From Rhizobium leucaenae USDA 9039 (GTDB lineage Bacteria; Pseudomonadota; Alphaproteobacteria; Rhizobiales; Rhizobiaceae), in contig NZ_AUFB01000003.1 of NCBI RefSeq assembly GCF_000426285.1, positions 124,001 through 188,000 on the forward strand: a DNA stretch of 64,000 nucleotides. The letters run 5' to 3'. A program made the translations under genes and the position numbers. Positions 1 through 64,000 of the stretch are shown in pieces. Under the pieces are notes generated by a model. It saw only the letters and a program-made list of their open reading frames with translations. It had not been told where the DNA came from and made no database searches. Numbering within the stretch: position 1 is the stretch's first letter; the number at the start of each line of letters is the position of its first letter.

Positions 1-232
1 CGGAACGAGGGCGGATCTGGGCTTCGAAACCCTCGGGGATCTCCATGATGAAGCCCGTCGGCACCAGTGCCCGTTTACCCGGCGCGATCGTCAGGGTCAC
101 ACCCTCCGCGATGGCTGCGCGCAAGTCCATGCCCGCCGCCCCCTTGGTCTCATAGGCGGGCAGATCGAGGCCCTGGCCGTGGGCAAGGCGAATGAGGTTC
201 AGCGTCGGGCGCGTATCGGTGTGAATGGTCAT
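1..232 (-). CDS. dut: dUTP diphosphatase (dUTPase), N-terminal part, cut by window edge
   Basis: Hydrolyses dUTP to dUMP and diphosphate, which keeps uracil out of DNA and feeds dTMP synthesis. The first 77 codons are visible, reading leftward from the ATG at 232 and leaving the window. Motif 1 (AGMDLRA, residues 33-39) and the start of motif 2 (QIRPRS, residues 72-77) are clear, with the family's ALVPTGF strand between them. The rest of the trimer-forming enzyme lies outside. In rhizobia dut usually lies next to coaBC, but here coaBC is 14 kb away. The gene is divergent from prfC across about 90 bp. Confidence 0.93.
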
Positions 233-324
233 GCGGCATTAGTTTGTGCGGGAGCCGCGAAGGTCAATTGCAATCCCGCCTTTGAATTGCTAGATACAGC
301 CGCCATTCACAGGATTTCACAAGC

Positions 325-1908
325 ATGGCCGAAAGTCTCGCCGAGGCGGTCTCCCGCCGCCGCACATTCGCTATTATCGCCCACCCGGACGCGGGCAAGA
401 CGACGCTCACCGAAAAGCTGCTGCTGTTCGGCGGCGCCATTCAGCTTGCCGGCGAGGTCAAGGCGAAGAAAGATCGCATGCAGACGCGGTCCGACTGGAT
501 GAAGATCGAGCGTGAGCGCGGCATCTCGGTCGTGACCTCGGTCATGACCTTCGAATATGACGGCAACGTCTTCAACATTCTGGATACGCCCGGTCACGAG
601 GACTTCGCCGACGATACCTATCGCACGCTGACCGCCGTTGACGCCGCCGTGATGGTCATCGACGCCGCCAAGGGCATCGAGCCGCGGACGCTGAAGCTGT
701 TCGAAGTCTGCCGCATGCGCGACATCCCGATCATCACCTTCATCAACAAGATGGACCGCGAAAGCCGCGATCCCTTCGAAATTCTCGATGAAGTGGAAGA
801 GAAGCTGGCTTTGGATACCGCACCGGTCACCTGGCCGATCGGCCGGTCGAAGACCTTCTGCGGTTCCTATCATCTGGCCGACAATACCGTCCGTGGCTCC
901 GATACCGAGGTGGAAGCGACCCGGGTCAACGGCCCGCAGGCCGTCGCCGGCCGGCTGCCGGAAAACGAGCGGCAAGCCTTTGTCGACGAGACCGAGCTCG
1001 CTATCGAAGCCTGCCGTCCCTTCGACCGTGTATCCTTCCTGGAAGGCCATATGACGCCGGTTTTCTTCGGCTCGGCTCTTCGCAATTTCGGTGTTCGCGA
1101 TCTCATCAACGCACTCGGCGACTTCGCGCCGCCGCCGCGCGATCAGGTCGCCGATATCAGGACCGTGCAGGCGACCGACGACAAGATGACGGCCTTCGTC
1201 TTCAAGATCCAGGCCAACATGGACCCGAACCACCGCGACCGCATCGCCTTTGCGCGCATCTGCTCCGGCAAGCTGGAGCGTGGCATGAAGGCCCGGCTGT
1301 CGCGCACCGGCAAGCAGCTTGGCTTGACCGCGCCGCAATTCTTCTTTGCCTCGCAGCGCCAGCTCGCCGATACCGCCTATGCCGGCGATGTCGTGGGCAT
1401 TCCCAACCACGGCACGCTGCGCATCGGCGACACGCTGACGGAAGGCGAATCCCTGGTCTTCCAGGGTGTCCCGAACTTCTCGCCGGAAATCCTGCGCCGT
1501 GTCCGCCTTGAAGACGCGATGAAGGCGAAGAAGCTGAAGGAAGCGCTGCAGCAGATGGCCGAAGAGGGCGTCGTGCAGCTTTTCTCGCCGGAAGATGGCT
1601 CTCCCGCCATCGTCGGCGTCGTCGGCGCACTGCAGCTCGATGTCTTGAAGGAGCGGCTGATGGCCGAATATGGCCTGCCGGTCTCCTTCGAAATGTCGCG
1701 CTTCTCCGTCTGCCGCTGGATATCAGCCGATCAGACCGTCGACCTCGACAAGTTCGTCACCGCCCGCCGCGGCGACATCGCCCGCGACCTCGACGGCGAC
1801 CCGGTCTTTCTCGCGCAGGACGGCTTTTCGCTGCGCTACGAGTCAGAACGTTATCCGGCTATCAAAATGGTCGCCATCAAGGAATATCACGCCGTCAAGG
1901 CGGCGTGA
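325..1908 (+). CDS. prfC: Peptide chain release factor 3 (RF3)
   Basis: GTPase that removes RF1/RF2 from the ribosome after termination. The 527-aa product has the usual length. The G domain opens with the P-loop AHPDAGKTT (about residues 18-26), followed by the switch II motif DTPGHEDF and the NKMD guanine-specificity motif. EF-G-like domains II and III follow. The N-terminal MAESLAEAVSRRRTFAIIAHPD is typical of RF3. ATG at 325, with GGA about 10 nt upstream. It is a single-gene unit, divergent from dut and convergent with the protease-S1/P1 gene. Confidence 0.96.
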   Translation: MAESLAEAVSRRRTFAIIAHPDAGKTTLTEKLLLFGGAIQLAGEVKAKKDRMQTRSDWMKIERERGISVVTSVMTFEYDGNVFNILDTPGHEDFADDTYRTLTAVDAAVMVIDAAKGIEPRTLKLFEVCRMRDIPIITFINKMDRESRDPFEILDEVEEKLALDTAPVTWPIGRSKTFCGSYHLADNTVRGSDTEVEATRVNGPQAVAGRLPENERQAFVDETELAIEACRPFDRVSFLEGHMTPVFFGSALRNFGVRDLINALGDFAPPPRDQVADIRTVQATDDKMTAFVFKIQANMDPNHRDRIAFARICSGKLERGMKARLSRTGKQLGLTAPQFFFASQRQLADTAYAGDVVGIPNHGTLRIGDTLTEGESLVFQGVPNFSPEILRRVRLEDAMKAKKLKEALQQMAEEGVVQLFSPEDGSPAIVGVVGALQLDVLKERLMAEYGLPVSFEMSRFSVCRWISADQTVDLDKFVTARRGDIARDLDGDPVFLAQDGFSLRYESERYPAIKMVAIKEYHAVKAA

Positions 1909-1941
1909 TCATCGGTTCTTTGTTTGAAGGACGCCAGTGCT

Positions 1942-4419
1942 CTATGCCTGCACTGTCCGCGTTATCTTTGACCAATCGGCATTCCGATCGGCCGGGTAAT
2001 GGTCGAGTGCTACCGACGGCATTTTGTCCGGATCGTTATAGAGCGCCATGATCGCCGCCTCCGTGACGGCGGGTGCTGCCGCGATATTGGCATCGCCATT
2101 GCCGGCGTCCCAAGCCGCCTGCCAGATCTTCGCCAGATAGCGGGTGCCGCGCGCCATGCAGGTGATGGTGCGGTCGCCGAAGTCGTCCCACATCGCCGCC
2201 GCCTTTTCCTTGGCGGGTTGGCCGATAAGCTCAACCCATTTGTCGACGATATCCCTTGGCGCGATGTCCCTTTGCGTGTCGGCGATGAGGGCAATGACCG
2301 CCTTGCTGGCATCATAGCCATTGGCGATTGCCGGCATCGGCTCAGCTGCGAGAGCCGTAATGCGCTGCGCGAGTTCCGCGCCAAGGTTTTTGTTCTGATA
2401 GCCATAGGCGATCATGTCGTCTTCGTAGCCCACATGGACGCCGTCGGCTTCCAGTTTCATCTTGGGTGACCGTGGGCGGGGAACAACCTTGGCCGGATCG
2501 CCCTGCGAAAGATAGGAGGTGTGGAGCGGTTGGCAGGCGTCGCCCATATAGTGGATGAGGACGCCCCCGGCGCAAAGAAACATCGCCGCGTCGCCATCCC
2601 TGGCCGCTTTCACCATAATGTCGAATAGCTGATGAACTCTGAAGGGCAGGGCTCCCCAGTGCTTGTTGCGCAGGTCGGCATTGGGATCGAGCAATTGCGC
2701 CCAGGCGTCATATCGAGGCTTGATCGAGGCAAAATAGGCGATCCAGGCTTCCGGATTGAGGTAAGTGTCCGGCGCGGATTGATTGAGAGCGAGAAACGTC
2801 TCGCCATTCTGATAGGGGAGATCCAAATCGGCAAAATGGTTCGGATTGTCATTCTGTCCGCGGCTGCCGGGTCCGATCTTGCGCTGTTTCTTGCCGTCAG
2901 GCCCTTCCACCATGATGAAGTTGACGTTGCTTTTCCAGACATTGTCGGGAACGTCGGCCAGCGGCACAAAATGAACCGCTGTATCGTTCTTTTCGAGAAC
3001 GCGGGGATCGTTGCCGAGCGCGTCGTCCGGAGTGAGCGCCAACAGATCGAGATTGTTGTCGACAAACCTTTGCAGCTTCTGTGATGTCACGAGATCTCCG
3101 GACAACGGCAGGGAGCGGCCGATGATGTAGTGTCCGACCCATCCCCAGATGAAATCCTGGTCCAGATTGATATCGCGCACCAAATCAAGATCCAGATGAT
3201 CGAGCGCGGTGCTGAGGGACGTCGCGAGGGCATAGGGCTGGGACAGGCTTTCGCCGCCTTCGAAGAATTCCTCTTTCCCCCACAACAGTGCGAAGGGATA
3301 GTAGGTGACTTGCCTGGCGTCCTTCGGATTGTCGCTGTCGATCCGTACGGCATGCTCGATGAAGAGGACCGTGCCGGAATCGCCATGATGAATGCCGAGG
3401 CCGATATTCTCCGCCGGATTGTGCGCTTCCGCGTCTTCCTCGGCCTTCAGGCGATCCTCGCCGATGCCGTATGTTTCCGGTCCGATCAGGAAATCGCTGA
3501 TATATTCCGATCCGCCCATCGCCTTGTAACGATAGAACAGGCCGTGGATTTCGCCCCTGATTTTGCCTGTGATCGCTGACTGGCCGACCACTTTCATAGT
3601 GATCAGCTTGAGGCTGAAGCTATTGTCGTAAAGATCTAGCACCGGACCGATGGGGGCGATGCCGGGAAACTCGGTTTTCCATTGCAGGATGTTGTCAAGC
3701 TCGACCAATCCCACATCCATCAGCAGGCGCTGGTTCGTCGACGGGAAGTTCGGATAGATGGTTCGGAAGTTCTGTCTGCCGAGACCCTTTTTTGCGGCCA
3801 GGCCGATCTTTGGCCGGCGATGGGTCTGCAAGGCGCTGATCTCGGTGCCCGGTCCGCCGACGACATGCCGGTTGGTCATCACGAAGTAGCGTTCGCTATC
3901 GCGCACGATGCAGCCCGCGGTCGCAAGACGCGTCATGCCCTGGCCATCCTCGTTGATGATGGCAGAGCCCGGCGCCAGCAGGTTGCGCGGCGTGCGGCTG
4001 TCCAACTTGACCTTCAGGTCTTTGGACAGCGGCTGTTTGCGCGCTTCGATGACACAGACCGGCACGGTTCGCCCGTCCGGAAGATAGAGCGTCTTCGGGA
4101 CGACATCGGAAGGATCCTGTTTCGCCAGATCCTTCTCATATTCCCAACTGGAGACGAACACATAGACGCAAGGCCAGGAATAGGGGCGTACTTCCGAGTT
4201 GAAAAGCGTTCGCCGCTCGCTCTCCGGTGAACGCTTGCGCAGCGCCTGCTTGTCTTTCGAAGGCCAGGGATCGCTCTTGCGAATTCTGTAAAGACCGAGC
4301 GCCGTCGCCACCACATTCTTCTTGTTGATCAAATGGTAGTGGAAGAGATCACGCGCCTCCACGAGGTCCTTGAGCGAAAGAGAGGCGAAATTGCTGCTGC
4401 TTTTGAAAAGAGTATCCAT
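1942..4419 (-). CDS. Trypsin-like serine protease fused to an S1/P1 nuclease / zinc phospholipase C-type domain
   Basis: An 825-aa two-domain protein counted from the ATG at 4419 (an in-frame GTG lies at 4431). Residues about 150-400 form a trypsin-like protease with a full triad: His185 in TNRHVV, Asp235 in LLMDVGLVEL, Ser348 in HHGDSGT. Residues about 425-765 carry the zinc-site pattern of S1/P1 nucleases and zinc phospholipase C: Trp425 and His430 (WGWVGH), His528 (HFADLD), His623, Asp627 and His633 (HYMGDACQPLH), His662 and Glu666 (HVGYE). The final Glu is as in Bacillus phospholipase C, whereas P1 has Asp. I see no signal peptide, so it is probably cytoplasmic. It stands alone between prfC (convergent) and an MFS gene. 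The substrate is unknown: nuclease or lipase both fit. A defence or toxin role is inference only. Confidence 0.8.
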   Translation of the reverse strand: MDTLFKSSSNFASLSLKDLVEARDLFHYHLINKKNVVATALGLYRIRKSDPWPSKDKQALRKRSPESERRTLFNSEVRPYSWPCVYVFVSSWEYEKDLAKQDPSDVVPKTLYLPDGRTVPVCVIEARKQPLSKDLKVKLDSRTPRNLLAPGSAIINEDGQGMTRLATAGCIVRDSERYFVMTNRHVVGGPGTEISALQTHRRPKIGLAAKKGLGRQNFRTIYPNFPSTNQRLLMDVGLVELDNILQWKTEFPGIAPIGPVLDLYDNSFSLKLITMKVVGQSAITGKIRGEIHGLFYRYKAMGGSEYISDFLIGPETYGIGEDRLKAEEDAEAHNPAENIGLGIHHGDSGTVLFIEHAVRIDSDNPKDARQVTYYPFALLWGKEEFFEGGESLSQPYALATSLSTALDHLDLDLVRDINLDQDFIWGWVGHYIIGRSLPLSGDLVTSQKLQRFVDNNLDLLALTPDDALGNDPRVLEKNDTAVHFVPLADVPDNVWKSNVNFIMVEGPDGKKQRKIGPGSRGQNDNPNHFADLDLPYQNGETFLALNQSAPDTYLNPEAWIAYFASIKPRYDAWAQLLDPNADLRNKHWGALPFRVHQLFDIMVKAARDGDAAMFLCAGGVLIHYMGDACQPLHTSYLSQGDPAKVVPRPRSPKMKLEADGVHVGYEDDMIAYGYQNKNLGAELAQRITALAAEPMPAIANGYDASKAVIALIADTQRDIAPRDIVDKWVELIGQPAKEKAAAMWDDFGDRTITCMARGTRYLAKIWQAAWDAGNGDANIAAAPAVTEAAIMALYNDPDKMPSVALDHYPADRNADWSKITRTVQA

Positions 4420-4662
4420 GAGTCCGCCCACCAGGTTTCAGAGTGATTTGGATGTGGATTTCGAAAGCATGCGCCGAGCGCGAAGCTGATTGCATCAAAC
4501 GGCATTTCATCGCGATCACGATCGGCGCAATGGCATTCTGCAATAGAGACACATGATGCTACAATTTTTATGACAGGTTATCCATCGGTAATGCAACTGG
4601 CGTCGCGACGGCAAAGAAGCCGGCTAATATCGCTGATCACAGAGCGATGATCGTGCCGGCCG

Positions 4663-5901
4663 CTATGACACCCTCTTGATCATCCGCCGCTCGATCAGCG
4701 CCAAGTAAAGTGCAGCCAGCAGTGCGAGCAATGCCGATACGAGCATCAGGGCAAACAGGGTGTGGATTGTCGCCGACCGCGCGAGAAGCAGGCCGGCGAT
4801 GGAGCCTATGAGGGCGCCGCCGGCGATTCTCATGGCGGCCGCCAGTCCCGCGGCGGTGCCGACAAGATCGGGGCGCACGGACAATGCGCCGCTGTTGGCG
4901 GCAGGCATGGTCAACCCATTGCCTAGGCCGATGAACATGCAGGGTCCAAAGAGTGCCAGACTGTGGGGGATGCCCAGCATCGACAGGATCAGGCCGACCG
5001 CCAAGCCGACACAGGTCAGCAGACGCGCAAGCACGAGAATAGTGGCGAGCGGAATCTTCGAGGCATAGCGGCCGGCCAGGTAGCTGCCCAGAATGAAGCC
5101 GGCGGGAACCAGCCCCATGTAAAAGCCGAGCTTCGCGCTCGATCCGCCGAGCGAGTCGCCGGCAACCAATGGCGCTCCGCCCAGGAAGGCATAAAGCACC
5201 CCCATCGAGCAGGCCATACAGAGGGTGTAAGCCCAAAACCGTACGGAAGCGAGCAGCAGCCTATAGGAGGCAAGATAGGTCCCGCTTGTTCTCGAGGAGG
5301 GCGCTGCCGTTTGCCTCAGTTCGCGCATGGACAAAGCGAAGGCACCCGCGCCGAGGATCGCCAGGACAACGAAGCACGCCCGCCATCCGAACAACTCGTC
5401 CAGCGATCCACCACACAGAGGGCCAACCATGGGTGCCAGCGCCCATCCCATGGCGAGATAACCAAATTTGCTGGCCGCTTCGCCTTCATCCGACGTTTCC
5501 TTGATGACCACCAGGGCGACAGAATAGCAGGGCGCGATACACGCCTGCATCGCGCGAAACAGCAGAAAAACGCCGATATTTGGAGCCAAAACGCAGCCAA
5601 CGGATGCGATGATGAAGATGGAGAGAGCGATCAACACGACCTGCCTTCGTCCAAACCGATCCGATATCGCGCCTCCGATGACTTCCAAGAGCGCGGTGAT
5701 AATCGAATAGCCGGCGACCGAAAGGTTCACCAGCGCGAAATCGGCCTGGAATGTCGCGGCTATATGCGGCAGCGAGGGCAAGATCATGTTTATCGGCAGC
5801 ACCGCAAGAGCCGAAAGCAGGATCAGGGTTGTCAGGCGGGGCGGGGCAGCAATCGCGGTCATCTGCGTGCTGGAAGGCTGAGTGGGACTGTCGCTCGTCA
5901 T
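4663..5901 (-). CDS. MFS multidrug efflux transporter, Bcr/CflA type
   Basis: A 412-aa inner-membrane proton-coupled exporter with about 12 hydrophobic segments. The first carries LPINMILPSLPHIA, the Bcr/CflA (DHA1) signature. SDRFGRR lies in the loop between helices 2 and 3. Export of drugs or small metabolites is inferred from the family. The ATG at 5901 (MTSDSP) is preferred because in-frame upstream codons run into an intrinsic terminator at 5967-5990. A structured RNA and this terminator precede the gene on the same strand, so attenuation or a riboswitch-like control of the exporter is possible. Confidence 0.85.
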   Translation of the reverse strand: MTSDSPTQPSSTQMTAIAAPPRLTTLILLSALAVLPINMILPSLPHIAATFQADFALVNLSVAGYSIITALLEVIGGAISDRFGRRQVVLIALSIFIIASVGCVLAPNIGVFLLFRAMQACIAPCYSVALVVIKETSDEGEAASKFGYLAMGWALAPMVGPLCGGSLDELFGWRACFVVLAILGAGAFALSMRELRQTAAPSSRTSGTYLASYRLLLASVRFWAYTLCMACSMGVLYAFLGGAPLVAGDSLGGSSAKLGFYMGLVPAGFILGSYLAGRYASKIPLATILVLARLLTCVGLAVGLILSMLGIPHSLALFGPCMFIGLGNGLTMPAANSGALSVRPDLVGTAAGLAAAMRIAGGALIGSIAGLLLARSATIHTLFALMLVSALLALLAALYLALIERRMIKRVS

Positions 5902-5966
5902 GGTCTCGCCCATCTTGTCGGTGGGAATAGCGAAAGTCTGACGAGGCGCGGCCCAATTCCGGGCAT

Positions 5967-5990
5967 AAAAAAAGGCCCCGTCAGGAGCCT
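5967..5990 (-). terminator. Intrinsic terminator between structured leader RNA and MFS gene
   Basis: Read on the minus strand: AGGCTCC, loop TGAC, GGGGCCT, then a run of seven T. The hairpin starts about 90 nt upstream of the MFS start codon. It therefore either ends a small RNA or acts as a conditional terminator in the exporter's leader. Confidence 0.75.
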
Positions 5991-6060
5991 GCTTTTCGCG
6001 CATGGGTGCTTTCGCCGGATGGCTACGCCATCCTGCCCATGCGCTCTACCACTACGATGA
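5991..6060 (-). ncRNA. Candidate structured leader RNA or sRNA upstream of MFS exporter
   Basis: On the minus strand a perfect 9-bp stem (GCGCATGGG at 6044-6036 with CCCATGCGC at 6006-5998) encloses a perfect 7-bp hairpin (GGATGGC-GTA-GCCATCC, 6033-6017) and a short GC-rich GCGAAAGC stem-loop. The whole is followed at once by the terminator at 5990-5967. A plausible promoter (TTGACG, 17-nt spacer, TAGCTG) lies at about 6116-6088. I do not recognise it as a named riboswitch. Part of it (GTGGTAGAGCGC) resembles a tRNA D-arm, but no T-arm follows. Confidence 0.5.
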
Positions 6061-6248
6061 GAACCGTTGCGACTGTCATGACGATACAGCTAGACAGAAA
6101 TTTCCACATCGTCAATGCGCCATCTGTTGCACCAAACAGCGTGTATTTTGGCACTCGGGATATTCCTTGAGATATAACGCTATGCCATAGTGCGGCCGCC
6201 GAACTATTGTTCCGTTAGACGATGGCGCCGATGTATCGGAGGGAAATC

Positions 6249-6779
6249 ATGGTCCGCGAAAACGAAATCCGCGAAAACGAAGTCGCCATTGCGCCGCCGG
6301 CGGCGACGGATGCCGGCCTTGTCTTCATCGGACGCATTTCGACGCCATGGACATCCCGCATGGAGACGCCGCGCCAGGGACGGCATGACGGTCCGCTCTG
6401 CCGAATCGAGATTTTCGAGCCCTGGGTACCGGCGCTGAAGGACGTAGAGAATTTCGAGCGGCTGGAAATCCTTTACTGGCTGGACCGCTCGCGTCGTGAT
6501 CTCGTGCTGCAGAGCCCGGCCAGCAATGGCAAGGTGCACGGCACATTCTCTCTGCGCTCGCCGGTGCGGCCAAATCCGATTGGCACCTCCATCGTCAAGC
6601 TGGAGGCGGTTGAGGGCGCCGTCCTGCTCGTGCGCGGCCTTGATTGCCTGGACGGCACGCCGCTTCTCGACCTGAAGCCGGATCGCACGCTGTTCAAACC
6701 GATCGCGCCGCCGCAACCCGGCGATTTCCAGGCCGGCGACGGCAAGACGGCGCATTATTGTCAGAAGGCGCAAGCATGA
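6249..6779 (+). CDS. trmO: tRNA (N6-threonylcarbamoyladenosine37-N6)-methyltransferase TrmO
   Basis: SAM-dependent methylation of t6A37 to m6t6A37 in tRNA-Thr(GGU)-type tRNAs (TrmO/TsaA/VirR family, UPF0066). The single domain spans most of the 176-aa protein: FIGRISTPW near the N-terminus, then [11 protein letters not shown], then the signature [10 protein letters not shown], and [11 protein letters not shown] near the C-terminus. The ATG at 6249 is chosen because GGAGG lies about 6 nt upstream (GGAGGGAAATC); an in-frame ATG at 6222 has no such site. A tandem RENE repeat lies at the N-terminus. The stop codon lies inside the 6774-6809 hairpin. Single gene. Confidence 0.9.
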
Positions 6780-6809
6780 TCCCGAAACGTTTTTCGGACA
6801 AGATCATGC
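6774..6809. repeat. GATCATGC hairpin at the 3' end of trmO
   Basis: Inverted repeat GCATGATC ... GATCATGC with an inner CCGAAA ... TTTCGG pair. It covers the trmO stop codon. This GATCATGC-type hairpin looks like a rhizobial intergenic element and probably serves as the 3' end of the trmO message. It directly precedes the repeat at 6825-6925. Confidence 0.6.
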
Positions 6810-6824
6810 TCACTTTGCGTATTA

Positions 6825-6925
6825 GAGCACTTCCAGGAAAAGTGCGTAGCGGTTTTCCGTCCGGAATGCGAAAAACAAAGGGATAGAGCGGGAAAGCGAT
6901 TCCGTGAAACGCTGAACCGCTCTAG
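6825..6925. repeat. Dispersed intergenic repeat, family B, copy 1
   Basis: Starts AGAGCACTTCCAGGAAAAGTGCG, continues through GGTTTTCC and AAAACAAAGGGATAGAGCGG, and ends AACCGCTCTAG. The same ordered blocks recur at 58822-58908 and, partly, at 23208-23262. The last bases include the TAG stop codon of the molbindin gene (6924-6922), so the element has become part of a gene end. Confidence 0.7.
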
Positions 6926-7131
6926 TCGACAGCAACCATGACGTCCGAGGCCTTGATGACAGCATAGGCGTCGGCGCCGACCGTCAGGCCCAGTTCATAG
7001 ACCGCCTCGTTGGTGATGGAAGAGGTGACGATCGAGCCATTGCCGATATCGATGCGGATATGGGCTGTCGTCGCACCCTTGCTGACCTCGACGACTTTAC
7101 CCTTGAGACGGTTGCGTGCGCTGATTTTCAT
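6922..7131 (-). CDS. Molbindin-type molybdopterin/molybdate-binding protein (single Mop/TOBE domain)
   Basis: A 69-aa protein made of one Mop domain, the small beta-barrel that binds molybdate (or tungstate) oxyanions in oligomers and is also found at the C-terminus of ModE and ModC. It begins MKISARNRLKGKVVEV and ends VIKASDVMVAVD, both typical of molbindins. A cytoplasmic role in molybdate storage or buffering is inferred from the family. No mod transport genes are adjacent. The stop codon overlaps the end of the family B repeat. Confidence 0.88.
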   Translation of the reverse strand: MKISARNRLKGKVVEVSKGATTAHIRIDIGNGSIVTSSITNEAVYELGLTVGADAYAVIKASDVMVAVD

Positions 7132-7194
7132 GAATATGTCTCCGATATATCGGCGCGACCATATCGGCTTCCGAAAATCTCGGCCACAAAAACC

Positions 7195-8709
7195 TTACTC
7201 TCCGCGCGGAAAACGCTGGTTCTCCTCGAGCACGTTCAAATCCATATGGTTGCGCATATAGCGTTCGGACGCCTTCTGCAGCGGCTGGTAGTCCCATGGA
7301 TAGTAGGCGCCGTTGCGGAGCGCTGCATAGACCACCCATCGCCGCGCCTGGCTTTCGCGCACGGCGGCATCGAAGGTGGCGAGATTCCAGCGCTGTCTGG
7401 CGTGCTCAGTCAGCCGCGCCAGGATTTCGGCGTATGCGGGATCGTCGGCAAGATTGGAGAGTTCTTTGGGGTCGGCGTCGAGATCGAAAAGCAGGGGCGG
7501 GTCCTTGTCGCAGAGCGTCAGCTTGTAGCGACCGTCGCGCAGACCGACGAGCGGCGCTTCCGATCCTTCCGCTGCATATTCCATCGGCACCGGGCCACGG
7601 CTTCCCCTGCCATGGACGAGCGGAGCAAGATCCTCTCCATCCGTCCATTGCCGCAGCGAGGCGATATCGAGCCCGGCAAGGCCGGCAAGCGTCGGCGTCA
7701 CATCGAGCGTCGACGCCGGCTGATCGATACGCCCTGCATCCCAGCCGGGCGCAGCGATCATCAGCGGCACGCGCGCCGAGCCTTCGAAGAAGTTCATCTT
7801 GAACCACAATCCGCGTTCGCCGAGCATATCGCCATGGTCGGAAACGAAGAGCACGATGGTGTTGTCGGCCATGCGGCCGCGCTCCAGCGCGTCGAGGATT
7901 TCACCGATCTTTTCATCGACATAGGAGATATTGGCGAAATAGCCGCGCCGGGCCTGGCGTATCTGTTCGGGCGTGATGTCGAAGGCGGTATGGTCGCTCG
8001 CCTTCATCAGCCGCTGCGAATGCGGGTCCTGCTTGTCGAAGGGAATTTCCGCGACATCGGGGTCGAGCGCCGGGCAGTCCTCGTAGAGATCCCAGAAGCG
8101 GCGGCGGGCGACATAGGGGTCGTGCGGATGGGTGAAGCTGACGGTCAGGCACCAGGGCCGCTCGTCGTGCCCGCGCGATAGATCGAGCAGTTTGCGGGTG
8201 GCGTGATAGGCGACCTCGTCGTCATACTCCATCTGGTTGGTGATTTCGGCAATGCCAGCTCCCGTCACTGAGCCTAGATTATGATACCACCAGTCGATGC
8301 GCTCGCCCGGCTTCGTATAGTCCGGCGTCCAGCCGAAATCGGCTGGATAGATATCGGTGGTCAGCCGCTCCTCGAAGCCGTGCATCTGGTCCGGTCCGAC
8401 GAAATGCATCTTGCCGGAGAGCGCCGTCTGATAGCCGGCTGCCCGCAAATGATGCGCGAAGGTCGGGATATCGGAGGCAAATTCGGCGGCATTGTCATAG
8501 ACGCGAGTGCGGCTCGGCAGTTGGCCGGACATGAACGAGGCCCGCGCCGGCGCGCAGAGCGGGCTTGCCGTATAGCAGTTGGCGAACCGCACGGAGCGTT
8601 TCGCCAGTGCTTTTAGCACAGGCGCGTGGAGAAAATCGGCCGGACCGTCAGGGAACAATGTTCCGTTCAACTGATCGACCATGAGGATAAGGATATTCGG
8701 GCGCGCCAT
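7195..8709 (-). CDS. betC: Choline-sulfatase
   Basis: Hydrolyses choline-O-sulfate to choline and sulfate, supplying choline for glycine betaine synthesis and carbon or sulfur nutrition. The 504-aa type I sulfatase has the formylglycine motif Cys52-x-Pro54-x-Arg56 (CAPAR). The N-terminal metal site is in LMVDQLNG, and HGDMLGERGLWFKM near residue 290 is typical of BetC. The ATG at 8709 (MARPNILIL) fits the family. choX lies 19 bp upstream on the same strand, and a LysR regulator is divergent beyond it, so this is a choline-sulfate utilisation unit. betA/betB are not in the window. Confidence 0.95.
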   Translation of the reverse strand: MARPNILILMVDQLNGTLFPDGPADFLHAPVLKALAKRSVRFANCYTASPLCAPARASFMSGQLPSRTRVYDNAAEFASDIPTFAHHLRAAGYQTALSGKMHFVGPDQMHGFEERLTTDIYPADFGWTPDYTKPGERIDWWYHNLGSVTGAGIAEITNQMEYDDEVAYHATRKLLDLSRGHDERPWCLTVSFTHPHDPYVARRRFWDLYEDCPALDPDVAEIPFDKQDPHSQRLMKASDHTAFDITPEQIRQARRGYFANISYVDEKIGEILDALERGRMADNTIVLFVSDHGDMLGERGLWFKMNFFEGSARVPLMIAAPGWDAGRIDQPASTLDVTPTLAGLAGLDIASLRQWTDGEDLAPLVHGRGSRGPVPMEYAAEGSEAPLVGLRDGRYKLTLCDKDPPLLFDLDADPKELSNLADDPAYAEILARLTEHARQRWNLATFDAAVRESQARRWVVYAALRNGAYYPWDYQPLQKASERYMRNHMDLNVLEENQRFPRGE

Positions 8710-8728
8710 ATTGGATGTCCTCGATGAA

Positions 8729-9676
8729 TTAAAGGCCGACCGCGGCCTTGACGGCATCGAGACCACGCTTGCCGTCGATCGTCGTCACGCCTGCGAGCCA
8801 GGACGTCAGAGCCTCCGGATGCGCCTTCAGCCAAGCGGTCGCCGCAGTCTTAGCATCCTCGCCGCCGAGAATCGAACCCATCAGCGAATTTTCCATGCCG
8901 ATATCGAAGGTCAGATTGTGGAACAGTTTCGCCGCATTGGGGCAGGTGGCCGACCAACCGGTACGCGCCAGCGTGTAGACCTGCGCGCCGCCGTAGTCCG
9001 GACCGAAATAAGCGTCGCCGCCTGCGAGATAGGCAATCTTGAAGCGATCATTCATCGGATGCGGCGCCCAGGCGAGGAAGACGATCGCATGCTTATCCTT
9101 GCCGGCGCGTTCGACCTGCGACAGCATCGCCTGCTCGCTCGATTCCACCAGTTCCCAGCCCTTCAGACCGAAATCGTTGGCGTCGATCATCTTCTGAATA
9201 TTGGCGTTGGCCGGCGCGCCGGGTTCGATGCCGTAGATCTTGTGGTCGAAATCGTCGGCATGCTTCTGCAGGTCGGCGAAATCCTTGATGCCCTTGTCGG
9301 CGACATAGGCCGGAACGGCGAGCGTAAATTTCGCGCCCTGAAGATTGCGGTTCAGCACTTCAATGGCTTTAGACTTGTTAAGATCGTCGACGAAGGCCTT
9401 TTGTGCCGGCATCCAATTGCCGAGAAACACGTCGATCTCGCCAGTCTTCATCGATTGGTAGCCGATCGGCACCGAAAGCGTCTTGATATCGGGCTCATAG
9501 CCGAGTGCACCGAGCAACACGCCCGTTACGCCATTGGTCGAAGTAATATCGGTCCAGCCCGGATCGGACAGATGGATGGTGCGACAGGAATCACCATCGG
9601 CCTTGGCGACGCCGGCGAAGGACAAGGCGGAAAAGAGCGCGCCGACGGCAAGCCGGCCCATGGCAGAAATTTGCAT
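8729..9676 (-). CDS. choX: Choline ABC transporter periplasmic substrate-binding protein
   Basis: A 315-aa periplasmic binding protein of the OpuAC/ProX fold with a Sec signal peptide (residues 1 to about 26, ending GVAKA). It matches ChoX in its opening (CRTIHLSDPGWTDI), in its Trp-rich ligand box (LGNWMPAQ) and in FLAWAPHPMN. In Sinorhizobium ChoX delivers choline to the ChoWV permease/ATPase. Here choX is followed by betC and no choW or choV is present, so it must use a permease encoded elsewhere. First gene of the choX-betC unit, facing the LysR gene across about 100 bp. Confidence 0.92.
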   Translation of the reverse strand: MQISAMGRLAVGALFSALSFAGVAKADGDSCRTIHLSDPGWTDITSTNGVTGVLLGALGYEPDIKTLSVPIGYQSMKTGEIDVFLGNWMPAQKAFVDDLNKSKAIEVLNRNLQGAKFTLAVPAYVADKGIKDFADLQKHADDFDHKIYGIEPGAPANANIQKMIDANDFGLKGWELVESSEQAMLSQVERAGKDKHAIVFLAWAPHPMNDRFKIAYLAGGDAYFGPDYGGAQVYTLARTGWSATCPNAAKLFHNLTFDIGMENSLMGSILGGEDAKTAATAWLKAHPEALTSWLAGVTTIDGKRGLDAVKAAVGL

Positions 9677-9735
9677 GATGACAGTTCCCTTTTATTATTT
9701 GCTCATTTTATTGAACATCAGTAGCATTCGCCCTG

Positions 9736-9753
9736 TGAAGAAGGCTTTTTTCA
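9736..9753. promoter_or_regulatory. Candidate LysR operator between choX and its regulator
   Basis: Imperfect palindrome TGAAGAAGG-CTTTTTTCA in the short divergent intergenic region, just upstream of the regulator's start. The location suits an autoregulatory LysR site. The match is weak by itself. Confidence 0.3.
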
Positions 9754-9775
9754 ATGGATGACAAAAGGATTTTTT

Positions 9776-10678
9776 ATGTCTGAGCGGCCGGTGGATCTCG
9801 GATGGCTGCGAATTTTTGTCGAGGTTGGGCGCTCGGGCAGCCTGTCGTCCGCAGCGGCAAACCTCGGTCTGACTCAGCCGGCGGTCAGCTATCAGATCAG
9901 GCGGATCGAGGAGCAGATGGGCGTTACCCTCTTTCATCGCCAGCATCGCGGCGTCGAGCTGTCCTCGGAAGGTCGCCGTCTGTTCGAAGTCGTGGAGAAG
10001 GCGGTCGGCGGCGTCGATTCACTGGTGCGCAGCTTTCGCGCCGAAGCGCAGCGGCCGGCGGTGCGGCTTAGGACCGACTATGCCTTCTCGGCGCTGTGGC
10101 TGATCCCGCGCATGCATCGGTTTCGTCTGCTTCACCCGGAGCTGGATATTCAGATCGTCGCTACGCAACGACAGGATCGTGTTCATTCGGAAAGCGGCGA
10201 TGTCGCCGTCGTCTTCGGCAAGCGTGAGGAGTTCGGACCGGAGGCGGCGTTGTTGTTGCCGGAGAAGGTAGCGCCGATCTGTACCCAAGGCTTCGTTGAC
10301 AAATATGGTCCTTTCAGCGATCCCGGCCGCCTCGTGCAAGCGACGCTGGTGCATCTGGACACGGAAACACCGTCACCATGGTTCGATTGGAAGAGTTACT
10401 TCGCCGAACTTGGCATCAGCCGGGACACTTATGCTGCCCATGGCGACCTGCGGTTCAACACCTATTCGCTGGTCGTTCAGGCGGCGATCGGCGAACAGGG
10501 ATTGGCGCTCGGCTGGATGGGGCTGGTTGATTCGCTTCTGGCCGGTCGCATGTTGGTGACCGCAGGTCCGGTGATCGAGGGACCGAACCGCGGCTATTGG
10601 CTTCTGCCGCCGAGGTCGCAGAGCATGCATGCCGAACGGCTGACTGAATGGCTGGTCAGGGAAGCGGCGGCGATGTAG
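9776..10678 (+). CDS. LysR-family regulator of choline-sulfate utilisation
   Basis: A 300-aa LysR regulator. The N-terminal winged helix-turn-helix lies at about residues 5-65 (GSLSSAAANLGLTQPAVSYQIRR region) and the LysR substrate-binding domain follows from about residue 90. It resembles the regulator that accompanies betC/choX loci in rhizobia and GcvA-type LysR proteins. The inducer would be choline sulfate or choline (inference). The ATG at 9776 has AAAGGA 8 nt upstream and is preferred to the ATG at 9758. Divergent from choX-betC. Confidence 0.85.
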   Translation: MSERPVDLGWLRIFVEVGRSGSLSSAAANLGLTQPAVSYQIRRIEEQMGVTLFHRQHRGVELSSEGRRLFEVVEKAVGGVDSLVRSFRAEAQRPAVRLRTDYAFSALWLIPRMHRFRLLHPELDIQIVATQRQDRVHSESGDVAVVFGKREEFGPEAALLLPEKVAPICTQGFVDKYGPFSDPGRLVQATLVHLDTETPSPWFDWKSYFAELGISRDTYAAHGDLRFNTYSLVVQAAIGEQGLALGWMGLVDSLLAGRMLVTAGPVIEGPNRGYWLLPPRSQSMHAERLTEWLVREAAAM

Positions 10679-10688
10679 CCGGTGCTCG

Positions 10689-12065
10689 TCACTCCGCTCT
10701 TAGATCCGCCAGGAAGACATCGCACCAGCGCGAAACATCGTTTTCCAGCAAATGGTCCATCATGCCGCGCCAGCGCTCGCGCCGTTCTTCCAACGGCATA
10801 TTGATGCCGCGCGTCAAAGCGTTTGCCGTGTCGTCGACGTCATAGGGGTTGACGAGCAACGCACCTTTCAATTCGCGCGCCGCCCCGGCGAAACGCGAGA
10901 GCACCAGCACGCCGGGATCGTCCGGATCCTGCGCCGCCACATATTCCTTGGCGACGAGGTTCATCCCGTCGCGCAACGGCGTCACCAGGCCGACTTTCGC
11001 CAACCGGTAGAGGCCAGCAAGGACCGGCCGGCTGATCGAGCGGTTGATGTAGCGGATCGGCACCCAGTCGACGGTGCCGATGGCGCCGTTGACCCGGCCG
11101 GCCTGCTCGGCGACGGCATGCTGCATCGCCTCGTATTCGGGCACTTCCGAGCGCGATTTCGGCGTGATCTGCAGGTACGTGACACGGCGCTGATGGGCCG
11201 GATTGTTGGTAATGAAGCGTTCGAATGCGTCGATGCGTTGCGTGATCCCTTTGGAATAATCGAGCCGGTCGACGCCGATGATCAGGTCGCGGCCTTCGAT
11301 GCTTTGCCGCGCCTTGCGCACCACGCTGTGGGCCGCCGCCTTGCGGGCGAAAGCGGCGAAGGCTGCGGTCTCGATGCCGATCGAATAGGCGCCGCCGCGG
11401 AAATTGTGGCCGTGAGCGCTGAAATGGCCAGGACTGTTTTCGACCCCCATGCCTTCGCGCTTAAGGCAGCCGGCGAAATTTTCGAGATCGTATTTGGTCT
11501 GGAAGCCGAGCAGGTCATAGGAGGAGAGGCCTCGCATGATTTCTTCGTGCACTGGCATGGTAAAAAGCACGTCGGCTGGCGGCCAGGGAATGTGCAGGAA
11601 GAAACCGATGCGGTTCTTGAATCCCATTTCCCTCAACTCCGCCGCGAGCGGAATGAGGTGATAGTCATGCACCCAGATGGTGTCCTCGGGCTCCAGCAGC
11701 GGCGCCAGCCGGTGGGCGAAGAAGCGGTTGACGCGGAAGTAGCTGGCCATTTCCTTGCGGCCATATTCGGCCAAGTCCAGCCGGTAATGGCAGATCGGCC
11801 AGAGCACGCGGTTTGCAAAGCCCTGATAATATTCCTCGACATCGGTTTGAGTGAGGTCGGTCAGCGCATAGGTGATGTTGCCGTCTTGGGTCAACACCAG
11901 CGGCTCGGGTTCGATATCGCCGCTCGATTTGCCCGACCAGCCCATCCACACGCCGCCGCGCTCGGCAAGGGCAGCCTGAAGCGCAACTGCAAGCCCGCCG
12001 GCCGCCGCCGCACCTTTGTTGTCGGGGACGGAAACGCGGTTGGAAACAATGATGAGACGACTCAC
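10689..12065 (-). CDS. otsA: Alpha,alpha-trehalose-phosphate synthase (GT20)
   Basis: Joins UDP-glucose and glucose 6-phosphate to trehalose 6-phosphate in the cytoplasm, for osmotic and desiccation tolerance. At 458 aa it has family length. Seen: N-terminal [11 protein letters not shown], the glucose-6-phosphate site [11 protein letters not shown] near residue 130, [10 protein letters not shown] near residue 265, and [14 protein letters not shown] near residue 365. It lies 53 bp downstream of otsB on the same strand, so otsB-otsA form one operon. It ends 10 bp from the convergent LysR gene. Confidence 0.96.
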
Positions 12066-12118
12066 GGAATGCTCCTTTCAAGAGGGCCGCGGCGGCAGGC
12101 CGAATTGACCAAAAATGA

Positions 12119-12913
12119 TTATTTGGCAAGCGCCGCGAGTATCTCTCTTAAACGTCCGGGCGAGGGAATGGATGCACGTGCGAGCGTCTTGCCCTTGGGC
12201 GGACCTATGCGCACGGATTGACCGCCGAGGCGGTTCGCGACAGCGAACATGGTCTCGTCGGTGACGTCGTCACCGATCGCGAGAGGCCGCCGCCCGTTGA
12301 AGGGCGGCTCATTCAGAAAGGCTTCGACGGCATGTCCCTTGCTCGCGTGCGCCGGGCAGATTTCAACCACAAGCTTGCCATGTTGCAGGATCCAGTCCGG
12401 GCCGGCTTCCTGAAGATAGCGCTGCATCATTTCGGCGACATCAGCTTCTCGCTCCGGTGCCAGCCGGTAGTGTACGGCGACCGCAGCCCCTTTATCCTCG
12501 ACGAGAACGCCCGGCCAAGCCTCGATCTCCCGCGCGATCATCCGCTTCATCTCCTGGAAGGCGGGCGGAATCAGCGCGCGCCGCAGGCGTCCTGCCGCGT
12601 CGCGCCGCTCGGCGCCGTGCAGGCCGGCGACAGAGAAGTGGAAAGGGGTAAAAAGAGGGTCCACGAAGGCAACCGCGCGCCCGGTCACCAGCGCCAGCGC
12701 GCCGCCGAGCCGGCGCGAAAGCGTCTCGAGCACAAAGGGCAGGGCCGGAGGGACGGTGATCGCCTCGGGGGTCTCGGCGAGATCGAGCAGCGTTCCGTCT
12801 ATGTCGAGGAACAGCGCCCATTCGTCAGGATACAATGAGAGTGCGGTGAGCGCCGGCTCGTTCGGCGGCGCGGGTTCGGCTTCACCCTGTTCGGGCTGTT
12901 CCTTGTAAGTCAT
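12119..12913 (-). CDS. otsB: Trehalose-6-phosphate phosphatase
   Basis: Dephosphorylates trehalose 6-phosphate to trehalose. The 264-aa HAD-superfamily enzyme has the nucleophile motif DIDGT (Asp37, Asp39), GRAVAFVDPLF in the HAD core, HGKLVVEI in the cap and IGDDVTDE as motif IV. A proline-rich N-terminal tail of about 25 residues precedes the domain. First gene of otsBA. The 5' region contains a terminator and a peptide-coding leader at 13026-13230, described separately. Confidence 0.95.
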   Translation of the reverse strand: MTYKEQPEQGEAEPAPPNEPALTALSLYPDEWALFLDIDGTLLDLAETPEAITVPPALPFVLETLSRRLGGALALVTGRAVAFVDPLFTPFHFSVAGLHGAERRDAAGRLRRALIPPAFQEMKRMIAREIEAWPGVLVEDKGAAVAVHYRLAPEREADVAEMMQRYLQEAGPDWILQHGKLVVEICPAHASKGHAVEAFLNEPPFNGRRPLAIGDDVTDETMFAVANRLGGQSVRIGPPKGKTLARASIPSPGRLREILAALAK

Positions 12914-13025
12914 GGAGGTTTAGCTATGGCACGCTTTTCGTTCGGCAAGAGAAAAACGACTACACCAGACGTTTATTCCGGGAAGGATAGGCCGATATGC
13001 CGCAATATCGGCAACCGGTAGACGC

Positions 13026-13052
13026 AAAAAAGGGCCGCGCGAAGCGACCCTT
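13026..13052 (-). terminator. Intrinsic terminator upstream of otsB
   Basis: Minus-strand 9-bp stem (AAGGGTCGC with GCGGCCCTT, one G-U pair), 5-nt loop, then six T. It lies about 110 nt before the otsB start codon and downstream of the 24-codon ORF, so it either ends a small transcript or acts as an attenuator for otsBA. Confidence 0.75.
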
Positions 13053-13108
13053 CCATGAGTTCTGGCCCGTAACTGGCCTGAAGCGCAGAACGCTTCCGGA
13101 AGGTTTGA

Positions 13109-13183
13109 TCAGAGCGAGGGCTGCCTCGCAACGCTCACAACCATTTCCATGCCTGATACGCGGACCGAAATCTCACTAGACAT
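13109..13183 (-). CDS. Candidate 24-aa leader peptide upstream of otsBA
   Basis: ATG at 13183 with a very strong ribosome site (GGAAGGTGA, about 5 nt spacing), stop TGA at 13111-13109. The product is MSSEISVRVSGMEMVVSVAR plus QPSL. The 3' end of the ORF lies in a hairpin (GAGCG at 13136-13132 with CGCTC at 13116-13112). Further hairpins and the terminator at 13052-13026 follow. The arrangement resembles a leader-peptide attenuator, but there is no run of one codon type to suggest an amino-acid signal. I recognise no homologue. Confidence 0.45.
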   Translation of the reverse strand: MSSEISVRVSGMEMVVSVARQPSL

Positions 13184-13200
13184 TGGATCACCTTCCTTTC

Positions 13201-13228
13201 GTTACGTTGACGATATGCCTAACGTAAC
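13201..13228. promoter_or_regulatory. 28-bp inverted repeat, candidate operator
   Basis: Perfect 8-bp arms GTTACGTT and AACGTAAC separated by 12 bp, about 18 bp upstream of the 24-codon ORF. A possible -35 (TTGAAA, about 13246) would place the -10 inside the upstream arm, as expected for a repressor site. The regulator is unknown. Confidence 0.5.
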
Positions 13229-13438
13229 TCAAATTTCATCGATTTCAAGGGGCATATATGAGAGACGCTTCACTCTTGGTGTCGCATTGAAACGCAAGGG
13301 TTCGTTCAACTTTTGCGTGCTATTCATCGTAGCAGTTGGCAGCGGAAGCAGCGCCTGTCTGTGCCAGCGGACAGGATCGGGGAAGATGGGCAACCTCGAC
13401 CGTGGCGATCGGCCTCGCCGTCAACAAGGAGGTGAGCT

Positions 13439-13525
13439 ATGTGGTTTCCACTTAGCATCACGCTTTGGGTAAGAAAAACCCGGACTAGCTGGCAAGTGCA
13501 GGTCCGGGTCAATTTCTTCAACTAA
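13439..13525 (+). CDS. Candidate small protein, 28 aa, unknown function
   Basis: ATG at 13439 preceded by AAGGAGGTGAGCT, a near-perfect Shine-Dalgarno. Stop TAA at 13523-13525. The product starts MWFPLSITLWVRKTRTSWQ and ends VRVNFFN: amphipathic, rich in Trp, Arg and Val. An 8-bp inverted repeat (ACCCGGAC at 13478-13485, GTCCGGGT at 13502-13509) lies within the ORF and a strong hairpin follows the stop. No function is recognised. The ribosome site is the main support. Confidence 0.45.
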   Translation: MWFPLSITLWVRKTRTSWQVQVRVNFFN

Positions 13526-13532
13526 AGCAAAC

Positions 13533-13558
13533 GAGGGGTGGGCTGCAACCCGCCCCTC
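13533..13558 (+). terminator. Strong GC hairpin after the 28-aa ORF
   Basis: Stem GAGGGGTGGG with CCCGCCCCTC, loop CTGCAA. There is no T-run, so termination would be inefficient or Rho-assisted; it may simply protect a short message. The remaining sequence to 13819 is A+T-richer and probably holds the promoter of the amidotransferase gene. I see no further gene there. Confidence 0.4.
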
Positions 13559-13819
13559 ACTCCCGAAATATAGGCCAAGCCGACATTTTCATCAAGCCAT
13601 GCAGCGCGGGGCAAAAAAAGCTTTAAAGTAGGCGTGTTCACATAAGAATAATGCTGTGACGCCGAAATGTGATCGGACGGTGTGTCAAGAATCTGTCACC
13701 TTCACTCCCCAATCCTTGGTAAATTAAGAGTTTATTACCTATTCCGCACGAACAATCGTTCTTGATTTTGACATTCTCCCGCGGGACAGGAAGCGAGCGG
13801 GAATTGGAGCGAAAGACGC

Positions 13820-14635
13820 ATGTGTCGCTGGGCAGCCTATCGTGGAGACCCCCTCTATCTGGAGGAGCTGGTATCTTCGCCCGCCCACTCCCTGATTGAG
13901 CAATCCCATTGCGCGACGCGCGCCAAGACAGCGACCAACGGCGATGGGTTCGGCATTGCCTGGTATGGCGACCGGCCGGAGCCGGGCCGCTATCGCGACA
14001 TCCTTCCGGCCTGGTCCGATTGCAATCTCAAGAGCTTGGCACGGCAAATCCGTTCGCCGCTTTTTCTCGCCCATGTCCGCGCTGCGACCGGCGGCGGCAC
14101 ACGTCGGGACAACTGCCATCCTTTTGTGCATGAAAACTGGTCCTTCCAGCACAATGGGCAGATTTCCAACTTTGATCGCTTGCGTCGGCCGATGGAATCC
14201 ATGCTGGATGATCAGCTTTTTCACGCCCGCGGCGGCACGACCGATTCCGAGCTTCTCTTCTTGCTGGCGTTGCAATTCGGTCTTCCATCCAATCCATTTG
14301 CCGCGATTTCGGAAGCCATCGGTTTTGCCGAGGGCCTGTCGGTTCATCTGACCGGTTCGGCGCTGGTGCGCTTTACGGCCGCTTTTTCCGACGGAAAGTC
14401 GCTCTATGCGGTGCGCTATGCTACCGACCGCAAGGCGCCGACGCTTTATGCCTCGCCTGTCGGCATCGGCTATTGCCTCGTGTCCGAGCCGCTGAACGAC
14501 GATATCGATGCCTGGACGGAAGTTCCGGATGGCAGCGCAGTATTGATCGACGACATGGGTGTCCACATCACGCCCTTCCAGCCGGAAAAGCGCGCATCCG
14601 CCGGACCGCAGGCGCCTCTCACTATCCCTGCTTGA
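13820..14635 (+). CDS. Class II glutamine amidotransferase (YafJ/EgtC-like)
   Basis: A 271-aa Ntn-type glutaminase domain. Cys2, exposed after Met removal, is the predicted nucleophile (MCRWAAYRG). NGDGFGIAWYG, FLAHVRAATGG and the HNGQI box (near residue 111) complete the glutamine site. Such stand-alone proteins hydrolyse glutamine or gamma-glutamyl bonds; the physiological substrate here is unknown. EgtC of ergothioneine synthesis belongs to this family, but no egtB or egtD is present. Its 3' end overlaps that of coaBC by 14 bp (convergent). Confidence 0.88.
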   Translation: MCRWAAYRGDPLYLEELVSSPAHSLIEQSHCATRAKTATNGDGFGIAWYGDRPEPGRYRDILPAWSDCNLKSLARQIRSPLFLAHVRAATGGGTRRDNCHPFVHENWSFQHNGQISNFDRLRRPMESMLDDQLFHARGGTTDSELLFLLALQFGLPSNPFAAISEAIGFAEGLSVHLTGSALVRFTAAFSDGKSLYAVRYATDRKAPTLYASPVGIGYCLVSEPLNDDIDAWTEVPDGSAVLIDDMGVHITPFQPEKRASAGPQAPLTIPA

Positions 14636-15833
14636 ACTGTTCGGCAATCAACGCCGCCAGACGCGCCGCCACTTCTTCCTTGTCGAGATCGGGCCACTGC
14701 TCCACGCCATGATTGCGGATGAGTTTTACGCTGTTGCGCGTGCCGCCCATGATGCCGGTTGCCGGCGAGACATCGTTGGCGACGATCATATCGGCGCCCT
14801 TGCGCTCCAGCTTCGCCCGGGCATTCACCTCTACATCCTGCGTTTCGGCGGCAAAGCCGATAACGAGCTTCGGCCGCTGCGTGTGATGACCGACGGTTTT
14901 CAGGATGTCGGGATTTTCGGTGAGCGCCAGCGTCGGAATGGATTCGCCCGGATGTTTCTTGATTTTCTGATCGGCGGCAGATGCGACGCGCCAGTCGGCA
15001 ACGGCTGCGACCATCACGGCGATATCGGCCGGAAGAGCCGAAAGCACGGCATCACGCATCTCTTCCGCACGCTCGACATGAACGACATGCATGCCCATCG
15101 GATCGGGGATCGAGACGGGTCCGGAGACGAGCGTGACGTCGGCGCCGAGGGCTGCGAGCGCAGAGGCAATGGCATGGCCCTGCCGGCCGGAAGAACGATT
15201 GGCGATATAACGCACCGGGTCGATCGGTTCATGCGTCGGACCCGACGTGACGACGGCTTTTCTGCCGGCGAGTGGTCTTGCCCCATCATCCAGCCGCATT
15301 TCGGCGGCAGCGACGATCTCCAACGGCTCGGCCATACGACCGGTGCCGGCCTCCTTGCTTTCGGCCATTTCGCCGGCCATGGGGCCGACGAAGCGAACGC
15401 CGTCGCCCCGCAATATCTCGATGTTACGTTTTGTCGCCGGATGCGCCCACATCTTCGGATTCATGGCTGGTGCTGCAAGCACGGGCCGGTCGGTCGCGAG
15501 CAGCACGGTCGAGGCAAGGTCGTCGGCAAGGCCATTGGCCATCTTGGCGAGGAGATCGGCGGTCGCCGGCGCAATCAGCACCAGGTCGGAGTCACGCGCC
15601 AGCCGGATATGGCCGACATCCTGCTCATCCTGTCGGGAAAACAGGTCGGTAAAGACATGGTCGGCCGCCAGCGCACCGACGGCAAGCGGCGTAATGAATT
15701 CCTGAGCTCCCAATGTCATGATGGGACGGACGGTGGCGCCGCGCTCGCGCAGCCGCCGGATGAGATCGAGGCTCTTATAGGCCGCGATGCCACCGGAAAT
15801 GATGAGAAGGATGCGTTTTCCCGCAAGAACCAT
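14622..15833 (-). CDS. coaBC: Bifunctional phosphopantothenoylcysteine decarboxylase / phosphopantothenate-cysteine ligase
   Basis: Two steps of coenzyme A synthesis in one 403-aa protein. The CoaC flavodomain (residues 1 to about 185) has GGIAAYKS, the catalytic His in GHIRLAR (about residue 75) and PAMNPKMW. The CoaB domain (about 190-400) has TSGPTHEPIDPVR, NRSSGRQG and the KIKK lysine cluster. In many rhizobia it lies between ubiB and dut. Here 14.4 kb separates it from dut and 15.2 kb from ubiB. Confidence 0.96.
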   Translation of the reverse strand: MVLAGKRILLIISGGIAAYKSLDLIRRLRERGATVRPIMTLGAQEFITPLAVGALAADHVFTDLFSRQDEQDVGHIRLARDSDLVLIAPATADLLAKMANGLADDLASTVLLATDRPVLAAPAMNPKMWAHPATKRNIEILRGDGVRFVGPMAGEMAESKEAGTGRMAEPLEIVAAAEMRLDDGARPLAGRKAVVTSGPTHEPIDPVRYIANRSSGRQGHAIASALAALGADVTLVSGPVSIPDPMGMHVVHVERAEEMRDAVLSALPADIAVMVAAVADWRVASAADQKIKKHPGESIPTLALTENPDILKTVGHHTQRPKLVIGFAAETQDVEVNARAKLERKGADMIVANDVSPATGIMGGTRNSVKLIRNHGVEQWPDLDKEEVAARLAALIAEQFKQG

Positions 15834-15978
15834 GGCCCGTACCCGTCGCCTGTTTTTGTGCTCATGAACCTAAGCCTTTGGGGCGTAATAGGCAATCGGC
15901 AGTAGTGTCGGTAGAGAATGTCGACACCGAAGTCGATGAAGGCAGGCGGCGATGCATTTTCGTTTCTTTCGGATGCGG

Positions 15979-16013
15979 AAGGCCGCGGAGGGAGAGGCTC
16001 CGCGGCCTTTTTT
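15979..16013 (+). terminator. Strong intrinsic terminator without an obvious upstream gene
   Basis: 12-bp stem (AAGGCCGCGGAG with CTCCGCGGCCTT), loop GGAGAGG, then six T on the plus strand. No plus-strand gene precedes it closely: coaBC upstream is on the other strand and the amidotransferase ends 1.3 kb before. It may end a small RNA starting near 15850-15900, or act in reverse to separate the SDR gene from coaBC. Confidence 0.75.
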
Positions 16014-16031
16014 CCGTCATAGCGTACGCGG

Positions 16032-16796
16032 TTAGGTGCGCGTGATCGAGGCGCCGCCATCGACCAGCGATGCGGTGCCGGTGACGAAGCTTGCGTCATC
16101 GGAGGCGAGATAGAGGACCGAGCGGGCCAGCTCCTCAGGACCGGCGACACGCTTCAGCGCATGCAGATTGGTGATGAAGTTCTGCTTGTCGGGGGTGTCG
16201 TTCATCTCGCGATACATGTCGGTATCGACGGCGCCCGGCAGCACGGCATTGACGCGCACATTCTGCGGGCCGAACTCGGCTGCGAGCGCCTGCGTCAAGC
16301 CGATCAGGCCGGACTTGCTGGCGGCATAGGCGGCAACGCCGGGAAAGGCAAAGCTGTAGCCCACGAAGGTCGACGTGAAGATCACCGAACCGCCTCCATG
16401 CTTGACCATTTCTCCGATCTGGTGCTTTGCGGCGAGGAAGGAAGCGGTCAAGTTGATTGCGAGCGCATCGCTAAAACCCGCCTCGGAAACCTCGGTGCTC
16501 GGGCCTGCTTCGCCGAGCGTGCCGGCATTGTTGAAGGCGACGTCGAGTTTCCCGTAGCGCTCGACGGCAAGGGCGACCAACCCTTTGTGATAGTCTTCCG
16601 AACGCACGTCGCCGGCAAGTGCTGCAGCTTCGCCGCCCGTAGCCTTGATTTCTGCAACAAGGCTTTCCAATTCGGCCCCCCTGCGGGCGCCGACAATGAC
16701 CTTGGCGCCTTCTTCAGCGAAGAGTTTGGCGGTGGCGCGGCCGATGCCGGAGCTGGCGCCGGTGACGATTGCGACTTTTCCATTCAAGCGGTTCAT
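16032..16796 (-). CDS. SDR-family oxidoreductase
   Basis: A 254-aa classical short-chain dehydrogenase/reductase. NAD(P)-binding TGASSGIG is at residues 13-20, NNAG near 90, the catalytic YAASK near 160, and the C-terminal TGTASLVDGG is typical of cytoplasmic alcohol/ketone reductases of the FabG-like group. Arg residues after the Gly-rich loop (GARRG) suggest NADP preference (inference). The substrate is unknown. A LysR gene is divergent 119 bp away and is its likely regulator. Confidence 0.9.
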   Translation of the reverse strand: MNRLNGKVAIVTGASSGIGRATAKLFAEEGAKVIVGARRGAELESLVAEIKATGGEAAALAGDVRSEDYHKGLVALAVERYGKLDVAFNNAGTLGEAGPSTEVSEAGFSDALAINLTASFLAAKHQIGEMVKHGGGSVIFTSTFVGYSFAFPGVAAYAASKSGLIGLTQALAAEFGPQNVRVNAVLPGAVDTDMYREMNDTPDKQNFITNLHALKRVAGPEELARSVLYLASDDASFVTGTASLVDGGASITRT

Positions 16797-16870
16797 TGTT
16801 CCATCTTCTGGGTGAGGACGTGTCTGTTGTTCCGTCCGATGCGCAGAGAATGGTGTTTTTCGATCGTTCG

Positions 16871-16886
16871 GATTAGTCTTCTAATC
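16871..16886. promoter_or_regulatory. Candidate LysR operator between SDR and LysR genes
   Basis: Perfect 6-bp inverted repeat GATTAG-TCTT-CTAATC in the divergent promoter region, 29 bp before the LysR start codon. Position and size fit a site shared by both promoters. Confidence 0.4.
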
Positions 16887-16915
16887 ATGGAACTCGAATT
16901 CGGGATTGCCGAACG

Positions 16916-17821
16916 ATGCTCAAGATTGAAGGAATCGCTGCTTTTGTGGCCGTTGCTGAAGCGGGGTCGATCAGCGAAGCCGCGCGCCGACTGCGGCTGT
17001 CGAAATCCGTCGTCAGCGAGCGGTTGGCGGAGATGGAGAAGACGCTCGGTGCCACGCTGCTGCATCGCACGACTCGTAAGCTGACATTGACGGAGGATGG
17101 TGCCGCTTTCCTGGAGCGCGCGTCGCGGATCGTGCACGACGTGCGGGAGGCGGCGGCCGATCTGGCGAGGCGGCGCGGCACATTGGCTGGCCCTTTGCGC
17201 ATCGCTGCCCCCGTCACCTTCGGCCGCATGCATCTCGGCCCGGCGCTCTATCCTTTTCTGGCCGATCACCCTGAAATCGAACTGACGCTCGATCTCGACG
17301 ACCGGCGTGTCGATGCCTCCTCGGATGGCTATGACGCTATCATCCGCCATGGCCTGATTGCCGACTCACGCCTCGTTGCCTGGAAGCTTGCCCGCAGTCG
17401 CCGCCTTCTCGTGGCGTCGCCGGACTATCTGAGCCGTCACGGCAGGCCCGCTTCGCTATCCGATCTCGAAAACCATCGCGGTATTTTCTACACCAATCGC
17501 GGCGTGGCCGACTGGCGTTTCCAAGGCCCCGATGGCGCTGTCGTTATCCGGGGGAGGCTGGCATTCGGCGTCAACAATGGCGATGTCATCCACGATGCCG
17601 CCGTCGCCGGTTTGGGGCTCGCATTGTTGCCGGTCTTCATTGCAGGCCCGGCGATCGGGGAAGGGCGGCTTGTCGAGATCGACGTCGGCTACTGGCCCGA
17701 ACCAGAGTTCATCTTCATGGCCCATCCCGAGGGGCGCAATCCCTCGGCAAAGCTCAGGGCTATCGCCGACCACCTTAAGAAGATCTTCGGCGATCCGCCC
17801 TATTGGGAACGGGGCAGTTAA
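16916..17821 (+). CDS. LysR-family transcriptional regulator (divergent to SDR gene)
   Basis: A 301-aa LysR protein of the CrgA/DsdC-like group. The helix-turn-helix is at residues about 3-62 (GSISEAARRLRLSKSVVSERL) and the effector domain from about 90, with LRIAAPVTFGRMHLGP at its start. It probably controls the divergent SDR gene at 16032-16796. Its stop codon abuts the 3' end of the next LysR gene with no gap. Confidence 0.88.
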   Translation: MLKIEGIAAFVAVAEAGSISEAARRLRLSKSVVSERLAEMEKTLGATLLHRTTRKLTLTEDGAAFLERASRIVHDVREAAADLARRRGTLAGPLRIAAPVTFGRMHLGPALYPFLADHPEIELTLDLDDRRVDASSDGYDAIIRHGLIADSRLVAWKLARSRRLLVASPDYLSRHGRPASLSDLENHRGIFYTNRGVADWRFQGPDGAVVIRGRLAFGVNNGDVIHDAAVAGLGLALLPVFIAGPAIGEGRLVEIDVGYWPEPEFIFMAHPEGRNPSAKLRAIADHLKKIFGDPPYWERGS

Positions 17822-18697
17822 CTACGCAATCAGGCTCATGAGATTGGCAACGACAGGCGATCGCTGCGCCTTGAGGCTTGCAAGGCCAAGCCGCGCTACG
17901 ACCGGCGGCCCATCGATCTGCCGATAGGCCACGCCGTCGAGCTTGATCTGTGCGATCGAAGCCGGAACGATGGAAACGCCCAAGTTTGCGGCGACGAGAT
18001 TGACGACGGAGGGGATCTGCGGCGCCTCTTGCATCACCACCAGCTCGAAGCCGGCTTCGCGGCAAGCCGCAACGATATCGTCATAGAGGCTGAGCCCCAC
18101 CATGCGGGGGAAGAGAATGAACGGCTCGCCGGCCAGAGCTGCGATCGGCACGCGTTCCTTTTCTGCCAGCGGATGATGCGCGGGCAGCGCGATCAGCATC
18201 GGCTCGTCGGCAAAGCGCTTCAGGCGCACATCCCGCGGGTCTTCCAGGCCCGGCCGGATAAAGGCTGCATCGATCTCGCCGCGCATCAGCCGTTCCATCA
18301 GCGCGTTTGTGTTCATCTCTGTGAGGGACAGCCGCACTTCCGGCCAATGACCTCGAAACTCACGGATGGTTGCCGTGACGATGGTATTGAAGGCGGAAGA
18401 GGCGGTGAAGCCGAGCGCCAGGCGGCCGATTTCACCGCGATTGGCGCGCTGGGCGGCAAGCTTGGCTTTTTCGGCCGCATCAACGGCAGTTTTGGCCTCG
18501 GCGAGAAAAGCCTCTCCCGCCTCTGTCAGTTCCGCCCCATGGGGAACACGGTGAAACAGCATGGCGCCCACCTCATTTTCGAGATCGCGGATCTGCTGGC
18601 TGAGCGGCGGCTGGCCGATGCCGAGTTTGGCGGCGGCGCGGGTGAAATTTCCCGCTTCTGCGAGCGCCAGAAAATAACGGATATGACGCAGCTCCAT
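17822..18697 (-). CDS. LysR-family transcriptional regulator (divergent to MFS gene)
   Basis: A 291-aa LysR regulator starting MELRHIRYFLALAE, the opening of the BenM/CatM-like group that often senses aromatic or organic acids. HTH about residues 1-60, effector domain about 88-290. The ATG at 18697 has GGAG about 6 nt upstream, and I prefer it to an in-frame TTG at 18709. Divergent from the MFS gene at 18794, its likely target. Convergent and adjacent to the preceding LysR gene. Confidence 0.88.
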   Translation of the reverse strand: MELRHIRYFLALAEAGNFTRAAAKLGIGQPPLSQQIRDLENEVGAMLFHRVPHGAELTEAGEAFLAEAKTAVDAAEKAKLAAQRANRGEIGRLALGFTASSAFNTIVTATIREFRGHWPEVRLSLTEMNTNALMERLMRGEIDAAFIRPGLEDPRDVRLKRFADEPMLIALPAHHPLAEKERVPIAALAGEPFILFPRMVGLSLYDDIVAACREAGFELVVMQEAPQIPSVVNLVAANLGVSIVPASIAQIKLDGVAYRQIDGPPVVARLGLASLKAQRSPVVANLMSLIA

Positions 18698-18793
18698 CGC
18701 TATCTCCAAAACATATCGAGATCGTCTGTTCCATATATTGGACTAATGAAGCCGGCCTGACTAGATTTGAGGGCAAGAAAGGTTGTGTGCCCC

Positions 18794-20077
18794 ATGTTCC
18801 GCGCCGCCAGCGAGCAGCAAACCGTTGCCTCCGAAGTCCCCACCCGTCCCGAATTGACGCTCGTCAGGAATGAGCCGCCGACCGGGGCTCGCCAATTCCT
18901 CACGCGCGGCACCCCTGCTTTCCGCCGCGCCACCCTTGCGCTGTTTCTCTCTGGTTTTGCCACCTTCTCGCTGCTCTATTGTGTGCAGCCGCTGATGCCG
19001 ATCTTCTCAGAGGATTTCGGTGTCACGCCGGCCGCAAGTTCGCTCTCGCTGTCGCTTTCGACGGGCTTTTTGGCTTTTGCGATCTTCGGTGCCGCTGCCG
19101 TTTCCGAAAGCTTAGGCCGTCGCAGCCTGATGTTCATATCGCTGCTGGGCGCTGCAATTTGTACGCTCGTCTGCGCAGTGTCGCCGAGCTGGCATATGCT
19201 GCTCGTCGTCCGTGCGCTCGAAGGCTTCCTTCTGGGCGGCGTACCGGCTGTCGCCATGACCTATCTCGCCGAAGAAATCGAGCCGCGCGGCCTTGGTGGC
19301 GCCATGGGTCTTTATATTGCCGGCAACGCCTTCGGCGGCATGGCCGGTCGCGTGGTCACGGGTACGATCGCCGAACTTCTGAGCTGGCGGCCGGCGCTGG
19401 CCGCCGTCGGCATTCTCGGCCTGATCGCAGCCATCGGCTTCCTCTATCTTCTGCCGCCATCGCGCAATTTCACCCCGCGTAGGGGATTCGATGCCGCCTT
19501 CCACCTGAAGGCCTGGGGCGGCCATTTCCGCAACCCGGCGCTGCCGCTGCTCTTTGCCATCGGCTTTCTCGTCATGGGCTCGTTCGTCACAGTCTACAAT
19601 TATGCCGGTTTCCGCCTCGTCGCCGACCCCTATGATCTCAGCCAGACAGAACTCGGCCTGATCTTCACCGCCTATCTCTTCGGCATCATCGCGTCCTGGG
19701 CCGCGGGTCTGCTCGGCGACCGCATCGGTCATTTCGTCGTGCTGCCGGTAGGCGTGCTGATTGCGGCGCTCGGTGCAGCGGTGACGCTGTCCAGTTCCCT
19801 GCCGCTCATCATCCTGGGCATCGTTCTGGTGACGATCGGCTTCTTCATGACCCATTCCGTCGCCAGCGCGCTGGTGGGACGGCTTGCCTGCGACTTCAAG
19901 GGACACGCCTCCTCACTCTACCTGCTCGCCTATTACCTCGGCTCCAGCATTGCCGGCTCGGTCGGTGGCTATTTCTGGCTTGCCGATGGCTGGAATGCCG
20001 TGATTGCCTTCATCCTCGTCATGCTGGCAATGTGTCTCGTCAGCGCCCTTGCCGTTGCCAGACTGGCGCGTCGTTAA
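18794..20077 (+). CDS. MFS transporter, YnfM-like
   Basis: A 427-aa major facilitator protein with 12 predicted membrane segments and a soluble N-terminal tail of about 40 residues. QPLMPIFSEDFGV in helix 1 and ESLGRRSLMF in the 2-3 loop match the YnfM/AraJ-like proton antiporters that export small metabolites. The ATG at 18794 is chosen; weaker GTG/TTG starts lie upstream. It is followed after 14 bp by the frameshifted VOC gene. Probably controlled by the divergent LysR gene at 17822-18697. Confidence 0.87.
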   Translation: MFRAASEQQTVASEVPTRPELTLVRNEPPTGARQFLTRGTPAFRRATLALFLSGFATFSLLYCVQPLMPIFSEDFGVTPAASSLSLSLSTGFLAFAIFGAAAVSESLGRRSLMFISLLGAAICTLVCAVSPSWHMLLVVRALEGFLLGGVPAVAMTYLAEEIEPRGLGGAMGLYIAGNAFGGMAGRVVTGTIAELLSWRPALAAVGILGLIAAIGFLYLLPPSRNFTPRRGFDAAFHLKAWGGHFRNPALPLLFAIGFLVMGSFVTVYNYAGFRLVADPYDLSQTELGLIFTAYLFGIIASWAAGLLGDRIGHFVVLPVGVLIAALGAAVTLSSSLPLIILGIVLVTIGFFMTHSVASALVGRLACDFKGHASSLYLLAYYLGSSIAGSVGGYFWLADGWNAVIAFILVMLAMCLVSALAVARLARR

Positions 20078-20091
20078 GGCCGGAGGCCGTC

Positions 20092-20477
<386 letters not shown>

Positions 20478-20563
20478 GATGATACAGCTCCATACGGATT
20501 GTTTCTTATCAGGCTTGCCTCTGAACGCGGCTGCTTGACTCCCGAATTTTTTGGCCTATATTA

Positions 20564-20591
20564 AACCAATAAGTTAATTAACTTTCTGGTT
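20564..20591. promoter_or_regulatory. 28-bp palindromic ArsR operator candidate
   Basis: AACCA and TGGTT flank the perfect 12-bp palindrome AGTTAATTAACT, all centred on one point (20577.5). It lies 11 bp before the ArsR start codon, over the probable promoter, so autorepression is expected. Confidence 0.6.
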
Positions 20592-20602
20592 TATAAAGCC
20601 GC

Positions 20603-20944
20603 ATGGACACATTAAGCATTACCCTCTCGGCCCTTGCCGATCCGACCCGCCGGGCGATCCTGGCGCGGCTGGCCACCGGGGAGGCGTCTGTCTCTGAACT
20701 GGCCGAACCCTTCGACATGTCGCTGGTCGCTGTCTCCAAGCATCTGAAGGTGCTGGAAAAGGCCGGGCTGATCTCGAAGGGGAGGGAAGCGCAATGGCGG
20801 CCTTGCCGGCTGGAGCCGAAGCCGCTGCGGCAGGTCGATGACTGGCTGGAGAGCTACCGTCAGTTCTGGAACGACAACCTCGATCGCCTGGAATCTTACG
20901 CGGAACTATTGCAAAAGGGAGGAAAGAATGACCCCGGCAACTGA
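20603..20944 (+). CDS. ArsR-family transcriptional repressor
   Basis: A 113-aa winged-helix protein. LADPTRRAILARLA (residues 11-24) and SLVAVSKHLKVLEKAGL (about 40-56) are the ArsR core and recognition helix. No metal-binding ELCVC-type motif is seen, so it belongs to the non-metal group that usually precedes SRPBCC/AHSA1 genes. Its 3' end overlaps the SRPBCC gene by 17 bp, and a GFA gene follows: one operon. A 28-bp palindrome lies immediately upstream. Confidence 0.92.
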   Translation: MDTLSITLSALADPTRRAILARLATGEASVSELAEPFDMSLVAVSKHLKVLEKAGLISKGREAQWRPCRLEPKPLRQVDDWLESYRQFWNDNLDRLESYAELLQKGGKNDPGN

Positions 20945-21410
20945 GGGCAGCAGCATGCGGCCGCCGCGCGAGATCGTGCCGACCCGCGATATTGCCGCGC
21001 CGCGCGCGCTGCTTTTTCGCCTCTGGACCGAGCCGGAACATCTGATGCGCTGGTGGGGGCCGCAGAACATGACGGCGCCATTCGTCTCCGTCGACCTTCG
21101 CGAAGGCGGCGCTTGGCGGCACTGCATTTTGACACCAGAGGGGAGGGAATATTGGAGCCACGGGCGCTATCTGGAGATCGTCCCGCCCGAGCGCCTCGTC
21201 TTCACCTTCGCCTGGGAAAATCTGGATGGAAAATCCGGCCACTCGATGCAGGTGACCGTGGAATTTCAAGAGCTTGGCGAGAAGACACGCCTCATCTTCC
21301 GCAAGGTCGAACTGCCCGACGACACCGAACTGAGATTGCAGACCGGCGGCTGGGAGCAGGCCCTCGACAAATACGTCGCTTACGCAGAAGCCACCTCAAG
21401 GGAAGGATGA
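20928..21410 (+). CDS. SRPBCC / AHSA1-domain protein
   Basis: A 160-aa helix-grip fold protein (activator of Hsp90 ATPase homologue 1-like). Typical features are PRALLFRLWTEPEHLMRWWGP near the N-terminus, REGGAWRH in the middle and GGWEQALDKYVAY at the C-terminus. The ATG at 20928 has GGGAGGA 4 nt upstream and lies inside the arsR gene, indicating translational coupling. Proteins of this pairing bind small hydrophobic ligands; the ligand is unknown. Confidence 0.9.
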   Translation: MTPATEGSSMRPPREIVPTRDIAAPRALLFRLWTEPEHLMRWWGPQNMTAPFVSVDLREGGAWRHCILTPEGREYWSHGRYLEIVPPERLVFTFAWENLDGKSGHSMQVTVEFQELGEKTRLIFRKVELPDDTELRLQTGGWEQALDKYVAYAEATSREG

Positions 21411-21415
21411 GAGTG

Positions 21416-21820
21416 ATGAAGAAGACCTATCATGGAAGCTGCCATTGCGGCGCTGTCGCTTATGAAGCTGATCTCGATCTGCAGGGCGGCACCTTCAAAT
21501 GCAACTGCTCGATCTGCAGGAAAAAACGCAATTGGCTGGCCGTCGCCACGCCAGCAGATTTCCGCCTGACCTCGGGCGAGGACAGCATCGGCGAATATCA
21601 ATTCGGCCCGCGCATCCTGCATCATCTCTTCTGCAAGAATTGCGGCATCAGTTCCTTCAACTGGGGTGAAAATCCGGCACTCGGCGGCAAATTCTACGCA
21701 ATCAGCATTAGCTGCTTGGACGATGCCACAGACGAAGAACTCGCCGCCCTTCCGGTCGGCTATTTCGACGGTCGCGACGATCGCTTTGATCGTGCGCCGG
21801 AGGAAACGCGCTATCTTTAG
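21416..21820 (+). CDS. GFA-family (glutathione-dependent formaldehyde-activating-like) zinc protein
   Basis: A 134-aa protein with the GFA zinc-site cysteines: CHCGA (about residues 9-13), CNCSIC (about 31-36) and FCKNCG (about 69-74). Some members bind S-hydroxymethyl glutathione adducts, but a general catalytic role is not established. Third gene of the arsR-SRPBCC-GFA operon. The ATG at 21416 gives better spacing to GGATGAGAG than the ATG at 21407. Its stop codon overlaps the convergent vapC stop by 3 bp. Confidence 0.88.
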   Translation: MKKTYHGSCHCGAVAYEADLDLQGGTFKCNCSICRKKRNWLAVATPADFRLTSGEDSIGEYQFGPRILHHLFCKNCGISSFNWGENPALGGKFYAISISCLDDATDEELAALPVGYFDGRDDRFDRAPEETRYL

Positions 21821-22219
21821 GCGTTGGGCAAGGGCTCCCAGTCTTCGAAACGCAGCTTTTGAACGCGTTGAAACTCTCTGACGTTGTGCGTTATCAGGAT
21901 CAGATCGCGGGCGACTGCCTGACCCGCGATCAAAACATCATAGACACCAATCGGCGTGCCGAGAGAAGCAAGTTCAGCGCGAATTTCGCCGGCCATCCTG
22001 GCATCTTCTCTGTCGAAATTCAGCGTTTCAAATTGCAATGCCTCGACACGCGCTAGATTGTCGACAGCGCGCTGGCCCTTGTAGGCACCATAAAACAGCT
22101 CATGCGCGACGATGGCCGGAATGGCGAAATCCTGGCTTATGTCTGCGAAGCTCACTCACGAAGCCGGGATGTCCTTTCATCAAAGCGATGACGGCATTGC
22201 TGTCGAGCAGGTATTTCAC
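21817..22219 (-). pseudogene. vapC: VapC-type PIN-domain toxin gene with a frameshift
   Basis: Starts with GTG at 22219 overlapping the antitoxin stop (GTGA). The first frame gives KYLLDSNAVIALMKGHPG ... RRHKP, which holds the first PIN Asp. The frame then shifts near 22140 and continues as DFAIPAIVAHELFYGAYKG, then GVYDVLIAGQA and LITHNVREF, which hold the remaining acidic residues. One extra base (or two missing) separates the halves, so no complete ribonuclease can be made as read. Either the toxin is inactivated or the base is a sequencing error. Confidence 0.8.
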
Positions 22220-22458
22220 TTGAAGATATCCAGCTCAGGGCGTTGCTGCTCTGCAGGCTGCTCGGTCGCAGCCTCCGCGAAGTCTTGATCGACCGGCCCT
22301 GTCACGGCCTCCAGCCAATCCCAATCTTCGGCGATCGGTTCAAGAATGATTGCTTTCCCCTGCCGCCGGATGCGCACTTCTTCGCCGTCGACGCGGAATT
22401 CCTTGGGCAAGCGCACGGCCTGCGAGCGGCCGGACCAGAAGATTTTTGCGGTGTCCAT
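22216..22458 (-). CDS. vapB: VapB-type antitoxin (AbrB/SpoVT fold)
   Basis: An 80-aa protein beginning MDTAKIFWSGRSQAVRLP, the swapped-hairpin AbrB DNA-binding domain of VapB antitoxins. The acidic C-terminal half (residues about 45-80) would wrap the toxin. The ATG at 22458 is chosen over extended in-frame starts. Its stop codon overlaps the vapC start (GTGA), so the pair is translationally coupled. Autoregulation of the operon is expected from the family. Confidence 0.9.
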   Translation of the reverse strand: MDTAKIFWSGRSQAVRLPKEFRVDGEEVRIRRQGKAIILEPIAEDWDWLEAVTGPVDQDFAEAATEQPAEQQRPELDIFK

Positions 22459-22524
22459 GCCATAACTCCTTTGAGATATGACATTGATATATAGCATGTT
22501 GAGTGGCGATTTCAATTCGCGGCG

Positions 22525-23199
22525 TTACGAGGCCGCCTTTGTCGCCAGCCAGATGACGTGTCGGGCACCCGTCTTGCCATTGGCGCGCGTATTGACTGCT
22601 TCGGCCGCGAAACCGCTGTCGCTCAGCCGTCTCGTGAAGTCCCGGTCGGGACCGGAAGACCAGACCGCCAGCACGCCGCCAGGACGCAACGCATCGCGCG
22701 CCGCCTTCAAGCCCCGATAGTCATAGAGACCGTCATTGGCCTCTGACGTGATGCCATCAGGGCCGTTGTCGACGTCGAGCAGGATGGCGTCGTATGTCCC
22801 CTTGCGGGCGCGGATGAGCGGACGCACATCGCCTTCGTGGATGGCGACGCGCGGGTCGTCGAGGCAACTGTCGAAAACCGGTGCCATCGGCCCGCGGGCC
22901 CATGAAACGACGGCTGGAACAAGCTCCGCAACCGTGACCTTGGCGTCCGCACCGAGTTCGCCGAGGGCCGCGCGCAAGGTAAATCCCATGCCAAGGCCGC
23001 CGATCAATATATGCGGCGCCTTCTGCCCTTTGATCTTCTCGCAGGAGAGCGTCGCAAGCGCGCGCTCAGAGCCGCTCAACCGGCTGTTCATCAGCTCGTT
23101 GGTGCCGAGCATGATGGAAAATTCCTGACCGCGCTGTTTCAAGCGCAGCTCGCCGCCACCGGGGATTTTCGCAGTGTCGAGCAAGGTCCAGGGGATCAC
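22525..23199 (-). CDS. Spermidine synthase-like (aminopropyltransferase-fold) protein
   Basis: A 224-aa Rossmann-fold protein of the polyamine aminopropyltransferase / SAM-methyltransferase class. Seen: LIGGLGMGFTLRAAL (cofactor loop), VTVAELVPAVVSWAR (acidic residue after beta-2), HEGDVRP and DAILLDVDNGPDG (active-site loop). The usual N-terminal tetramerisation beta-domain of SpeE is short. The GTG at 23199 has GGAG 7 nt upstream. True polyamine synthesis is unproven. It lies downstream of the ergothioneine-type operon, separated by about 120 bp that include a repeat remnant. Confidence 0.78.
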   Translation of the reverse strand: MIPWTLLDTAKIPGGGELRLKQRGQEFSIMLGTNELMNSRLSGSERALATLSCEKIKGQKAPHILIGGLGMGFTLRAALGELGADAKVTVAELVPAVVSWARGPMAPVFDSCLDDPRVAIHEGDVRPLIRARKGTYDAILLDVDNGPDGITSEANDGLYDYRGLKAARDALRPGGVLAVWSSGPDRDFTRRLSDSGFAAEAVNTRANGKTGARHVIWLATKAAS

Positions 23200-23207
23200 G
23201 GGCACTC

Positions 23208-23262
23208 TCCAAAGCAATTCCAAGAAAAATGCGTGAACCGCTTTCCGCCCGGAATTGCGTGT
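23208..23262. repeat. Dispersed intergenic repeat, family B, partial copy
   Basis: AAAGCAATTCCAAGAAAAATGCG ... CCGCTTTCCGCCCGGAATTGCG follows the first half of the elements at 6825 and 58822, without the terminal TAGAGCGG/CCGCTCTA inverted repeat. It is probably a degenerate copy and lies between the hutU-like and aminopropyltransferase-like genes. Confidence 0.5.
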
Positions 23263-23323
23263 AAACAGGTCGTTTCGAATTGCCCGGGACAATAGTCTCT
23301 CGAAGCCGCTAAGAACAGATCCC

Positions 23324-24985
23324 CTATCCGAGACGGATATAGGGCACATCTTTTTTCGCAACTTCGTCCAGCGCTTCCTCATAGCCGGCATCGGCATAGC
23401 GTATGACGCCAAGGGCGGTGTCGTTGGTCAGCGCGTGATCGAGCCGTTCATCGGCGGCAGCCGTGCCGTCGGCGACCACGGTGACGCCGCAGCTCGTCAT
23501 ATAACCGGCATAGCCGCCGCCGCCAGAATGGATGACGACGAGATCGGCCATGGACGAGCAGAGCATCATGGCGTCGATCAGCGGCCAGTCGGCGATCGCG
23601 TCGGAGCCGTCCTTCATGCGTTCGGTCATGATGTTCGGATGCGCCATGGCGCCGGCATCGAGATGGTCGCGCGAAAAGGCGATCGGGGCTTTCAGCTCGC
23701 CGCTTGCCACAAGCTCGTTGACGCGGCGGGCAAGCGCAGTGCGCTCGCCATGGCCAAGCCAAGCGATGCGCGCCGGCAGCCCTTCGAAGGGCACATGCTG
23801 GCGGGCAAGGCGGATCCAGTTGGTGATGATCTTATTGTCGGGGAACATTTCCAGCAGCAGATCGTCGATACGGGCGACATCGCTTTCCTCGCCCGAAAGC
23901 GCCATCCAGCGGAACGGGCCGATGGCGCGGCAGAAGAGCGGTCTGAGGTAAGCTTCGGTAAAGATCGGGATATCGAAGGCATTGGCGACGCCGCCTTCCT
24001 TCGCCTGGGTGCGGATGAGGTTGCCGTTGTCGAAGACTTCGGAGCCTTGTCTCTGGAAGTCCAGCATTGCCTTCACGTGCTCGACGATCGAGGCGCGGCT
24101 GGCTGCCATGAGCTGGCCCTGGCCATCGTCGCGCAAATCCCGAACCTGTTGTAGGCTCATGCCCTTCGGCACGTAGCCATAGACGAGATCGTGGGCCGAG
24201 GTCTGATCGGTGACGATATCGGGCACGATGCCGCGGCGTGCAATCTCGGGATAGATCTCGGCCGCATTGCCGACGAGCCCGACGGAAAGCGCCCGCTTCT
24301 CCTTGACGGCTGCATCGATCATCGCCAGCGCGGAATCGAGATCGGGCGCGATCTCCTGCAGATAGCCGATGTCCTGGCGCTTCCTGGCGCGCTCCGCATC
24401 GATGTCGACGCAGAGGATTGCGGCCCCCGCCATGCGTCCAGCGAGCGGCTGCGCGCCGCCCATGCCGCCGAGACCGGCTGTCAGCACGAAACGGCCGAAG
24501 AGATCGCCGCCAAAGCGGCGCTCGGCGATGCGCATGAAGATTTCATAGGTGCCCTGGATGACGCCCTGGCTGCCGATATACTGCCAGGCGCCAGCGGTGA
24601 GCCCACCCCAGCAGATCAGGCCCTTGCGCTGCAGCTCGTAGAAGACCTCGGCCTTCGCCCATTGCCCGACGATGTTGCAGTTCGCCATGATGACGAGCGG
24701 CGCCTTGTCATGGGTGCGGATGAGGCCGATCGGCTTGCCGGACTGAATGAGCAGCGTCTGGTTCTCATCCATTTCGATCAGCGCCTTCACGATGCCCTTG
24801 TGCGCTGCCCAATTGCGGGCTGCCTTGCCGAGGGCTGCGTAGACGACGAGATTATCCGGATCTTCGCCGACCGAAAGCACGTTTTCGAGCAAGCGCAGCA
24901 GGGCCTCCTGCCGCCAGCCTTTGGCACGCAGCTCCGGGCCGCCCGGGATAGGGAATTTCGGGTGACGTGGATTGGCTTTCGGCAT
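23324..24985 (-). CDS. Urocanate hydratase homologue, probably thiourocanate hydratase
   Basis: A 553-aa NAD-dependent hydratase of the HutU family: GLGGMGGAQPLA, the family's nucleotide-binding segment, and the C-terminal NDTALGVIRYADAGYE are clear. Two otherwise conserved stretches differ from housekeeping HutU as I know it: IHSGGGGYAGYMTS (about residues 485-498; HutU has a HHGGGVG-type loop) and MANCNIVGQWA. With a lyase lacking the MIO triad, a DUF917 desulfurase and hydantoin-ring enzymes upstream, and no hutI, hutG or hutC, hydration of thiourocanate is the better reading. Last enzyme gene of the 23.3-30.9 kb operon, separated from the tfoX-like gene by a palindromic repeat. Confidence 0.85.
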   Translation of the reverse strand: MPKANPRHPKFPIPGGPELRAKGWRQEALLRLLENVLSVGEDPDNLVVYAALGKAARNWAAHKGIVKALIEMDENQTLLIQSGKPIGLIRTHDKAPLVIMANCNIVGQWAKAEVFYELQRKGLICWGGLTAGAWQYIGSQGVIQGTYEIFMRIAERRFGGDLFGRFVLTAGLGGMGGAQPLAGRMAGAAILCVDIDAERARKRQDIGYLQEIAPDLDSALAMIDAAVKEKRALSVGLVGNAAEIYPEIARRGIVPDIVTDQTSAHDLVYGYVPKGMSLQQVRDLRDDGQGQLMAASRASIVEHVKAMLDFQRQGSEVFDNGNLIRTQAKEGGVANAFDIPIFTEAYLRPLFCRAIGPFRWMALSGEESDVARIDDLLLEMFPDNKIITNWIRLARQHVPFEGLPARIAWLGHGERTALARRVNELVASGELKAPIAFSRDHLDAGAMAHPNIMTERMKDGSDAIADWPLIDAMMLCSSMADLVVIHSGGGGYAGYMTSCGVTVVADGTAAADERLDHALTNDTALGVIRYADAGYEEALDEVAKKDVPYIRLG

Positions 24986-25013
24986 GGTCTGATCCTTGTG
25001 TTTGGTGGTCTCC

Positions 25014-25162
25014 CTTCTCCCCTCGGGGAGAAGGTGGCCCGAAGGGTCGGATGAGGGGGCCGGCTCGGCATATGCCGTCTTCGCTTGCCGCTCAGACGCT
25101 CGCTCCTTTGTCGCTCACCCCCTCATCTGTCCTGACGGACATCTTCTCCCCGAGGGGAGAAG
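25014..25162. repeat. RIME-like palindromic intergenic element, family A, copy 1
   Basis: Two hairpins with identical 9-bp arms (CTTCTCCCC / GGGGAGAAG at 25014-25033 and 25143-25162) flank an inner inverted pair (GATGAGGGGG, CCCCCTCATC). The layout fits the rhizobial RIME type. It lies inside the ergothioneine-type operon, between the tfoX-like and hutU-like genes, and could modulate downstream expression or message stability. Confidence 0.75.
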
Positions 25163-25174
25163 AGGAAAACTCGT

Positions 25175-25504
25175 TCACTTCGGCGACAGAGCCTCAACGA
25201 AATCCAACGCGGCCAAGAGCAGTCTTTTGCGCAGCATGTCGTTGCCATAGGCTTCCGGCCCGGCGCGCACCCATCCCTGCATTTCGCGGCCGCCTGACAG
25301 CATGGGTTTGATATCACGCTGCTCCAGCGCCCAGGCATCATTGCCCTTGCCAAGGCGGATCAGCATGCCGTCGTCGCGGGCGCCGCAAAGCAAGTTGCCG
25401 TTGAGCAGAAGGGCCCAGCCCCCGAACATCGTTTTTTCGCTGAGGCCCGGCCGTTGCCCGATTTCTTCTTTCAGCAATTCCTCAAGACCTGCGTCGCGTG
25501 CCAT
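25175..25504 (-). CDS. TfoX N-terminal-domain protein
   Basis: A 109-aa protein consisting of the TfoX/Sxy N-terminal domain. Seen: EKTMFGGWALLLNGNLLCGA (residues about 23-42), MLIRLGKG, and GWVRAGPEAYG near the C-terminus. Sxy regulates competence genes in gammaproteobacteria; the role of these short alphaproteobacterial versions is unknown. It starts 18 bp after the DUF917 gene on the same strand, so it is probably co-transcribed, but a metabolic link is not evident. Confidence 0.85.
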   Translation of the reverse strand: MARDAGLEELLKEEIGQRPGLSEKTMFGGWALLLNGNLLCGARDDGMLIRLGKGNDAWALEQRDIKPMLSGGREMQGWVRAGPEAYGNDMLRKRLLLAALDFVEALSPK

Positions 25505-25522
25505 TGTCTTCTCCCGGTGCTG

Positions 25523-26623
25523 TCAGCCTTTCTTGCCGCCCAGAGCGTATCTCGCGATCTCTATCCCCATGGCCTTTTCGACTGAGGGATAGACGGTCGG
25601 ATCGAGCACACTGGCAGACAGCGGAATGATATCCATCGGCACATGCAGGATGAAAACCTTCATGCCCTCATGCAACTGGCCGACGCTCAAGGGCTCGCCT
25701 TCCGGCGACAACGTGGTGATGACGGAGGGGAAGGTCGCGAGGCGCTTGCCACCGGTATCTTCGACGGCCATGTATTCGTTCATCACATGCATGACCACGG
25801 CCTTGTCGCCGCTGCCGACCGTGACGGTGCCAATATCGAAGGCTTCCTTCGTATAGACGACATCCTTCTTAGTGATCGTGCCTTCGGCCAAGATATGGCC
25901 TCCGGTCGTCTTGCAGATGGCGTCGATGACGGCGCCACCGCCCTTCTTCTCCGCCTCGCTAATCGCTTCGCCGAGCGAAAGCGCCATGGAGATGCCGCCA
26001 AGCGCCGCATGCGTGCGGACATAGGAGGCGCGCAGCGGATTGCGGCAGGAGGCGATAAAGCCGCCGGACTGATCGGAGGCTGCGCGCAGGATCGGCGAAA
26101 TCTTCGCCGTCGCGCCCTTTACGACCAGCTCGATATAGCGGTTCTCGGCGCGATTGCCGCCGACGGCGGTCTGGATCATCTGTTCGGGCGAACCGGCCAT
26201 GCCGATCGAGCCCATGTCGCCGGTCGGATGAGCGCGGATGTCGCCGACCGCATCCACGACCTTCGTTCCAAGGATGGCCGATGGCAGCCAGCCGTTCAGC
26301 GTCGAGGACTTGCCGTTCTGGCCGATGATCAGGCCGGAAAGCTTCTCGCCGAGCTCGTCCTGCAGCAGTTGCACGGCTTTCACGTAATCGATGCCCTGCA
26401 TTTCCCAGGCAGTCGTGGAGGCCGGTGCGCCGATGGCGGCGGCCGTGGCGATCCAGTCGTCGTCGCCGAGTTCGTCGATCGACACCAGCTCCGGCTTACC
26501 GACATTGACGGCCGCATAGCCGAGCATACGGCCGTGATCGGCCCAGCCGCCGCCGCCGGCGGCGTAAACCGAGCCGCCCTTGACGGCCGCTTCCACATCC
26601 TTGGCAACGAGTACGCGTCCCAT
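25523..26623 (-). CDS. DUF917 protein, S-methyl thiohydantoin desulfurase family; predicted thiohydantoin-propionate desulfhydrase
   Basis: A 366-aa protein of the DUF917 / S-methyl thiohydantoin desulfurase family, starting MGRVLVAKDVEAAVKGG with GGGGWADHGRML close behind. DUF917 proteins are often linked to hydantoinase-type genes. In the bacterial ergothioneine pathway a desulfhydrase removes sulfur from 3-(5-oxo-2-thioxoimidazolidin-4-yl)propionate to give hydantoin-5-propionate, and this gene fits that step. It sits 3 bp after the M20 hydrolase gene. Reaction assignment is inference from family and context. Confidence 0.78.
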   Translation of the reverse strand: MGRVLVAKDVEAAVKGGSVYAAGGGGWADHGRMLGYAAVNVGKPELVSIDELGDDDWIATAAAIGAPASTTAWEMQGIDYVKAVQLLQDELGEKLSGLIIGQNGKSSTLNGWLPSAILGTKVVDAVGDIRAHPTGDMGSIGMAGSPEQMIQTAVGGNRAENRYIELVVKGATAKISPILRAASDQSGGFIASCRNPLRASYVRTHAALGGISMALSLGEAISEAEKKGGGAVIDAICKTTGGHILAEGTITKKDVVYTKEAFDIGTVTVGSGDKAVVMHVMNEYMAVEDTGGKRLATFPSVITTLSPEGEPLSVGQLHEGMKVFILHVPMDIIPLSASVLDPTVYPSVEKAMGIEIARYALGGKKG

Positions 26624-26626
26624 TGG

Positions 26627-27901
26627 CTACTCCCGGTTTGGCTTGAGGTTCCTGTCCATGTCGCGCACTGCTTCGAACAGCACGGCGGCGCCTATGGCGA
26701 TGTCGTTATTCTCGGCCCATTCCTCGGCACAATGGCTGCGGCCTTCCTTGCAGGGCACGAAGATCATGGCGGCAGGGGCGACCTTGGCGATCCAGGCCGT
26801 GTCGTGGCCGGCACCCGAGGCCATGCGGCGGTGCTTGGCCCCGACCGTGTCGCAGGCGCGCTCAAGCGTTTCGAGCAACACCGGAGCGCCGGGGGTCGGC
26901 ATGTTGTCGGAGACGCGCACCGGCGGATTGATCGTCACGCCGTAATCGGCCGCGATGGTCTTCACCTCACCATCGATCCAGGCGAGGAACTCTTCCATGT
27001 CGCTGCGGATTTCGGCGCGGCCGTCGATCAGCAGCACCACCTTCGATGGCACGACATTGGCCGCATTCGGCTCGATGCGGAATTCGCCCACGGTGGCGGC
27101 GAAATGGCCCGGCGTCTTCGCTTGCTCGGCTGCTCGGCTCCGGATGTCGAGCACGAGCTGCGATGCCGCCACCAGCGCATCGGCGCGCCGGTCCATCGGC
27201 GTCGTGCCGGCATGGTCGGCGCGGCCTTCCACGGTGATCTCGATGCGGGTAATGCCGGCGATCGCCGTGACAATGCCGATATCCTCATTCTCGGCTTCCA
27301 GCACAGGACCCTGCTCGATATGCAGTTCCAGGAAGCCGGCGAGATCCGGGCGCTTCTGGGCGAGCAGCACCGAAGGGTCGCCACCGACCTCGGCAATCCC
27401 TTGCGAAAGCGTGCGGTCGCCGCTCACGCGGGAGAGCCATGCCTCGGGGATCTGCCCGGTCATGCCGCGGCTGCCGATGCAGGACACGCCGAAGATGCTG
27501 ACTTCCTCGGCCAGAAAGTCGACGATCTCCAGATCATGATCCAACTCGATATCGCGATCGCTCAGGGAGCGCGCGACTTCCAGCGCCGCAATCGTGCCGG
27601 CGATGCCGTCGAAGCGACCGCCATCGGGCACGGTGTCCGAATGCGATCCGACCAGGATCGTCCCAAGGCCAGGTTTGGTGCCGGGGCGCCTGCCGATCAG
27701 ATTGCCGGCGGCATCGATGCGCGTTTCCAGCCCGGCAGCTTTCATACGGGCTTCAATGTAAGCGCGGCCTTCCAAAAACAGCGGCGAAAAGGCGCGGCGC
27801 GTCCACGGGTGACCGGGTTCGGTGATCCCCGCCAGAGCCTCGATATCCTCGGCGATGCGATCGGCGTTGACGGGCAGGTTGTGGCGTTTCGATTGATTCA
27901 T
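26627..27901 (-). CDS. M20-family carbamoyl-amino-acid hydrolase; predicted N-carbamoyl-L-glutamate amidohydrolase
   Basis: A 424-aa zinc or manganese amidohydrolase of the allantoate amidohydrolase / N-carbamoyl-L-amino-acid hydrolase family. Metal-site motifs: GSHSDTVPDGGRFDG (His87, Asp98), AEEVSIFG (Glu132/Glu133) and ELHIEQGP. GRADHAGTTPMDRR marks the dimerisation-domain arm. Predicted to release glutamate, CO2 and ammonia from N-carbamoyl-glutamate, the last step of the pathway. The start codon overlaps the upstream stop (TGATG), indicating tight coupling with the amidohydrolase gene. Allantoate is an alternative substrate, but no other ureide genes are present. Confidence 0.85.
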   Translation of the reverse strand: MNQSKRHNLPVNADRIAEDIEALAGITEPGHPWTRRAFSPLFLEGRAYIEARMKAAGLETRIDAAGNLIGRRPGTKPGLGTILVGSHSDTVPDGGRFDGIAGTIAALEVARSLSDRDIELDHDLEIVDFLAEEVSIFGVSCIGSRGMTGQIPEAWLSRVSGDRTLSQGIAEVGGDPSVLLAQKRPDLAGFLELHIEQGPVLEAENEDIGIVTAIAGITRIEITVEGRADHAGTTPMDRRADALVAASQLVLDIRSRAAEQAKTPGHFAATVGEFRIEPNAANVVPSKVVLLIDGRAEIRSDMEEFLAWIDGEVKTIAADYGVTINPPVRVSDNMPTPGAPVLLETLERACDTVGAKHRRMASGAGHDTAWIAKVAPAAMIFVPCKEGRSHCAEEWAENNDIAIGAAVLFEAVRDMDRNLKPNRE

Positions 27902-29283
27902 CAGGCAGTCTCTCCGGCGATAATCTGGCGAGGAAGCGGGCGGACAAATCTGCCGCTGCCCGGCTCGGCCAATACTTTGTTTCTGTCGGCAATCTGCTTG
28001 CCTCTGAGATAGGTGGCGGATACCGTCCAAGGCAGGCGGATGCCGTTATAGGGGCTCCAGCCGACGACATTGTTGCCGCTCGAAGCGGCGTCGTAGACGG
28101 TTTCTCGCGGCTCCAGCACGACGATGTCGGCATCCGTGCCAGGGGTCAGCGCGCCCTTGATATGGTCGAGGCGGAAGTGCCTGGCGGGATTCTCCGCCAT
28201 CAGCTTCGCCGCCCAGGTGAGCGACACGCCGCGCTCCAACGCGCCCTTGACGAAGAGCGGCACCATGACTTCGAGGCCTGGAACGCCCGACGCATTCGAA
28301 AGCATATCCGAATTGGTCTTGCGGTTCTCCGACCAACTGACATGATCCGTCGAGACGAGCCAGACATTGCCCTCCGCCACTTTGCGCCATAGCGTCTCCA
28401 CTTCGGCGCGCGGGCGGATCGGCGGGTTGATCTTCGCCTTGCCGCCAAGGCGCTTCACGTCGTTTTCCTCGTCCAGCGTCAGATAGTGAATGCAGCACTC
28501 CACCGTCGCCTCGAAGCCGTCGCGGCGGTAGGCGCGGGCAATATCGTAGCCGCGGCCGAGCGAACAGTGCACCACATGTGCGGGGCAGCCGGTGTTCGCG
28601 CCCGTTTCGAAGATCGTATGCATAGCGAGCAGTTCAGTGATCGGCGGCCGTGACAGGCCGTGGGCGCGGTAGTCGGTAATGCCGCTCGCCTTCACCTGCT
28701 CCATATAGGTCCGAACCGCTTCGTCATCCTCATTGTGCACGCCGGCCGTCAGTCCCGTCGGTGCGATCGCTGCGAAGCAGGCGTCGAGCAGGGCAGGCGG
28801 GATGCGCGGGAAGCGCTTGGGATCCGTGCCGAATGTCGAGAATTTGAAGGCGGCGACGCCGGCCTCCACCATTTCGCGAATGCGTGCAGCACCTTCCTCC
28901 GGATCGACCGTGCCGTAAAGCGCGAAGTCGACGCGGGCTTGTGGGGCGGCATGATCGATCTTCTTCTTCACTGCCGCTGCCGAGCATACGAGATTGCCTT
29001 CATCATAGGGCATGTCGACGATGGTGGTAACGCCGCCGGCCGCTGCCGAGCGTGTCGACCAGACGAAGTCCTCCTGATCCTTTTGGGAGAGAGAATGCAC
29101 CTGCGCGTCGATCGCGCCGGGCAGGATCAGCGCTTTTCCGAGCAGATGTCGTTCGCTCCCTGCTGGTGGGACGCCGATGCCGATCTCAGCGATCTTGCCG
29201 TCACGCACGGCAACATAACCCTCTTCCACGATGCGATCGGGAAGAACCACGGTGCCCTGCAGAACGAGATCGAAATCAGCCAT
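27901..29283 (-). CDS. Hydantoinase/allantoinase-type cyclic amidohydrolase; predicted hydantoin-5-propionate hydrolase
   Basis: A 460-aa TIM-barrel amidohydrolase of the dihydropyrimidinase/allantoinase group, ATG at 29283 (MADFDLVLQG). The first metal motif, normally His-x-His, reads Gln61-Val-His63 (DAQVHS), so one ligand is replaced. Later motifs GVHNEDD, HVVHCS and the Asp in STDHVSW are present, as is the lysine in AAFKFSTFG. Predicted to open hydantoin-5-propionate to N-carbamoyl-glutamate. Second gene of the operon, 26 bp after the lyase and overlapping the M20 gene. Confidence 0.83.
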   Translation of the reverse strand: MADFDLVLQGTVVLPDRIVEEGYVAVRDGKIAEIGIGVPPAGSERHLLGKALILPGAIDAQVHSLSQKDQEDFVWSTRSAAAGGVTTIVDMPYDEGNLVCSAAAVKKKIDHAAPQARVDFALYGTVDPEEGAARIREMVEAGVAAFKFSTFGTDPKRFPRIPPALLDACFAAIAPTGLTAGVHNEDDEAVRTYMEQVKASGITDYRAHGLSRPPITELLAMHTIFETGANTGCPAHVVHCSLGRGYDIARAYRRDGFEATVECCIHYLTLDEENDVKRLGGKAKINPPIRPRAEVETLWRKVAEGNVWLVSTDHVSWSENRKTNSDMLSNASGVPGLEVMVPLFVKGALERGVSLTWAAKLMAENPARHFRLDHIKGALTPGTDADIVVLEPRETVYDAASSGNNVVGWSPYNGIRLPWTVSATYLRGKQIADRNKVLAEPGSGRFVRPLPRQIIAGETA

Positions 29284-29309
29284 ATCCAGTCTCCCGCTCA
29301 CCGGTTTGT

Positions 29310-30893
29310 TCAGATCACCACGGTATCGCGATAAAGCCGCTCTTCGACCCGCTCCAGCGAGCCAAGGGCGAAGAAATCATCATAGGCGAGGATCGGCGCC
29401 TGGGCGATCATTTCGGACACGAAGGCCTCTGAACCTAATTCCTCCTCGATCGCCTCGACTTCAGCCGATAGTGGCCGGTCGACGACATAGAAGTCGGCAT
29501 GTTTGCGCACGACATCGTAGAGCATGCGCGCCACACCCTCCGGCTTGTCGCCGAGAATGTCGATCGCCTGCGCCGAGAGCAGGGCTTCCAATGCCGCAAG
29601 ACGCTTCAGCGCGCGCATCTGCCGGTCGAAACGTTCGATCACCAGCGGCAGGAAGGCGGCTTCATCCTCCATGCCAGCCGCGACCACCAGCGACTGCGCC
29701 GAGACCGGATTGGACATGGACAGCACCCGCGAAAAGATCTCGCCGGCAAGCTTGATGATCGGGCCGAAGCCGGTGGCGATCTTGCCTTCTGGCACCAGAT
29801 TGACCGGCAGGCCGCGCCGCTGGCCATTGCCGAGCAGGACGCAGCGGTTGAACGCATTGCGCGCCGCATGCGCCATGCAGATGACCGCGGCCTCGAGGAG
29901 GATGGTCACGTCGAGCGGCAGCGATCCGCCCGATGTCATGACGCGACCATCGACGATGACGGGATTGTCGTCGGAGCGGCCCGTCGCCGCCAGGATCTTG
30001 TGACCGGCGGCCAGCAGATTTTCAATCACCGCGCCGAAGACCTGGCCGATCATGCGCAGGCTCAACGGGTCCTGCACATGTGTTGCCACGGGCCAAGGCC
30101 ATTCTTCAGAGGCGTTGCAGAGCCAGGAGCCAATCAGCGCTTCACGCGCGGTGCCGACATGACGTACTGCATGCCAGGGATCGCGCGAGGCACCGAGCGC
30201 GCCGGCTGCCATCATGCCGGTCGCGAGCAGCACGCGGATCGAGGAGGCGGCATTGCGGGTGGTCTCGGCAGCCGCTGAAAAACTGACGGCATTGACGCTG
30301 AGCGAAGCAAGGCTGTCGCGCGGCAGCATTCTCACCGGCCTGATGTCGGCCGCAGCAAAGGCATCCGCCGCCTGCATGCGCCGGCCGTGATAGACGGCTT
30401 CGCCGACCCCGGTGAGCACCGCGCCGATCTGGCCCATGAGGCCGATGTCGGCGCAGCCGATCGAGCCGGTGCGGCGCACAACGGGGATGACATCCGCATG
30501 CAGAAGCTGGAGATAGGCGTCGATCAGCTCCGGCGAGCAGCCGACTCGGCCGGTCAGCGCGGTATTGACCCGGATCGCCATGGCATTGCGGACGACGGAC
30601 ATGGAAAAGGGTGCACCCGTGCCGAAATGATGCGCGCGCACCAGGCCGAGATTGAAGGTATCAAGGTCTTCCGGCGACCACTCCACATCCTTCATCGCTC
30701 CGACGCCGGTGGTCGAGCCATAGACGGGCATTCCGGACTCGATCGTGCTTTCGAGAACTTCGCGTGCGGCGCGCACGCGCACCAGGCCGCTTTCCGATGC
30801 CGAGGGCATCACGACACCCGCGCCGATCCGCACCAGATCACTGAACCCTAAGGGTTGTCCGGTGAGTTCGATGCCGGCTTTCTGACGCTCCAT
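29310..30893 (-). CDS. Histidine ammonia-lyase-family enzyme without MIO triad; predicted ergothionase
   Basis: A 527-aa member of the aromatic amino-acid lyase family. The catalytic Tyr region is kept (VYGSTTGVG, Tyr58), but where ammonia-lyases have GSVG-Ala-Ser-Gly this protein has GSIG-Cys147-Ala148-Asp149, so the MIO cofactor cannot form in the usual way. Ergothionase, which expels trimethylamine from ergothioneine, belongs to this family and is reported to work without MIO. The downstream enzymes match the rest of ergothioneine catabolism. The ATG at 30893 has GGAG about 11 nt upstream. First gene of the operon; two palindromes lie just upstream. Confidence 0.8.
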   Translation of the reverse strand: MERQKAGIELTGQPLGFSDLVRIGAGVVMPSASESGLVRVRAAREVLESTIESGMPVYGSTTGVGAMKDVEWSPEDLDTFNLGLVRAHHFGTGAPFSMSVVRNAMAIRVNTALTGRVGCSPELIDAYLQLLHADVIPVVRRTGSIGCADIGLMGQIGAVLTGVGEAVYHGRRMQAADAFAAADIRPVRMLPRDSLASLSVNAVSFSAAAETTRNAASSIRVLLATGMMAAGALGASRDPWHAVRHVGTAREALIGSWLCNASEEWPWPVATHVQDPLSLRMIGQVFGAVIENLLAAGHKILAATGRSDDNPVIVDGRVMTSGGSLPLDVTILLEAAVICMAHAARNAFNRCVLLGNGQRRGLPVNLVPEGKIATGFGPIIKLAGEIFSRVLSMSNPVSAQSLVVAAGMEDEAAFLPLVIERFDRQMRALKRLAALEALLSAQAIDILGDKPEGVARMLYDVVRKHADFYVVDRPLSAEVEAIEEELGSEAFVSEMIAQAPILAYDDFFALGSLERVEERLYRDTVVI

Positions 30894-30919
30894 CTTTGCT
30901 GTTCTCCTTTCCCGCAAGG

Positions 30920-30933
30920 TTATGCGAGCATAA
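30920..30933. promoter_or_regulatory. Palindrome 1 upstream of the ergothionase-type operon
   Basis: TTATGC-GA-GCATAA, 6-bp perfect arms, about 27 bp before the start codon at 30893. It overlaps a possible -10 (TATGCT on the minus strand). Candidate operator. Confidence 0.45.
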
Positions 30934-30940
30934 TCGATAA

Positions 30941-30952
30941 TGGGATATCCCA
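30941..30952. promoter_or_regulatory. Palindrome 2 upstream of the ergothionase-type operon
   Basis: TGGGATATCCCA, a perfect 12-bp palindrome, 7 bp from palindrome 1 and within the -35/spacer region of the presumed promoter. No regulator gene is adjacent, so the protein that binds is unknown. Confidence 0.45.
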
Positions 30953-31079
30953 AATGTCGAACACCCAATGCGCCGCATACAAAAGCACGCGCAAAATCTG
31001 CCGCAGTACCTTCAATGACCTATCACGGCCAAAAGGGGAGGCATCCATTTCTATTGAACGACATGGCCGTGGAAATAGA

Positions 31080-32654
31080 TCAGCTCAAAAGCCATGCAAT
31101 GTAAATCAGCACGAGCGCGATGATCCAGAGCGCCAGGCGTCCGGAACGGCTGTGCCGCGCCTCGGCCTTGCCGATCGCCTCCGCCGTTTGCGGGTCGAAG
31201 CGCAGGCCGTTTTCGCTCATGGCGAGGAGTTCGTGGTGGAATTTTTCGGTCTTGGCCGCGATTTCGGGGACGGCTTCGGCAAGTTTGACAGCAGCTTTGA
31301 AACCGTCCTTCAGGTCGGTTACGATGCGTTTGGGCCCAAGATTGGTGCGGATCCAATCGCCGACGACGGGCTCCGACGCCTTCCACATGTTGAAGCGCGG
31401 ATTGAGCATGCGCGACACGCCTTCGACCACGACCATGGTCTTCTGCAGCATGACGAGCTCCGGCCGCGTCTCCATATCGAAAAGTTCGGTCACTTCGAAG
31501 AGCAGCGTCAGCAGCTTGCCCATGGAGATCGTCTCGGCCGGCTGGCCGTGGATCGGCTCGCCGATGGCGCGGATCGCCTGCGCGAAACTCTCGGTATTGT
31601 GATGCGCCGGCACGTAACCGGCCTCGAAATGCACCTCGGCGACACGGATATAGTCGCGGGTGATGAAGCCGTAGAGAATTTCGGCCAGGAATCGGCGTTC
31701 CTTTTTGCCGAGGCGCCCGACGATGCCCATGTCGACGGCGACGATCTCGCCTTCGGTATCGACGAAGAGATTACCGGGATGCATGTCGGCGTGGAAGAAG
31801 CCGTCGCGCAGCGTATGCCGCAGGAAGGACTGGATCAGCGTGTCGGCGAGCACGTTGAGATCGTGGCCCGCGGCCTTCAGCCCCTCGACATCGGACATCT
31901 TGACGCCGTCGATCCACTCCATGGTGATGACGTCGCGGCCGGTGCGTTCCCAATCGACCTCGGGGACGCGGAAGCCGGGGTCCTTCCTGGTGTTTTCGGC
32001 GATTTCCGAGAGAGCGGCCGCCTCCAGCCGCAGATCCATCTCGATCTTGGTGGTCTGCTCCAGTGTCCGCGTCACTTCGACGGGCCGCAAGCGGCGGCTT
32101 GACGGCATGAAGCGTTCCTGCAGACCGGCGACAAGATACATCGCCTTGATATCGTTGACGAAGCGCTGGCGCACACCGGGTCGAATCACTTTGACAGCAA
32201 CGCGCTTGCGGCCTTGAGCTGTCTGCACTTCCGCCGGATGAACCTGCGCAATCGACGCGGCCGCAAATGGTTCGTCAAAGCTTACATATAGATCGTCGAG
32301 CGAGCGACCGAGCGAACCCTCGATTGCAGCCTTTGCCGCCGCATTCGGAAAGAACGCCATGCGGTCCTGCAATTGCGAAAGGTCGTTGGCCATGTCGACG
32401 CCGACGACATCGGGTCGCGTCGCCAGAAACTGGCCGATCTTCACATAGGACGGTCCGAGACGTTCGACGGCCTTGGCCAGGCGGTCGCTGCGCGCCTGGG
32501 TCTTGGCGCGTTTGCGGGCGAAAATGCTGACAAAGGATTTCGCAAGGCTGACGGAGGGCGGCAAGCCTTCGGACGGAAGTGCGATGACCACGCCCTCGCG
32601 CACCAGCACCCAGCCGACCCTGATGAGGCCGAAATATGCGTTGAAAGCACTCAT
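31080..32654 (-). CDS. ubiB: UbiB, atypical protein kinase-like factor for ubiquinone biosynthesis
   Basis: A 524-aa ADCK/UbiB family member needed for ubiquinone synthesis at the inner membrane. The invariant KxGQ motif is in SYVKIGQFLATRPD (about residues 69-82). SIAQVHPAEV (Ala-rich P-loop), FHADMHPGNLFV and AVDMGIVGRL (kinase-like active site) follow. A hydrophobic helix ends the protein (WIIALVLIYIAWLL). The ubiE gene lies 62 bp upstream on the same strand. Often called 2-polyprenylphenol 6-hydroxylase, but a kinase/ATPase role is now favoured. Confidence 0.95.
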   Translation of the reverse strand: MSAFNAYFGLIRVGWVLVREGVVIALPSEGLPPSVSLAKSFVSIFARKRAKTQARSDRLAKAVERLGPSYVKIGQFLATRPDVVGVDMANDLSQLQDRMAFFPNAAAKAAIEGSLGRSLDDLYVSFDEPFAAASIAQVHPAEVQTAQGRKRVAVKVIRPGVRQRFVNDIKAMYLVAGLQERFMPSSRRLRPVEVTRTLEQTTKIEMDLRLEAAALSEIAENTRKDPGFRVPEVDWERTGRDVITMEWIDGVKMSDVEGLKAAGHDLNVLADTLIQSFLRHTLRDGFFHADMHPGNLFVDTEGEIVAVDMGIVGRLGKKERRFLAEILYGFITRDYIRVAEVHFEAGYVPAHHNTESFAQAIRAIGEPIHGQPAETISMGKLLTLLFEVTELFDMETRPELVMLQKTMVVVEGVSRMLNPRFNMWKASEPVVGDWIRTNLGPKRIVTDLKDGFKAAVKLAEAVPEIAAKTEKFHHELLAMSENGLRFDPQTAEAIGKAEARHSRSGRLALWIIALVLIYIAWLLS

Positions 32655-32716
32655 AGGGTCTCAATGTCTCGCTGGATGCCAGCCGAAAACCGCGTCACAT
32701 TTTTCGGAACCATACG

Positions 32717-33493
32717 TCAGAGCTTCCAGCCGGAGTGCAGGGCGGCGATGCCGCCGGTATAGTTGGTAAAGCTCACGCGCGAAAAGCCGGCCTCGCGGAT
32801 CATCGTCGCGAAATCCTGCTGGTTCGGGAATTTGCGGATCGATTCCACCAGATATTGATAGGGTTCGGCATCGCCGGTGATCGCCTTGCCGAACTGCGGA
32901 ATGGCGTTGAAGGACCAGGCATCATAGACGCGGTCGAGCAGCGGCAGGTCGACTTCGGAAAATTCCAATACCAGCAGCCGGCCACCGCGCTTCAGCACAC
33001 GATAGGCTTCTTTCAGCGCCACATCGATATGCGGCACATTGCGGATTCCGAAGGCGATCGTATAGGCGTCGAAGGAGTTGGGCTCGAAGGGCAGTTCCTC
33101 GGCATTGGCCTCGACGAAGGTGAGATTGTCGGTGAGCTTCTTCTTCGCCGCGCGCTCGGCGCCGACGGCCAGCATCGAGCCGTTGATATCGAGCACGGTC
33201 GCATGCGCCAGCCGGTTCGAGGCCTCGACGATGCGGAAGGCGATATCGCCCGTACCGCCGGCGACGTCGAGGACCTTAAAGGCAGGATCCTTGCGCGGAT
33301 TGAGCGCGGCGATCATCGCATCCTTCCAGGCCCGATGCAGGCCCATGGACATGACGTCGTTCATGATGTCGTAGCGCTTGGCGACCTTGTGGAACACCTC
33401 GTTGACGAGACCTTGCTTCTCGCCATCGGCGACTTCGCGGAAGCCATAAGATGTTTCCATGCCGCCATCGGCGGAGGTGCGGCTTTCTGCCAT
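32717..33493 (-). CDS. ubiE: Ubiquinone/menaquinone C-methyltransferase UbiE
   Basis: SAM-dependent C-methylation in ubiquinone synthesis. The 258-aa class I methyltransferase shows [14 protein letters not shown] (SAM loop, about 75-88), [21 protein letters not shown] and the C-terminal [14 protein letters not shown], all UbiE hallmarks. ATG at 33493 (MAESRTS); an upstream in-frame start is not needed. First gene of ubiE-ubiB, divergent from mutM. Confidence 0.96.
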
Positions 33494-33636
33494 CAGCTCA
33501 ACTCCGTTACACAAATTCGCGGCGGACCATGGCGAAATCGCGTTTGCCACGCTATCTCATGGGCCAGGTCACCAGCCGCAATGACTTTGGGCTATAGCTC
33601 AGATCATAAGCAGTTGAAACATAAAGATGGATAGCG

Positions 33637-34527
33637 ATGCCGGAATTACCAGAGGTCGAAACCGTGAGACGCGGGCTTGCGCCCTCCATGGAAGGCGCGC
33701 TGCTCGCCGAACTGGAGTTGCGCCGCAACGATCTGCGCTTTCCCTTTCCGGCGGAGTTTGCGCGTCTCGTCTCCGGCCGCGGCATCACGTCGCTGTCGCG
33801 CCGCGCAAAATATCTTCTGATCGATCTCGACGACGGCATGACGATCGTATCGCATCTCGGCATGTCCGGCTCGTTCCGGATCGAGAATGGTACGGTTGCC
33901 GAGACGCCGGGTGACTTCCATCATACGCGTTCGAAAGACGAGAAGCATGATCACGTCGTCTTCCATTTGAAGGGCGCCAACGGCCATACGCGCGTCATCT
34001 ACAATGATCCCCGCCGCTTCGGCTTCATGGACATCGTTCGGCGGGCGGATCTCGCCAGCCACGCGTCCTTCCGCGATCTCGGCCCCGAGCCGACCGGCAA
34101 TGAGTTGAGCGCCGATTATCTGGCTGAACGCTTCTCGGGCAGGGCGCAGCCGCTGAAAAGCGCGCTTCTCGACCAGAAGAATATCGCCGGGCTCGGCAAT
34201 ATATATGTGTGCGAGGCGCTATGGCGTTCGCATCTGTCGCCGCTGCGCGCTGCCGGGACCTTGGTGACCGAAGCCGGCCAGCCGAAAGAGGAATTGCTCA
34301 GGCTGGTCGTCGCGATCCGGGAGGTCATCGCCGATGCGATAGCTGCCGGCGGTTCGTCATTGCGCGATCATATCCAGACGGATGGTTCGCTCGGCTATTT
34401 CCAGCATTCCTTTTCCGTCTACGATCGCGAGGCGGAGCCTTGCAGGACGCCCGGCTGTGGCGGTACGGTCGCCCGCATCGTCCAGGCGGGGCGCTCTTCT
34501 TTCTATTGCGCCTCCTGCCAGAGCTAA
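33637..34527 (+). CDS. mutM: Formamidopyrimidine-DNA glycosylase (Fpg)
   Basis: Base-excision repair enzyme that removes 8-oxoguanine and formamidopyrimidines and cleaves the abasic site. The 296-aa protein begins with the catalytic Pro2-Glu3 ([10 protein letters not shown]), has the H2TH region ([14 protein letters not shown]) and ends in a zinc finger, CRTPGC ... CASC. The ATG at 33637 is fixed by the required N-terminal Pro. The enoyl-CoA hydratase gene follows after 17 bp. Confidence 0.97.
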
Positions 34528-34544
34528 TCCGAAGGGAGAGACAC

Positions 34545-35318
34545 ATGGCCTATGAAACCCTCATCGTCGAAACGCATGAGGCCGTCGGTCTCATCAGGAT
34601 CAATCGGCCGCAGGCGCTGAATGCGCTGAATTCGACGGTGCTTGCCGAATTGAAGCAGGCCTACGGCGCTTTTCATGCCGACGAGACGATCGGCGCAATC
34701 GTGCTGACCGGCTCGGAAAAGGCCTTCGCTGCTGGCGCCGACATCAAGGAGATGCAGCCGCTCGATTTCGCCGATGTTTATAAGACCGACTTCATCAGCG
34801 GCTGGGATGAGATCGCCAAGGCGCGCAAGCCCGTCATCGCTGCCGTCGGCGGTTTTGCGCTCGGCGGCGGCTGCGAGCTCGCCATGATGTGCGACTTCAT
34901 CATTGCTGCCGATACGGCAAAGTTCGGCCAGCCGGAGATCACGCTCGGCATCATTCCCGGTATGGGCGGCTCGCAGCGCCTGACGCGCGCCGTTGGCAAG
35001 GCGAAGGCGATGGACCTGATCCTGACCGGCCGGATGATGGATGCCGCCGAAGCGGAGCGGGCGGGCCTCGCCTCGCGTGTCGTGCCGGCCGACAAGCTGA
35101 TCGACGAGGCGCTGGCCGCCGCCGCCAAGATCGCCTCGCTATCGCGCCCCTCGGTGCTGATGGCGAAGGAGGCGGTCAATCGGGCGCAGGAGACGACGCT
35201 GGAAGAGGGGCTGCGCTTCGAGCGCCGGCTGTTCCACAGCCTGTTTGCCACCGAGGATCAGAAGGAAGGCATGGCCGCCTTTATCGAGAAGCGCAAACCT
35301 GTCTTCAAGAACAGGTGA
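34545..35318 (+). CDS. Enoyl-CoA hydratase
   Basis: Hydration of 2-trans-enoyl-CoA in fatty-acid beta-oxidation (crotonase family). The 257-aa protein shows [10 protein letters not shown] (first oxyanion-hole region), [13 protein letters not shown] (second, with catalytic Glu) and [14 protein letters not shown] (second catalytic Glu). ATG at 34545 with GAAGGGAG about 5 nt upstream. It lies 17 bp after mutM and probably shares its transcript. The mutM-enoyl-CoA hydratase-rpsT-dnaA order is common in rhizobia. Confidence 0.94.
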
Positions 35319-35509
35319 AACGAGATTCCGGAATTGCGCGGGTTCCGTGAGAATCCGCGTTGACGCCGCCGCTCATTCCGGTTATATGCCCGCCACAGTT
35401 TGGAAAGCCGATCTGGTTTTCCGCAATTGCTCCCGCATTGCTGGATGAAGTGGCCGCAGGGCCCGCGCTGCACTGACGGAGTTATGTTCGAATTCTAAGA
35501 GAGGCATAC

Positions 35510-35785
35510 ATGGCCAATACCAGCTCGGCGAAAAAAGCGACCCGCAAGATCGCCCGCCGCACCGAAGTCAACAAGGCTCGTCGCTCGCGCGTTCGCACTT
35601 TCGTCCGCCAGGTCGAAGAAGCCATCGCATCGGGTGATGCGGATCGTGCGAAGGAAGCCTTCCTCGTAGCGCAGCCGGAACTGGCTCGCGCTGCCACCAA
35701 GGGCGTTCTGCATGCCAACACCGCTTCCCGCAAGGTCTCGCGTCTTGCCAAGCGTGTGAAGGCACTTTCGGCCCCGACCGCGTAA
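35510..35785 (+). CDS. rpsT: 30S ribosomal protein S20
   Basis: Primary 16S rRNA-binding protein of the small subunit. 91 aa, strongly basic and helical, beginning [17 protein letters not shown], with [20 protein letters not shown] near the end; both are typical of alphaproteobacterial S20. ATG at 35510 with AAGAGAGG upstream. It has its own promoter region (35319-35509) and an intrinsic terminator at 35817-35842. Confidence 0.97.
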
Positions 35786-35816
35786 TTTTTCCTTAACGAT
35801 TTGATCGTTAGACTTG

Positions 35817-35842
35817 AGCCCGGCCCTTGTGCCGGGCTTTTT
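35817..35842 (+). terminator. rpsT intrinsic terminator
   Basis: AGCCCGGC, loop CCTTGT, GCCGGGCT, then five T, 31 bp after the rpsT stop codon. Confidence 0.9.
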
Positions 35843-36664
35843 GGATTCAGCCGAAATTGACCCAAATAGCTAAAATGTAGCCGGCTGATCATGTCATTGA
35901 GGTGACAGAAAAAGTCGTTTGCAAACAACGACTTATAGCAGGATGCCTTGACATTGGGTGATCTGCGTGACGCCCCGCAGGCTCCCGGGTGAGTCAAGGA
36001 TTTTTTTATTTTTTTTGTTTTGAAAGCTGTGGGAATCGCGCTGAACGGGAATCTCCTTGATTCAAAAGCGATTCTTTTTTGACGTGGTTGTGACACTCAA
36101 AAACGGCCTCCAGAGTCAAGGACCGCCTCTTAATTTTGTGTAAAATTCATCGTTGATCTCCGCCTTCGATCCTGCCTAAATGGCTTCCAACAAGGGGCGC
36201 GGACATCATCTGAAACGGCTTCGGCGAACACTGCCATCATCGGCAGCGGGGGTGGTTTTTGTTCCTTGTGACGGAGCGGTTCAGTTCCGTTTTTTCAAAC
36301 AGTTGACGAGTCAAGGCCACAAGCGGTAACGCCTGCGGAACGAGGAAACTTGTCTGCTCTTTGCAGCCTAAGTCCCAAGCGTGGCTGCGGGAGGGGAGAA
36401 AAATTGACAGCCGTTTGGGGCGGTCGGTCGGAATACGAGGACCGAGCGACTGCTCCAGATGCAAACGCCAAGACGAAGGCCGCTCGAGGAGCAGTTTTCG
36501 CCACGGCGTTTTGCGTAAGGTCCGTTTGGCTGGACCCGGCTGATGAACCGGTATGCGGCGAAGCTCGACACAACGAGCGCGACCGCTATGCCATGGCGTA
36601 GACCTAAGGGCGGCGGTACCATCCAATTTCCGCCCTATAAAAAGAGACTGTGGAAGGCGGCATT
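35843..36664. promoter_or_regulatory. Long dnaA upstream region
   Basis: No convincing gene; short ORFs here have neither codon bias nor ribosome sites. The region holds a T-rich block (about 36000-36022), a DnaA-box-like TTTTACACA on the minus strand (36145-36137), and three copies of GAGTCAAGG (35991, 36113, 36308), each containing a GANTC site for CcrM methylation. TATAAA near 36638 and GGAAGG at 36652 probably belong to the dnaA promoter and ribosome site. An oriC is not evident; in rhizobia it usually lies near hemE. Confidence 0.6.
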
Positions 36665-38218
36665 ATGCAAATGATTACCAGAACGACGGGTGCGTTGGAG
36701 AATGGGGACAATGCACAGCAGGCGTTCAGTGCGGTTTGCCTTGAAGCGGCGGGGGAAAAAGGAGATATGCAGCATAACGTATTGTTCGAGCGTGTCAGTG
36801 CACGCTTGAAGGCTCAGGTCGGTCCGGACGTTTATGCTAGCTGGTTTGCGCGGCTTAAGCTGCACTCGGTCTCGAAGAGCGTCGTACGGCTGACTGTTCC
36901 GACGACGTTTCTGAAATCCTGGATCAACAATCGTTATCTCGATCTGATCACCAACCTGTTCCAGGCAGAAGATGCTGAAATCCTGAAGGTTGAAATTCTT
37001 GTACGCACGGCGACCCGCCATGGCGCGAAGCCTTGCGTGGACGAACATGTTGCGGTGCCAGACGCGGCTTCGGTAGCGCCGATCCGCCGCCCGGTTGCTC
37101 AGCCTGCCGGCCAGGTCGTTGCTCAGACGATTACCGCCGCAGCCGCTGCCCGCCCGGCGACTGTGGGCGCGCCGCTGTTCGGCTCGCCGCTCGATTCCCG
37201 CTTTACCTTCGACACCTTTGTCGAGGGCAGCTCGAACCGCGTCGGCCTTGCCGCCGCCAAGACGATTGCCGAAGCGGGCTCCGGCGCCGTGCGGTTTAAT
37301 CCGCTCTTCGTTCATGCGACGGTTGGCCTCGGCAAGACGCATCTTTTGCAGGCGATCGCCAATGCGGCCGTGCAGAACCCGCGCGGGCTGCGCGTCGTCT
37401 ATCTGACGGCGGAATATTTCATGTGGCGCTTTGCCACCGCCATTCGCGACAATGACGCGCTGACGCTGAAGGACTCGCTGCGCAACATCGATCTTCTGAT
37501 CATCGACGACATGCAGTTCCTGCAGGGCAAGATGATCCAGCACGAGTTCTGCCATCTGCTCAATATGCTGCTCGACAGCGCCAAGCAGGTCGTCGTTGCC
37601 GCCGACCGCGCGCCCTGGGAGCTTGAATCGCTTGATCCGCGCGTGCGTTCGCGTCTTCAGGGCGGCGTCGCCATCGAGGTCGAGGCGCCGGACTATGAAA
37701 TGCGTCTCGAAATCCTCAAGCGCCGGCTGGATGCCGCACGCATGGATGATCCGTCGCTGGAAATTCCGGCCGAACTCCTCTCGCATGTTGCCCGCAACGT
37801 GACGGCGAGTGGCCGTGAGCTGGAAGGCGCTTTCAACCAACTGATCTTCCGCCGTTCGTTCGAGCCCAACCTGACGGTCGAGCGGGTCGATGAACTGTTG
37901 GCCCATCTGGTCGGCTCCGGCGAGCCGCGCCGTGTACGCATCGAGGACATCCAGCGTATCGTCGCGCGTCACTACAATGTCTCGCGCCAGGAGCTGGTTT
38001 CTAACCGCCGCACCCGCGTCATCGTCAAGCCGCGCCAGATCGCCATGTATCTGTCGAAGACGCTGACGCCGCGCTCCTTCCCGGAGATCGGCCGCCGCTT
38101 CGGCGGTCGTGACCATACGACCGTGCTGCATGCTGTGCGCAAGATCGAGGAGCTGATTTCCGGTGACAGCAAGCTGTCGCATGAAATCGAGCTATTGAAG
38201 CGTCTGATCAACGAATAA
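36665..38218 (+). CDS. dnaA: Chromosomal replication initiator DnaA
   Basis: AAA+ ATPase that opens oriC. 517 aa. Domain I at about 20-110 ([22 protein letters not shown]), an Ala/Pro-rich linker at about 125-165, domain III with Walker A GLGKTHLL and Walker [14 protein letters not shown], and domain IV with [15 protein letters not shown] and the DNA-binding signature [12 protein letters not shown]. The ATG at 36665 has GGAAGG 7 nt upstream; an in-frame GTG at 36650 is less likely. The long upstream region with GANTC sites suggests cell-cycle control. Confidence 0.97.
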
Positions 38219-38247
38219 GACGCGGGCGCTATCCGCATTTTATCCAC

Positions 38248-38272
38248 GGCCGGCTTCATTGCCGGCCGTTTT
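38248..38272 (+). terminator. dnaA terminator
   Basis: GGCCGGC, loop TTCATT, GCCGGCC, then GTTTT. A near-consensus DnaA box, TTATCCACG (38240-38248), abuts the hairpin. Confidence 0.7.
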
Positions 38273-38360
38273 CATTCATGCGGCTTTTATTCTATAGATG
38301 TCTGAAATACTAACCGGATGCCCGGCGGATGAGGCCGGCGCTCCGAAGGGGAGGATACCG

Positions 38361-39443
38361 ATGGGTTTTGACAGGATTGCAGTTCTCGGCCTTGGAAAGG
38401 TCGGGCGGCTTGCCGCCACATTGTTGCATGAAAGCGGTTTTGCCGTCACCGGCATCGATGCCCGGTTGCCGGCGGAGGCGGTACCTTTCGCCTGCGAGGC
38501 AGGGAATGTCTCCGATCCGGCCTTGATCGGCGATCTCTTTTCCCGCGTCGATGCCGTGCTCTCCTGCCTGCCGTTTCACCTGAACGCCGATCTGGCGCGC
38601 CTGGCCCATGGCGCCGGCATTCACTACTTCGATCTGACCGAGGATGTGCCGACCACGAACGGCATCATCGAGCTTGCAAAGAGCGCGCGCGGTCTGATGG
38701 CGCCGCAATGCGGCCTGGCGCCCGGTTTCGTGGGCATCGTTGGTGCGAGCCTCGCAGATGTATTTGATCGCTGCCGCTCGATCCGCATGCGCGTCGGTGC
38801 CCTGCCGCAGAATCCGACCGGACTGTTGGGTTATGCCTTCAACTGGTCGCCGGAGGGCGTGGTTAACGAATATCTGAATGACTGCGAGGTCATCGAGGGT
38901 GGTGTCCGCAAGCTCGTCTCGCCGATGGAATGGCACGAGACGCTCTATGTCAACGGCGTCAAGCTCGAAGCCTTCACCACCTCGGGCGGCCTCGGGACAA
39001 TGTGCAGCACCATGCTCGGCCGGGTGGAAAACCTCGATTACAAAACCATGCGATATCCCGGCCACATGGAGCTGATGAATTTCTTCTTCCATGAGCTGCT
39101 GATGCGCGACCGCCGCCAGCTTGCCGGCGAGATCCTGACCGAGGCGAAGCCGCCGGTCGACGACGATGTCGTCTATGTCCATGTCTCCGCCGAAGGCGCG
39201 ATTAACGGCAATCTGCGCCGGCGGGAATTCGTGCGCGCTTACTATCCGATCGAAATCGCCGGCGAGAGCCGCACCGCCATTTCCTGGACCACCTCGGCCT
39301 CCGTCGTCGCCGTTATCGAGTTGGTGCGCGCCGGCCGTCTGCCCTCGACTGGCTTCCTGCATCAGGAGCATATTCCGCTCGACACTTTCCTGGAAACGCG
39401 GACCGGAAGCCTGTTCAAGGGCGGCATCACGCATCACGGATGA
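38361..39443 (+). CDS. Saccharopine dehydrogenase-like / lysine 6-dehydrogenase-like oxidoreductase
   Basis: A 360-aa NAD(P)-dependent oxidoreductase. The Rossmann start is IAVLGLGKVGRLAATLL (residues 6-22), then DAVLSCLPFHLN and the long substrate domain with GCGLAPGFVGI-like CGLAPGF, typical of the saccharopine dehydrogenase / L-lysine 6-dehydrogenase group. Substrate unknown; lysine or a related amino acid is likely from the family. The ATG at 38361 has GGGGAGGA about 5 nt upstream. Stands alone between dnaA and hemW (convergent). Confidence 0.8.
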   Translation: MGFDRIAVLGLGKVGRLAATLLHESGFAVTGIDARLPAEAVPFACEAGNVSDPALIGDLFSRVDAVLSCLPFHLNADLARLAHGAGIHYFDLTEDVPTTNGIIELAKSARGLMAPQCGLAPGFVGIVGASLADVFDRCRSIRMRVGALPQNPTGLLGYAFNWSPEGVVNEYLNDCEVIEGGVRKLVSPMEWHETLYVNGVKLEAFTTSGGLGTMCSTMLGRVENLDYKTMRYPGHMELMNFFFHELLMRDRRQLAGEILTEAKPPVDDDVVYVHVSAEGAINGNLRRREFVRAYYPIEIAGESRTAISWTTSASVVAVIELVRAGRLPSTGFLHQEHIPLDTFLETRTGSLFKGGITHHG

Positions 39444-39544
39444 TGCGCCCTACACCGGCGGCCGCGCGTGCGAGACTTCGGAAAACTACCAGGCACGGTA
39501 GGCGCGGTGACCTCCCCCTCAAGGAATCCTCGAGGAGGAGTTGA

Positions 39545-40747
39545 TCAGCAGGCCAGATCCGCAACCACGGAATCGAGGATCAGCATGCCGGCCGGCGTGC
39601 AGCGCAGGCGGGAATTGCCGAGGCGTTCGATGAAGCCGTGCTCCAGCAGGAGCTGCTCACGCTTCGGATCAGGCTCCCGGCCGGAGAGCTGCTGCCAGCG
39701 CACGAGATCGATCCCCTCTTTCAGGCGCAGGCCCATCAGTAGTAACTCATCAGCCTGCTCGTCGAAGCCGAGCATCTCCTGCTCGAGTATGCCGTGGCCG
39801 TCGCGCTCGACTAGCTCCAGCCAGCTTTCCGGCTTCCGCTCGGTCGACGTCGCCAGTTTCTTCGGGCCTTGCGTCAGACGGCCATGAGCGCCGGGGCCGA
39901 TGCCGGCATAGTCGCCATAACGCCAATAGGTGAGATTGTGGCGGCTCTCGGCGCCGGGGCGGGCGTGATTGGACACCTCGTAGGCCGGCATGCCCTCGCG
40001 CTCGGTGATCTCCTGCGTCGCCTCGTAGAGCAGCGCCGACTGGTCGCCATCCGGCACGATCAGCTTGCCGGCCTTGTGCAGGCCAAAGAAGGGGGTGCCC
40101 TCCTCGATGGTTAGTTGATAGAGCGATAGGTGATCGACGGCATAGGAAATCGCCTCCTTCAGCTCGCGCTCCCATTCCTCGACGGTCTGGTTCGGGCGGG
40201 CATAGATGAGGTCGAAGGACATGCGCGGGAAGATCTCGCGCGCCAGCTTGATCGCCTTCAGCGCATCAGCGACGTCGTGGAGCCGGCCGAGGAATTTTAG
40301 GTCGCGGTCGTTCAACGCCTGCACGCCCATGGAGACGCGGTTGACGCCGGCCGCGCGATAGCCGCGAAAGCGTTCCGCCTCAACGCTCGACGGATTAGCC
40401 TCCATGGTGATCTCTATACCGTCAGGCACATGCCAGGTCCGGGCAATCCCGTCGAGGATCGCCGCAACTGTCTCCGGCTTCATCAGCGAGGGCGTGCCGC
40501 CGCCGAGAAAGACGCTGGTCACGGTCTTCGGGCCGCTGATCGCCCGCATCGTCGCCATTTCTTTCAGAAAGGCGGCCGCGAAACGCTCCTGATCGACCGG
40601 TTGATGGCGGACGTGGCTGTTGAAATCGCAGTAGGGACACTTGGCCGCGCAAAAGGGCCAATGCACATAGACGCCAAAACCGGGTTCGCCGGTATCCGGT
40701 AACAATTGCGCCCCGCGCATCAGGTCCTGCGTATCTGCGATTTCCAC
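39545..40747 (-). CDS. hemW: HemW-type radical SAM protein (heme chaperone, formerly HemN-like)
   Basis: A 400-aa radical SAM enzyme with the cluster motif Cys33-x3-Cys37-x2-Cys40 followed by DFNSH, which separates HemW from true coproporphyrinogen dehydrogenase HemN. FLGGGTPSL and MEANPSSVEAERF are typical SAM-binding segments, and a HemN C-terminal domain follows. HemW binds and transfers heme to respiratory proteins. The start is uncertain: GTG at 40747, 9 bp after rdgB, or ATG at 40720. Likely operon VOC-rdgB-hemW. Confidence 0.92.
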   Translation of the reverse strand: MEIADTQDLMRGAQLLPDTGEPGFGVYVHWPFCAAKCPYCDFNSHVRHQPVDQERFAAAFLKEMATMRAISGPKTVTSVFLGGGTPSLMKPETVAAILDGIARTWHVPDGIEITMEANPSSVEAERFRGYRAAGVNRVSMGVQALNDRDLKFLGRLHDVADALKAIKLAREIFPRMSFDLIYARPNQTVEEWERELKEAISYAVDHLSLYQLTIEEGTPFFGLHKAGKLIVPDGDQSALLYEATQEITEREGMPAYEVSNHARPGAESRHNLTYWRYGDYAGIGPGAHGRLTQGPKKLATSTERKPESWLELVERDGHGILEQEMLGFDEQADELLLMGLRLKEGIDLVRWQQLSGREPDPKREQLLLEHGFIERLGNSRLRCTPAGMLILDSVVADLAC

Positions 40748-40756
40748 GGGGTTAGC

Positions 40757-41401
40757 TTACGCCTCCAGGCAGGTTTCGACAAAGGTCTTGAAGGCCCGGG
40801 CACGATGCGAGAGCGCCTGGGAGTCGCCATGCTTCCAGCCATGCTTTTGTCCGGCGCTCATCTCGCCGAAGGTGGTGTCATACCCCTCTGGCTGGAAGAC
40901 CGGATCGTAGCCGAAGCCCTGGGTGCCGCGTGGTGGCCAAACGACAGTGCCCTCGACTTCGCCGCGGAAAAACTCGGTATGTCCGTCTGGCCAGGCAAGG
41001 CAGAGAACGCTGACGAAGCGCGCCGTGCGGCTCTCCGGCGAAGCGGCGCCGGCCTTTTCCAAGGCCGCCTCGACTTTCTGCATCGCCATGGCGAAGTCGC
41101 GGGAACCATCGGGCTTTTCCGCCCAGTTGGCCGTATAAACGCCGGGATCGCCGCCCAGCGCATCGATGACCAGGCCGGAATCATCCGATAGCGCCGGCAG
41201 ACCGGAGGCATGCGCAGAGGCGAGCGCCTTGATCGCGGCATTTTCCTCGAAGGTGGTGCCGGTCTCGTCCGGTTCGACGAAATTGAGATCGGCGGCAGAC
41301 TTGGCAGCAAAACCGAGCGGGCCGATCAGGTCCCGAATCTCCTGGATCTTGCCGGCATTGTGGCTGGCGACGACGATGGTCTTGGTATCGAGCTTGCGCA
41401 T
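40757..41401 (-). CDS. rdgB: Non-canonical purine NTP pyrophosphatase (dITP/XTP)
   Basis: Removes dITP and XTP from the nucleotide pool. 214 aa, Ham1/RdgB family: [13 protein letters not shown] (nucleotide loop), [15 protein letters not shown] (metal site) and GFGYDPVF are diagnostic. The ATG at 41401 has AGGA about 6 nt upstream; an in-frame ATG at 41416 overlaps the upstream stop (ATGA) and is possible. Between the VOC and hemW genes on the same strand. Confidence 0.96.
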
Positions 41402-41412
41402 ATCCTGTCCTG

Positions 41413-41829
41413 TCATAGGCCCCAGATGCGGGGTTCGGCGCATTCCAGGCTGTTGCCGGCCGGATCGCGGAAATAGATCGAGCGGCCGCCACTCGGCCAG
41501 TGAAAATCGGCTTCGATATCGACCCCGGCAGCCTTCAGCTTGTGGGCCATGGCTTCGATGTCATTGCCGCTGACATGGAAGCAGACGTGACCATGCCCTT
41601 TCGTGCCATGCGGCGGCACGGGCAGGGCGCCCGATTCATGCGGCTTGACGGTTTCCTCGCTGTTGAAGATCAACAGCACGCCCGGCCCGCAGCGATAAAA
41701 GACATGACGGTTGCCGCCGCGCGAAATCTTCTGCAGGCCGAGAATGCCGCCATAGAAAGCCTCGGCTGCATCGAGATCGTACGCATAAAGAGCGGTTTCG
41801 AGGATGCCTTCGAGATGCGGCTGGGTCAT
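41413..41829 (-). CDS. VOC-family protein (glyoxalase/bleomycin-resistance superfamily)
   Basis: A 138-aa single VOC domain pair: [22 protein letters not shown] at the start, [14 protein letters not shown] in the middle, [16 protein letters not shown] at the end. Metal-ligand positions (His in HGHVCFHV, Glu in NSLECAEP) are present, so a metal-dependent lyase or dioxygenase activity is possible. The ATG at 41829 is chosen because upstream in-frame codons enter a repeat element. First gene of a VOC-rdgB-hemW run. Confidence 0.85.
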
Positions 41830-41875
41830 GACCTTCTCCACTCGGGGGTCCGCAGGACGGGTCGAGACAGGTGGC

Positions 41876-42012
41876 TCGCCCCCGGTTGGTAGCCCGAAGG
41901 GTCTGATGAGGGGGTGGTGCGGCATACGCGGTGCAGCTGCCAAACAGCCTTACGGTGCAATGCCCCCTCAACCCGCGCTATGCGCGGCCTTCTCCCCGTT
42001 GGGGCGAAGGTG
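41876..42012. repeat. RIME-like palindromic intergenic element, family A, degenerate copy
   Basis: GATGAGGGGG (41905-41914) and TGCCCCCTCA form the inner pair. The right hairpin is CCTTCTCCCC-GTT-GGGGCGAAGG (41988-42010); the left hairpin is eroded. Blocks such as AGCCCGAAGGGTCTGATGAG match the element at 25014-25162. It fills the VOC-rph intergenic region. Confidence 0.65.
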
Positions 42013-42110
42013 TATCCGCCGCGTCTCCTGTCCCGACCGCCATCATCGCCAGGAGAAGTTTTGAGAGCGGATATAGAAGCAAGCCGCACGATGCGCATTT
42101 TCCAATATCC

Positions 42111-42827
42111 TCAGGCTATCGCCTGCTTCTGCAGCGCCACCAACTCGGCAATGCCGTTCTTGGCGAGATGCATCAGGGTTGTGAACTCTTCTTCGCTGAA
42201 GGGGGTGCCTTCGGCCGTGCCCTGGATCTCGACGATGCCGCCGGCGCCGGTCATGACGAAATTGGCGTCGGTCTCGGCGGACGAATCCTCGAGATAGTCA
42301 AGATCGATCACCGGCTGGCCGGCGAAGATGCCGCAGGAAACGGCGGCGATGTGATCCTTCAGGACACGGTCCGTCTTGATCATATTGCGGCTTTCCATCC
42401 ACTTCAGGCAGTCGTAAAGTGCGATCCAGGCGCCGGTGATCGAGGCCGTGCGGGTGCCTCCATCGGCCTGAATGACGTCGCAGTCGAGCGTGATCTGGCG
42501 CTCGCCCAGCGCCTGCAGGTCGACGACGGCCCGCAGCGAGCGGCCGATGAGGCGCTGGATCTCCTGCGTGCGGCCGCCCTGCTTGCCCGAGGCGGCTTCG
42601 CGCTTCATGCGTTCGCCGGTGGCACGCGGCAACATGCCGTATTCGGCCGTGATCCAGCCCTTGCCGCTGTTGCGCAGCCATGGCGGCGTCTTTTCTTCCA
42701 AGCTTGCCGTGCAAAGCACATGCGTGTCGCCGAATTTGACCAGGCACGAGCCTTCCGCATGCTTGGAAAAATTGCGCTCAAATGACACTTTACGCATCTG
42801 GTCGGTTTTTCTGCCTGAAGGCCGCAT
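42111..42827 (-). CDS. rph: Ribonuclease PH
   Basis: Phosphorolytic 3' exonuclease that trims tRNA and other RNA 3' ends. 238 aa with [17 protein letters not shown] at the N-terminus, [28 protein letters not shown] (phosphate-binding region) and [18 protein letters not shown]. Divergent from hrcA across about 170 bp, the common rhizobial order. Confidence 0.97.
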
Positions 42828-42999
42828 TCTACTCTCCTGAACGTTTATTGACCGCTTCTACGATCCACCGTCGGCTTTTGCAAAGGAAAAGCAGGCCGGA
42901 GGGCCTTGTTGCGACAGCGTTGACGTTTTTCCCTTTTGCCATTGCTAACTGAATGATTATATTTTGACTAAGGCTCAACAGAACGGATTTGACAGCGAA

Positions 43000-44088
43000 A
43001 TGGGGTTCACGACATCCTCGGTTTCGGATGCCATTGCAGCGCTGGACGAACGCTCGAAGGAAATCTTCCGCCGTATCGTCGAAGGTTATCTGGAGAATGG
43101 TGAACCGCTGGGATCGCGCAATCTCTCGCGCCTGCTGCCCATGTCTCTCTCGCCGGCCTCCGTGCGCAATGTCATGAGCGATCTGGAAGAGCTCGGTCTC
43201 ATCTATTCGCCGCATATCAGCGCCGGGCGCCTGCCGACGCAGGTCGGCTTGCGCTTCTTCGTCGACGCCTTCATGCAGGTCGGCGATCTCTCTGCGGAAG
43301 ACCGCGCCACCATCGACCGTCAGGTACGCGGCAGCAATCGCGATCAGCCGATGGAATCGGTCATGACCGAGGCGAGCCGCATGCTTTCGGGTATCTCGCG
43401 CGGCGCCGGACTGGTGATCACCTCGAAGAGCGATCCGGTGCTGAAGCATGTCGAGTTCATCCGCCTGGAGCCGACCAAGGCGCTGGCTGTGCTCGTCGGC
43501 GATCATGACCAGGTGGAAAACCGCATCATCGAATTGCCGGCTGGCGTTACCTCTTCGCAGCTCACAGAAGCGGCGAATTTCCTCAATGCCCACATGACCG
43601 GCCAGACGCTGCCGGAGCTGCGTCGTCAATTGCAGACCTTGAAAGAGAGTGTGCGCCAGGAACTCGATATTCTCTCGCGCGAGCTCGTGGAGCGTGGAAT
43701 CGCCGTCTGGTCCGGCGACGGGGATGACGGCAAACCGACGCAGCTCATCGTGCGCGGCCGCGCCAATCTGTTGGCCGAGGTGGGCGGTGCCGAAGATCTG
43801 GATCGCCTGCGCCTTTTATTCGACGACCTCGAAAAGAAGGACAGCCTGATCGAGATCCTCAACCTGGCCGAAAGCGGGCCGGGCGTGCGCATCTTCATCG
43901 GATCGGAAAACAAGCTCTTTTCGCTCTCCGGCTCCTCGCTGATCGTCGCGCCCTATCGCGACGACGACGACCGTATCGTCGGGGCCGTCGGCGTCATTGG
44001 CCCGACGCGGCTGAATTATGCCCGCATCGTGCCAATGGTGGACTATACCGCCCAACTGATTTCCAGGCTGTCGCGGCCAGGGATGTGA
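43000..44088 (+). CDS. hrcA: Heat-inducible transcription repressor HrcA
   Basis: Repressor of groESL/dnaK-type heat-shock genes through CIRCE elements. 362 aa from the ATG at 43000. The winged helix is at about 10-80 ([24 protein letters not shown]), then the GAF-like core with [19 protein letters not shown], ending VMDYTAQL-like [13 protein letters not shown]. No good ribosome site precedes this ATG; an in-frame TTG at 42964 could extend it by 12 residues. No CIRCE is visible in this window. A GFA gene on the other strand separates it from grpE. Confidence 0.93.
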
Positions 44089-44136
44089 CTAAAGCTCTCC
44101 GCAGAGCGGGCGGCCTTTGAATGCCTAAAGGTCGTT

Positions 44137-44568
44137 TTAGTCGGGGAGCAGGGTTCCTGATCCGCCCATTTCCGCCGGCATGTCCTTTTGCTTCGGTAGG
44201 CCGTCCCTCAGGTGCAGCACGGTGTTCTCGTAATTGACATGAAGCATCGGCTGAAAATCGAGGGTTGGAATGATGGCGGCATAGACATCGGTCACGCCCC
44301 ACAAGGGATGCTCGGTCAACAGATGGCCACCGCAAATCTTGCACCATTTGCGCAGACTCGTTTCGCTTCTCTGATAGTTGCCGATGTGATCGGCCCCCTT
44401 GGTGACATGCACGGCTTCCGGCGGCCAGAGCGAAAAGGCGTTGACCGGCCCGGCTGACCACTCGCGGCAGGAATCGCAATGGCAATAACCCATCGCCACT
44501 GGCTCGCCACTGACCGCGATTTCCACTGCGCCGCAGAAACATTTGCCCGAATGAGACTGGCTGGACAT
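44137..44568 (-). CDS. GFA-family zinc protein
   Basis: A 143-aa protein of the same family as the gene at 21416-21820 but not a close copy. Cysteines: GKCFCGAVE (about 9-17), CHCDSC (about 29-34) and CKICGGH (about 76-82). Function unknown beyond possible glutathione-thiol adduct binding. It is inserted on the minus strand between hrcA and grpE. Confidence 0.87.
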   Translation of the reverse strand: MSSQSHSGKCFCGAVEIAVSGEPVAMGYCHCDSCREWSAGPVNAFSLWPPEAVHVTKGADHIGNYQRSETSLRKWCKICGGHLLTEHPLWGVTDVYAAIIPTLDFQPMLHVNYENTVLHLRDGLPKQKDMPAEMGGSGTLLPD

Positions 44569-44787
44569 GGATGCACCTCATGTCGTGTTGAAACGGCCCC
44601 GACTATACCCGGAAAGGGTCTTCGATAGTAGAAGCCTCAACGGAGGAGGCTTTTTCACCCGATTGGTATTCGGGCAGATATGCCGGATTGCCGGGAAATG
44701 CGGGTTCTTGACGACAAAGCCTTGATTTTTTCCGGCCAAACCTCGATATCGGGCACATTCAAAAGACAAAGCAATTCGGAGACCGTC

Positions 44788-45429
44788 ATGACCGACGAAA
44801 CAACGAAGACCGGACCTGACGCCACGGCGACTGACAATCCCGCGGGCTTTGCGCAAGAGGCTGCAGAAACCGCGGATGTGGCCCAGCCTGCGCAGCCGGA
44901 TCCGGTCGAGCTGCTTAAGGCCGAAAATAGCGATCTTCGCGACCGCTATCTGCGCCTTGCCGCCGAGATGGACAACCTACGCCGTCGCACCGAGCGCGAC
45001 GTCAAGGACGCCAAGTCCTATTCCGTCGCCAGCTTCGCCCGCGATATGCTGGCCGTAGCGGACAATCTGCGCCGCACGCTGGAAGCCATTCCGGCGGAAG
45101 CCCGCACTGAGGCCGATGCCGGCCTGAAGACGCTGATCGAAGGCGTGGAGATGACGGAGCGCTCCATGCTGTCGGCCTTGGAGCGCCACGGCGTCCGCCA
45201 GATCGAGCCGGTCGGCCAGAAGTTCGATCCCAACTTCCATCAGGCGATGTTCGAAGTGCCGAACACCGAAGTGCCGAACAATACGGTCGTGCAGGTGGTG
45301 CAGGCCGGCTTCGTCATCGGGGAGCGTGTTCTACGCCCGGCCATGGTCGGCGTTGCCAAGGGTGGCCCGAAGGTTGCCGAGATTTCCGAACCGGGCGCCA
45401 ACAGCCCGTTCGACGAAAAAGACGCCTGA
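44788..45429 (+). CDS. grpE: GrpE nucleotide exchange factor
   Basis: Co-chaperone that releases ADP from DnaK. 213 aa: an acidic disordered N-terminus (about 1-40), the long coiled coil ([22 protein letters not shown]) and the C-terminal beta-domain with [12 protein letters not shown] and [17 protein letters not shown]. The ATG at 44788 has GGAG 6 nt upstream. Followed by a bidirectional terminator. Confidence 0.96.
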
Positions 45430-45444
45430 TCTTCAATCATGTGC

Positions 45445-45486
45445 AAAAAAGAAGAGCCGGATGACCTCGTCATCCGGCTCTTTTTT
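45445..45486. terminator. Bidirectional terminator between grpE and ptsN
   Basis: AAGAGCCGGATGA, loop CCTCG, TCATCCGGCTCTT, with an A-run on the left and a T-run on the right. It serves both convergent genes. Confidence 0.92.
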
Positions 45487-45513
45487 GTCAGCGTTTGAAT
45501 CGGCGTCGGTCCG

Positions 45514-45978
45514 TCAGGCCGCGTTGGACGCCTGCTCCTCGTTGAGGAAGGCGTAGATCGCCGAGGCGGATTCGGTCGCGCGCAGCTTGGCGACAAGATC
45601 CTGGTCGCGCAGCACGCGGGCAATGCGCGACAGCGCCTTCAGATGGTCGGCGCCGGCGCCTTCCGGGGCGAGCAGCAGGAAGACGAGGTCGACGGGCTGG
45701 TCGTCCAGCGCCTCAAAATCGACCGGCGCTTCCAGGCGCGCGAAAATACCGATGATGGATTTGATGCTGGTGAGCTTGCCATGCGGAATCGCAATGCCGT
45801 TGCCGACGCCGGTGGAGCCGAGGCGCTCCCGCTGCAGCACGACGTCGAAAATCTCGCGCTCGGGCAGTCCGGTCAATTTGGAGGCTTTGGCTGCCAGTTC
45901 CTGAAGCAGTTGTTTTTTGGAATTTGCCCTCAAGGCGGGGATGATCGCATCTTGGTGCAGCAAATCTGCCAATGCCAT
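45514..45978 (-). CDS. ptsN: Nitrogen-regulatory PTS IIA component (EIIA-Ntr)
   Basis: Phosphorylated at His66 (AIPHGKL) by the PTS-Ntr chain, EIIA-Ntr controls potassium transport, nitrogen and carbon functions in alphaproteobacteria. 154 aa with TGVGNGIAIPHG and EGAGADHLKALSRIAR as family marks. Downstream of hpf (88 bp) and rpoN on the same strand, the classical rpoN-hpf-ptsN cluster. Confidence 0.96.
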   Translation of the reverse strand: MALADLLHQDAIIPALRANSKKQLLQELAAKASKLTGLPEREIFDVVLQRERLGSTGVGNGIAIPHGKLTSIKSIIGIFARLEAPVDFEALDDQPVDLVFLLLAPEGAGADHLKALSRIARVLRDQDLVAKLRATESASAIYAFLNEEQASNAA

Positions 45979-46066
45979 TCTCTTTATCCTTCGTGTCGCC
46001 GAGATCCGATGACGGAGGAGCGGCGGCCGGCTGATACAGCGCGGGGCCGTCGCTCATCTTCTTTTC

Positions 46067-46642
46067 TCAGCCCTTGATATTGGCTGCGTCGATCCAGCCA
46101 ATGTTGCCGTCCTGGCGACGGTAAACGATATTCAGATGTTCCTTGCCGGGGCTGCGGAAAAGCAGCAGCGGCTCGTCGGTCATGTCGAGCGCCATCACGG
46201 CGGTCGCGACCGACATGGTCTTTAGCTGTTTCGTGCTTTCGGCGACAATCGCCGGCGCGAAATCGGCAGGGACCTCGTCTTCGTCGTCCGGAACACCGTC
46301 CATGACGGTATAGGCGACTTCAGCGAGGCCATTGGTGTGGTTGCCGGCCTGGTGATCCTTGAGCTTGCGCTTGTAGCGGCGCAGGCGCTTTTCGATGCGC
46401 TCGGACGCTGCGTCGAACGCCAATTGCGGATCCATCGCCTCTCCGGCGGCATGCAAGACAACGCCACTATCGAGATGAAGTTTGCAATCGGCTGCGAAGC
46501 GGGAACTGGATTTCTGTACCGTCACTTGGCCTGAATACCCCCCGTCGAAGTATTTCGTCACGGCCATACCGATCTGGTCTTCAATCCGTTGGCGGAAGGA
46601 GTCGCCAATTTCCATATGTTTCCCGGAGACACGCACACTCAT
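46067..46642 (-). CDS. hpf: Ribosome hibernation-promoting factor, long form
   Basis: A 191-aa long HPF/RaiA protein. The N-terminal S30AE domain (about 1-105) binds the 30S decoding centre. The C-terminal domain (about 130-190, ending RRQDGNIGWIDAANI) dimerises 70S to 100S particles in stationary phase. Lies between rpoN and ptsN. The 248-bp gap to rpoN holds its promoter; I could not place a convincing sigma-54 site there. Confidence 0.95.
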   Translation of the reverse strand: MSVRVSGKHMEIGDSFRQRIEDQIGMAVTKYFDGGYSGQVTVQKSSSRFAADCKLHLDSGVVLHAAGEAMDPQLAFDAASERIEKRLRRYKRKLKDHQAGNHTNGLAEVAYTVMDGVPDDEDEVPADFAPAIVAESTKQLKTMSVATAVMALDMTDEPLLLFRSPGKEHLNIVYRRQDGNIGWIDAANIKG

Positions 46643-46890
46643 GGAGTTTCCCTTCTTGTAGCGGTTATTGGGCGCGCCAGTTTACGCCAAGCCTCAAGCT
46701 CATCCAAGCACTTCACGCAGTCAAAGACAAATTGCGTTTGTCAGGCGCCCTGGGGATGGTGGGGATAAGTCATGGCAGTGATGTCCTGCACCGATTGCGG
46801 CGGGCTTCTAGCCCCGTCCCAGCGGAAAGTCAACTGAATCTTAAGGATTTGTTAGAGCATTCGCAGTCTGCGGTTGAGGCCGGGCAATTG

Positions 46891-48444
46891 CTAAAAGCTG
46901 GCTACTTTTGCCAGTGCGCGCTTCTCCCGGCGGCGTTGCACCGAAGAAGGGATGTTCATCGCCTCGCGGTATTTTGCAACCGTACGGCGAGCGATCTCGA
47001 TGCCGCCCTTTTTCAGCGTATCGACGATGTCGTCGTCGGATAGCACCGCGTCCGGGCTCTCGTGCGAGATCAGCACGCGGATCTTGTGACGAACCGCCTC
47101 GGCTGAATGGCTGTCGCCGCCCTCGACGGCGCTGATCGAGACGGTGAAGAAATATTTGAGCTCGAACAGGCCGCGCGGCGTCAGCATGTATTTATTCGAA
47201 GTCACGCGGCTGACGGTCGACTCATGCATCTTGATGGCGTCCGCCACGGTCTTCAGATTGAGCGGCCGCAGATGATCGACGCCGTGCACGAGGAAGGCAT
47301 CCTGCTGCCGGACGATCTCGCTCGCGACCTTCATGATCGTCTTGGTGCGCTGATCGAGGCTGCGTGTCAGCCAATTGGCGTTCTGCAGGCATTCCGACAG
47401 GAACGCGTGATCCTGGCTCGTCTTGGAGACGGACGCAAAATAGGATTGGCTGACCAGGACGCGCGGCAACGTATCCGGATTGAGCTCCACCAGCCAGCTT
47501 CCGTCGGAGGACGGGCGCACCACGATATCGGGCATGATCGCCTCGGATATGCCGGGCTCGAAGCCGCTGCCCGGCTTCGGGTTCAACTGACGGATCTCCG
47601 CCATCATGTCGAGCAGATCTTCCTCGTCGACACCGCAGAGCCGCTTTAACGTCGCGAAATCGCGCCGGGCGAGAAGTTCGAGGTTCTGGATCAGCCGTTC
47701 CATGGCCGGATCGAAACGATCCTTTTGGCGAAGCTGGATCGCCAGACACTCGCTGAGAGAACGGGCAAAGACGCCGGGAGGATCGAGCAATTGCAAGTCG
47801 CCGAGCACGCGCTCGATATCCGCAACGCTGGCGCCGAGGCGCTCCGCAGTTTCGTTCAAATCGGCCTGCAGATAGCCGGCATCGTCGAGTTGTTCGACGA
47901 GATGCTGGGCAATCAGCCGGTCGGCCATGCTGGGCAGGGAAAAGGGAATCTGTTCGTTCAAGTGGTCGCGCAGCGAAATCTGGCCGGCAACGAAATCATC
48001 GAGATCGTAGCTTTCGCCGGCTTCGCCGCCAGGCATGGATTTCCACTGGCTGAGCAGTTCCGGCGCATCCGCGCGCTGCGGGCCGCCATCGTCGGGAAAG
48101 ACATTGCTGAAATTGGTGTCGAGTTCGTCGTTCAGTCGGTCGGCGTGGCCGGTATTTTCGCTCTCGTACCAGTCGCTGGCGAGATCGCCGCTGTTGCGGT
48201 CATCATCACCATGGCTGTCATCCGCGGCATCGAACCTTTCGTCCTTCGTCTCGCGGTCGCCGTTGCTGCCTATATCGTCGTCATTTGACGTAAATTCGAG
48301 CAGCGGATTTTTCTCGACTTCCTGGGCGATGAATTGGGTGAGCTCAAAATGCGTCATCTGCAGCAACTGGATGGATTGCATCAGTTGCGGTGTCATCACC
48401 AGGCTTTGGCTTTGGCGCAGGAAAAGATTGGCCGATAATGCCAT
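46891..48444 (-). CDS. rpoN: RNA polymerase sigma-54 factor
   Basis: Alternative sigma factor for nitrogen-regulated, nif/fix and dct promoters, dependent on AAA+ activators. 517 aa: Gln-rich region I (LRQSQSLVMTPQLMQSIQLL), an acidic, Asp-rich region II (about 52-125, longer than in enterics), the core-binding domain, the HTH with HESTVSRVTSNKYM, and the RpoN box ARRTVAKYRE (485-494). Followed 248 bp later by hpf. lptB lies upstream on the same strand. Confidence 0.97.
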   Translation of the reverse strand: MALSANLFLRQSQSLVMTPQLMQSIQLLQMTHFELTQFIAQEVEKNPLLEFTSNDDDIGSNGDRETKDERFDAADDSHGDDDRNSGDLASDWYESENTGHADRLNDELDTNFSNVFPDDGGPQRADAPELLSQWKSMPGGEAGESYDLDDFVAGQISLRDHLNEQIPFSLPSMADRLIAQHLVEQLDDAGYLQADLNETAERLGASVADIERVLGDLQLLDPPGVFARSLSECLAIQLRQKDRFDPAMERLIQNLELLARRDFATLKRLCGVDEEDLLDMMAEIRQLNPKPGSGFEPGISEAIMPDIVVRPSSDGSWLVELNPDTLPRVLVSQSYFASVSKTSQDHAFLSECLQNANWLTRSLDQRTKTIMKVASEIVRQQDAFLVHGVDHLRPLNLKTVADAIKMHESTVSRVTSNKYMLTPRGLFELKYFFTVSISAVEGGDSHSAEAVRHKIRVLISHESPDAVLSDDDIVDTLKKGGIEIARRTVAKYREAMNIPSSVQRRREKRALAKVASF

Positions 48445-48638
48445 GGCGGACGCGAAACTCCCCTTCCTCTCTTTGGGAATCCGCGTTCTTCACTATGAAA
48501 AATCCGCAAATTTCCAACTGGCCCAAAAATTGCTTTTTTATTGGGTTTGGTCAAGCGGAACTGTGGCGGGATGGTGAATTTCCGGAGCGCTACGCCCTGT
48601 GGTAAGGCAGGGGAACGCCCCGGTTCAACCGCAGCTTT

Positions 48639-49451
48639 TTAAAGGCTGAAATTGTCACCCAGATAGAGCTTACGCACTTCCGGATTGCTGACGATGTCGT
48701 TGGCTCTGCCATGCGTCAGCACTTCGCCGGCATGGATGATATAGGCGCGATCGATCAGGCCCAGCGTCTCGCGGACGTTGTGGTCGGTGATCAGCACACC
48801 GATACCGCGCGCCGTCAGATGATGCACGAGATTCTGAATGTCGGCGACCGAGATCGGATCGACACCGGCAAAGGGCTCGTCGAGCAGCATGAAGGTAGGG
48901 TCGGTCGCCAGTGCGCGGGCAATTTCCAGACGCCGCCGCTCGCCGCCGGAGAGGGCGATCGCCGGCACCGTGCGCAGATTGCGGATGTGGAATTCCTCGA
49001 GCAGTTCGTCGATCTTCCGCTCCCGCTTCTTCTTGTCCTTTTCATGGACTTCGAGAACGGCGCGGATGTTCTCTTCCACCGTAAGGCCACGAAAGATCGA
49101 GGCCTCCTGCGGCAGATAGCCGACGCCAAGGCGAGCGCGGCGATACATTGGCATCGAGGTGACATTATTGCCGTCGATCTCGATCGTGCCTTCATCGACC
49201 GGCACCAGTCCGGTGATCATGTAGAAACATGTCGTCTTGCCGGCGCCGTTCGGCCCGAGCAGGCCGACGGCCTCGCCGCGCCGCACGACCAGCGAGACGC
49301 CGTTGACGACGCGCCGCGTACGGTAGGTCTTGGTGAGGCCGCGCGCAATCAGGGTGCCCTGATAACGCGCTTTGTCCGCGGTCGGCGTGCCGGATGCCGC
49401 AGTGCTCGATCCGGACGCGCCGGGCAAGGTGGGTGTGGTCGATATCGTCAC
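48639..49451 (-). CDS. lptB: LPS export ABC transporter ATP-binding protein LptB
   Basis: ATPase that drives lipopolysaccharide extraction from the inner membrane with LptFG and LptC. 270 aa with Walker A GLLGPNGAGKTT, signature ALSGGERRRLEIARAL, Walker B FMLLDEPFAGVDP and the His-loop LITDHNVRETL. Start taken as GTG at 49451, which gives a roughly 30-residue Thr/Ser-rich tail before the domain. Order lptC-lptA-lptB-rpoN is typical. Confidence 0.95.
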   Translation of the reverse strand: MTISTTPTLPGASGSSTAASGTPTADKARYQGTLIARGLTKTYRTRRVVNGVSLVVRRGEAVGLLGPNGAGKTTCFYMITGLVPVDEGTIEIDGNNVTSMPMYRRARLGVGYLPQEASIFRGLTVEENIRAVLEVHEKDKKKRERKIDELLEEFHIRNLRTVPAIALSGGERRRLEIARALATDPTFMLLDEPFAGVDPISVADIQNLVHHLTARGIGVLITDHNVRETLGLIDRAYIIHAGEVLTHGRANDIVSNPEVRKLYLGDNFSL

Positions 49452-49464
49452 GAGAAGACCGGGA

Positions 49465-50127
49465 TCAGTTCTTTTTCTGCTGTTGCTGCTGCACTTGCTG
49501 CGACTTCGGATCGAGCTGGATTTGGACGCGGCCACCGCAGGCATCCAGTTGAGCTTCACCCGTGGCCATATGCACAGTGAGCTGACAGCCGGTGAATACG
49601 TTCGGCCCGTCGGTCAGCACGACCTTCTGGCCCTTGAGAACGGCAAGCTGGTTGGCCATGTCGAAGGAGCCGTCATCCGCCGTCGCCGTCTGCGTGCCCG
49701 AAACGAGGTAGACTTTGTCGGTGACCAGAATGTGGTCGATGTCGGCGTCGCCCGAGACCAGCGACTGATTTTGCTGCTTGGCGGCGGTTGCGACCGGATT
49801 TTCCGTCGCCGGCTTGGCATTGGCGTCGGCGGGCTGCTTCTTCTTGTAGAAGACCGTCATCTTGCCGGCCTGCATCGTCGTGGTGCCCTGGACAACCTTG
49901 ACGTTGCCGGTAAACACCGCCTGGCTTTCGGCATCATGGATCTCCAGCTTGTCGCTTTCGATCTGGATCGGCTGATCCTTGGAAAGCTTCAAGCCGGGCA
50001 TGTTGCTCGTCGTCGCCTGAGCGCCGGCTTCGGTCGCCGCGAAAATTGCAAGCGCGCTGAAGGCGCAGAGAAGCGTGGCCTTACGCAGGCCAGAGTTGAA
50101 AAGAGAAAATCGCCAATCGTTTGTCAT
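49465..50127 (-). CDS. lptA: LPS transport periplasmic protein LptA
   Basis: Forms the periplasmic bridge that carries LPS to the outer membrane. 220 aa: signal peptide about 1-36 (ending EAGAQA), beta-jellyroll OstA domain from DQPIQIESDKLEIHDAES to LDACGGRVQIQL, with a Lys/Ala-rich insertion near 95-115 and a Gln-rich tail. The start codon overlaps the lptC stop by 4 bp (ATGA). Confidence 0.94.
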   Translation of the reverse strand: MTNDWRFSLFNSGLRKATLLCAFSALAIFAATEAGAQATTSNMPGLKLSKDQPIQIESDKLEIHDAESQAVFTGNVKVVQGTTTMQAGKMTVFYKKKQPADANAKPATENPVATAAKQQNQSLVSGDADIDHILVTDKVYLVSGTQTATADDGSFDMANQLAVLKGQKVVLTDGPNVFTGCQLTVHMATGEAQLDACGGRVQIQLDPKSQQVQQQQQKKN

Positions 50128-50810
50128 GAACCGCCCGGCTGTTGTTCGCTAGCTGAATTATGGAGTGCGGCTGGTTCGATATGCATCTGAACCTGCCCGT
50201 CGAATTCGATTACGCTCCCCTTATCCGTCATCTTGAGCGACTGTGCAACAACCGACATGCCCCCTCTGTAGATTGCAACCTGATCCTGGCTGGAGAGGTC
50301 GCCCTTCTTCACGTCGAGAAACGCTGTCCTGAATTCGGCACGCAAGCCGTTGTCCATCAGAATGGTAAAGGGTGCGGTGAGCTTCAGCGTGTCCGCCTGG
50401 CGGTCGAAATCCGCGCTCTGGGCCGTCACATGCGCGATCACCTGGTTGTTGACCGGCATGGAGGCCTTGATGGTCTTGAGCGTAATCATATTGGGGTTCT
50501 TGATATCCTGCAGCGCCTTTTCGGCGAGCATGGAATAATTGATGCCATCCTTGTTGCGGCCGGCAATGGCAGGACGCTCCATCACGACCTTGCCGTCCTC
50601 GATCCTTGCGCCTTCGATCTGGATGTTTTCGGGCAGATAGGCGCGCACGATCGAAACCGCGATGAAGATCAACGAGACGATAAAGGCGGCCAAAGGAAGC
50701 AAGATCTTCAGTCGTCTCACGCGCGCAGAATGAAAGGTCGCGTCCTTATACGCGTTTCTTTCCAGCTCGGAGCCGATCGCGCGACCGGAAGTCTCGATAG
50801 TATTGAGCAT
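50124..50810 (-). CDS. lptC: LPS export protein LptC
   Basis: Bitopic inner-membrane partner linking LptB2FG to LptA. 228 aa with one membrane helix at about 36-58 (ILLPLAAFIVSLIFIAVSIV) and a periplasmic OstA-like domain. Overlaps lptA by 4 bp. In several rhizobia a ribonuclease D gene lies just upstream, but none is seen here: 322 bp of non-coding DNA precede it and sppA is divergent. Confidence 0.92.
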   Translation of the reverse strand: MLNTIETSGRAIGSELERNAYKDATFHSARVRRLKILLPLAAFIVSLIFIAVSIVRAYLPENIQIEGARIEDGKVVMERPAIAGRNKDGINYSMLAEKALQDIKNPNMITLKTIKASMPVNNQVIAHVTAQSADFDRQADTLKLTAPFTILMDNGLRAEFRTAFLDVKKGDLSSQDQVAIYRGGMSVVAQSLKMTDKGSVIEFDGQVQMHIEPAALHNSASEQQPGGS

Positions 50811-51132
50811 GCAACAGGTCCGTCTTCTCTGATCCGGAAAACCACGTTCGAGTCATGCACAGACTGTGCCAACAAGCCTGGCAGATCGTTTCGCATTATT
50901 GCATTGGCTTGCCAATATGGATTTTTTTCTGCAACAAGCAATTTTAGCAAAAAATATAATATGCGGCGGTTTCGTCCGATCGGTTATCGCCCTATCTGAC
51001 GAAGCGCTGCATGGAAAGCCTGGAACACAATCTCGAAAATTGATTTTCGCGAAGGATTATGCCCGTTTCAAGATGTTGGTATATCCGGTTCGTCGTGTAT
51101 CCAATTTATGACAAAGGGAGAGATAAGGCGTT
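50811..51132. promoter_or_regulatory. Intergenic region between lptC and sppA
   Basis: Divergent promoters for lptCAB and sppA. The left part is A+T-rich (TTTTTTTC, AAAAAATATAATATG near 50950-50965). A perfect 14-bp inverted repeat ATTGGC-TT-GCCAAT lies at 50903-50916. No gene or RNA is recognised. Confidence 0.5.
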
Positions 51133-52089
51133 ATGGACAGTTCTGCAATCGCAGATCGGCGGCAATTGCGCCGCAAGCTTGGCTTTTGGCGCGTCATTGC
51201 CGTTCTTCTCCTGGTGGCGCTCGGCTTTGCGCTTTATAGCTTCAGTGCGGGCGAATTGCCCGCCATAAGCGGCCCGCAGATCGCCCGCGTCAAAATCGCA
51301 GGGCTTATCCAGGATGACACCGAGCTTCTGGAGCGGCTGAAGAAGATTCAGGACAACGACCAGGTGAAGGCGCTGATCGTCTCGATTTCATCGACCGGCG
51401 GCACGACCTATGGCGGCGAGCGCATCTTCAAGGCCATTCGTGCCGTTGCCGCAAAGAAGCCCGTGGTCTCCGATATCCGTACCGTTGCGGCGTCTGCGGG
51501 CTATATGATCGCCACGGCGGGTGACGACATCGTCGCCGGTGACACGTCGATCACCGGCTCGATCGGCGTCATCTTCCAGTATCCGCAGGCGAAAGACCTG
51601 CTCGACAAGCTCGGCCTCTCGCTGGACGAGATCAAGTCGGCGCCGCTGAAGGCCGAGCCGTCGCCGTTTCATCCGGCGAGCGAAGAGGCCAAGGCCATGA
51701 TCCGCAACATGGTCATGGACAGCTATGGCTGGTTCGTCGATCTCGTCGCCGACCGCCGCAAGTTGCCGCGCGATCAGGTCTTGAAGCTCGCGGACGGCAG
51801 CATCTTCACGGGCCGCCAGGCGCTGCAGAACAAGCTCGTCGACACGCTCGGCGGCGAGGACGAAATCCGTGCCTATCTCGACACGCGCAAGGTCAAAAAG
51901 GATTTGCCGATCGTCGACTGGAAGGCGCAGGAGAAAACCTCATTCTTCTTTTGGCCGAGCGCCGCTTCCTGGTTGCTAAATCGTCTCGGTTATGATGATT
52001 TTGTGAAGGGAGAGGATCTCCAGAAAATTATGACAGAGAAGTTGTTTCTTGACGGCCTGCTTTCTGTTTGGCAGGGTGCAGGCAATTGA
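51133..52089 (+). CDS. sppA: Signal peptide peptidase SppA (S49 family)
   Basis: Membrane protease that degrades cleaved signal peptides. 318 aa, the short one-domain form: N-terminal anchor at about 18-38, then the S49 domain with the nucleophile Ser121 (VAASAGYMIA) and GSIGVIFQYP. ATG at 51133 after GGGAGAG. ihfB follows after 26 bp; the sppA-ihfB order is usual in rhizobia. Confidence 0.94.
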   Translation: MDSSAIADRRQLRRKLGFWRVIAVLLLVALGFALYSFSAGELPAISGPQIARVKIAGLIQDDTELLERLKKIQDNDQVKALIVSISSTGGTTYGGERIFKAIRAVAAKKPVVSDIRTVAASAGYMIATAGDDIVAGDTSITGSIGVIFQYPQAKDLLDKLGLSLDEIKSAPLKAEPSPFHPASEEAKAMIRNMVMDSYGWFVDLVADRRKLPRDQVLKLADGSIFTGRQALQNKLVDTLGGEDEIRAYLDTRKVKKDLPIVDWKAQEKTSFFFWPSAASWLLNRLGYDDFVKGEDLQKIMTEKLFLDGLLSVWQGAGN

Positions 52090-52115
52090 TAAATCAATGA
52101 TTTAAGGGGGCAACC

Positions 52116-52421
52116 GTGATTAAGTCGGAATTGGTGCAGATTGTGGCGGCACGTAACCCGCATCTCTACCACCGCGATGTCGAAAATATCGTCAACGCTG
52201 TCCTCGACGAGATCACCGATGCCCTTGCTGCGGGAAATCGCGTGGAACTACGCGGCTTCGGCGCATTTTCCGTCAAGAACCGCCCCTCGCGCTCCGGTCG
52301 CAACCCGCGTACGGGCGATACGGTGTTCGTCGAGGAAAAATGGGTTCCCTTCTTCAAGACGGGCAAAGAGCTGCGCGAGCGCCTGAATCCGGGCGCCGGC
52401 GACGAAGAAGACGACAATTAA
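52116..52421 (+). CDS. ihfB: Integration host factor beta subunit
   Basis: DNA-bending protein, partner of IhfA, used at sigma-54 promoters and in recombination. 101 aa of HU/IHF fold: [21 protein letters not shown], and the flanking arm [12 protein letters not shown] with the intercalating Pro. The acidic tail GDEEDDN is usual. AAGGGGG precedes the ATG. A terminator follows at 52478-52514. Confidence 0.95.
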
Positions 52422-52477
52422 TCGTCGTTTTTAGCCGATACTCTTCGCGAATGTCCCCGTAGACATGAATGTGCCGC

Positions 52478-52514
52478 GACCGGGTGGCACTTGAACTCGG
52501 CCCGGTCTTTCTTA
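52478..52514 (+). terminator. ihfB terminator
   Basis: GACCGGG and CCCGGTC (7-bp stem, 16-nt loop) followed by TTTCTT. Confidence 0.65.
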
Positions 52515-52579
52515 TTCTCTGCGGCTATAGGCGATAGGAGTGCATGGCACGGATGCGCCTGGACAAAGGAGCGTTCGCA

Positions 52580-52912
52580 ATGACCAAGAAGATCATCAAC
52601 CTGCTGATATTGCTGCCGCTCGGCATTATCCTCATCATCTTCTGCGTCGCAAACCGCCAGTCCGTCACGTTGGCGCTCAATCCGTTCAGGCCGGAGGATC
52701 AGGTGCTGTCGCTGAGCGCGCCGCTATTCGTGTTGCTGTTTGTGACGCTGATTATCGGCATGTTGGTCGGTGCGGCGGTCACCTGGTTCAATCAGGGCAA
52801 ACACCGCAAGCTTGCCCGTAGCCAGTCGCGCGAGGCCGTGCGCTGGCAGGCGGAAGCCGACAAGCACCGCAACCGGGCCGAACAGATCGCCGGCCAGCTT
52901 CCAGCGAAATAA
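52580..52912 (+). CDS. LapA-domain (DUF1049) inner-membrane protein
   Basis: A 110-aa protein with two membrane helices (about 6-24, LLILLPLGIILIIFCVA, and 48-68, FVLLFVTLIIGMLVGAAV) followed by a basic cytoplasmic coiled-coil-like tail. It belongs to the lipopolysaccharide assembly protein A domain group, where LapA/LapB adjust LPS synthesis through FtsH. A Shine-Dalgarno AAAGGAG lies 8 nt before the ATG at 52580; an in-frame ATG at 52544 is possible. Location close to lptCAB is suggestive only. Confidence 0.82.
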   Translation: MTKKIINLLILLPLGIILIIFCVANRQSVTLALNPFRPEDQVLSLSAPLFVLLFVTLIIGMLVGAAVTWFNQGKHRKLARSQSREAVRWQAEADKHRNRAEQIAGQLPAK

Positions 52913-52916
52913 TCGT

Positions 52917-53366
52917 CTAGTTCGTGCCGAGCTGCATGTCCTTGTAGTCGCCCTCCGGCGATGAGCCGTCGCCGATGATTGTAAAGCCAAGGCCGCGGTA
53001 AAAAGCGATGGCGCGCGTATTCTTCACGAGGCATTTAAGGCGATAGCGTCGGCTGGGCCATTCCGGCAGCGCCGCCAGCAGCGCCTTGCCGGCGCCAAGA
53101 CCCTGGAACGCGGGAAGGATGTAGAGCATGTGGATGAAATCATCCGGTTCCCAAAGCGTCATGAAGCCGGCGATGGTCCCGTTTCGATCCTCGCAGACGA
53201 AGACGCGCTCGCCGCGTGTATGGCCGGCGAAATCCTCACTTTGGAATTTGCCGGGATCCACCCAGAGAAATGTCATACGACGCACACGGAGATAGATATC
53301 GGAGAGAACGTCCGTATCTTCCTCCTGTGCCGGCCGGATGGTCCAAAGATCTGATTTTGACGTCAT
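52917..53366 (-). CDS. GNAT-family N-acetyltransferase
   Basis: A 149-aa GNAT domain. WTIRPAQEEDTDVLSDIYLRVRR at the start, HMLYILPAFQGLGAGKALLAAL as acetyl-CoA motif A (QxxGxG/A), and AIAFYRGLGFTIIGDG as motif B. Substrate unknown. ATG at 53366. Its 3' end lies 4 bp from the convergent lapA-like gene. Confidence 0.87.
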   Translation of the reverse strand: MTSKSDLWTIRPAQEEDTDVLSDIYLRVRRMTFLWVDPGKFQSEDFAGHTRGERVFVCEDRNGTIAGFMTLWEPDDFIHMLYILPAFQGLGAGKALLAALPEWPSRRYRLKCLVKNTRAIAFYRGLGFTIIGDGSSPEGDYKDMQLGTN

Positions 53367-53399
53367 GGCAGTCTGCTGCGGGTCGGATGACGATCGCAA

Positions 53400-53852
53400 T
53401 CAAGCGCTGGCTTGGCCATTGAGGGCGGCGGTGAAATCGGCGAAGAACTGCTGCGCCAGTTTCTTGGCGCTGGAATCGACCAACCGCGAGCCGAGTTGGG
53501 CGATTTTGCCGCCGACCTGGGCCTTGGCCTCATAATGCAGGATCGTATCGCCGCCGTCCTCTTTGAGTGTGACATCGGCCCCGCCCTTGGCAAAACCGGC
53601 AATGCCGCCCTTCCCTTCACCGAAGATCGTGTAGCTTTCCGGCGCATTGATGTTGGAGAGCGTCACTTCGCCGTTGAAGGAGGCGGAGACCGGGCCGATC
53701 TTTAATTTCACCGTTGCCGTCAGTTCGGTCGGCGAAATCTTCTCCAGGCTCTGGCAGCCTGGAATGCATTGCTTGAGAATATCGGGGTCGTTCAGGGCGG
53801 CCCACACGACGTCCCGCGGCGCGGCAATCCGTTCTTCACCGGTCATATCCAT
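53400..53852 (-). CDS. CoxG-like SRPBCC protein (carbon monoxide dehydrogenase subunit G family)
   Basis: A 150-aa START/SRPBCC fold protein: MDMTGEERIAAPRDVVWAAL, LKQCIPGCQSLE and GGKIAQLGSRLVDSSAKKL are the CoxG/DUF1857-like hallmarks. CoxG helps membrane attachment or lipid-quinone delivery for CO dehydrogenase, but no cox genes are near, so a general hydrophobic-ligand role is more likely. The ATG at 53852 has GGGAGG 7 nt upstream. Followed by the GNAT gene on the same strand. Confidence 0.87.
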   Translation of the reverse strand: MDMTGEERIAAPRDVVWAALNDPDILKQCIPGCQSLEKISPTELTATVKLKIGPVSASFNGEVTLSNINAPESYTIFGEGKGGIAGFAKGGADVTLKEDGGDTILHYEAKAQVGGKIAQLGSRLVDSSAKKLAQQFFADFTAALNGQASA

Positions 53853-53964
53853 GCGCAACCCTCCCGATCTGGCATTTCATCCGGGGATAATCGCAGATCG
53901 GAAAGCGCTTTGCCAAGTGGCGGCCAGATGCTATTTGCACGCACATATCAATTTTGAGACAAGC

Positions 53965-55113
53965 ATGGTGAAACAGAAGGAACGCCGGCCCGGTTCGAAA
54001 CCCGCGGGCGGCCCCGGCACAAAGCCCCAAAGGGATGTCAGGCGTGACGCGCCGTTCAAGACCGGTAAGCCGCCGGCAAAGCCCGCACGGGATGCCGGCC
54101 CGAAATCTCCGCCGGTCGCGCGCGAGCGGATGTCGGAGCCCCGAGCCGAGGCGTCTGCCGCGGTCACGGCCGAACGCCTATTAATCGCGCGAACCGGCGA
54201 GCGTCCCGCAGAACGCGTGCCCGTCATCCTCGAATCGCTAGGCGCAGGCGATTTTCACCTGATCGACAGCGGTAACGGGCTGAAGCTCGAGCAATATGGT
54301 TCCTATCGCATCGTCCGGCCGGAGGCGCAGGCGCTGTGGCAGCCATCGCTCGCCGCACATGTCTGGGACAATGCCGATGCGATCTTCACCGGCGACACCG
54401 ATGAGGATGGTATGGGTCGCTGGCGGTTTCCGCGCGAAGCGCTCGGCGAGACCTGGCCCTTGCAATTGCTCGGCGTCGATTTTCTCGGCCGCTTCACTGC
54501 CTTCCGCCATGTCGGCGTCTTCCCGGAGCAGATCGTGCACTGGGCCTGGATGAAGGAGCAGGTCGAAGCCGCAAAGCGGCCGCTGAAGGTGCTGAACCTC
54601 TTCGGCTATACCGGTGTCGCCTCCCTGGTCGCCGCAGCCGCCGGCGCCGAAATCACCCATGTCGACGCCTCGAAGAAGGCGATAGGCTGGGCGCGGGAAA
54701 ACCAGGCGCTCGGCCGCATGGAAAAACTGCCGATCCGCTGGATCTGCGAAGACGCCATGAAATTCATCCTGCGCGAGGAACGGCGCGGCAACAAATACGA
54801 CATCATCCTCACCGACCCGCCGAAATTCGGCCGCGGCCCGAATGGCGAGGTCTGGCACCTCTTCGAGCACCTGCCGTCCATGCTAGATATCTGCCGCGAG
54901 ATCCTGTCGCCGAAGGCGCTTGGCCTGGTGCTGACAGCCTATTCTATCCGCGCCAGCTTCTATTCGATCCATGAGCTGATGCGCGAAACCATGCGGGGCG
55001 CCGGTGGTGTCGTCGAATCCGGCGAACTGGTGATCCGTGAGGCTGGCCTCGACGGCAAGACGCCGGGCCGGGCACTCTCCACATCTCTCTTTAGCCGCTG
55101 GGTGCCGAAATGA
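53965..55113 (+). CDS. Class I SAM-dependent methyltransferase, RlmI/RlmK-like
   Basis: A 382-aa protein. A basic, Pro/Lys-rich N-terminal extension (about 1-60) precedes a PUA-like part and a SAM-methyltransferase domain with VLNLFGYTGVASLVAA (about 212-227), VDASKKAIGWA and the catalytic-type DPPKFGRGP. This fits 23S rRNA m5C methyltransferases, but the exact target is not determined. Overlaps the next gene, an SpoU methyltransferase, by 4 bp, so the two are coupled with lspA in one operon. Confidence 0.85.
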   Translation: MVKQKERRPGSKPAGGPGTKPQRDVRRDAPFKTGKPPAKPARDAGPKSPPVARERMSEPRAEASAAVTAERLLIARTGERPAERVPVILESLGAGDFHLIDSGNGLKLEQYGSYRIVRPEAQALWQPSLAAHVWDNADAIFTGDTDEDGMGRWRFPREALGETWPLQLLGVDFLGRFTAFRHVGVFPEQIVHWAWMKEQVEAAKRPLKVLNLFGYTGVASLVAAAAGAEITHVDASKKAIGWARENQALGRMEKLPIRWICEDAMKFILREERRGNKYDIILTDPPKFGRGPNGEVWHLFEHLPSMLDICREILSPKALGLVLTAYSIRASFYSIHELMRETMRGAGGVVESGELVIREAGLDGKTPGRALSTSLFSRWVPK

Positions 55114-55970
55114 ACCATGATTTCCGCAACGACGGCCCTCGCAAGGTCGGACATGTCAAGGAGGTCACCTCGCTTGCCAATCCGATCATCAAGGACATCA
55201 AGGCGCTGACCAACAAAAAGTCGCGTGAGGAGAGCGGCGCTTTCCTGGCGGAAGGCTTGAAGCTGGTGATCGACGCCCTGGAGCTCGGCTGGACCATTCG
55301 CACCCTGGTCTACGCCAAGGCCGCCAAAGGCAAGCCGCTGGTCGAGCAGGTAGCCGCAAAAACCGTTGCTGCCGGTGGGCTGGTGCTCGAAGTCAGCGAA
55401 AAGGTCATCGCCTCCATCACCCGCCGCGACAATCCGCAGATGGTGGTCGGCATATTCGATCAGCGCTGGCGACAGCTCCGCGACGTCAAGCCGAAGGCCG
55501 GCGAGACCTGGGTGGCGCTCGACCGCGTGCGTGACCCCGGCAATCTCGGCACCATCATCCGCACCGCCGATGCGGCTGGTGCCGCAGGCGTCATTCTCGT
55601 CGGCGAGACGACGGACCCGTTTTCGCTGGAAACCGTCAGGGCTACCATGGGCTCGGTCTTCGCCGTTCCCGTCGTCAAAGCAACGCCGGAGGAGTTTCTG
55701 GCCTGGAAGAAGGCGGCCGGCGTTTCCGTCGTCGCCACCCATCTGGCCGGCGCCGTCGACTACCGCACGATCGACTACAAGAAAAAGCCCGTCGTCCTGT
55801 TGATGGGCAATGAACAGTCCGGCTTGCCGGATGCCCTGGCGAAGGAGGCCGATGCGCTCGCCCGCATCCCGCAGGCCGGCCGCGCCGACAGCCTTAACCT
55901 GGCGGTGGCGACGGCGGTGATGCTGTTCGAAGCCCGCCGCCATCTTCTGACCCTCAGCGAGACGCGATGA
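55110..55970 (+). CDS. SpoU/TrmH-family RNA 2'-O-methyltransferase
   Basis: A 286-aa SPOUT enzyme. Residues about 15-110 form the substrate-binding domain ([15 protein letters not shown]). The trefoil-knot domain has [19 protein letters not shown] (motif 1), [13 protein letters not shown] (motif 2) and [15 protein letters not shown] (motif 3). Modifies a ribose in rRNA or tRNA; target unknown. Starts in the ATGA of the preceding methyltransferase and ends in the ATGA of lspA. Confidence 0.92.
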
Positions 55971-56485
55971 CCGACAGCGAGATAAACGAACAGGCGCCCG
56001 TAAAACCCGCATTGTTTTCCCGGCCTTTGCCGATCCTGATTTTCATTGTGGCCGCTGTCATTATCGACCAGGCGGTCAAGATCATGGTTGATAACTGGCT
56101 GCCTTTGCAGGAGCTGGTGCCGGTCATTCCGATGCTGGCGCTTTACCGTACCTATAATTTCGGCGTCGCCTTCTCAATGCTCTCGGGCATGGACGGCTGG
56201 TTCATCGTCGGGATGCGGCTCGTCATCGTCGTTTTCGTTCTCTGGCTCTGGCGGCGGACGCCCAATCATCGCTGGCTTGCCCATCTCGGCTTTGCGTTGA
56301 TCATCGCCGGCGCGCTCGGCAACCTGATCGATCGGTTCCTCTACGGCCATGTGATCGATTACATTCTCTTCCATACGGAAACGTGGTCTTTTGCCGTTTT
56401 CAATCTTGCGGACAGTTTCATTACCGTCGGAGCGGGCTGCGTCATTCTGGATGAGCTGCTTCTGCCAAAAAAGGCCAAAGCGTAA
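55967..56485 (+). CDS. lspA: Lipoprotein signal peptidase (signal peptidase II)
   Basis: Inner-membrane aspartyl protease that cleaves prolipoproteins after lipidation. 172 aa with four membrane helices. The catalytic Asp131 (GHVIDYI) and Asp149 (FNLADSFI) are present, as is NFGVAFS (64-70). Translation is coupled to the SpoU gene (ATGA at 55967). Confidence 0.96.
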
Positions 56486-56540
56486 AATTCTAACGAATCC
56501 CTGAAGGCAACGGGAAGAGTGCGCATGTTAGTAAGACAAC

Positions 56541-58823
56541 ATGAGCACTCTGGCAAACCTGCAGGAAAAGCTTGTCGCCGCCATTGACGACGACCACGCC
56601 GCGCCGCGCGAACGGCCGGTAGAAGACGTGCCTCTTAGTGCCGCCGATCCCATTGAGATTTCGCCGGCTAATATTCCGGACGCGCCGCACCCTGCGTTTC
56701 CCCAATGGTTGCAGCGCCATTGGTTGAATGGCGGCGGCCTGATCGCCGGCGTGGCGTTCCTGTCGGTCGGCTATGCCGGCGGTCCGCTGGCGCTTGCTGC
56801 TTTGCTATGCCTGATAGCGCTGGCGATCGTTGCGGCCGATGTCTTCCGCAAGAGAAATGCTGCCCGCAAGATCGTGGCCGATACGCCGACGCTCAGCGAA
56901 CACGAGCACGACCGCCTCTGGGAAAGCAACGAAAGCACCAGCCTGCTCGCCACCATCCACGATGCGCTCGGCGATATCACCGTGACCCGCGACATCGAAC
57001 GCCGCATCATTCATGGCAATGCCACCTTCCGCAAACTGATCGGCAAGTCGAACCCGGAGGGTTTGACGTTGGAGGAGGCGGGTCTTGCTTTCCGCGCTGC
57101 CACAGCTTCGCAGCGTCAGGACGCCGAGATTACCACGCCGGAAGGACCGCGCATCTTCGCCTGGCACGACATCATGTTCCGCGATCCCGCCAGCGGACAG
57201 TTGAGAATCCAGAGTGTCGCACGCGACGTCACTGAGGAGCGGCAGGCCGCCCGTCTCCGCGAGGAGGCACGGCTGAAAGCGGAATATAACAGCGCCGCCA
57301 AATCACGGCTACTTGCCACCGTCAGCCATGAGATCCGCACGCCTCTGTCGGGAATTCTCGGCATGAACCACCTGCTCGCCCAGACACCGCTGACCCTGGA
57401 GCAGGCCAATTACCTGACCGGCATCCGCCAATCCGGCAACGCCCTGGTGCAGCTCGTCGAAGACCTGCTGGATTTCTCGACGATCGAAGTCGGCCGCTTC
57501 CAGCTCCGGCCGCGCGCCGAACATCTGCGGCCGCTGCTGGAAGGCGTTGTCGAGATGCTCGCCCACCGCGCCCACGAAAAGGGTATCGAGATCGCCGCCA
57601 CCGTCGCAGCGAATGTTCCCGAAACCATGGAGTTCGATCCCGCCCGCCTCCGCCAGGTATTGTTCAATGTCATCGGCAATGCCGTGAAGTTCACGCAGAC
57701 GGGCGGCGTCCTGATCCGCGCCGGGCTCGATGGTGGCGAGCTGGTGATATCCGTCAGGGATAGCGGCCCGGGAATGACCGACGAGGAACAGGCACGCATC
57801 TTCGGCGAGTTTGAACAGGCGGGCAGCATGCTGGACAGAAGCGCCGGCACAGGCCTGGGGCTTGCCATCTCCGCCCGCATCCTGCGTGAGTTCGGCGGCG
57901 CCTTGAGCGTTTCCAGCGCGAAGGATGAGGGGAGCGAATTTACCGTCCGTTTCCCGATTTCAGTCGTCGGGGAGAGCGAAGAGGTCAGGCGCAGCGAGCT
58001 GCTCGAAGGCTCCCGCGTCCTGCTGCTGGCGCCGGAAGGCGCCGCAAGCACGGCGATTGCCGACACCATCCGCACGCTTGGCGGCTGCTGCCGCCTGATC
58101 GGTCTCGGTGATGTGGAAAACCTGCCGCGGTCCGTTCTCAAAGATGAAGGCATGCCGCTGACGGATCTCATCGTCGATCACCGCATGGCGCCATGGTATT
58201 TCCGGGAAGGGACCGAACTTGCCGCGTCCGGCCTCAGAAAGATTTTCCTGGTCAATCCGGAGGAGCGCAACACGCATCCGCTCGATCTCTTCGATGCCTG
58301 GCTCATTCGGCCGCTGCGCGAACAATCGCTGATCGATGTGCTGAGCGGCCGTATGCGCGGCATGGAAAAGCGCGATGTGTTGAATAGCCCGCCGGAATTC
58401 AGTCTCGTCACGACGGAGGCGGATGTCGCCCTCAACGTTCTCTTGGGCGAGGATGATCCCGTCAACGCCATGCTGGTGCGCGCCATGCTCGCCAAAGCCG
58501 GCCATCGGGTCCGCCTCGTCGAGGATTTCGGCGGGCTGCTCGCCCGCGCCGAAAACAGCGAGAACCGCCCGGATATCGTCGTCACCGATCTCACCATGCC
58601 GGGCGGCGAGGGGGCGGCGATGCTCGCGCAACTGCGGGCGCTGGAGCGCCGGTACGGCCTTTCGCCGCTGCCTGTGATCGTGCTGACCGCCGACAGCCGC
58701 GACGCGATCCGTCGCCAGGCGCTGCTTGCCGGGGCCGATGCCGTCATCGTCAAGCCGGTCGATCCCCAGCGTTTGATCGCCCAAGTACAAGGCCTGTCGA
58801 AACAGGCTTTGGGACGCGCTTAG
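56541..58823 (+). CDS. Hybrid sensor histidine kinase with pseudoreceiver and receiver domains
   Basis: A 760-aa membrane kinase. A hydrophobic segment at about 65-100 could give two helices with almost no periplasmic part. A PAS domain lies at about 130-230, then HisKA with the phospho-acceptor His263 (ATVSHEIRTPLSG) and HATPase_c (NVIGNAVKFT, DSGPGMT, GTGLGLAIS). Residues about 485-610 look like a receiver that has lost key residues, and a normal REC domain follows with phospho-acceptor Asp683 (VVTDLTMPGG) and Lys in VIVKPVD. Signal and partner are unknown. No response regulator gene is adjacent. Confidence 0.92.
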   Translation: MSTLANLQEKLVAAIDDDHAAPRERPVEDVPLSAADPIEISPANIPDAPHPAFPQWLQRHWLNGGGLIAGVAFLSVGYAGGPLALAALLCLIALAIVAADVFRKRNAARKIVADTPTLSEHEHDRLWESNESTSLLATIHDALGDITVTRDIERRIIHGNATFRKLIGKSNPEGLTLEEAGLAFRAATASQRQDAEITTPEGPRIFAWHDIMFRDPASGQLRIQSVARDVTEERQAARLREEARLKAEYNSAAKSRLLATVSHEIRTPLSGILGMNHLLAQTPLTLEQANYLTGIRQSGNALVQLVEDLLDFSTIEVGRFQLRPRAEHLRPLLEGVVEMLAHRAHEKGIEIAATVAANVPETMEFDPARLRQVLFNVIGNAVKFTQTGGVLIRAGLDGGELVISVRDSGPGMTDEEQARIFGEFEQAGSMLDRSAGTGLGLAISARILREFGGALSVSSAKDEGSEFTVRFPISVVGESEEVRRSELLEGSRVLLLAPEGAASTAIADTIRTLGGCCRLIGLGDVENLPRSVLKDEGMPLTDLIVDHRMAPWYFREGTELAASGLRKIFLVNPEERNTHPLDLFDAWLIRPLREQSLIDVLSGRMRGMEKRDVLNSPPEFSLVTTEADVALNVLLGEDDPVNAMLVRAMLAKAGHRVRLVEDFGGLLARAENSENRPDIVVTDLTMPGGEGAAMLAQLRALERRYGLSPLPVIVLTADSRDAIRRQALLAGADAVIVKPVDPQRLIAQVQGLSKQALGRA

Positions 58824-58908
58824 AGCAATTCGAGGAAAGTGCGCAGTGGTTTTCCTGGAATTGCAAAAAACAAAGAGATAGAGCGGTTCCAAGCTGAACC
58901 GCTCTAGA
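58822..58908. repeat. Dispersed intergenic repeat, family B, copy 2
   Basis: AGAGCAATTCGAGGAAAGTGCG, GGTTTTCC and AAAACAAAGAGATAGAGCGG in the same order as at 6825-6925, ending in a 10-bp inverted repeat (TAGAGCGGTT at 58879-58888, AACCGCTCTA at 58897-58906). It starts on the last base of the kinase stop codon and may act as its transcript end. The rest of the gap to 59150 (58909-59150) holds the olsB promoter region and no gene. Confidence 0.7.
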
Positions 58909-59150
58909 TTGAAAACCTGTCTGCGAATCGTGACTCGGTCACATCCGCTTGCGCGATGATGAACTTTGTAAAAAGCCGCTTCGCACCTTTTGAGAGTATC
59001 CCCTGGGATACATCTGGGATATAAGGGCTTCATCCAAATTCGGTGCGTGGAATAGGCACGGTTCTTGCTTTTCGCAAAGCACCATGTCACTTTCCTGTCG
59101 CACGAATTTGCTTTATGGCGGCTATATCAACCCGTAGAGGGGGAGTCGCC

Positions 59151-60029
59151 ATGTCCATCGAAATTTTGAATCGCGAAGCTCAGGGCGAAATGGTTCAGTC
59201 TTCAAAGGCAACGGTTGAGCCGGTTGCCAGCGATGTGCTCGGACGCATCGGAAATCTAGAAACGCGCCTTGCTCGCACGGCGCGGGAAATTGATGCTGCC
59301 CAGGCGGTGCGCTATCGCGTCTTCGTTGAGGAGATGAATGCGCAACTGCCGGCCGATGCTATGCGTCGTCAGCGCGATATCGATAGCTGGGATTCGATCT
59401 GCGACCATCTGCTGGTTCTCGACCGCTCGCTGGAAGGTGATTCGGAAGACCAGATCGTCGGTACCTACCGTCTGTTGCGCCAGGACGTGGCGATGGCGAA
59501 TGGCGGTTTCTATTCTTCCTCGGAATTCGACATCGACGCCCTGCTTGCCCGTCATCCTGAAAAGCGCTTCATGGAACTCGGCCGCTCCTGCGTGCTGCCG
59601 GAATACCGCACCAAGCGCACGGTCGAACTGCTGTGGCAGGGCAATTGGGCGTATTCGCTGAAGCACGGCATGAACGCCATGTTCGGTTGCGCCTCATTCC
59701 CGGGCATCCGTCCGGAGCAGCATGCGCTGGCGCTGTCCTTCCTCTACCACAATGTTATCGCCAAGGACGAATGGGCCGTCGGTGCGCTGCCGTCGCTTGC
59801 CCGTACTATGGATCTGATGCCCGTCGAAGCGGTCAATTCCAAGAAGGCGCTGATGTCGCTGCCGCCGCTGATCAAGGGTTATCTGCGCCTCGGCGCCATG
59901 GTCGGCTCCACAGCCGTCGTTGATCACGCCTTCAACACGACGGACGTGTTGATCGTCCTGCCAATCGCCAGCATTTCGGACCGCTACGTCAATTATTACG
60001 GCGCCGACGCTGGCCGATTCGCGAGCTGA
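59151..60029 (+). CDS. olsB: L-ornithine N-alpha-acyltransferase (3-hydroxyacyl-ACP dependent)
   Basis: First step of ornithine-lipid synthesis: transfers a 3-hydroxyacyl group from ACP to ornithine, giving lyso-ornithine lipid for OlsA. 292 aa of GNAT-like fold: QAVRYRVFVEEM, DHLLVLDRS, RFMELGRSCVLPEYR and MFGCASFPG are typical of OlsB. The ATG at 59151 has GGGGGAG about 6 nt upstream. olsA is not in the window. Ornithine lipids are usual in rhizobia, especially under phosphate limitation; no Pho box was identified. Confidence 0.9.
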   Translation: MSIEILNREAQGEMVQSSKATVEPVASDVLGRIGNLETRLARTAREIDAAQAVRYRVFVEEMNAQLPADAMRRQRDIDSWDSICDHLLVLDRSLEGDSEDQIVGTYRLLRQDVAMANGGFYSSSEFDIDALLARHPEKRFMELGRSCVLPEYRTKRTVELLWQGNWAYSLKHGMNAMFGCASFPGIRPEQHALALSFLYHNVIAKDEWAVGALPSLARTMDLMPVEAVNSKKALMSLPPLIKGYLRLGAMVGSTAVVDHAFNTTDVLIVLPIASISDRYVNYYGADAGRFAS

Positions 60030-60032
60030 CGC

Positions 60033-60052
60033 AAGCCGAACTGCTTCGGCTT
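60033..60052. terminator. Hairpin at the olsB 3' end
   Basis: AAGCCGAA-CTGC-TTCGGCTT, a perfect 8-bp stem 3 bp after the olsB stop codon, without a T-run. Lies between the convergent olsB and cyclase genes. Confidence 0.5.
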
Positions 60053-60061
60053 CGGCCATCC

Positions 60062-61471
60062 TCAGGGAATGGCAAAAATATCGATCTCATCCGTAATGCC
60101 CCGAAGCGATACGTGGTGGGACTGCGGCTTCAAGCCATGTGTTGTCAGCAATTCGCTGGCGCGAGCATTTTCGAGTACTGAGCCGGTGGCGAATATTTCG
60201 TGCGAATTGGCGAGATGCTGCACACGAGAAGCGATGTTGACGGTCTGCCCGAAATAGTCCTGACGCTCGTTCAGGCTGACCGCGATGCACGGTCCCTCGT
60301 GGATGCCGATCTTGAGAAGAAGATCGTCATTGCCGCGCTCCTGATTAAGGCTGAGCATCGCTTCTCGCATCCGCATGGCGGCGACCAATGCCCGGTCCGG
60401 CGTTGGAAACGTCGCCATAACCGCATCGCCGATGGTTTTGACGACTGCGCCCGCCTCTGCGCCGACGATCTCTTGCAGGATAGTGAAATGGGTTCTCACC
60501 AGATCGAAGGCGGCAAGGTCGCCGACCCTCTCATAGAGCGCCGTCGAACCGCGCAGATCGGTGAAGAGGAAGGTGAGGCTGGTGATCTTTAGCCGCTGGT
60601 CCACGTCGATCGTGTCCGTGCGGTGGATGTCGCGGAAGGTTTGGTTCGAGAGCAGTCGCTTTGCGGTCAGGAATGGACGCCGTTGACCCAGCAGGCCGTG
60701 CAGCACGTCGTTGGCCACGCAGATTGATGGCAATGTGCGAACCTCGGTGTGATTTTCCATCAGAACGCGCAAGGGGCCGGGTCGCAAGGTCATCGGTTCG
60801 CTGTGCCTGTGCATGCGATCGAACACGAGCGAGATAGTTTGCCGCTCCTTCGAGGGTTCGCCTTTCACATCCAGGAATAGTGCCGCATGCGTGACCGGCT
60901 CGAAGATGATGACGTACTCCGCCGGCAGTTGAAGCGATACGACAGCCTTTTCCCCGGCAGGCAGTTCCAGCGCCTCCAGAATGAATTGGTCGACCGTCGC
61001 CTCGTAATCCTCATCGGGAAGGTCGACGCCCGAGCCCCAATAGATCTGGCGAAAATATTCGAAGGGCGGCAATTCCTGCGGATTGTGAGCCTCGATATGA
61101 CGCAGGCGCGGGCTGACGGTGAAGGTAACTTCGACCATCTCGTCGAGGGTCGGCTCATATCCGGCAGCACAAAGCGCGCAGCTATAGGTGTCGCTCTGAA
61201 CGGTCTTCAGCGAGGTATTGGCATCCAGCACTCCACCGCAGCCGGGGCACAGGACATTCCACGAGATTTCGAAGAGGCCGAGGCGCGATGCATGCAGGAA
61301 GGCGTTGATGGTCTGCTCTTCGTCGAAGCCGTGCTCGGCTGCGAAGGCAAGCGCGTTTACTCGGTTGAGCTTGCGATCCGGCGCGTCAAGGACGAGCCGC
61401 TCGATAGCGTCGACGATATTCGGCCGCGCTGAATGGCGCAGCACTTCGAACAGGGGTTGGGCTTCACTCAT
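60062..61471 (-). CDS. Class III adenylate/guanylate cyclase with N-terminal zinc-ribbon-like domain
   Basis: A 469-aa cytoplasmic protein. Residues about 1-280 form the N-terminal domain often found on alphaproteobacterial cyclases, with a Cys pair arrangement C75-x2-C78 and C98-x2-C101 that looks like a zinc ribbon. The catalytic domain (about 295-469) has both metal Asp residues, Asp305 (FTDLRGST) and Asp349 (KTIGDAVMA), and GQTVNIASRV near the end. Probably makes cAMP; rhizobia have many such cyclases. Convergent with olsB. Confidence 0.88.
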   Translation of the reverse strand: MSEAQPLFEVLRHSARPNIVDAIERLVLDAPDRKLNRVNALAFAAEHGFDEEQTINAFLHASRLGLFEISWNVLCPGCGGVLDANTSLKTVQSDTYSCALCAAGYEPTLDEMVEVTFTVSPRLRHIEAHNPQELPPFEYFRQIYWGSGVDLPDEDYEATVDQFILEALELPAGEKAVVSLQLPAEYVIIFEPVTHAALFLDVKGEPSKERQTISLVFDRMHRHSEPMTLRPGPLRVLMENHTEVRTLPSICVANDVLHGLLGQRRPFLTAKRLLSNQTFRDIHRTDTIDVDQRLKITSLTFLFTDLRGSTALYERVGDLAAFDLVRTHFTILQEIVGAEAGAVVKTIGDAVMATFPTPDRALVAAMRMREAMLSLNQERGNDDLLLKIGIHEGPCIAVSLNERQDYFGQTVNIASRVQHLANSHEIFATGSVLENARASELLTTHGLKPQSHHVSLRGITDEIDIFAIP

Positions 61472-61542
61472 TGGCGTATCTTACACCAAATCGAAACCGC
61501 AGCCATTGGTCTTCTTGCAGCCTCGGCTTGGTACCAAGATCA

Positions 61543-61690
61543 CCCCCTCACCCCACCCTCGCCCCGAGGGGAGAGGGTGAGATCGAGTTTGCTGGTAGTT
61601 CTCGCTCAAACACTGCATTGGATGAAGCGAAAGCTTGCCCTCCCCACTGAAACCACCCTCTCCCCTCGGGGAGAGGGCAGGGTGAGGGGG
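61543..61690. repeat. RIME-like palindromic intergenic element, family A, copy 3
   Basis: The outer pair CCCCCTCACCC / GGGTGAGGGGG encloses two hairpins, CCCTC-GCCCCGAGGGGA-GAGGG (left) and CCCTCTCCCC-TC-GGGGAGAGGG (right, 10-bp perfect arms). Same architecture as 25014-25162. It fills most of the gap between tme and the cyclase gene. Confidence 0.75.
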
Positions 61691-61710
61691 CTCCAGCGAA
61701 GTGTCCCCTC

Positions 61711-63996
61711 TTAACCAGCCCCGTAGGCGGCAATTGCCGCCATGTTGACGATATCCGAATCCTTTGCCCCCATCGAGGTGATCTGCACCGGCTTGTCGAG
61801 GCCGACGAGCAGCGGGCCGATGACGGTGGAGCCGCCGAGTTCCTGCAGCATCTTCGTGGAGATCGAGGCCGAGTGGAAGGCGGGCATGACAAGCACGTTG
61901 GCAGGGCCGGAGAGGCGGGAGAAGGGATACTGGGTCTCGATGATCTTGCGGTTCAGCGCCACGTCGGCGGCCATTTCGCCGTCGAATTCGAAATTGACAT
62001 AGCGCTTGTCGAGAATGTTCACCGCCTCGCGCACGCGTTCGGAGCGTTCGCCCGGGGGATGGCCGAAAGTGGAGTAGGCGAGCATGGCAACGCGTGGCTC
62101 ATAGCCCATGCGCCGTGCGAAGCCCGCGGCTTCCTCGGCGATGTCAGCCAGTTCCTCAGACGTCGGCATGTCATGCACGGCGGTATCGGCGACGATGACG
62201 GTGCGGCCGCGGGCAAGCACCAGCGACGCGCCGATCACCCGGTGCCCCGGCTTGGCGTCGATGCAGCGGCGGACGTCGCCGAGCGCGGTCGAATAGTTTC
62301 GCGTCACCCCCGTCACCATGCCATCGGCATCGCCGAGCGCCACCATGCAGGCGGCGAAATGGTTGCGGTCGTTGTGAATCAGGCGCGTCACATCGCGGTG
62401 CAGATAGCCTTTGCGCTGCAGCCGAGCATAGAGATAGTCGATATAGGCCTCGACGCGCTTGGAAATGCGGGCGTTGACGATCTCGAGGCCGGGGCGGTTG
62501 AGGTCGATCCCGGCGCGTTCGGCCGTAGCATGGAGCAGATCCTCGCGGCCGAGCAGGATGGCAGTGCCGAGCCCCTGGTTGGCGTAGGATAGAGCAGCGC
62601 GCATGACCTGCTCTTCTTCGGCTTCGGCGAAGACGATGCGCTTTGGATGGCGGCGCACGCGTTCGTAGAGTTGCGCCAGCGTCGAGGCGATCGGGTCGCG
62701 CCGGGCCGAGAGTTCGCGGGCATAGGCGGCCATATCTGGAATCGCGCGGCGGGCGACGCCGCTTTCGATCGCCGCTTGCGCGACGGCAACCGGGATCGCC
62801 GAGATCAGGCGCGGATCGAAGGGCACGGGGATAATGTATTGGGCTCCGAAGCGCGGCCGCGCACCCTGATAGGCGGCGACCACATCGTCTGGCACGTCTT
62901 CGCGCGCCAGGCTGGCGAGCGCCCTGACCGCCGCGATCTTCATTTCATCGTTGATCGTCGATGCCCGGACATCGAGAGCGCCGCGGAAGATGTAGGGGAA
63001 ACCGAGGACGTTGTTCACCTGGTTCGGATAGTCGGAGCGCCCGGTCGCCATGATGGCGTCGTCGCGGATGCGGGCGACCTCTTCCGGCGTGATTTCCGGA
63101 TCGGGATTGGCCATGGCGAAGATGATCGGCTTGTCGGCCATGGAGCGGATCATCTCGGCGGAAAAGGCACCCTTCTGCGACAGGCCGAAAACCACATCGG
63201 CGCCCTTCATCGCATCTTCCAGCGTCCGGCTGTCGGTTTTCACCGCATGAGCCGATTTCCACTGGTTCATGCCCTCGCTGCGGCCCTGGTAGATCACGCC
63301 CTTCGTGTCGCAGAGCACGATGTTCTCAGGATTGAAACCCATCGCCTTGATCAGCTCGACGCAGGCGATCGCGGCCGCACCGGCGCCGTTGCAGACGAGC
63401 TTGGCGGTCTTGAGGTCGCGGCCGGTCAATTCCAGCGCATTGATCAGGCCGGCGGCGGCGATGATCGCGGTGCCGTGCTGGTCGTCGTGGAAGACGGGGA
63501 TGTCCATCAGCTCGCGCAGGCGCTGCTCGATGATGAAACAGTCGGGCGCTTTGATATCCTCGAGATTGATGCCGCCGAATGAGGGGCCGAGATAGCGGAC
63601 GCAGTTGATGAATTCGTCGACATTCTCCGTGTCGATTTCGAGGTCGATCGAATCGACGTCGGCAAAGCGCTTGAAGAGAACCGACTTGCCTTCCATGACG
63701 GGCTTCGAGGCCAGCGCACCGAGATTGCCAAGGCCGAGAATGGCCGTGCCGTTGGAGATCACCGCCACCATGTTACCGCGTGACGTATAGTCGTAAGCCG
63801 TCTGCGGATCGGCGGCGATCGCCTTCACGGGAACGGCGACACCGGGCGAATAGGCGAGTGAAAGATCGCGCTGCGTCGCCATCGGCTTGGTCGGATTGAT
63901 TTCAAGCTTGCCGGGGCGGCCCTGCTTGTGGAAGTCGAGCGCTTCCTGATCGGTGATCCCCGTTCCCGAACGCGACGTGCTGTTGCTGTCAGCCAT
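61711..63996 (-). CDS. tme: NADP-dependent malic enzyme with C-terminal phosphotransacetylase-like domain
   Basis: Oxidative decarboxylation of malate to pyruvate and CO2. 761 aa, the long form: malic N domain about 20-155 ([12 protein letters not shown]), NAD(P)-binding domain about 165-420 ([11 protein letters not shown]), then a PTA-like domain about 430-755 whose transacetylase activity is usually absent and which acts in oligomerisation or regulation. Placement near olsB and rpoN matches the Tme gene rather than the nitrogen-fixation-linked Dme; cofactor assignment is by that synteny. The ATG at 63996 lies 4 bp from the window end. Confidence 0.9.
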
Positions 63997-64000
63997 TGTT

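Follow-up and report, generated by a model that had tools for sequence, protein, structure and literature searches.

A cluster of five enzyme genes in Rhizobium leucaenae USDA 9039 very probably encodes the five-step bacterial pathway for ergothioneine catabolism, as judged from sequence comparison of its products. The cluster lies within the 64,000-nucleotide stretch of DNA that we analyzed, referred to here as the window. The route has precedents in other bacteria, and the cluster adds another case: the five steps were reportedly described by Beliaeva, Leisinger and Seebeck in 2021, and Maurer et al. 2019 is said to be also among the publications on this route. All four enzymes that act after the lyase match curated models for the pathway. 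The rhizobial cluster differs in that its lyase is only remotely related to the solved ergothionase, and in that the likely regulator and probable importer stand apart from the cluster in Rhizobium. The features are collected in Table 1.

Table 1. Features of the ergothioneine catabolism cluster, in window coordinates, with the match or property on which each assignment rests.
Feature	Coordinates	Strand	Basis
Thiourocanate hydratase, urocanase superfamily	23324..24985	-	NF058530, 1061 bits (cut-off 930)
Palindromic intergenic element, nested inverted repeats	25014..25162		arm complementarity
Small TfoX_N-domain protein, 109 aa	25175..25504	-	PF04993, 33.5 bits (cut-off 30.1)
DUF917 protein, thiohydantoin desulfurase	25523..26623	-	NF058529, 601 bits (cut-off 440)
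ErtE, N-carbamyl-L-glutamate amidohydrolase, M20 family	26627..27901	-	NF058540, 630 bits (cut-off 520)
ErtD, hydantoin-5-propionate amidohydrolase	27901..29283	-	NF058538, 785 bits (cut-off 600)
MIO-less HAL-superfamily lyase, presumed ergothionase	29310..30893	-	PF00221, 282 bits

All five enzyme genes were confirmed on the minus strand, at the same coordinates as in a preliminary description of the window. That description called the genes tightly spaced, which is true of the first four, with intervals of 26 bp, a 1-bp overlap, and 3 bp, but not of the urocanase-family gene, which 537 bp separate from the DUF917 gene. This gap holds two features that the preliminary description lacked, the TfoX_N-domain reading frame and the palindromic element. 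The arms of the latter include a 26-nt pair that is 92% complementary and a 15-nt pair that is 87% complementary; it may resemble the RIME elements of rhizobia. Eighty named relative loci, the best of 277 matches and thus close relatives, were compared. The order lyase, ErtD, ErtE, DUF917 protein, (TfoX protein), hydratase occurs in 76 of these best 80 loci, and a TfoX homologue in 68. The laboratory strain R. johnstonii 3841 (L120) likewise carries the cluster. The gene ubiB adjoins the lyase gene in 79 of them, nearly all from Rhizobium, which marks the cluster as a settled part of these chromosomes. A survey of 199 genomes from the host's family found 26 clusters, 20 of them with a lyase of the rhizobial type, and in these 20 the same gene order recurs, with exceptions. 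An arrangement so conserved is not due to chance.

Four of the five enzymes score above the NCBIfam equivalog cut-offs for ergothioneine catabolism, in agreement with the earlier proposal that every step of the pathway has a matching family here. The best solved relative of the hydratase is 7ned (E 7e-243), presumably the published Paenibacillus enzyme. These models also bear on the choice of substrate. The ergothionase of Treponema denticola is said to accept the sulfonic acid too, and the physiological substrate might be the oxidized form, ergothioneine sulfonate, with the lyase acting mainly on the sulfonate and ergothioneine perhaps a side substrate. Against this, the cluster has two enzymes of the ergothioneine route that score well above cut-off, the thiourocanate hydratase and the thiohydantoin desulfurase, and a desulfurase would not obviously be needed in a sulfonate route; we consider this reading unlikely, even with a sulfonate pathway published and cited in PMC13405746 for an ergothionase said there to have been identified in a rhizobial relative, Agrobacterium radiobacter. 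Degradation of S-methyl-ergothioneine in place of ergothioneine is very improbable. The S-methyl models are indeed matched by two of the proteins, but the hydratase scores 742 against a cut-off of 880 for S-methyl thiourocanate hydratase, and the DUF917 protein scores 277 against a cut-off of 450 for NF058532, while both pass the corresponding ergothioneine models.

The first enzyme, as judged from its sequence, is not a histidine ammonia-lyase. It scores 202 bits against the HutH model, below the cut-off of 539, and the Ala-Ser-Gly triad that forms the MIO cofactor is replaced (GSIGCADIG), as it is in all 20 aligned cluster lyases. Six of its residues, K68, D69, N201, D308, G377, and K381, are shared with the T. 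denticola ergothionase structure 6s7j, the nearest solved structure by sequence (E 7e-47), and are missing from both the histidine ammonia-lyase of Pseudomonas putida and the HutH of the same genome. A phylogeny of the lyase had been proposed as a check; an AU test rejects grouping the cluster lyases with true histidine ammonia-lyases (p 0.00025), while their grouping with the ergothionase clade is not rejected (p 0.49). In free trees the rhizobial lyases form a clade on a long branch that does not join the ergothionases. Identity to the T. denticola enzyme is about one quarter (25-26% in the Foldseek alignment), and none of the eight NCBIfam profile matches of the lyase is a curated ergothionase model. 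An AlphaFold model built from 15 sequences was poor (mean pLDDT 61), and a Foldseek search with it returned a histidine ammonia-lyase structure (E 8.6e-20) and an ergothionase (E 1.2e-19) at the same level, so that comparison of structures does not discriminate between the two.

Lyases of a second type act as a reference point. The T. denticola enzyme (6s7j, 6s7q) and the Burkholderia-type lyase belong, like the rhizobial enzyme, to the HAL superfamily, lack the MIO triad, and have polar residues in common with it. At the site of the triad, however, the rhizobial lyases read GS[IM]GC[AG]DIGLMGQ, whereas the T. denticola and Burkholderia type reads GE[GA]D, and the two types occupy separate deep branches in the free tree. 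Burkholderia arboris (L231) has a T. denticola-like lyase in an otherwise equivalent cluster; this lyase is 35% identical to the T. denticola enzyme and 31% identical to that of the window. Ergothionases have reportedly also been published from Burkholderia sp. HME13 and A. radiobacter.

That the cluster serves instead as a second system for the utilization of histidine, or of N-methylhistidine, is hardly credible: the first two steps of histidine utilization do fall in the HAL and urocanase superfamilies, and the hydratase exceeds the broad hutU cut-off (698 against 375), but the lyase fails the HutH model and has no MIO triad, and the histidine-specific genes are found elsewhere. The absence of such genes from the cluster was noted earlier, and profile matches to its genes include no hutI, hutF/hutG, or hutC. 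The search suggested for a canonical hut operon found one on contig C4 (L007), with hutU (967 bits), hutH (725), hutI (450), hutF, and hutC. The first two enzymes of that operon are homologous to enzymes of the cluster, but its HutH carries the ASG triad, it includes HutI, HutF, and HutC, and on the model for thiourocanate hydratase its HutU reaches 675, short of the cut-off of 930. The equivalog matches, the missing MIO triad, and the separate hut operon together bear out the original preference for ergothioneine catabolism over histidine utilization.

The identity of the genes, their order and conservation, the residue pattern, and co-occurrence together suggest the following scheme for reactions, uptake, and regulation. 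The MIO-less lyase would convert ergothioneine to trimethylamine and thiourocanate, which absorbs near 310 nm; in this elimination by acid/base catalysis MIO would not be needed because a quaternary amine leaves readily in any case. The urocanase homologue would add water to thiourocanate to give thiohydantoin propionate, from which the DUF917 enzyme would remove the sulfur as sulfide, leaving hydantoin-5-propionate. ErtD would then open the ring to give N-carbamoyl-L-glutamate, and ErtE would release L-glutamate, CO2, and ammonia. EgtD does not reach its cut-off anywhere in this genome, the match being partial and of 34 bits against 290.9, which argues against ergothioneine synthesis by the host itself; the substrate is thus probably imported.

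Gene context points to a candidate regulator and a candidate importer that lie away from the cluster. Of the 20 family genomes with a cluster of the rhizobial-lyase type, 19 carry a LysR-type gene that is found in just 1 of the 179 others. In all four Rhizobium genomes that we looked at, this gene adjoins not the cluster but an OsmF-type ABC importer; in the window's genome the LysR gene and the importer are found about 120 kb from the cluster on the same contig, from where they may regulate the pathway and bring in ergothioneine. Two clusters (L044 and L065) themselves contain an ABC importer, and its homologue in the window's genome has an OpuAC glycine-betaine-type binding domain, which fits a quaternary ammonium substrate. 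The phylogenetic profile of the importer is weak (13 of 26 cluster-bearing genomes against 44 of 173 others, Fisher p 0.011), so its candidacy comes mainly from adjacency to the LysR gene and from its place inside L044 and L065. EgtU is described as an ergothioneine importer (PMC9732360). The binding protein of the candidate importer does match EgtUC chains (E about 1e-28), but it is far nearer to glycine-betaine-type proteins (E 1e-124 to 1e-130) and to OsmF (3e-99).

The co-occurrence of the LysR gene and its adjacency to the importer appear to be new here. Neither this regulator nor a rhizobial cluster is described in the titles and abstract openings searched, which cover the literature in part and are not proof of absence. 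We tentatively entertain a split regulon, in which the LysR protein, with an extra N-terminal helix-turn-helix segment, is now encoded beside an ergothioneine-importing OsmF-type importer in Rhizobium and beside the cluster in most relatives, and in which the rhizobial lyase represents a second line of MIO-less ergothionases, deeply divided from the first.

Four related genomes lack an ergothionase-like gene but encode the enzymes of the later steps, together with a UbiD decarboxylase. A similarly arranged cluster lies on the plasmid of Thalassospira marina (L233), the replicon that was searched. It is possible, if rather doubtful, that such relatives live on thiourocanate released by others, by means of the downstream enzymes, a TRAP importer, and the UbiD decarboxylase.

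Public annotation conceals the pathway: in three records such genes are named "DUF917 family protein" and "urocanate hydratase", and in one of these "aromatic amino acid ammonia-lyase". The candidate regulator and importer make uptake and induction testable with simple mutants, and the ergothionase-free relatives do the same for cross-feeding on thiourocanate. Fungi and some bacteria make ergothioneine, a sulfur-containing antioxidant, and plants and animals take it up; soil bacteria that destroy it may therefore shape its supply.

The identities of the downstream enzymes were tested with NCBIfam equivalog models made for the ergothioneine pathway. Four proteins in the window score above cut-off: the urocanase-family protein as thiourocanate hydratase (NF058530, 1061 bits, cut-off 930), the DUF917 protein as thiohydantoin desulfurase (NF058529, 601 bits, cut-off 440), and the hydantoin-5-propionate amidohydrolase ErtD (NF058538, 785 bits, cut-off 600) and N-carbamyl-L-glutamate amidohydrolase ErtE (NF058540, 630 bits, cut-off 520). 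On the NCBIfam models for S-methyl thiourocanate hydratase and the S-methyl desulfurase, the same proteins fall below cut-off (742 bits vs 880, and 277 bits vs 450). The hydratase also exceeds the cut-off of the broad hutU model (698 vs 375); the genome's own HutU, taken as a control, reaches 967 on hutU and 675, below cut-off, on NF058530.

The preliminary description, which proposed an operon for ergothioneine catabolism rather than histidine utilisation, gave the gene spacings correctly and recognized the five enzyme genes, while overlooking a TfoX_N-domain ORF and a palindromic element, both situated in the 537-bp gap that separates the urocanase-family gene from the other four. Of 80 named loci, 68 have a homologue of this ORF; these 80 are the best of 277 found by two peptide patterns of the window lyase and are therefore close relatives. 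Near the cluster end, at window 21817-22515, is a MazE-domain and PIN-domain gene pair, likely a toxin-antitoxin pair; the lyase of Rhizobium sp. SL42 (L235) also has an AbrB/MazE and VapC pair next to it.

Features of the ergothioneine-type cluster in the window, with the equivalog model that each enzyme passes
Feature	Position	Strand	Model
Aromatic amino acid lyase family protein (lyase)	30893-29310	minus	
Amidohydrolase, ErtD	29283-27901	minus	NF058538
M20 hydrolase, ErtE	27901-26627	minus	NF058540
DUF917 protein, thiohydantoin desulfurase	26623-25523	minus	NF058529
TfoX_N-domain ORF, 109 aa	25504-25175	minus	
Palindromic element	25014-25162		
Urocanase-family protein, thiourocanate hydratase	24985-23324	minus	NF058530

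A search of the whole genome found four HAL-family genes and two urocanase genes. The second, canonical hut operon for which the preliminary description had suggested looking is present on contig C4, with hutU, hutH (Ala-Ser-Gly present), hutI, hutF and hutC. For EgtD, of ergothioneine synthesis, the genome search gave nothing better than a 34-bit partial match.

The window lyase passes no NCBIfam equivalog model, and scores below cut-off on HutH (202 bits vs an equivalog cut-off of 539). Among solved proteins, the closest in sequence is the Treponema denticola ergothionase (6s7j, E 7e-47), followed by a HAL (E 6e-39). The MIO cofactor of HAL enzymes is formed from Ala-Ser-Gly; in alignment, the triad position in the window lyase reads GSIGCADIG, one residue shorter, and all 20 cluster lyases aligned carry GS[IM]GC[AG]DIGLMGQ at the MIO site. 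The triad is likewise absent from the aligned T. denticola ergothionase, and PMC13405746 states that MIO is lacking in ergothionase. Among the residues invariant in the 20 cluster lyases, K68, D69, N201, D308, G377 and K381 (window numbering) are also found in the T. denticola ergothionase and not in Pseudomonas putida HAL or the genome's own HutH; Y58, H88, R280 and E409 occur in every one of these proteins.

A tree of 27 rows sets the rhizobial lyases apart as a deep clade of their own, and the T. denticola and Burkholderia arboris lyases join two lyases with signal-peptide-like starts in another (support 88/96), with a long-branch warning from the program for both lyase trees. Lyase phylogeny had been suggested as a check, and constraining the rhizobial lyases with true HAL was rejected (AU p 0.00025), so the enzyme is not a histidine ammonia-lyase; constraining them with the ergothionase clade was not rejected (AU p 0.49). 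It is gene context and the pattern of residues, rather than close kinship, that lead to the assignment as ergothionase. The AlphaFold model built from 15 sequences was of poor quality, with a mean pLDDT of 61, and Foldseek on this low-confidence model gave nearly equal E-values for a HAL entry (8.6e-20) and for ergothionase (1.2e-19), favoring neither. The remaining two HAL-family genes, on contigs C6 and C2, are likewise without the triad. One (L008:7339-8835) neighbors an amino-acid-type ABC transporter and an N-methyltryptophan-oxidase-like gene; the other (L009:8102-9625) neighbors an ornithine-cyclodeaminase-family gene and shares K381 and D308 with ergothionase. Both perhaps act on other amine substrates.

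Of 199 Rhizobiaceae genomes, 26 have a match to the desulfurase model above cut-off, as do 1 of 198 from another family and 6 of 398 in a phylum-wide sample, five of the six being already in the first sample. Across the 26 family clusters (the window and 25 fetched), ErtD, ErtE, desulfurase and hydratase occur together in 24; ErtD and ErtE are absent from the fetched stretch of L044, and L052 stops at a contig end. The rhizobial-type lyase is present in 20; two more (L041, L042) have another kind of MIO-less lyase, whose start resembles a signal peptide, and no lyase lies beside the cluster in four (L043, L045, L047, L051). Among the 80 named loci (best 80 of 277), ubiB is upstream in 79 and the full gene order is kept in 76. 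One of the other four, L095, is cut by a contig end; L142, L144 and L145, from a Shinella sp., Rhizobium wenxiniae and an isolate that is unclassified, each carry ubiB with the lyase next to it, the other four genes being absent from the fetched stretch.

Lyases with signal-peptide-like starts stand beside equivalent clusters at L041:4587-6269, L042:12503-14185 and L185:4079-5725, with MFS-like genes nearby (localization and transporters judged by eye only), and ergothioneine may be cleaved in the periplasm there. Clusters L046, L048, L052, L053, L056, L059 and L062, whose lyases diverge more (53-55% to that of the window), have neighboring genes that, judged from sequence, resemble a carnitine-type regulator and a beta-keto acid cleavage enzyme.

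Of the 20 family clusters with the rhizobial-type lyase, 15 have a LysR-type gene divergent from that lyase; no such gene adjoins the cluster in the window, in three further Rhizobium genomes or in L065. In the best 80 of 277 loci, one (L143, from a MAG) has it beside the lyase, and one has it behind the hydratase. The protein has a helix-turn-helix stretch ahead of the usual one, HTH_1 stretches numbering two in the L199, L046 and L044 proteins and one in L060. Its best homologue in the window's genome is at 36% (E 4e-46; next best 2e-10). The L044 cluster contains an ABC transporter, for which one binding-protein homologue (63%) was found in the window's genome; the LysR and binding-protein homologues lie side by side in divergent orientation at C3:277-280 kb, and the cluster (C3:147-155 kb) is some 120 kb away.

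Strong LysR homologues (at least 137 bits, next 64 bits; that of G175 with partial coverage) were found in 20 of 199 family genomes, namely in 19 of the 20 with a rhizobial-type-lyase cluster vs 1 of 179 others (Fisher p 2.5e-24, for genomes that are related and hence not independent, with at most nine candidates scored per genome). Outside the family, LysR homologues also adjoin clusters in which no lyase was seen, on plasmids of Paracoccus aminophilus (L232) and Thalassospira marina (L233) and in L186, so the gene is tied to the pathway as a whole and not just to the lyase. The binding protein is found in 57 of 199 family genomes (13 of 26 cluster-bearing, 44 of 173 others), and alone is a weak marker. 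Inspection of 20 of the other 56 binding-protein-bearing genomes found LysR beside it in three Rhizobium genomes, and in none of six other cluster-bearing or ten cluster-free genomes, the L209 stretch being too short to judge; with the window's genome included, the two adjoin in four of four Rhizobium genomes. Among solved proteins, the binding protein comes closest to glycine-betaine-type proteins and OsmF, and EgtUC is much more distant. We infer that LysR regulates the ergothioneine pathway and that, in Rhizobium, the candidate importer next to it is its partner.

The five-step ergothioneine pathway, ergothionase and desulfurase have already been published (Beliaeva 2021, Maurer 2019, Muramatsu 2013), so the cluster itself is a further instance of a known system. 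The main rival reading makes ergothioneine sulfonate, rather than ergothioneine, the exact substrate; PMC13405746 cites a pathway for the sulfonate in Agrobacterium radiobacter. The A. radiobacter lyase may belong to the rhizobial kind as well, and this lyase lineage would then be less new. Among the papers listed by literature searches on ergothioneine catabolism and rhizobia, none was found to describe the unlinked LysR gene and importer or an ergothionase-free variant.

In that variant (L043, L045, L047, L051), a UbiD-family decarboxylase, which in L043 passes TIGR00148, and UbiX lie beside the hydratase, as do TRAP and CoA-transferase genes in the stretches read (UbiX, TRAP and CoA-transferase named by eye; L051 ends before the last). 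In L043, the one scanned of the four, all four downstream enzymes exceed the ergothioneine equivalog cut-offs. Each genome (98-100% complete) has a single HAL-family gene, a HutH with the Ala-Ser-Gly triad (603-617 bits), and the HAL-family search therefore found no ergothionase-like or MIO-less lyase in them. The UbiD subfamily (at least 680 bits, next 354) occurs in 6 of 199 genomes, in all six beside ert-type genes; the other two loci are L220 (3.8-11 kb: LysR, lyase-like gene, ErtD, ErtE, UbiD, partial UbiX) and L221 (6.2-10.5 kb: LysR, UbiD, lyase-like gene). Both lyase-like genes are without the triad, and the family-genome search gave no desulfurase model match in the L220 genome. The layout is similar on the Thalassospira marina plasmid (L233), which carries UbiD and TRAP genes and has no lyase beside the cluster. 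The hosts of the four lyase-free clusters and of L233 are possibly thiourocanate scavengers, fed by ergothionase-bearing neighbors.
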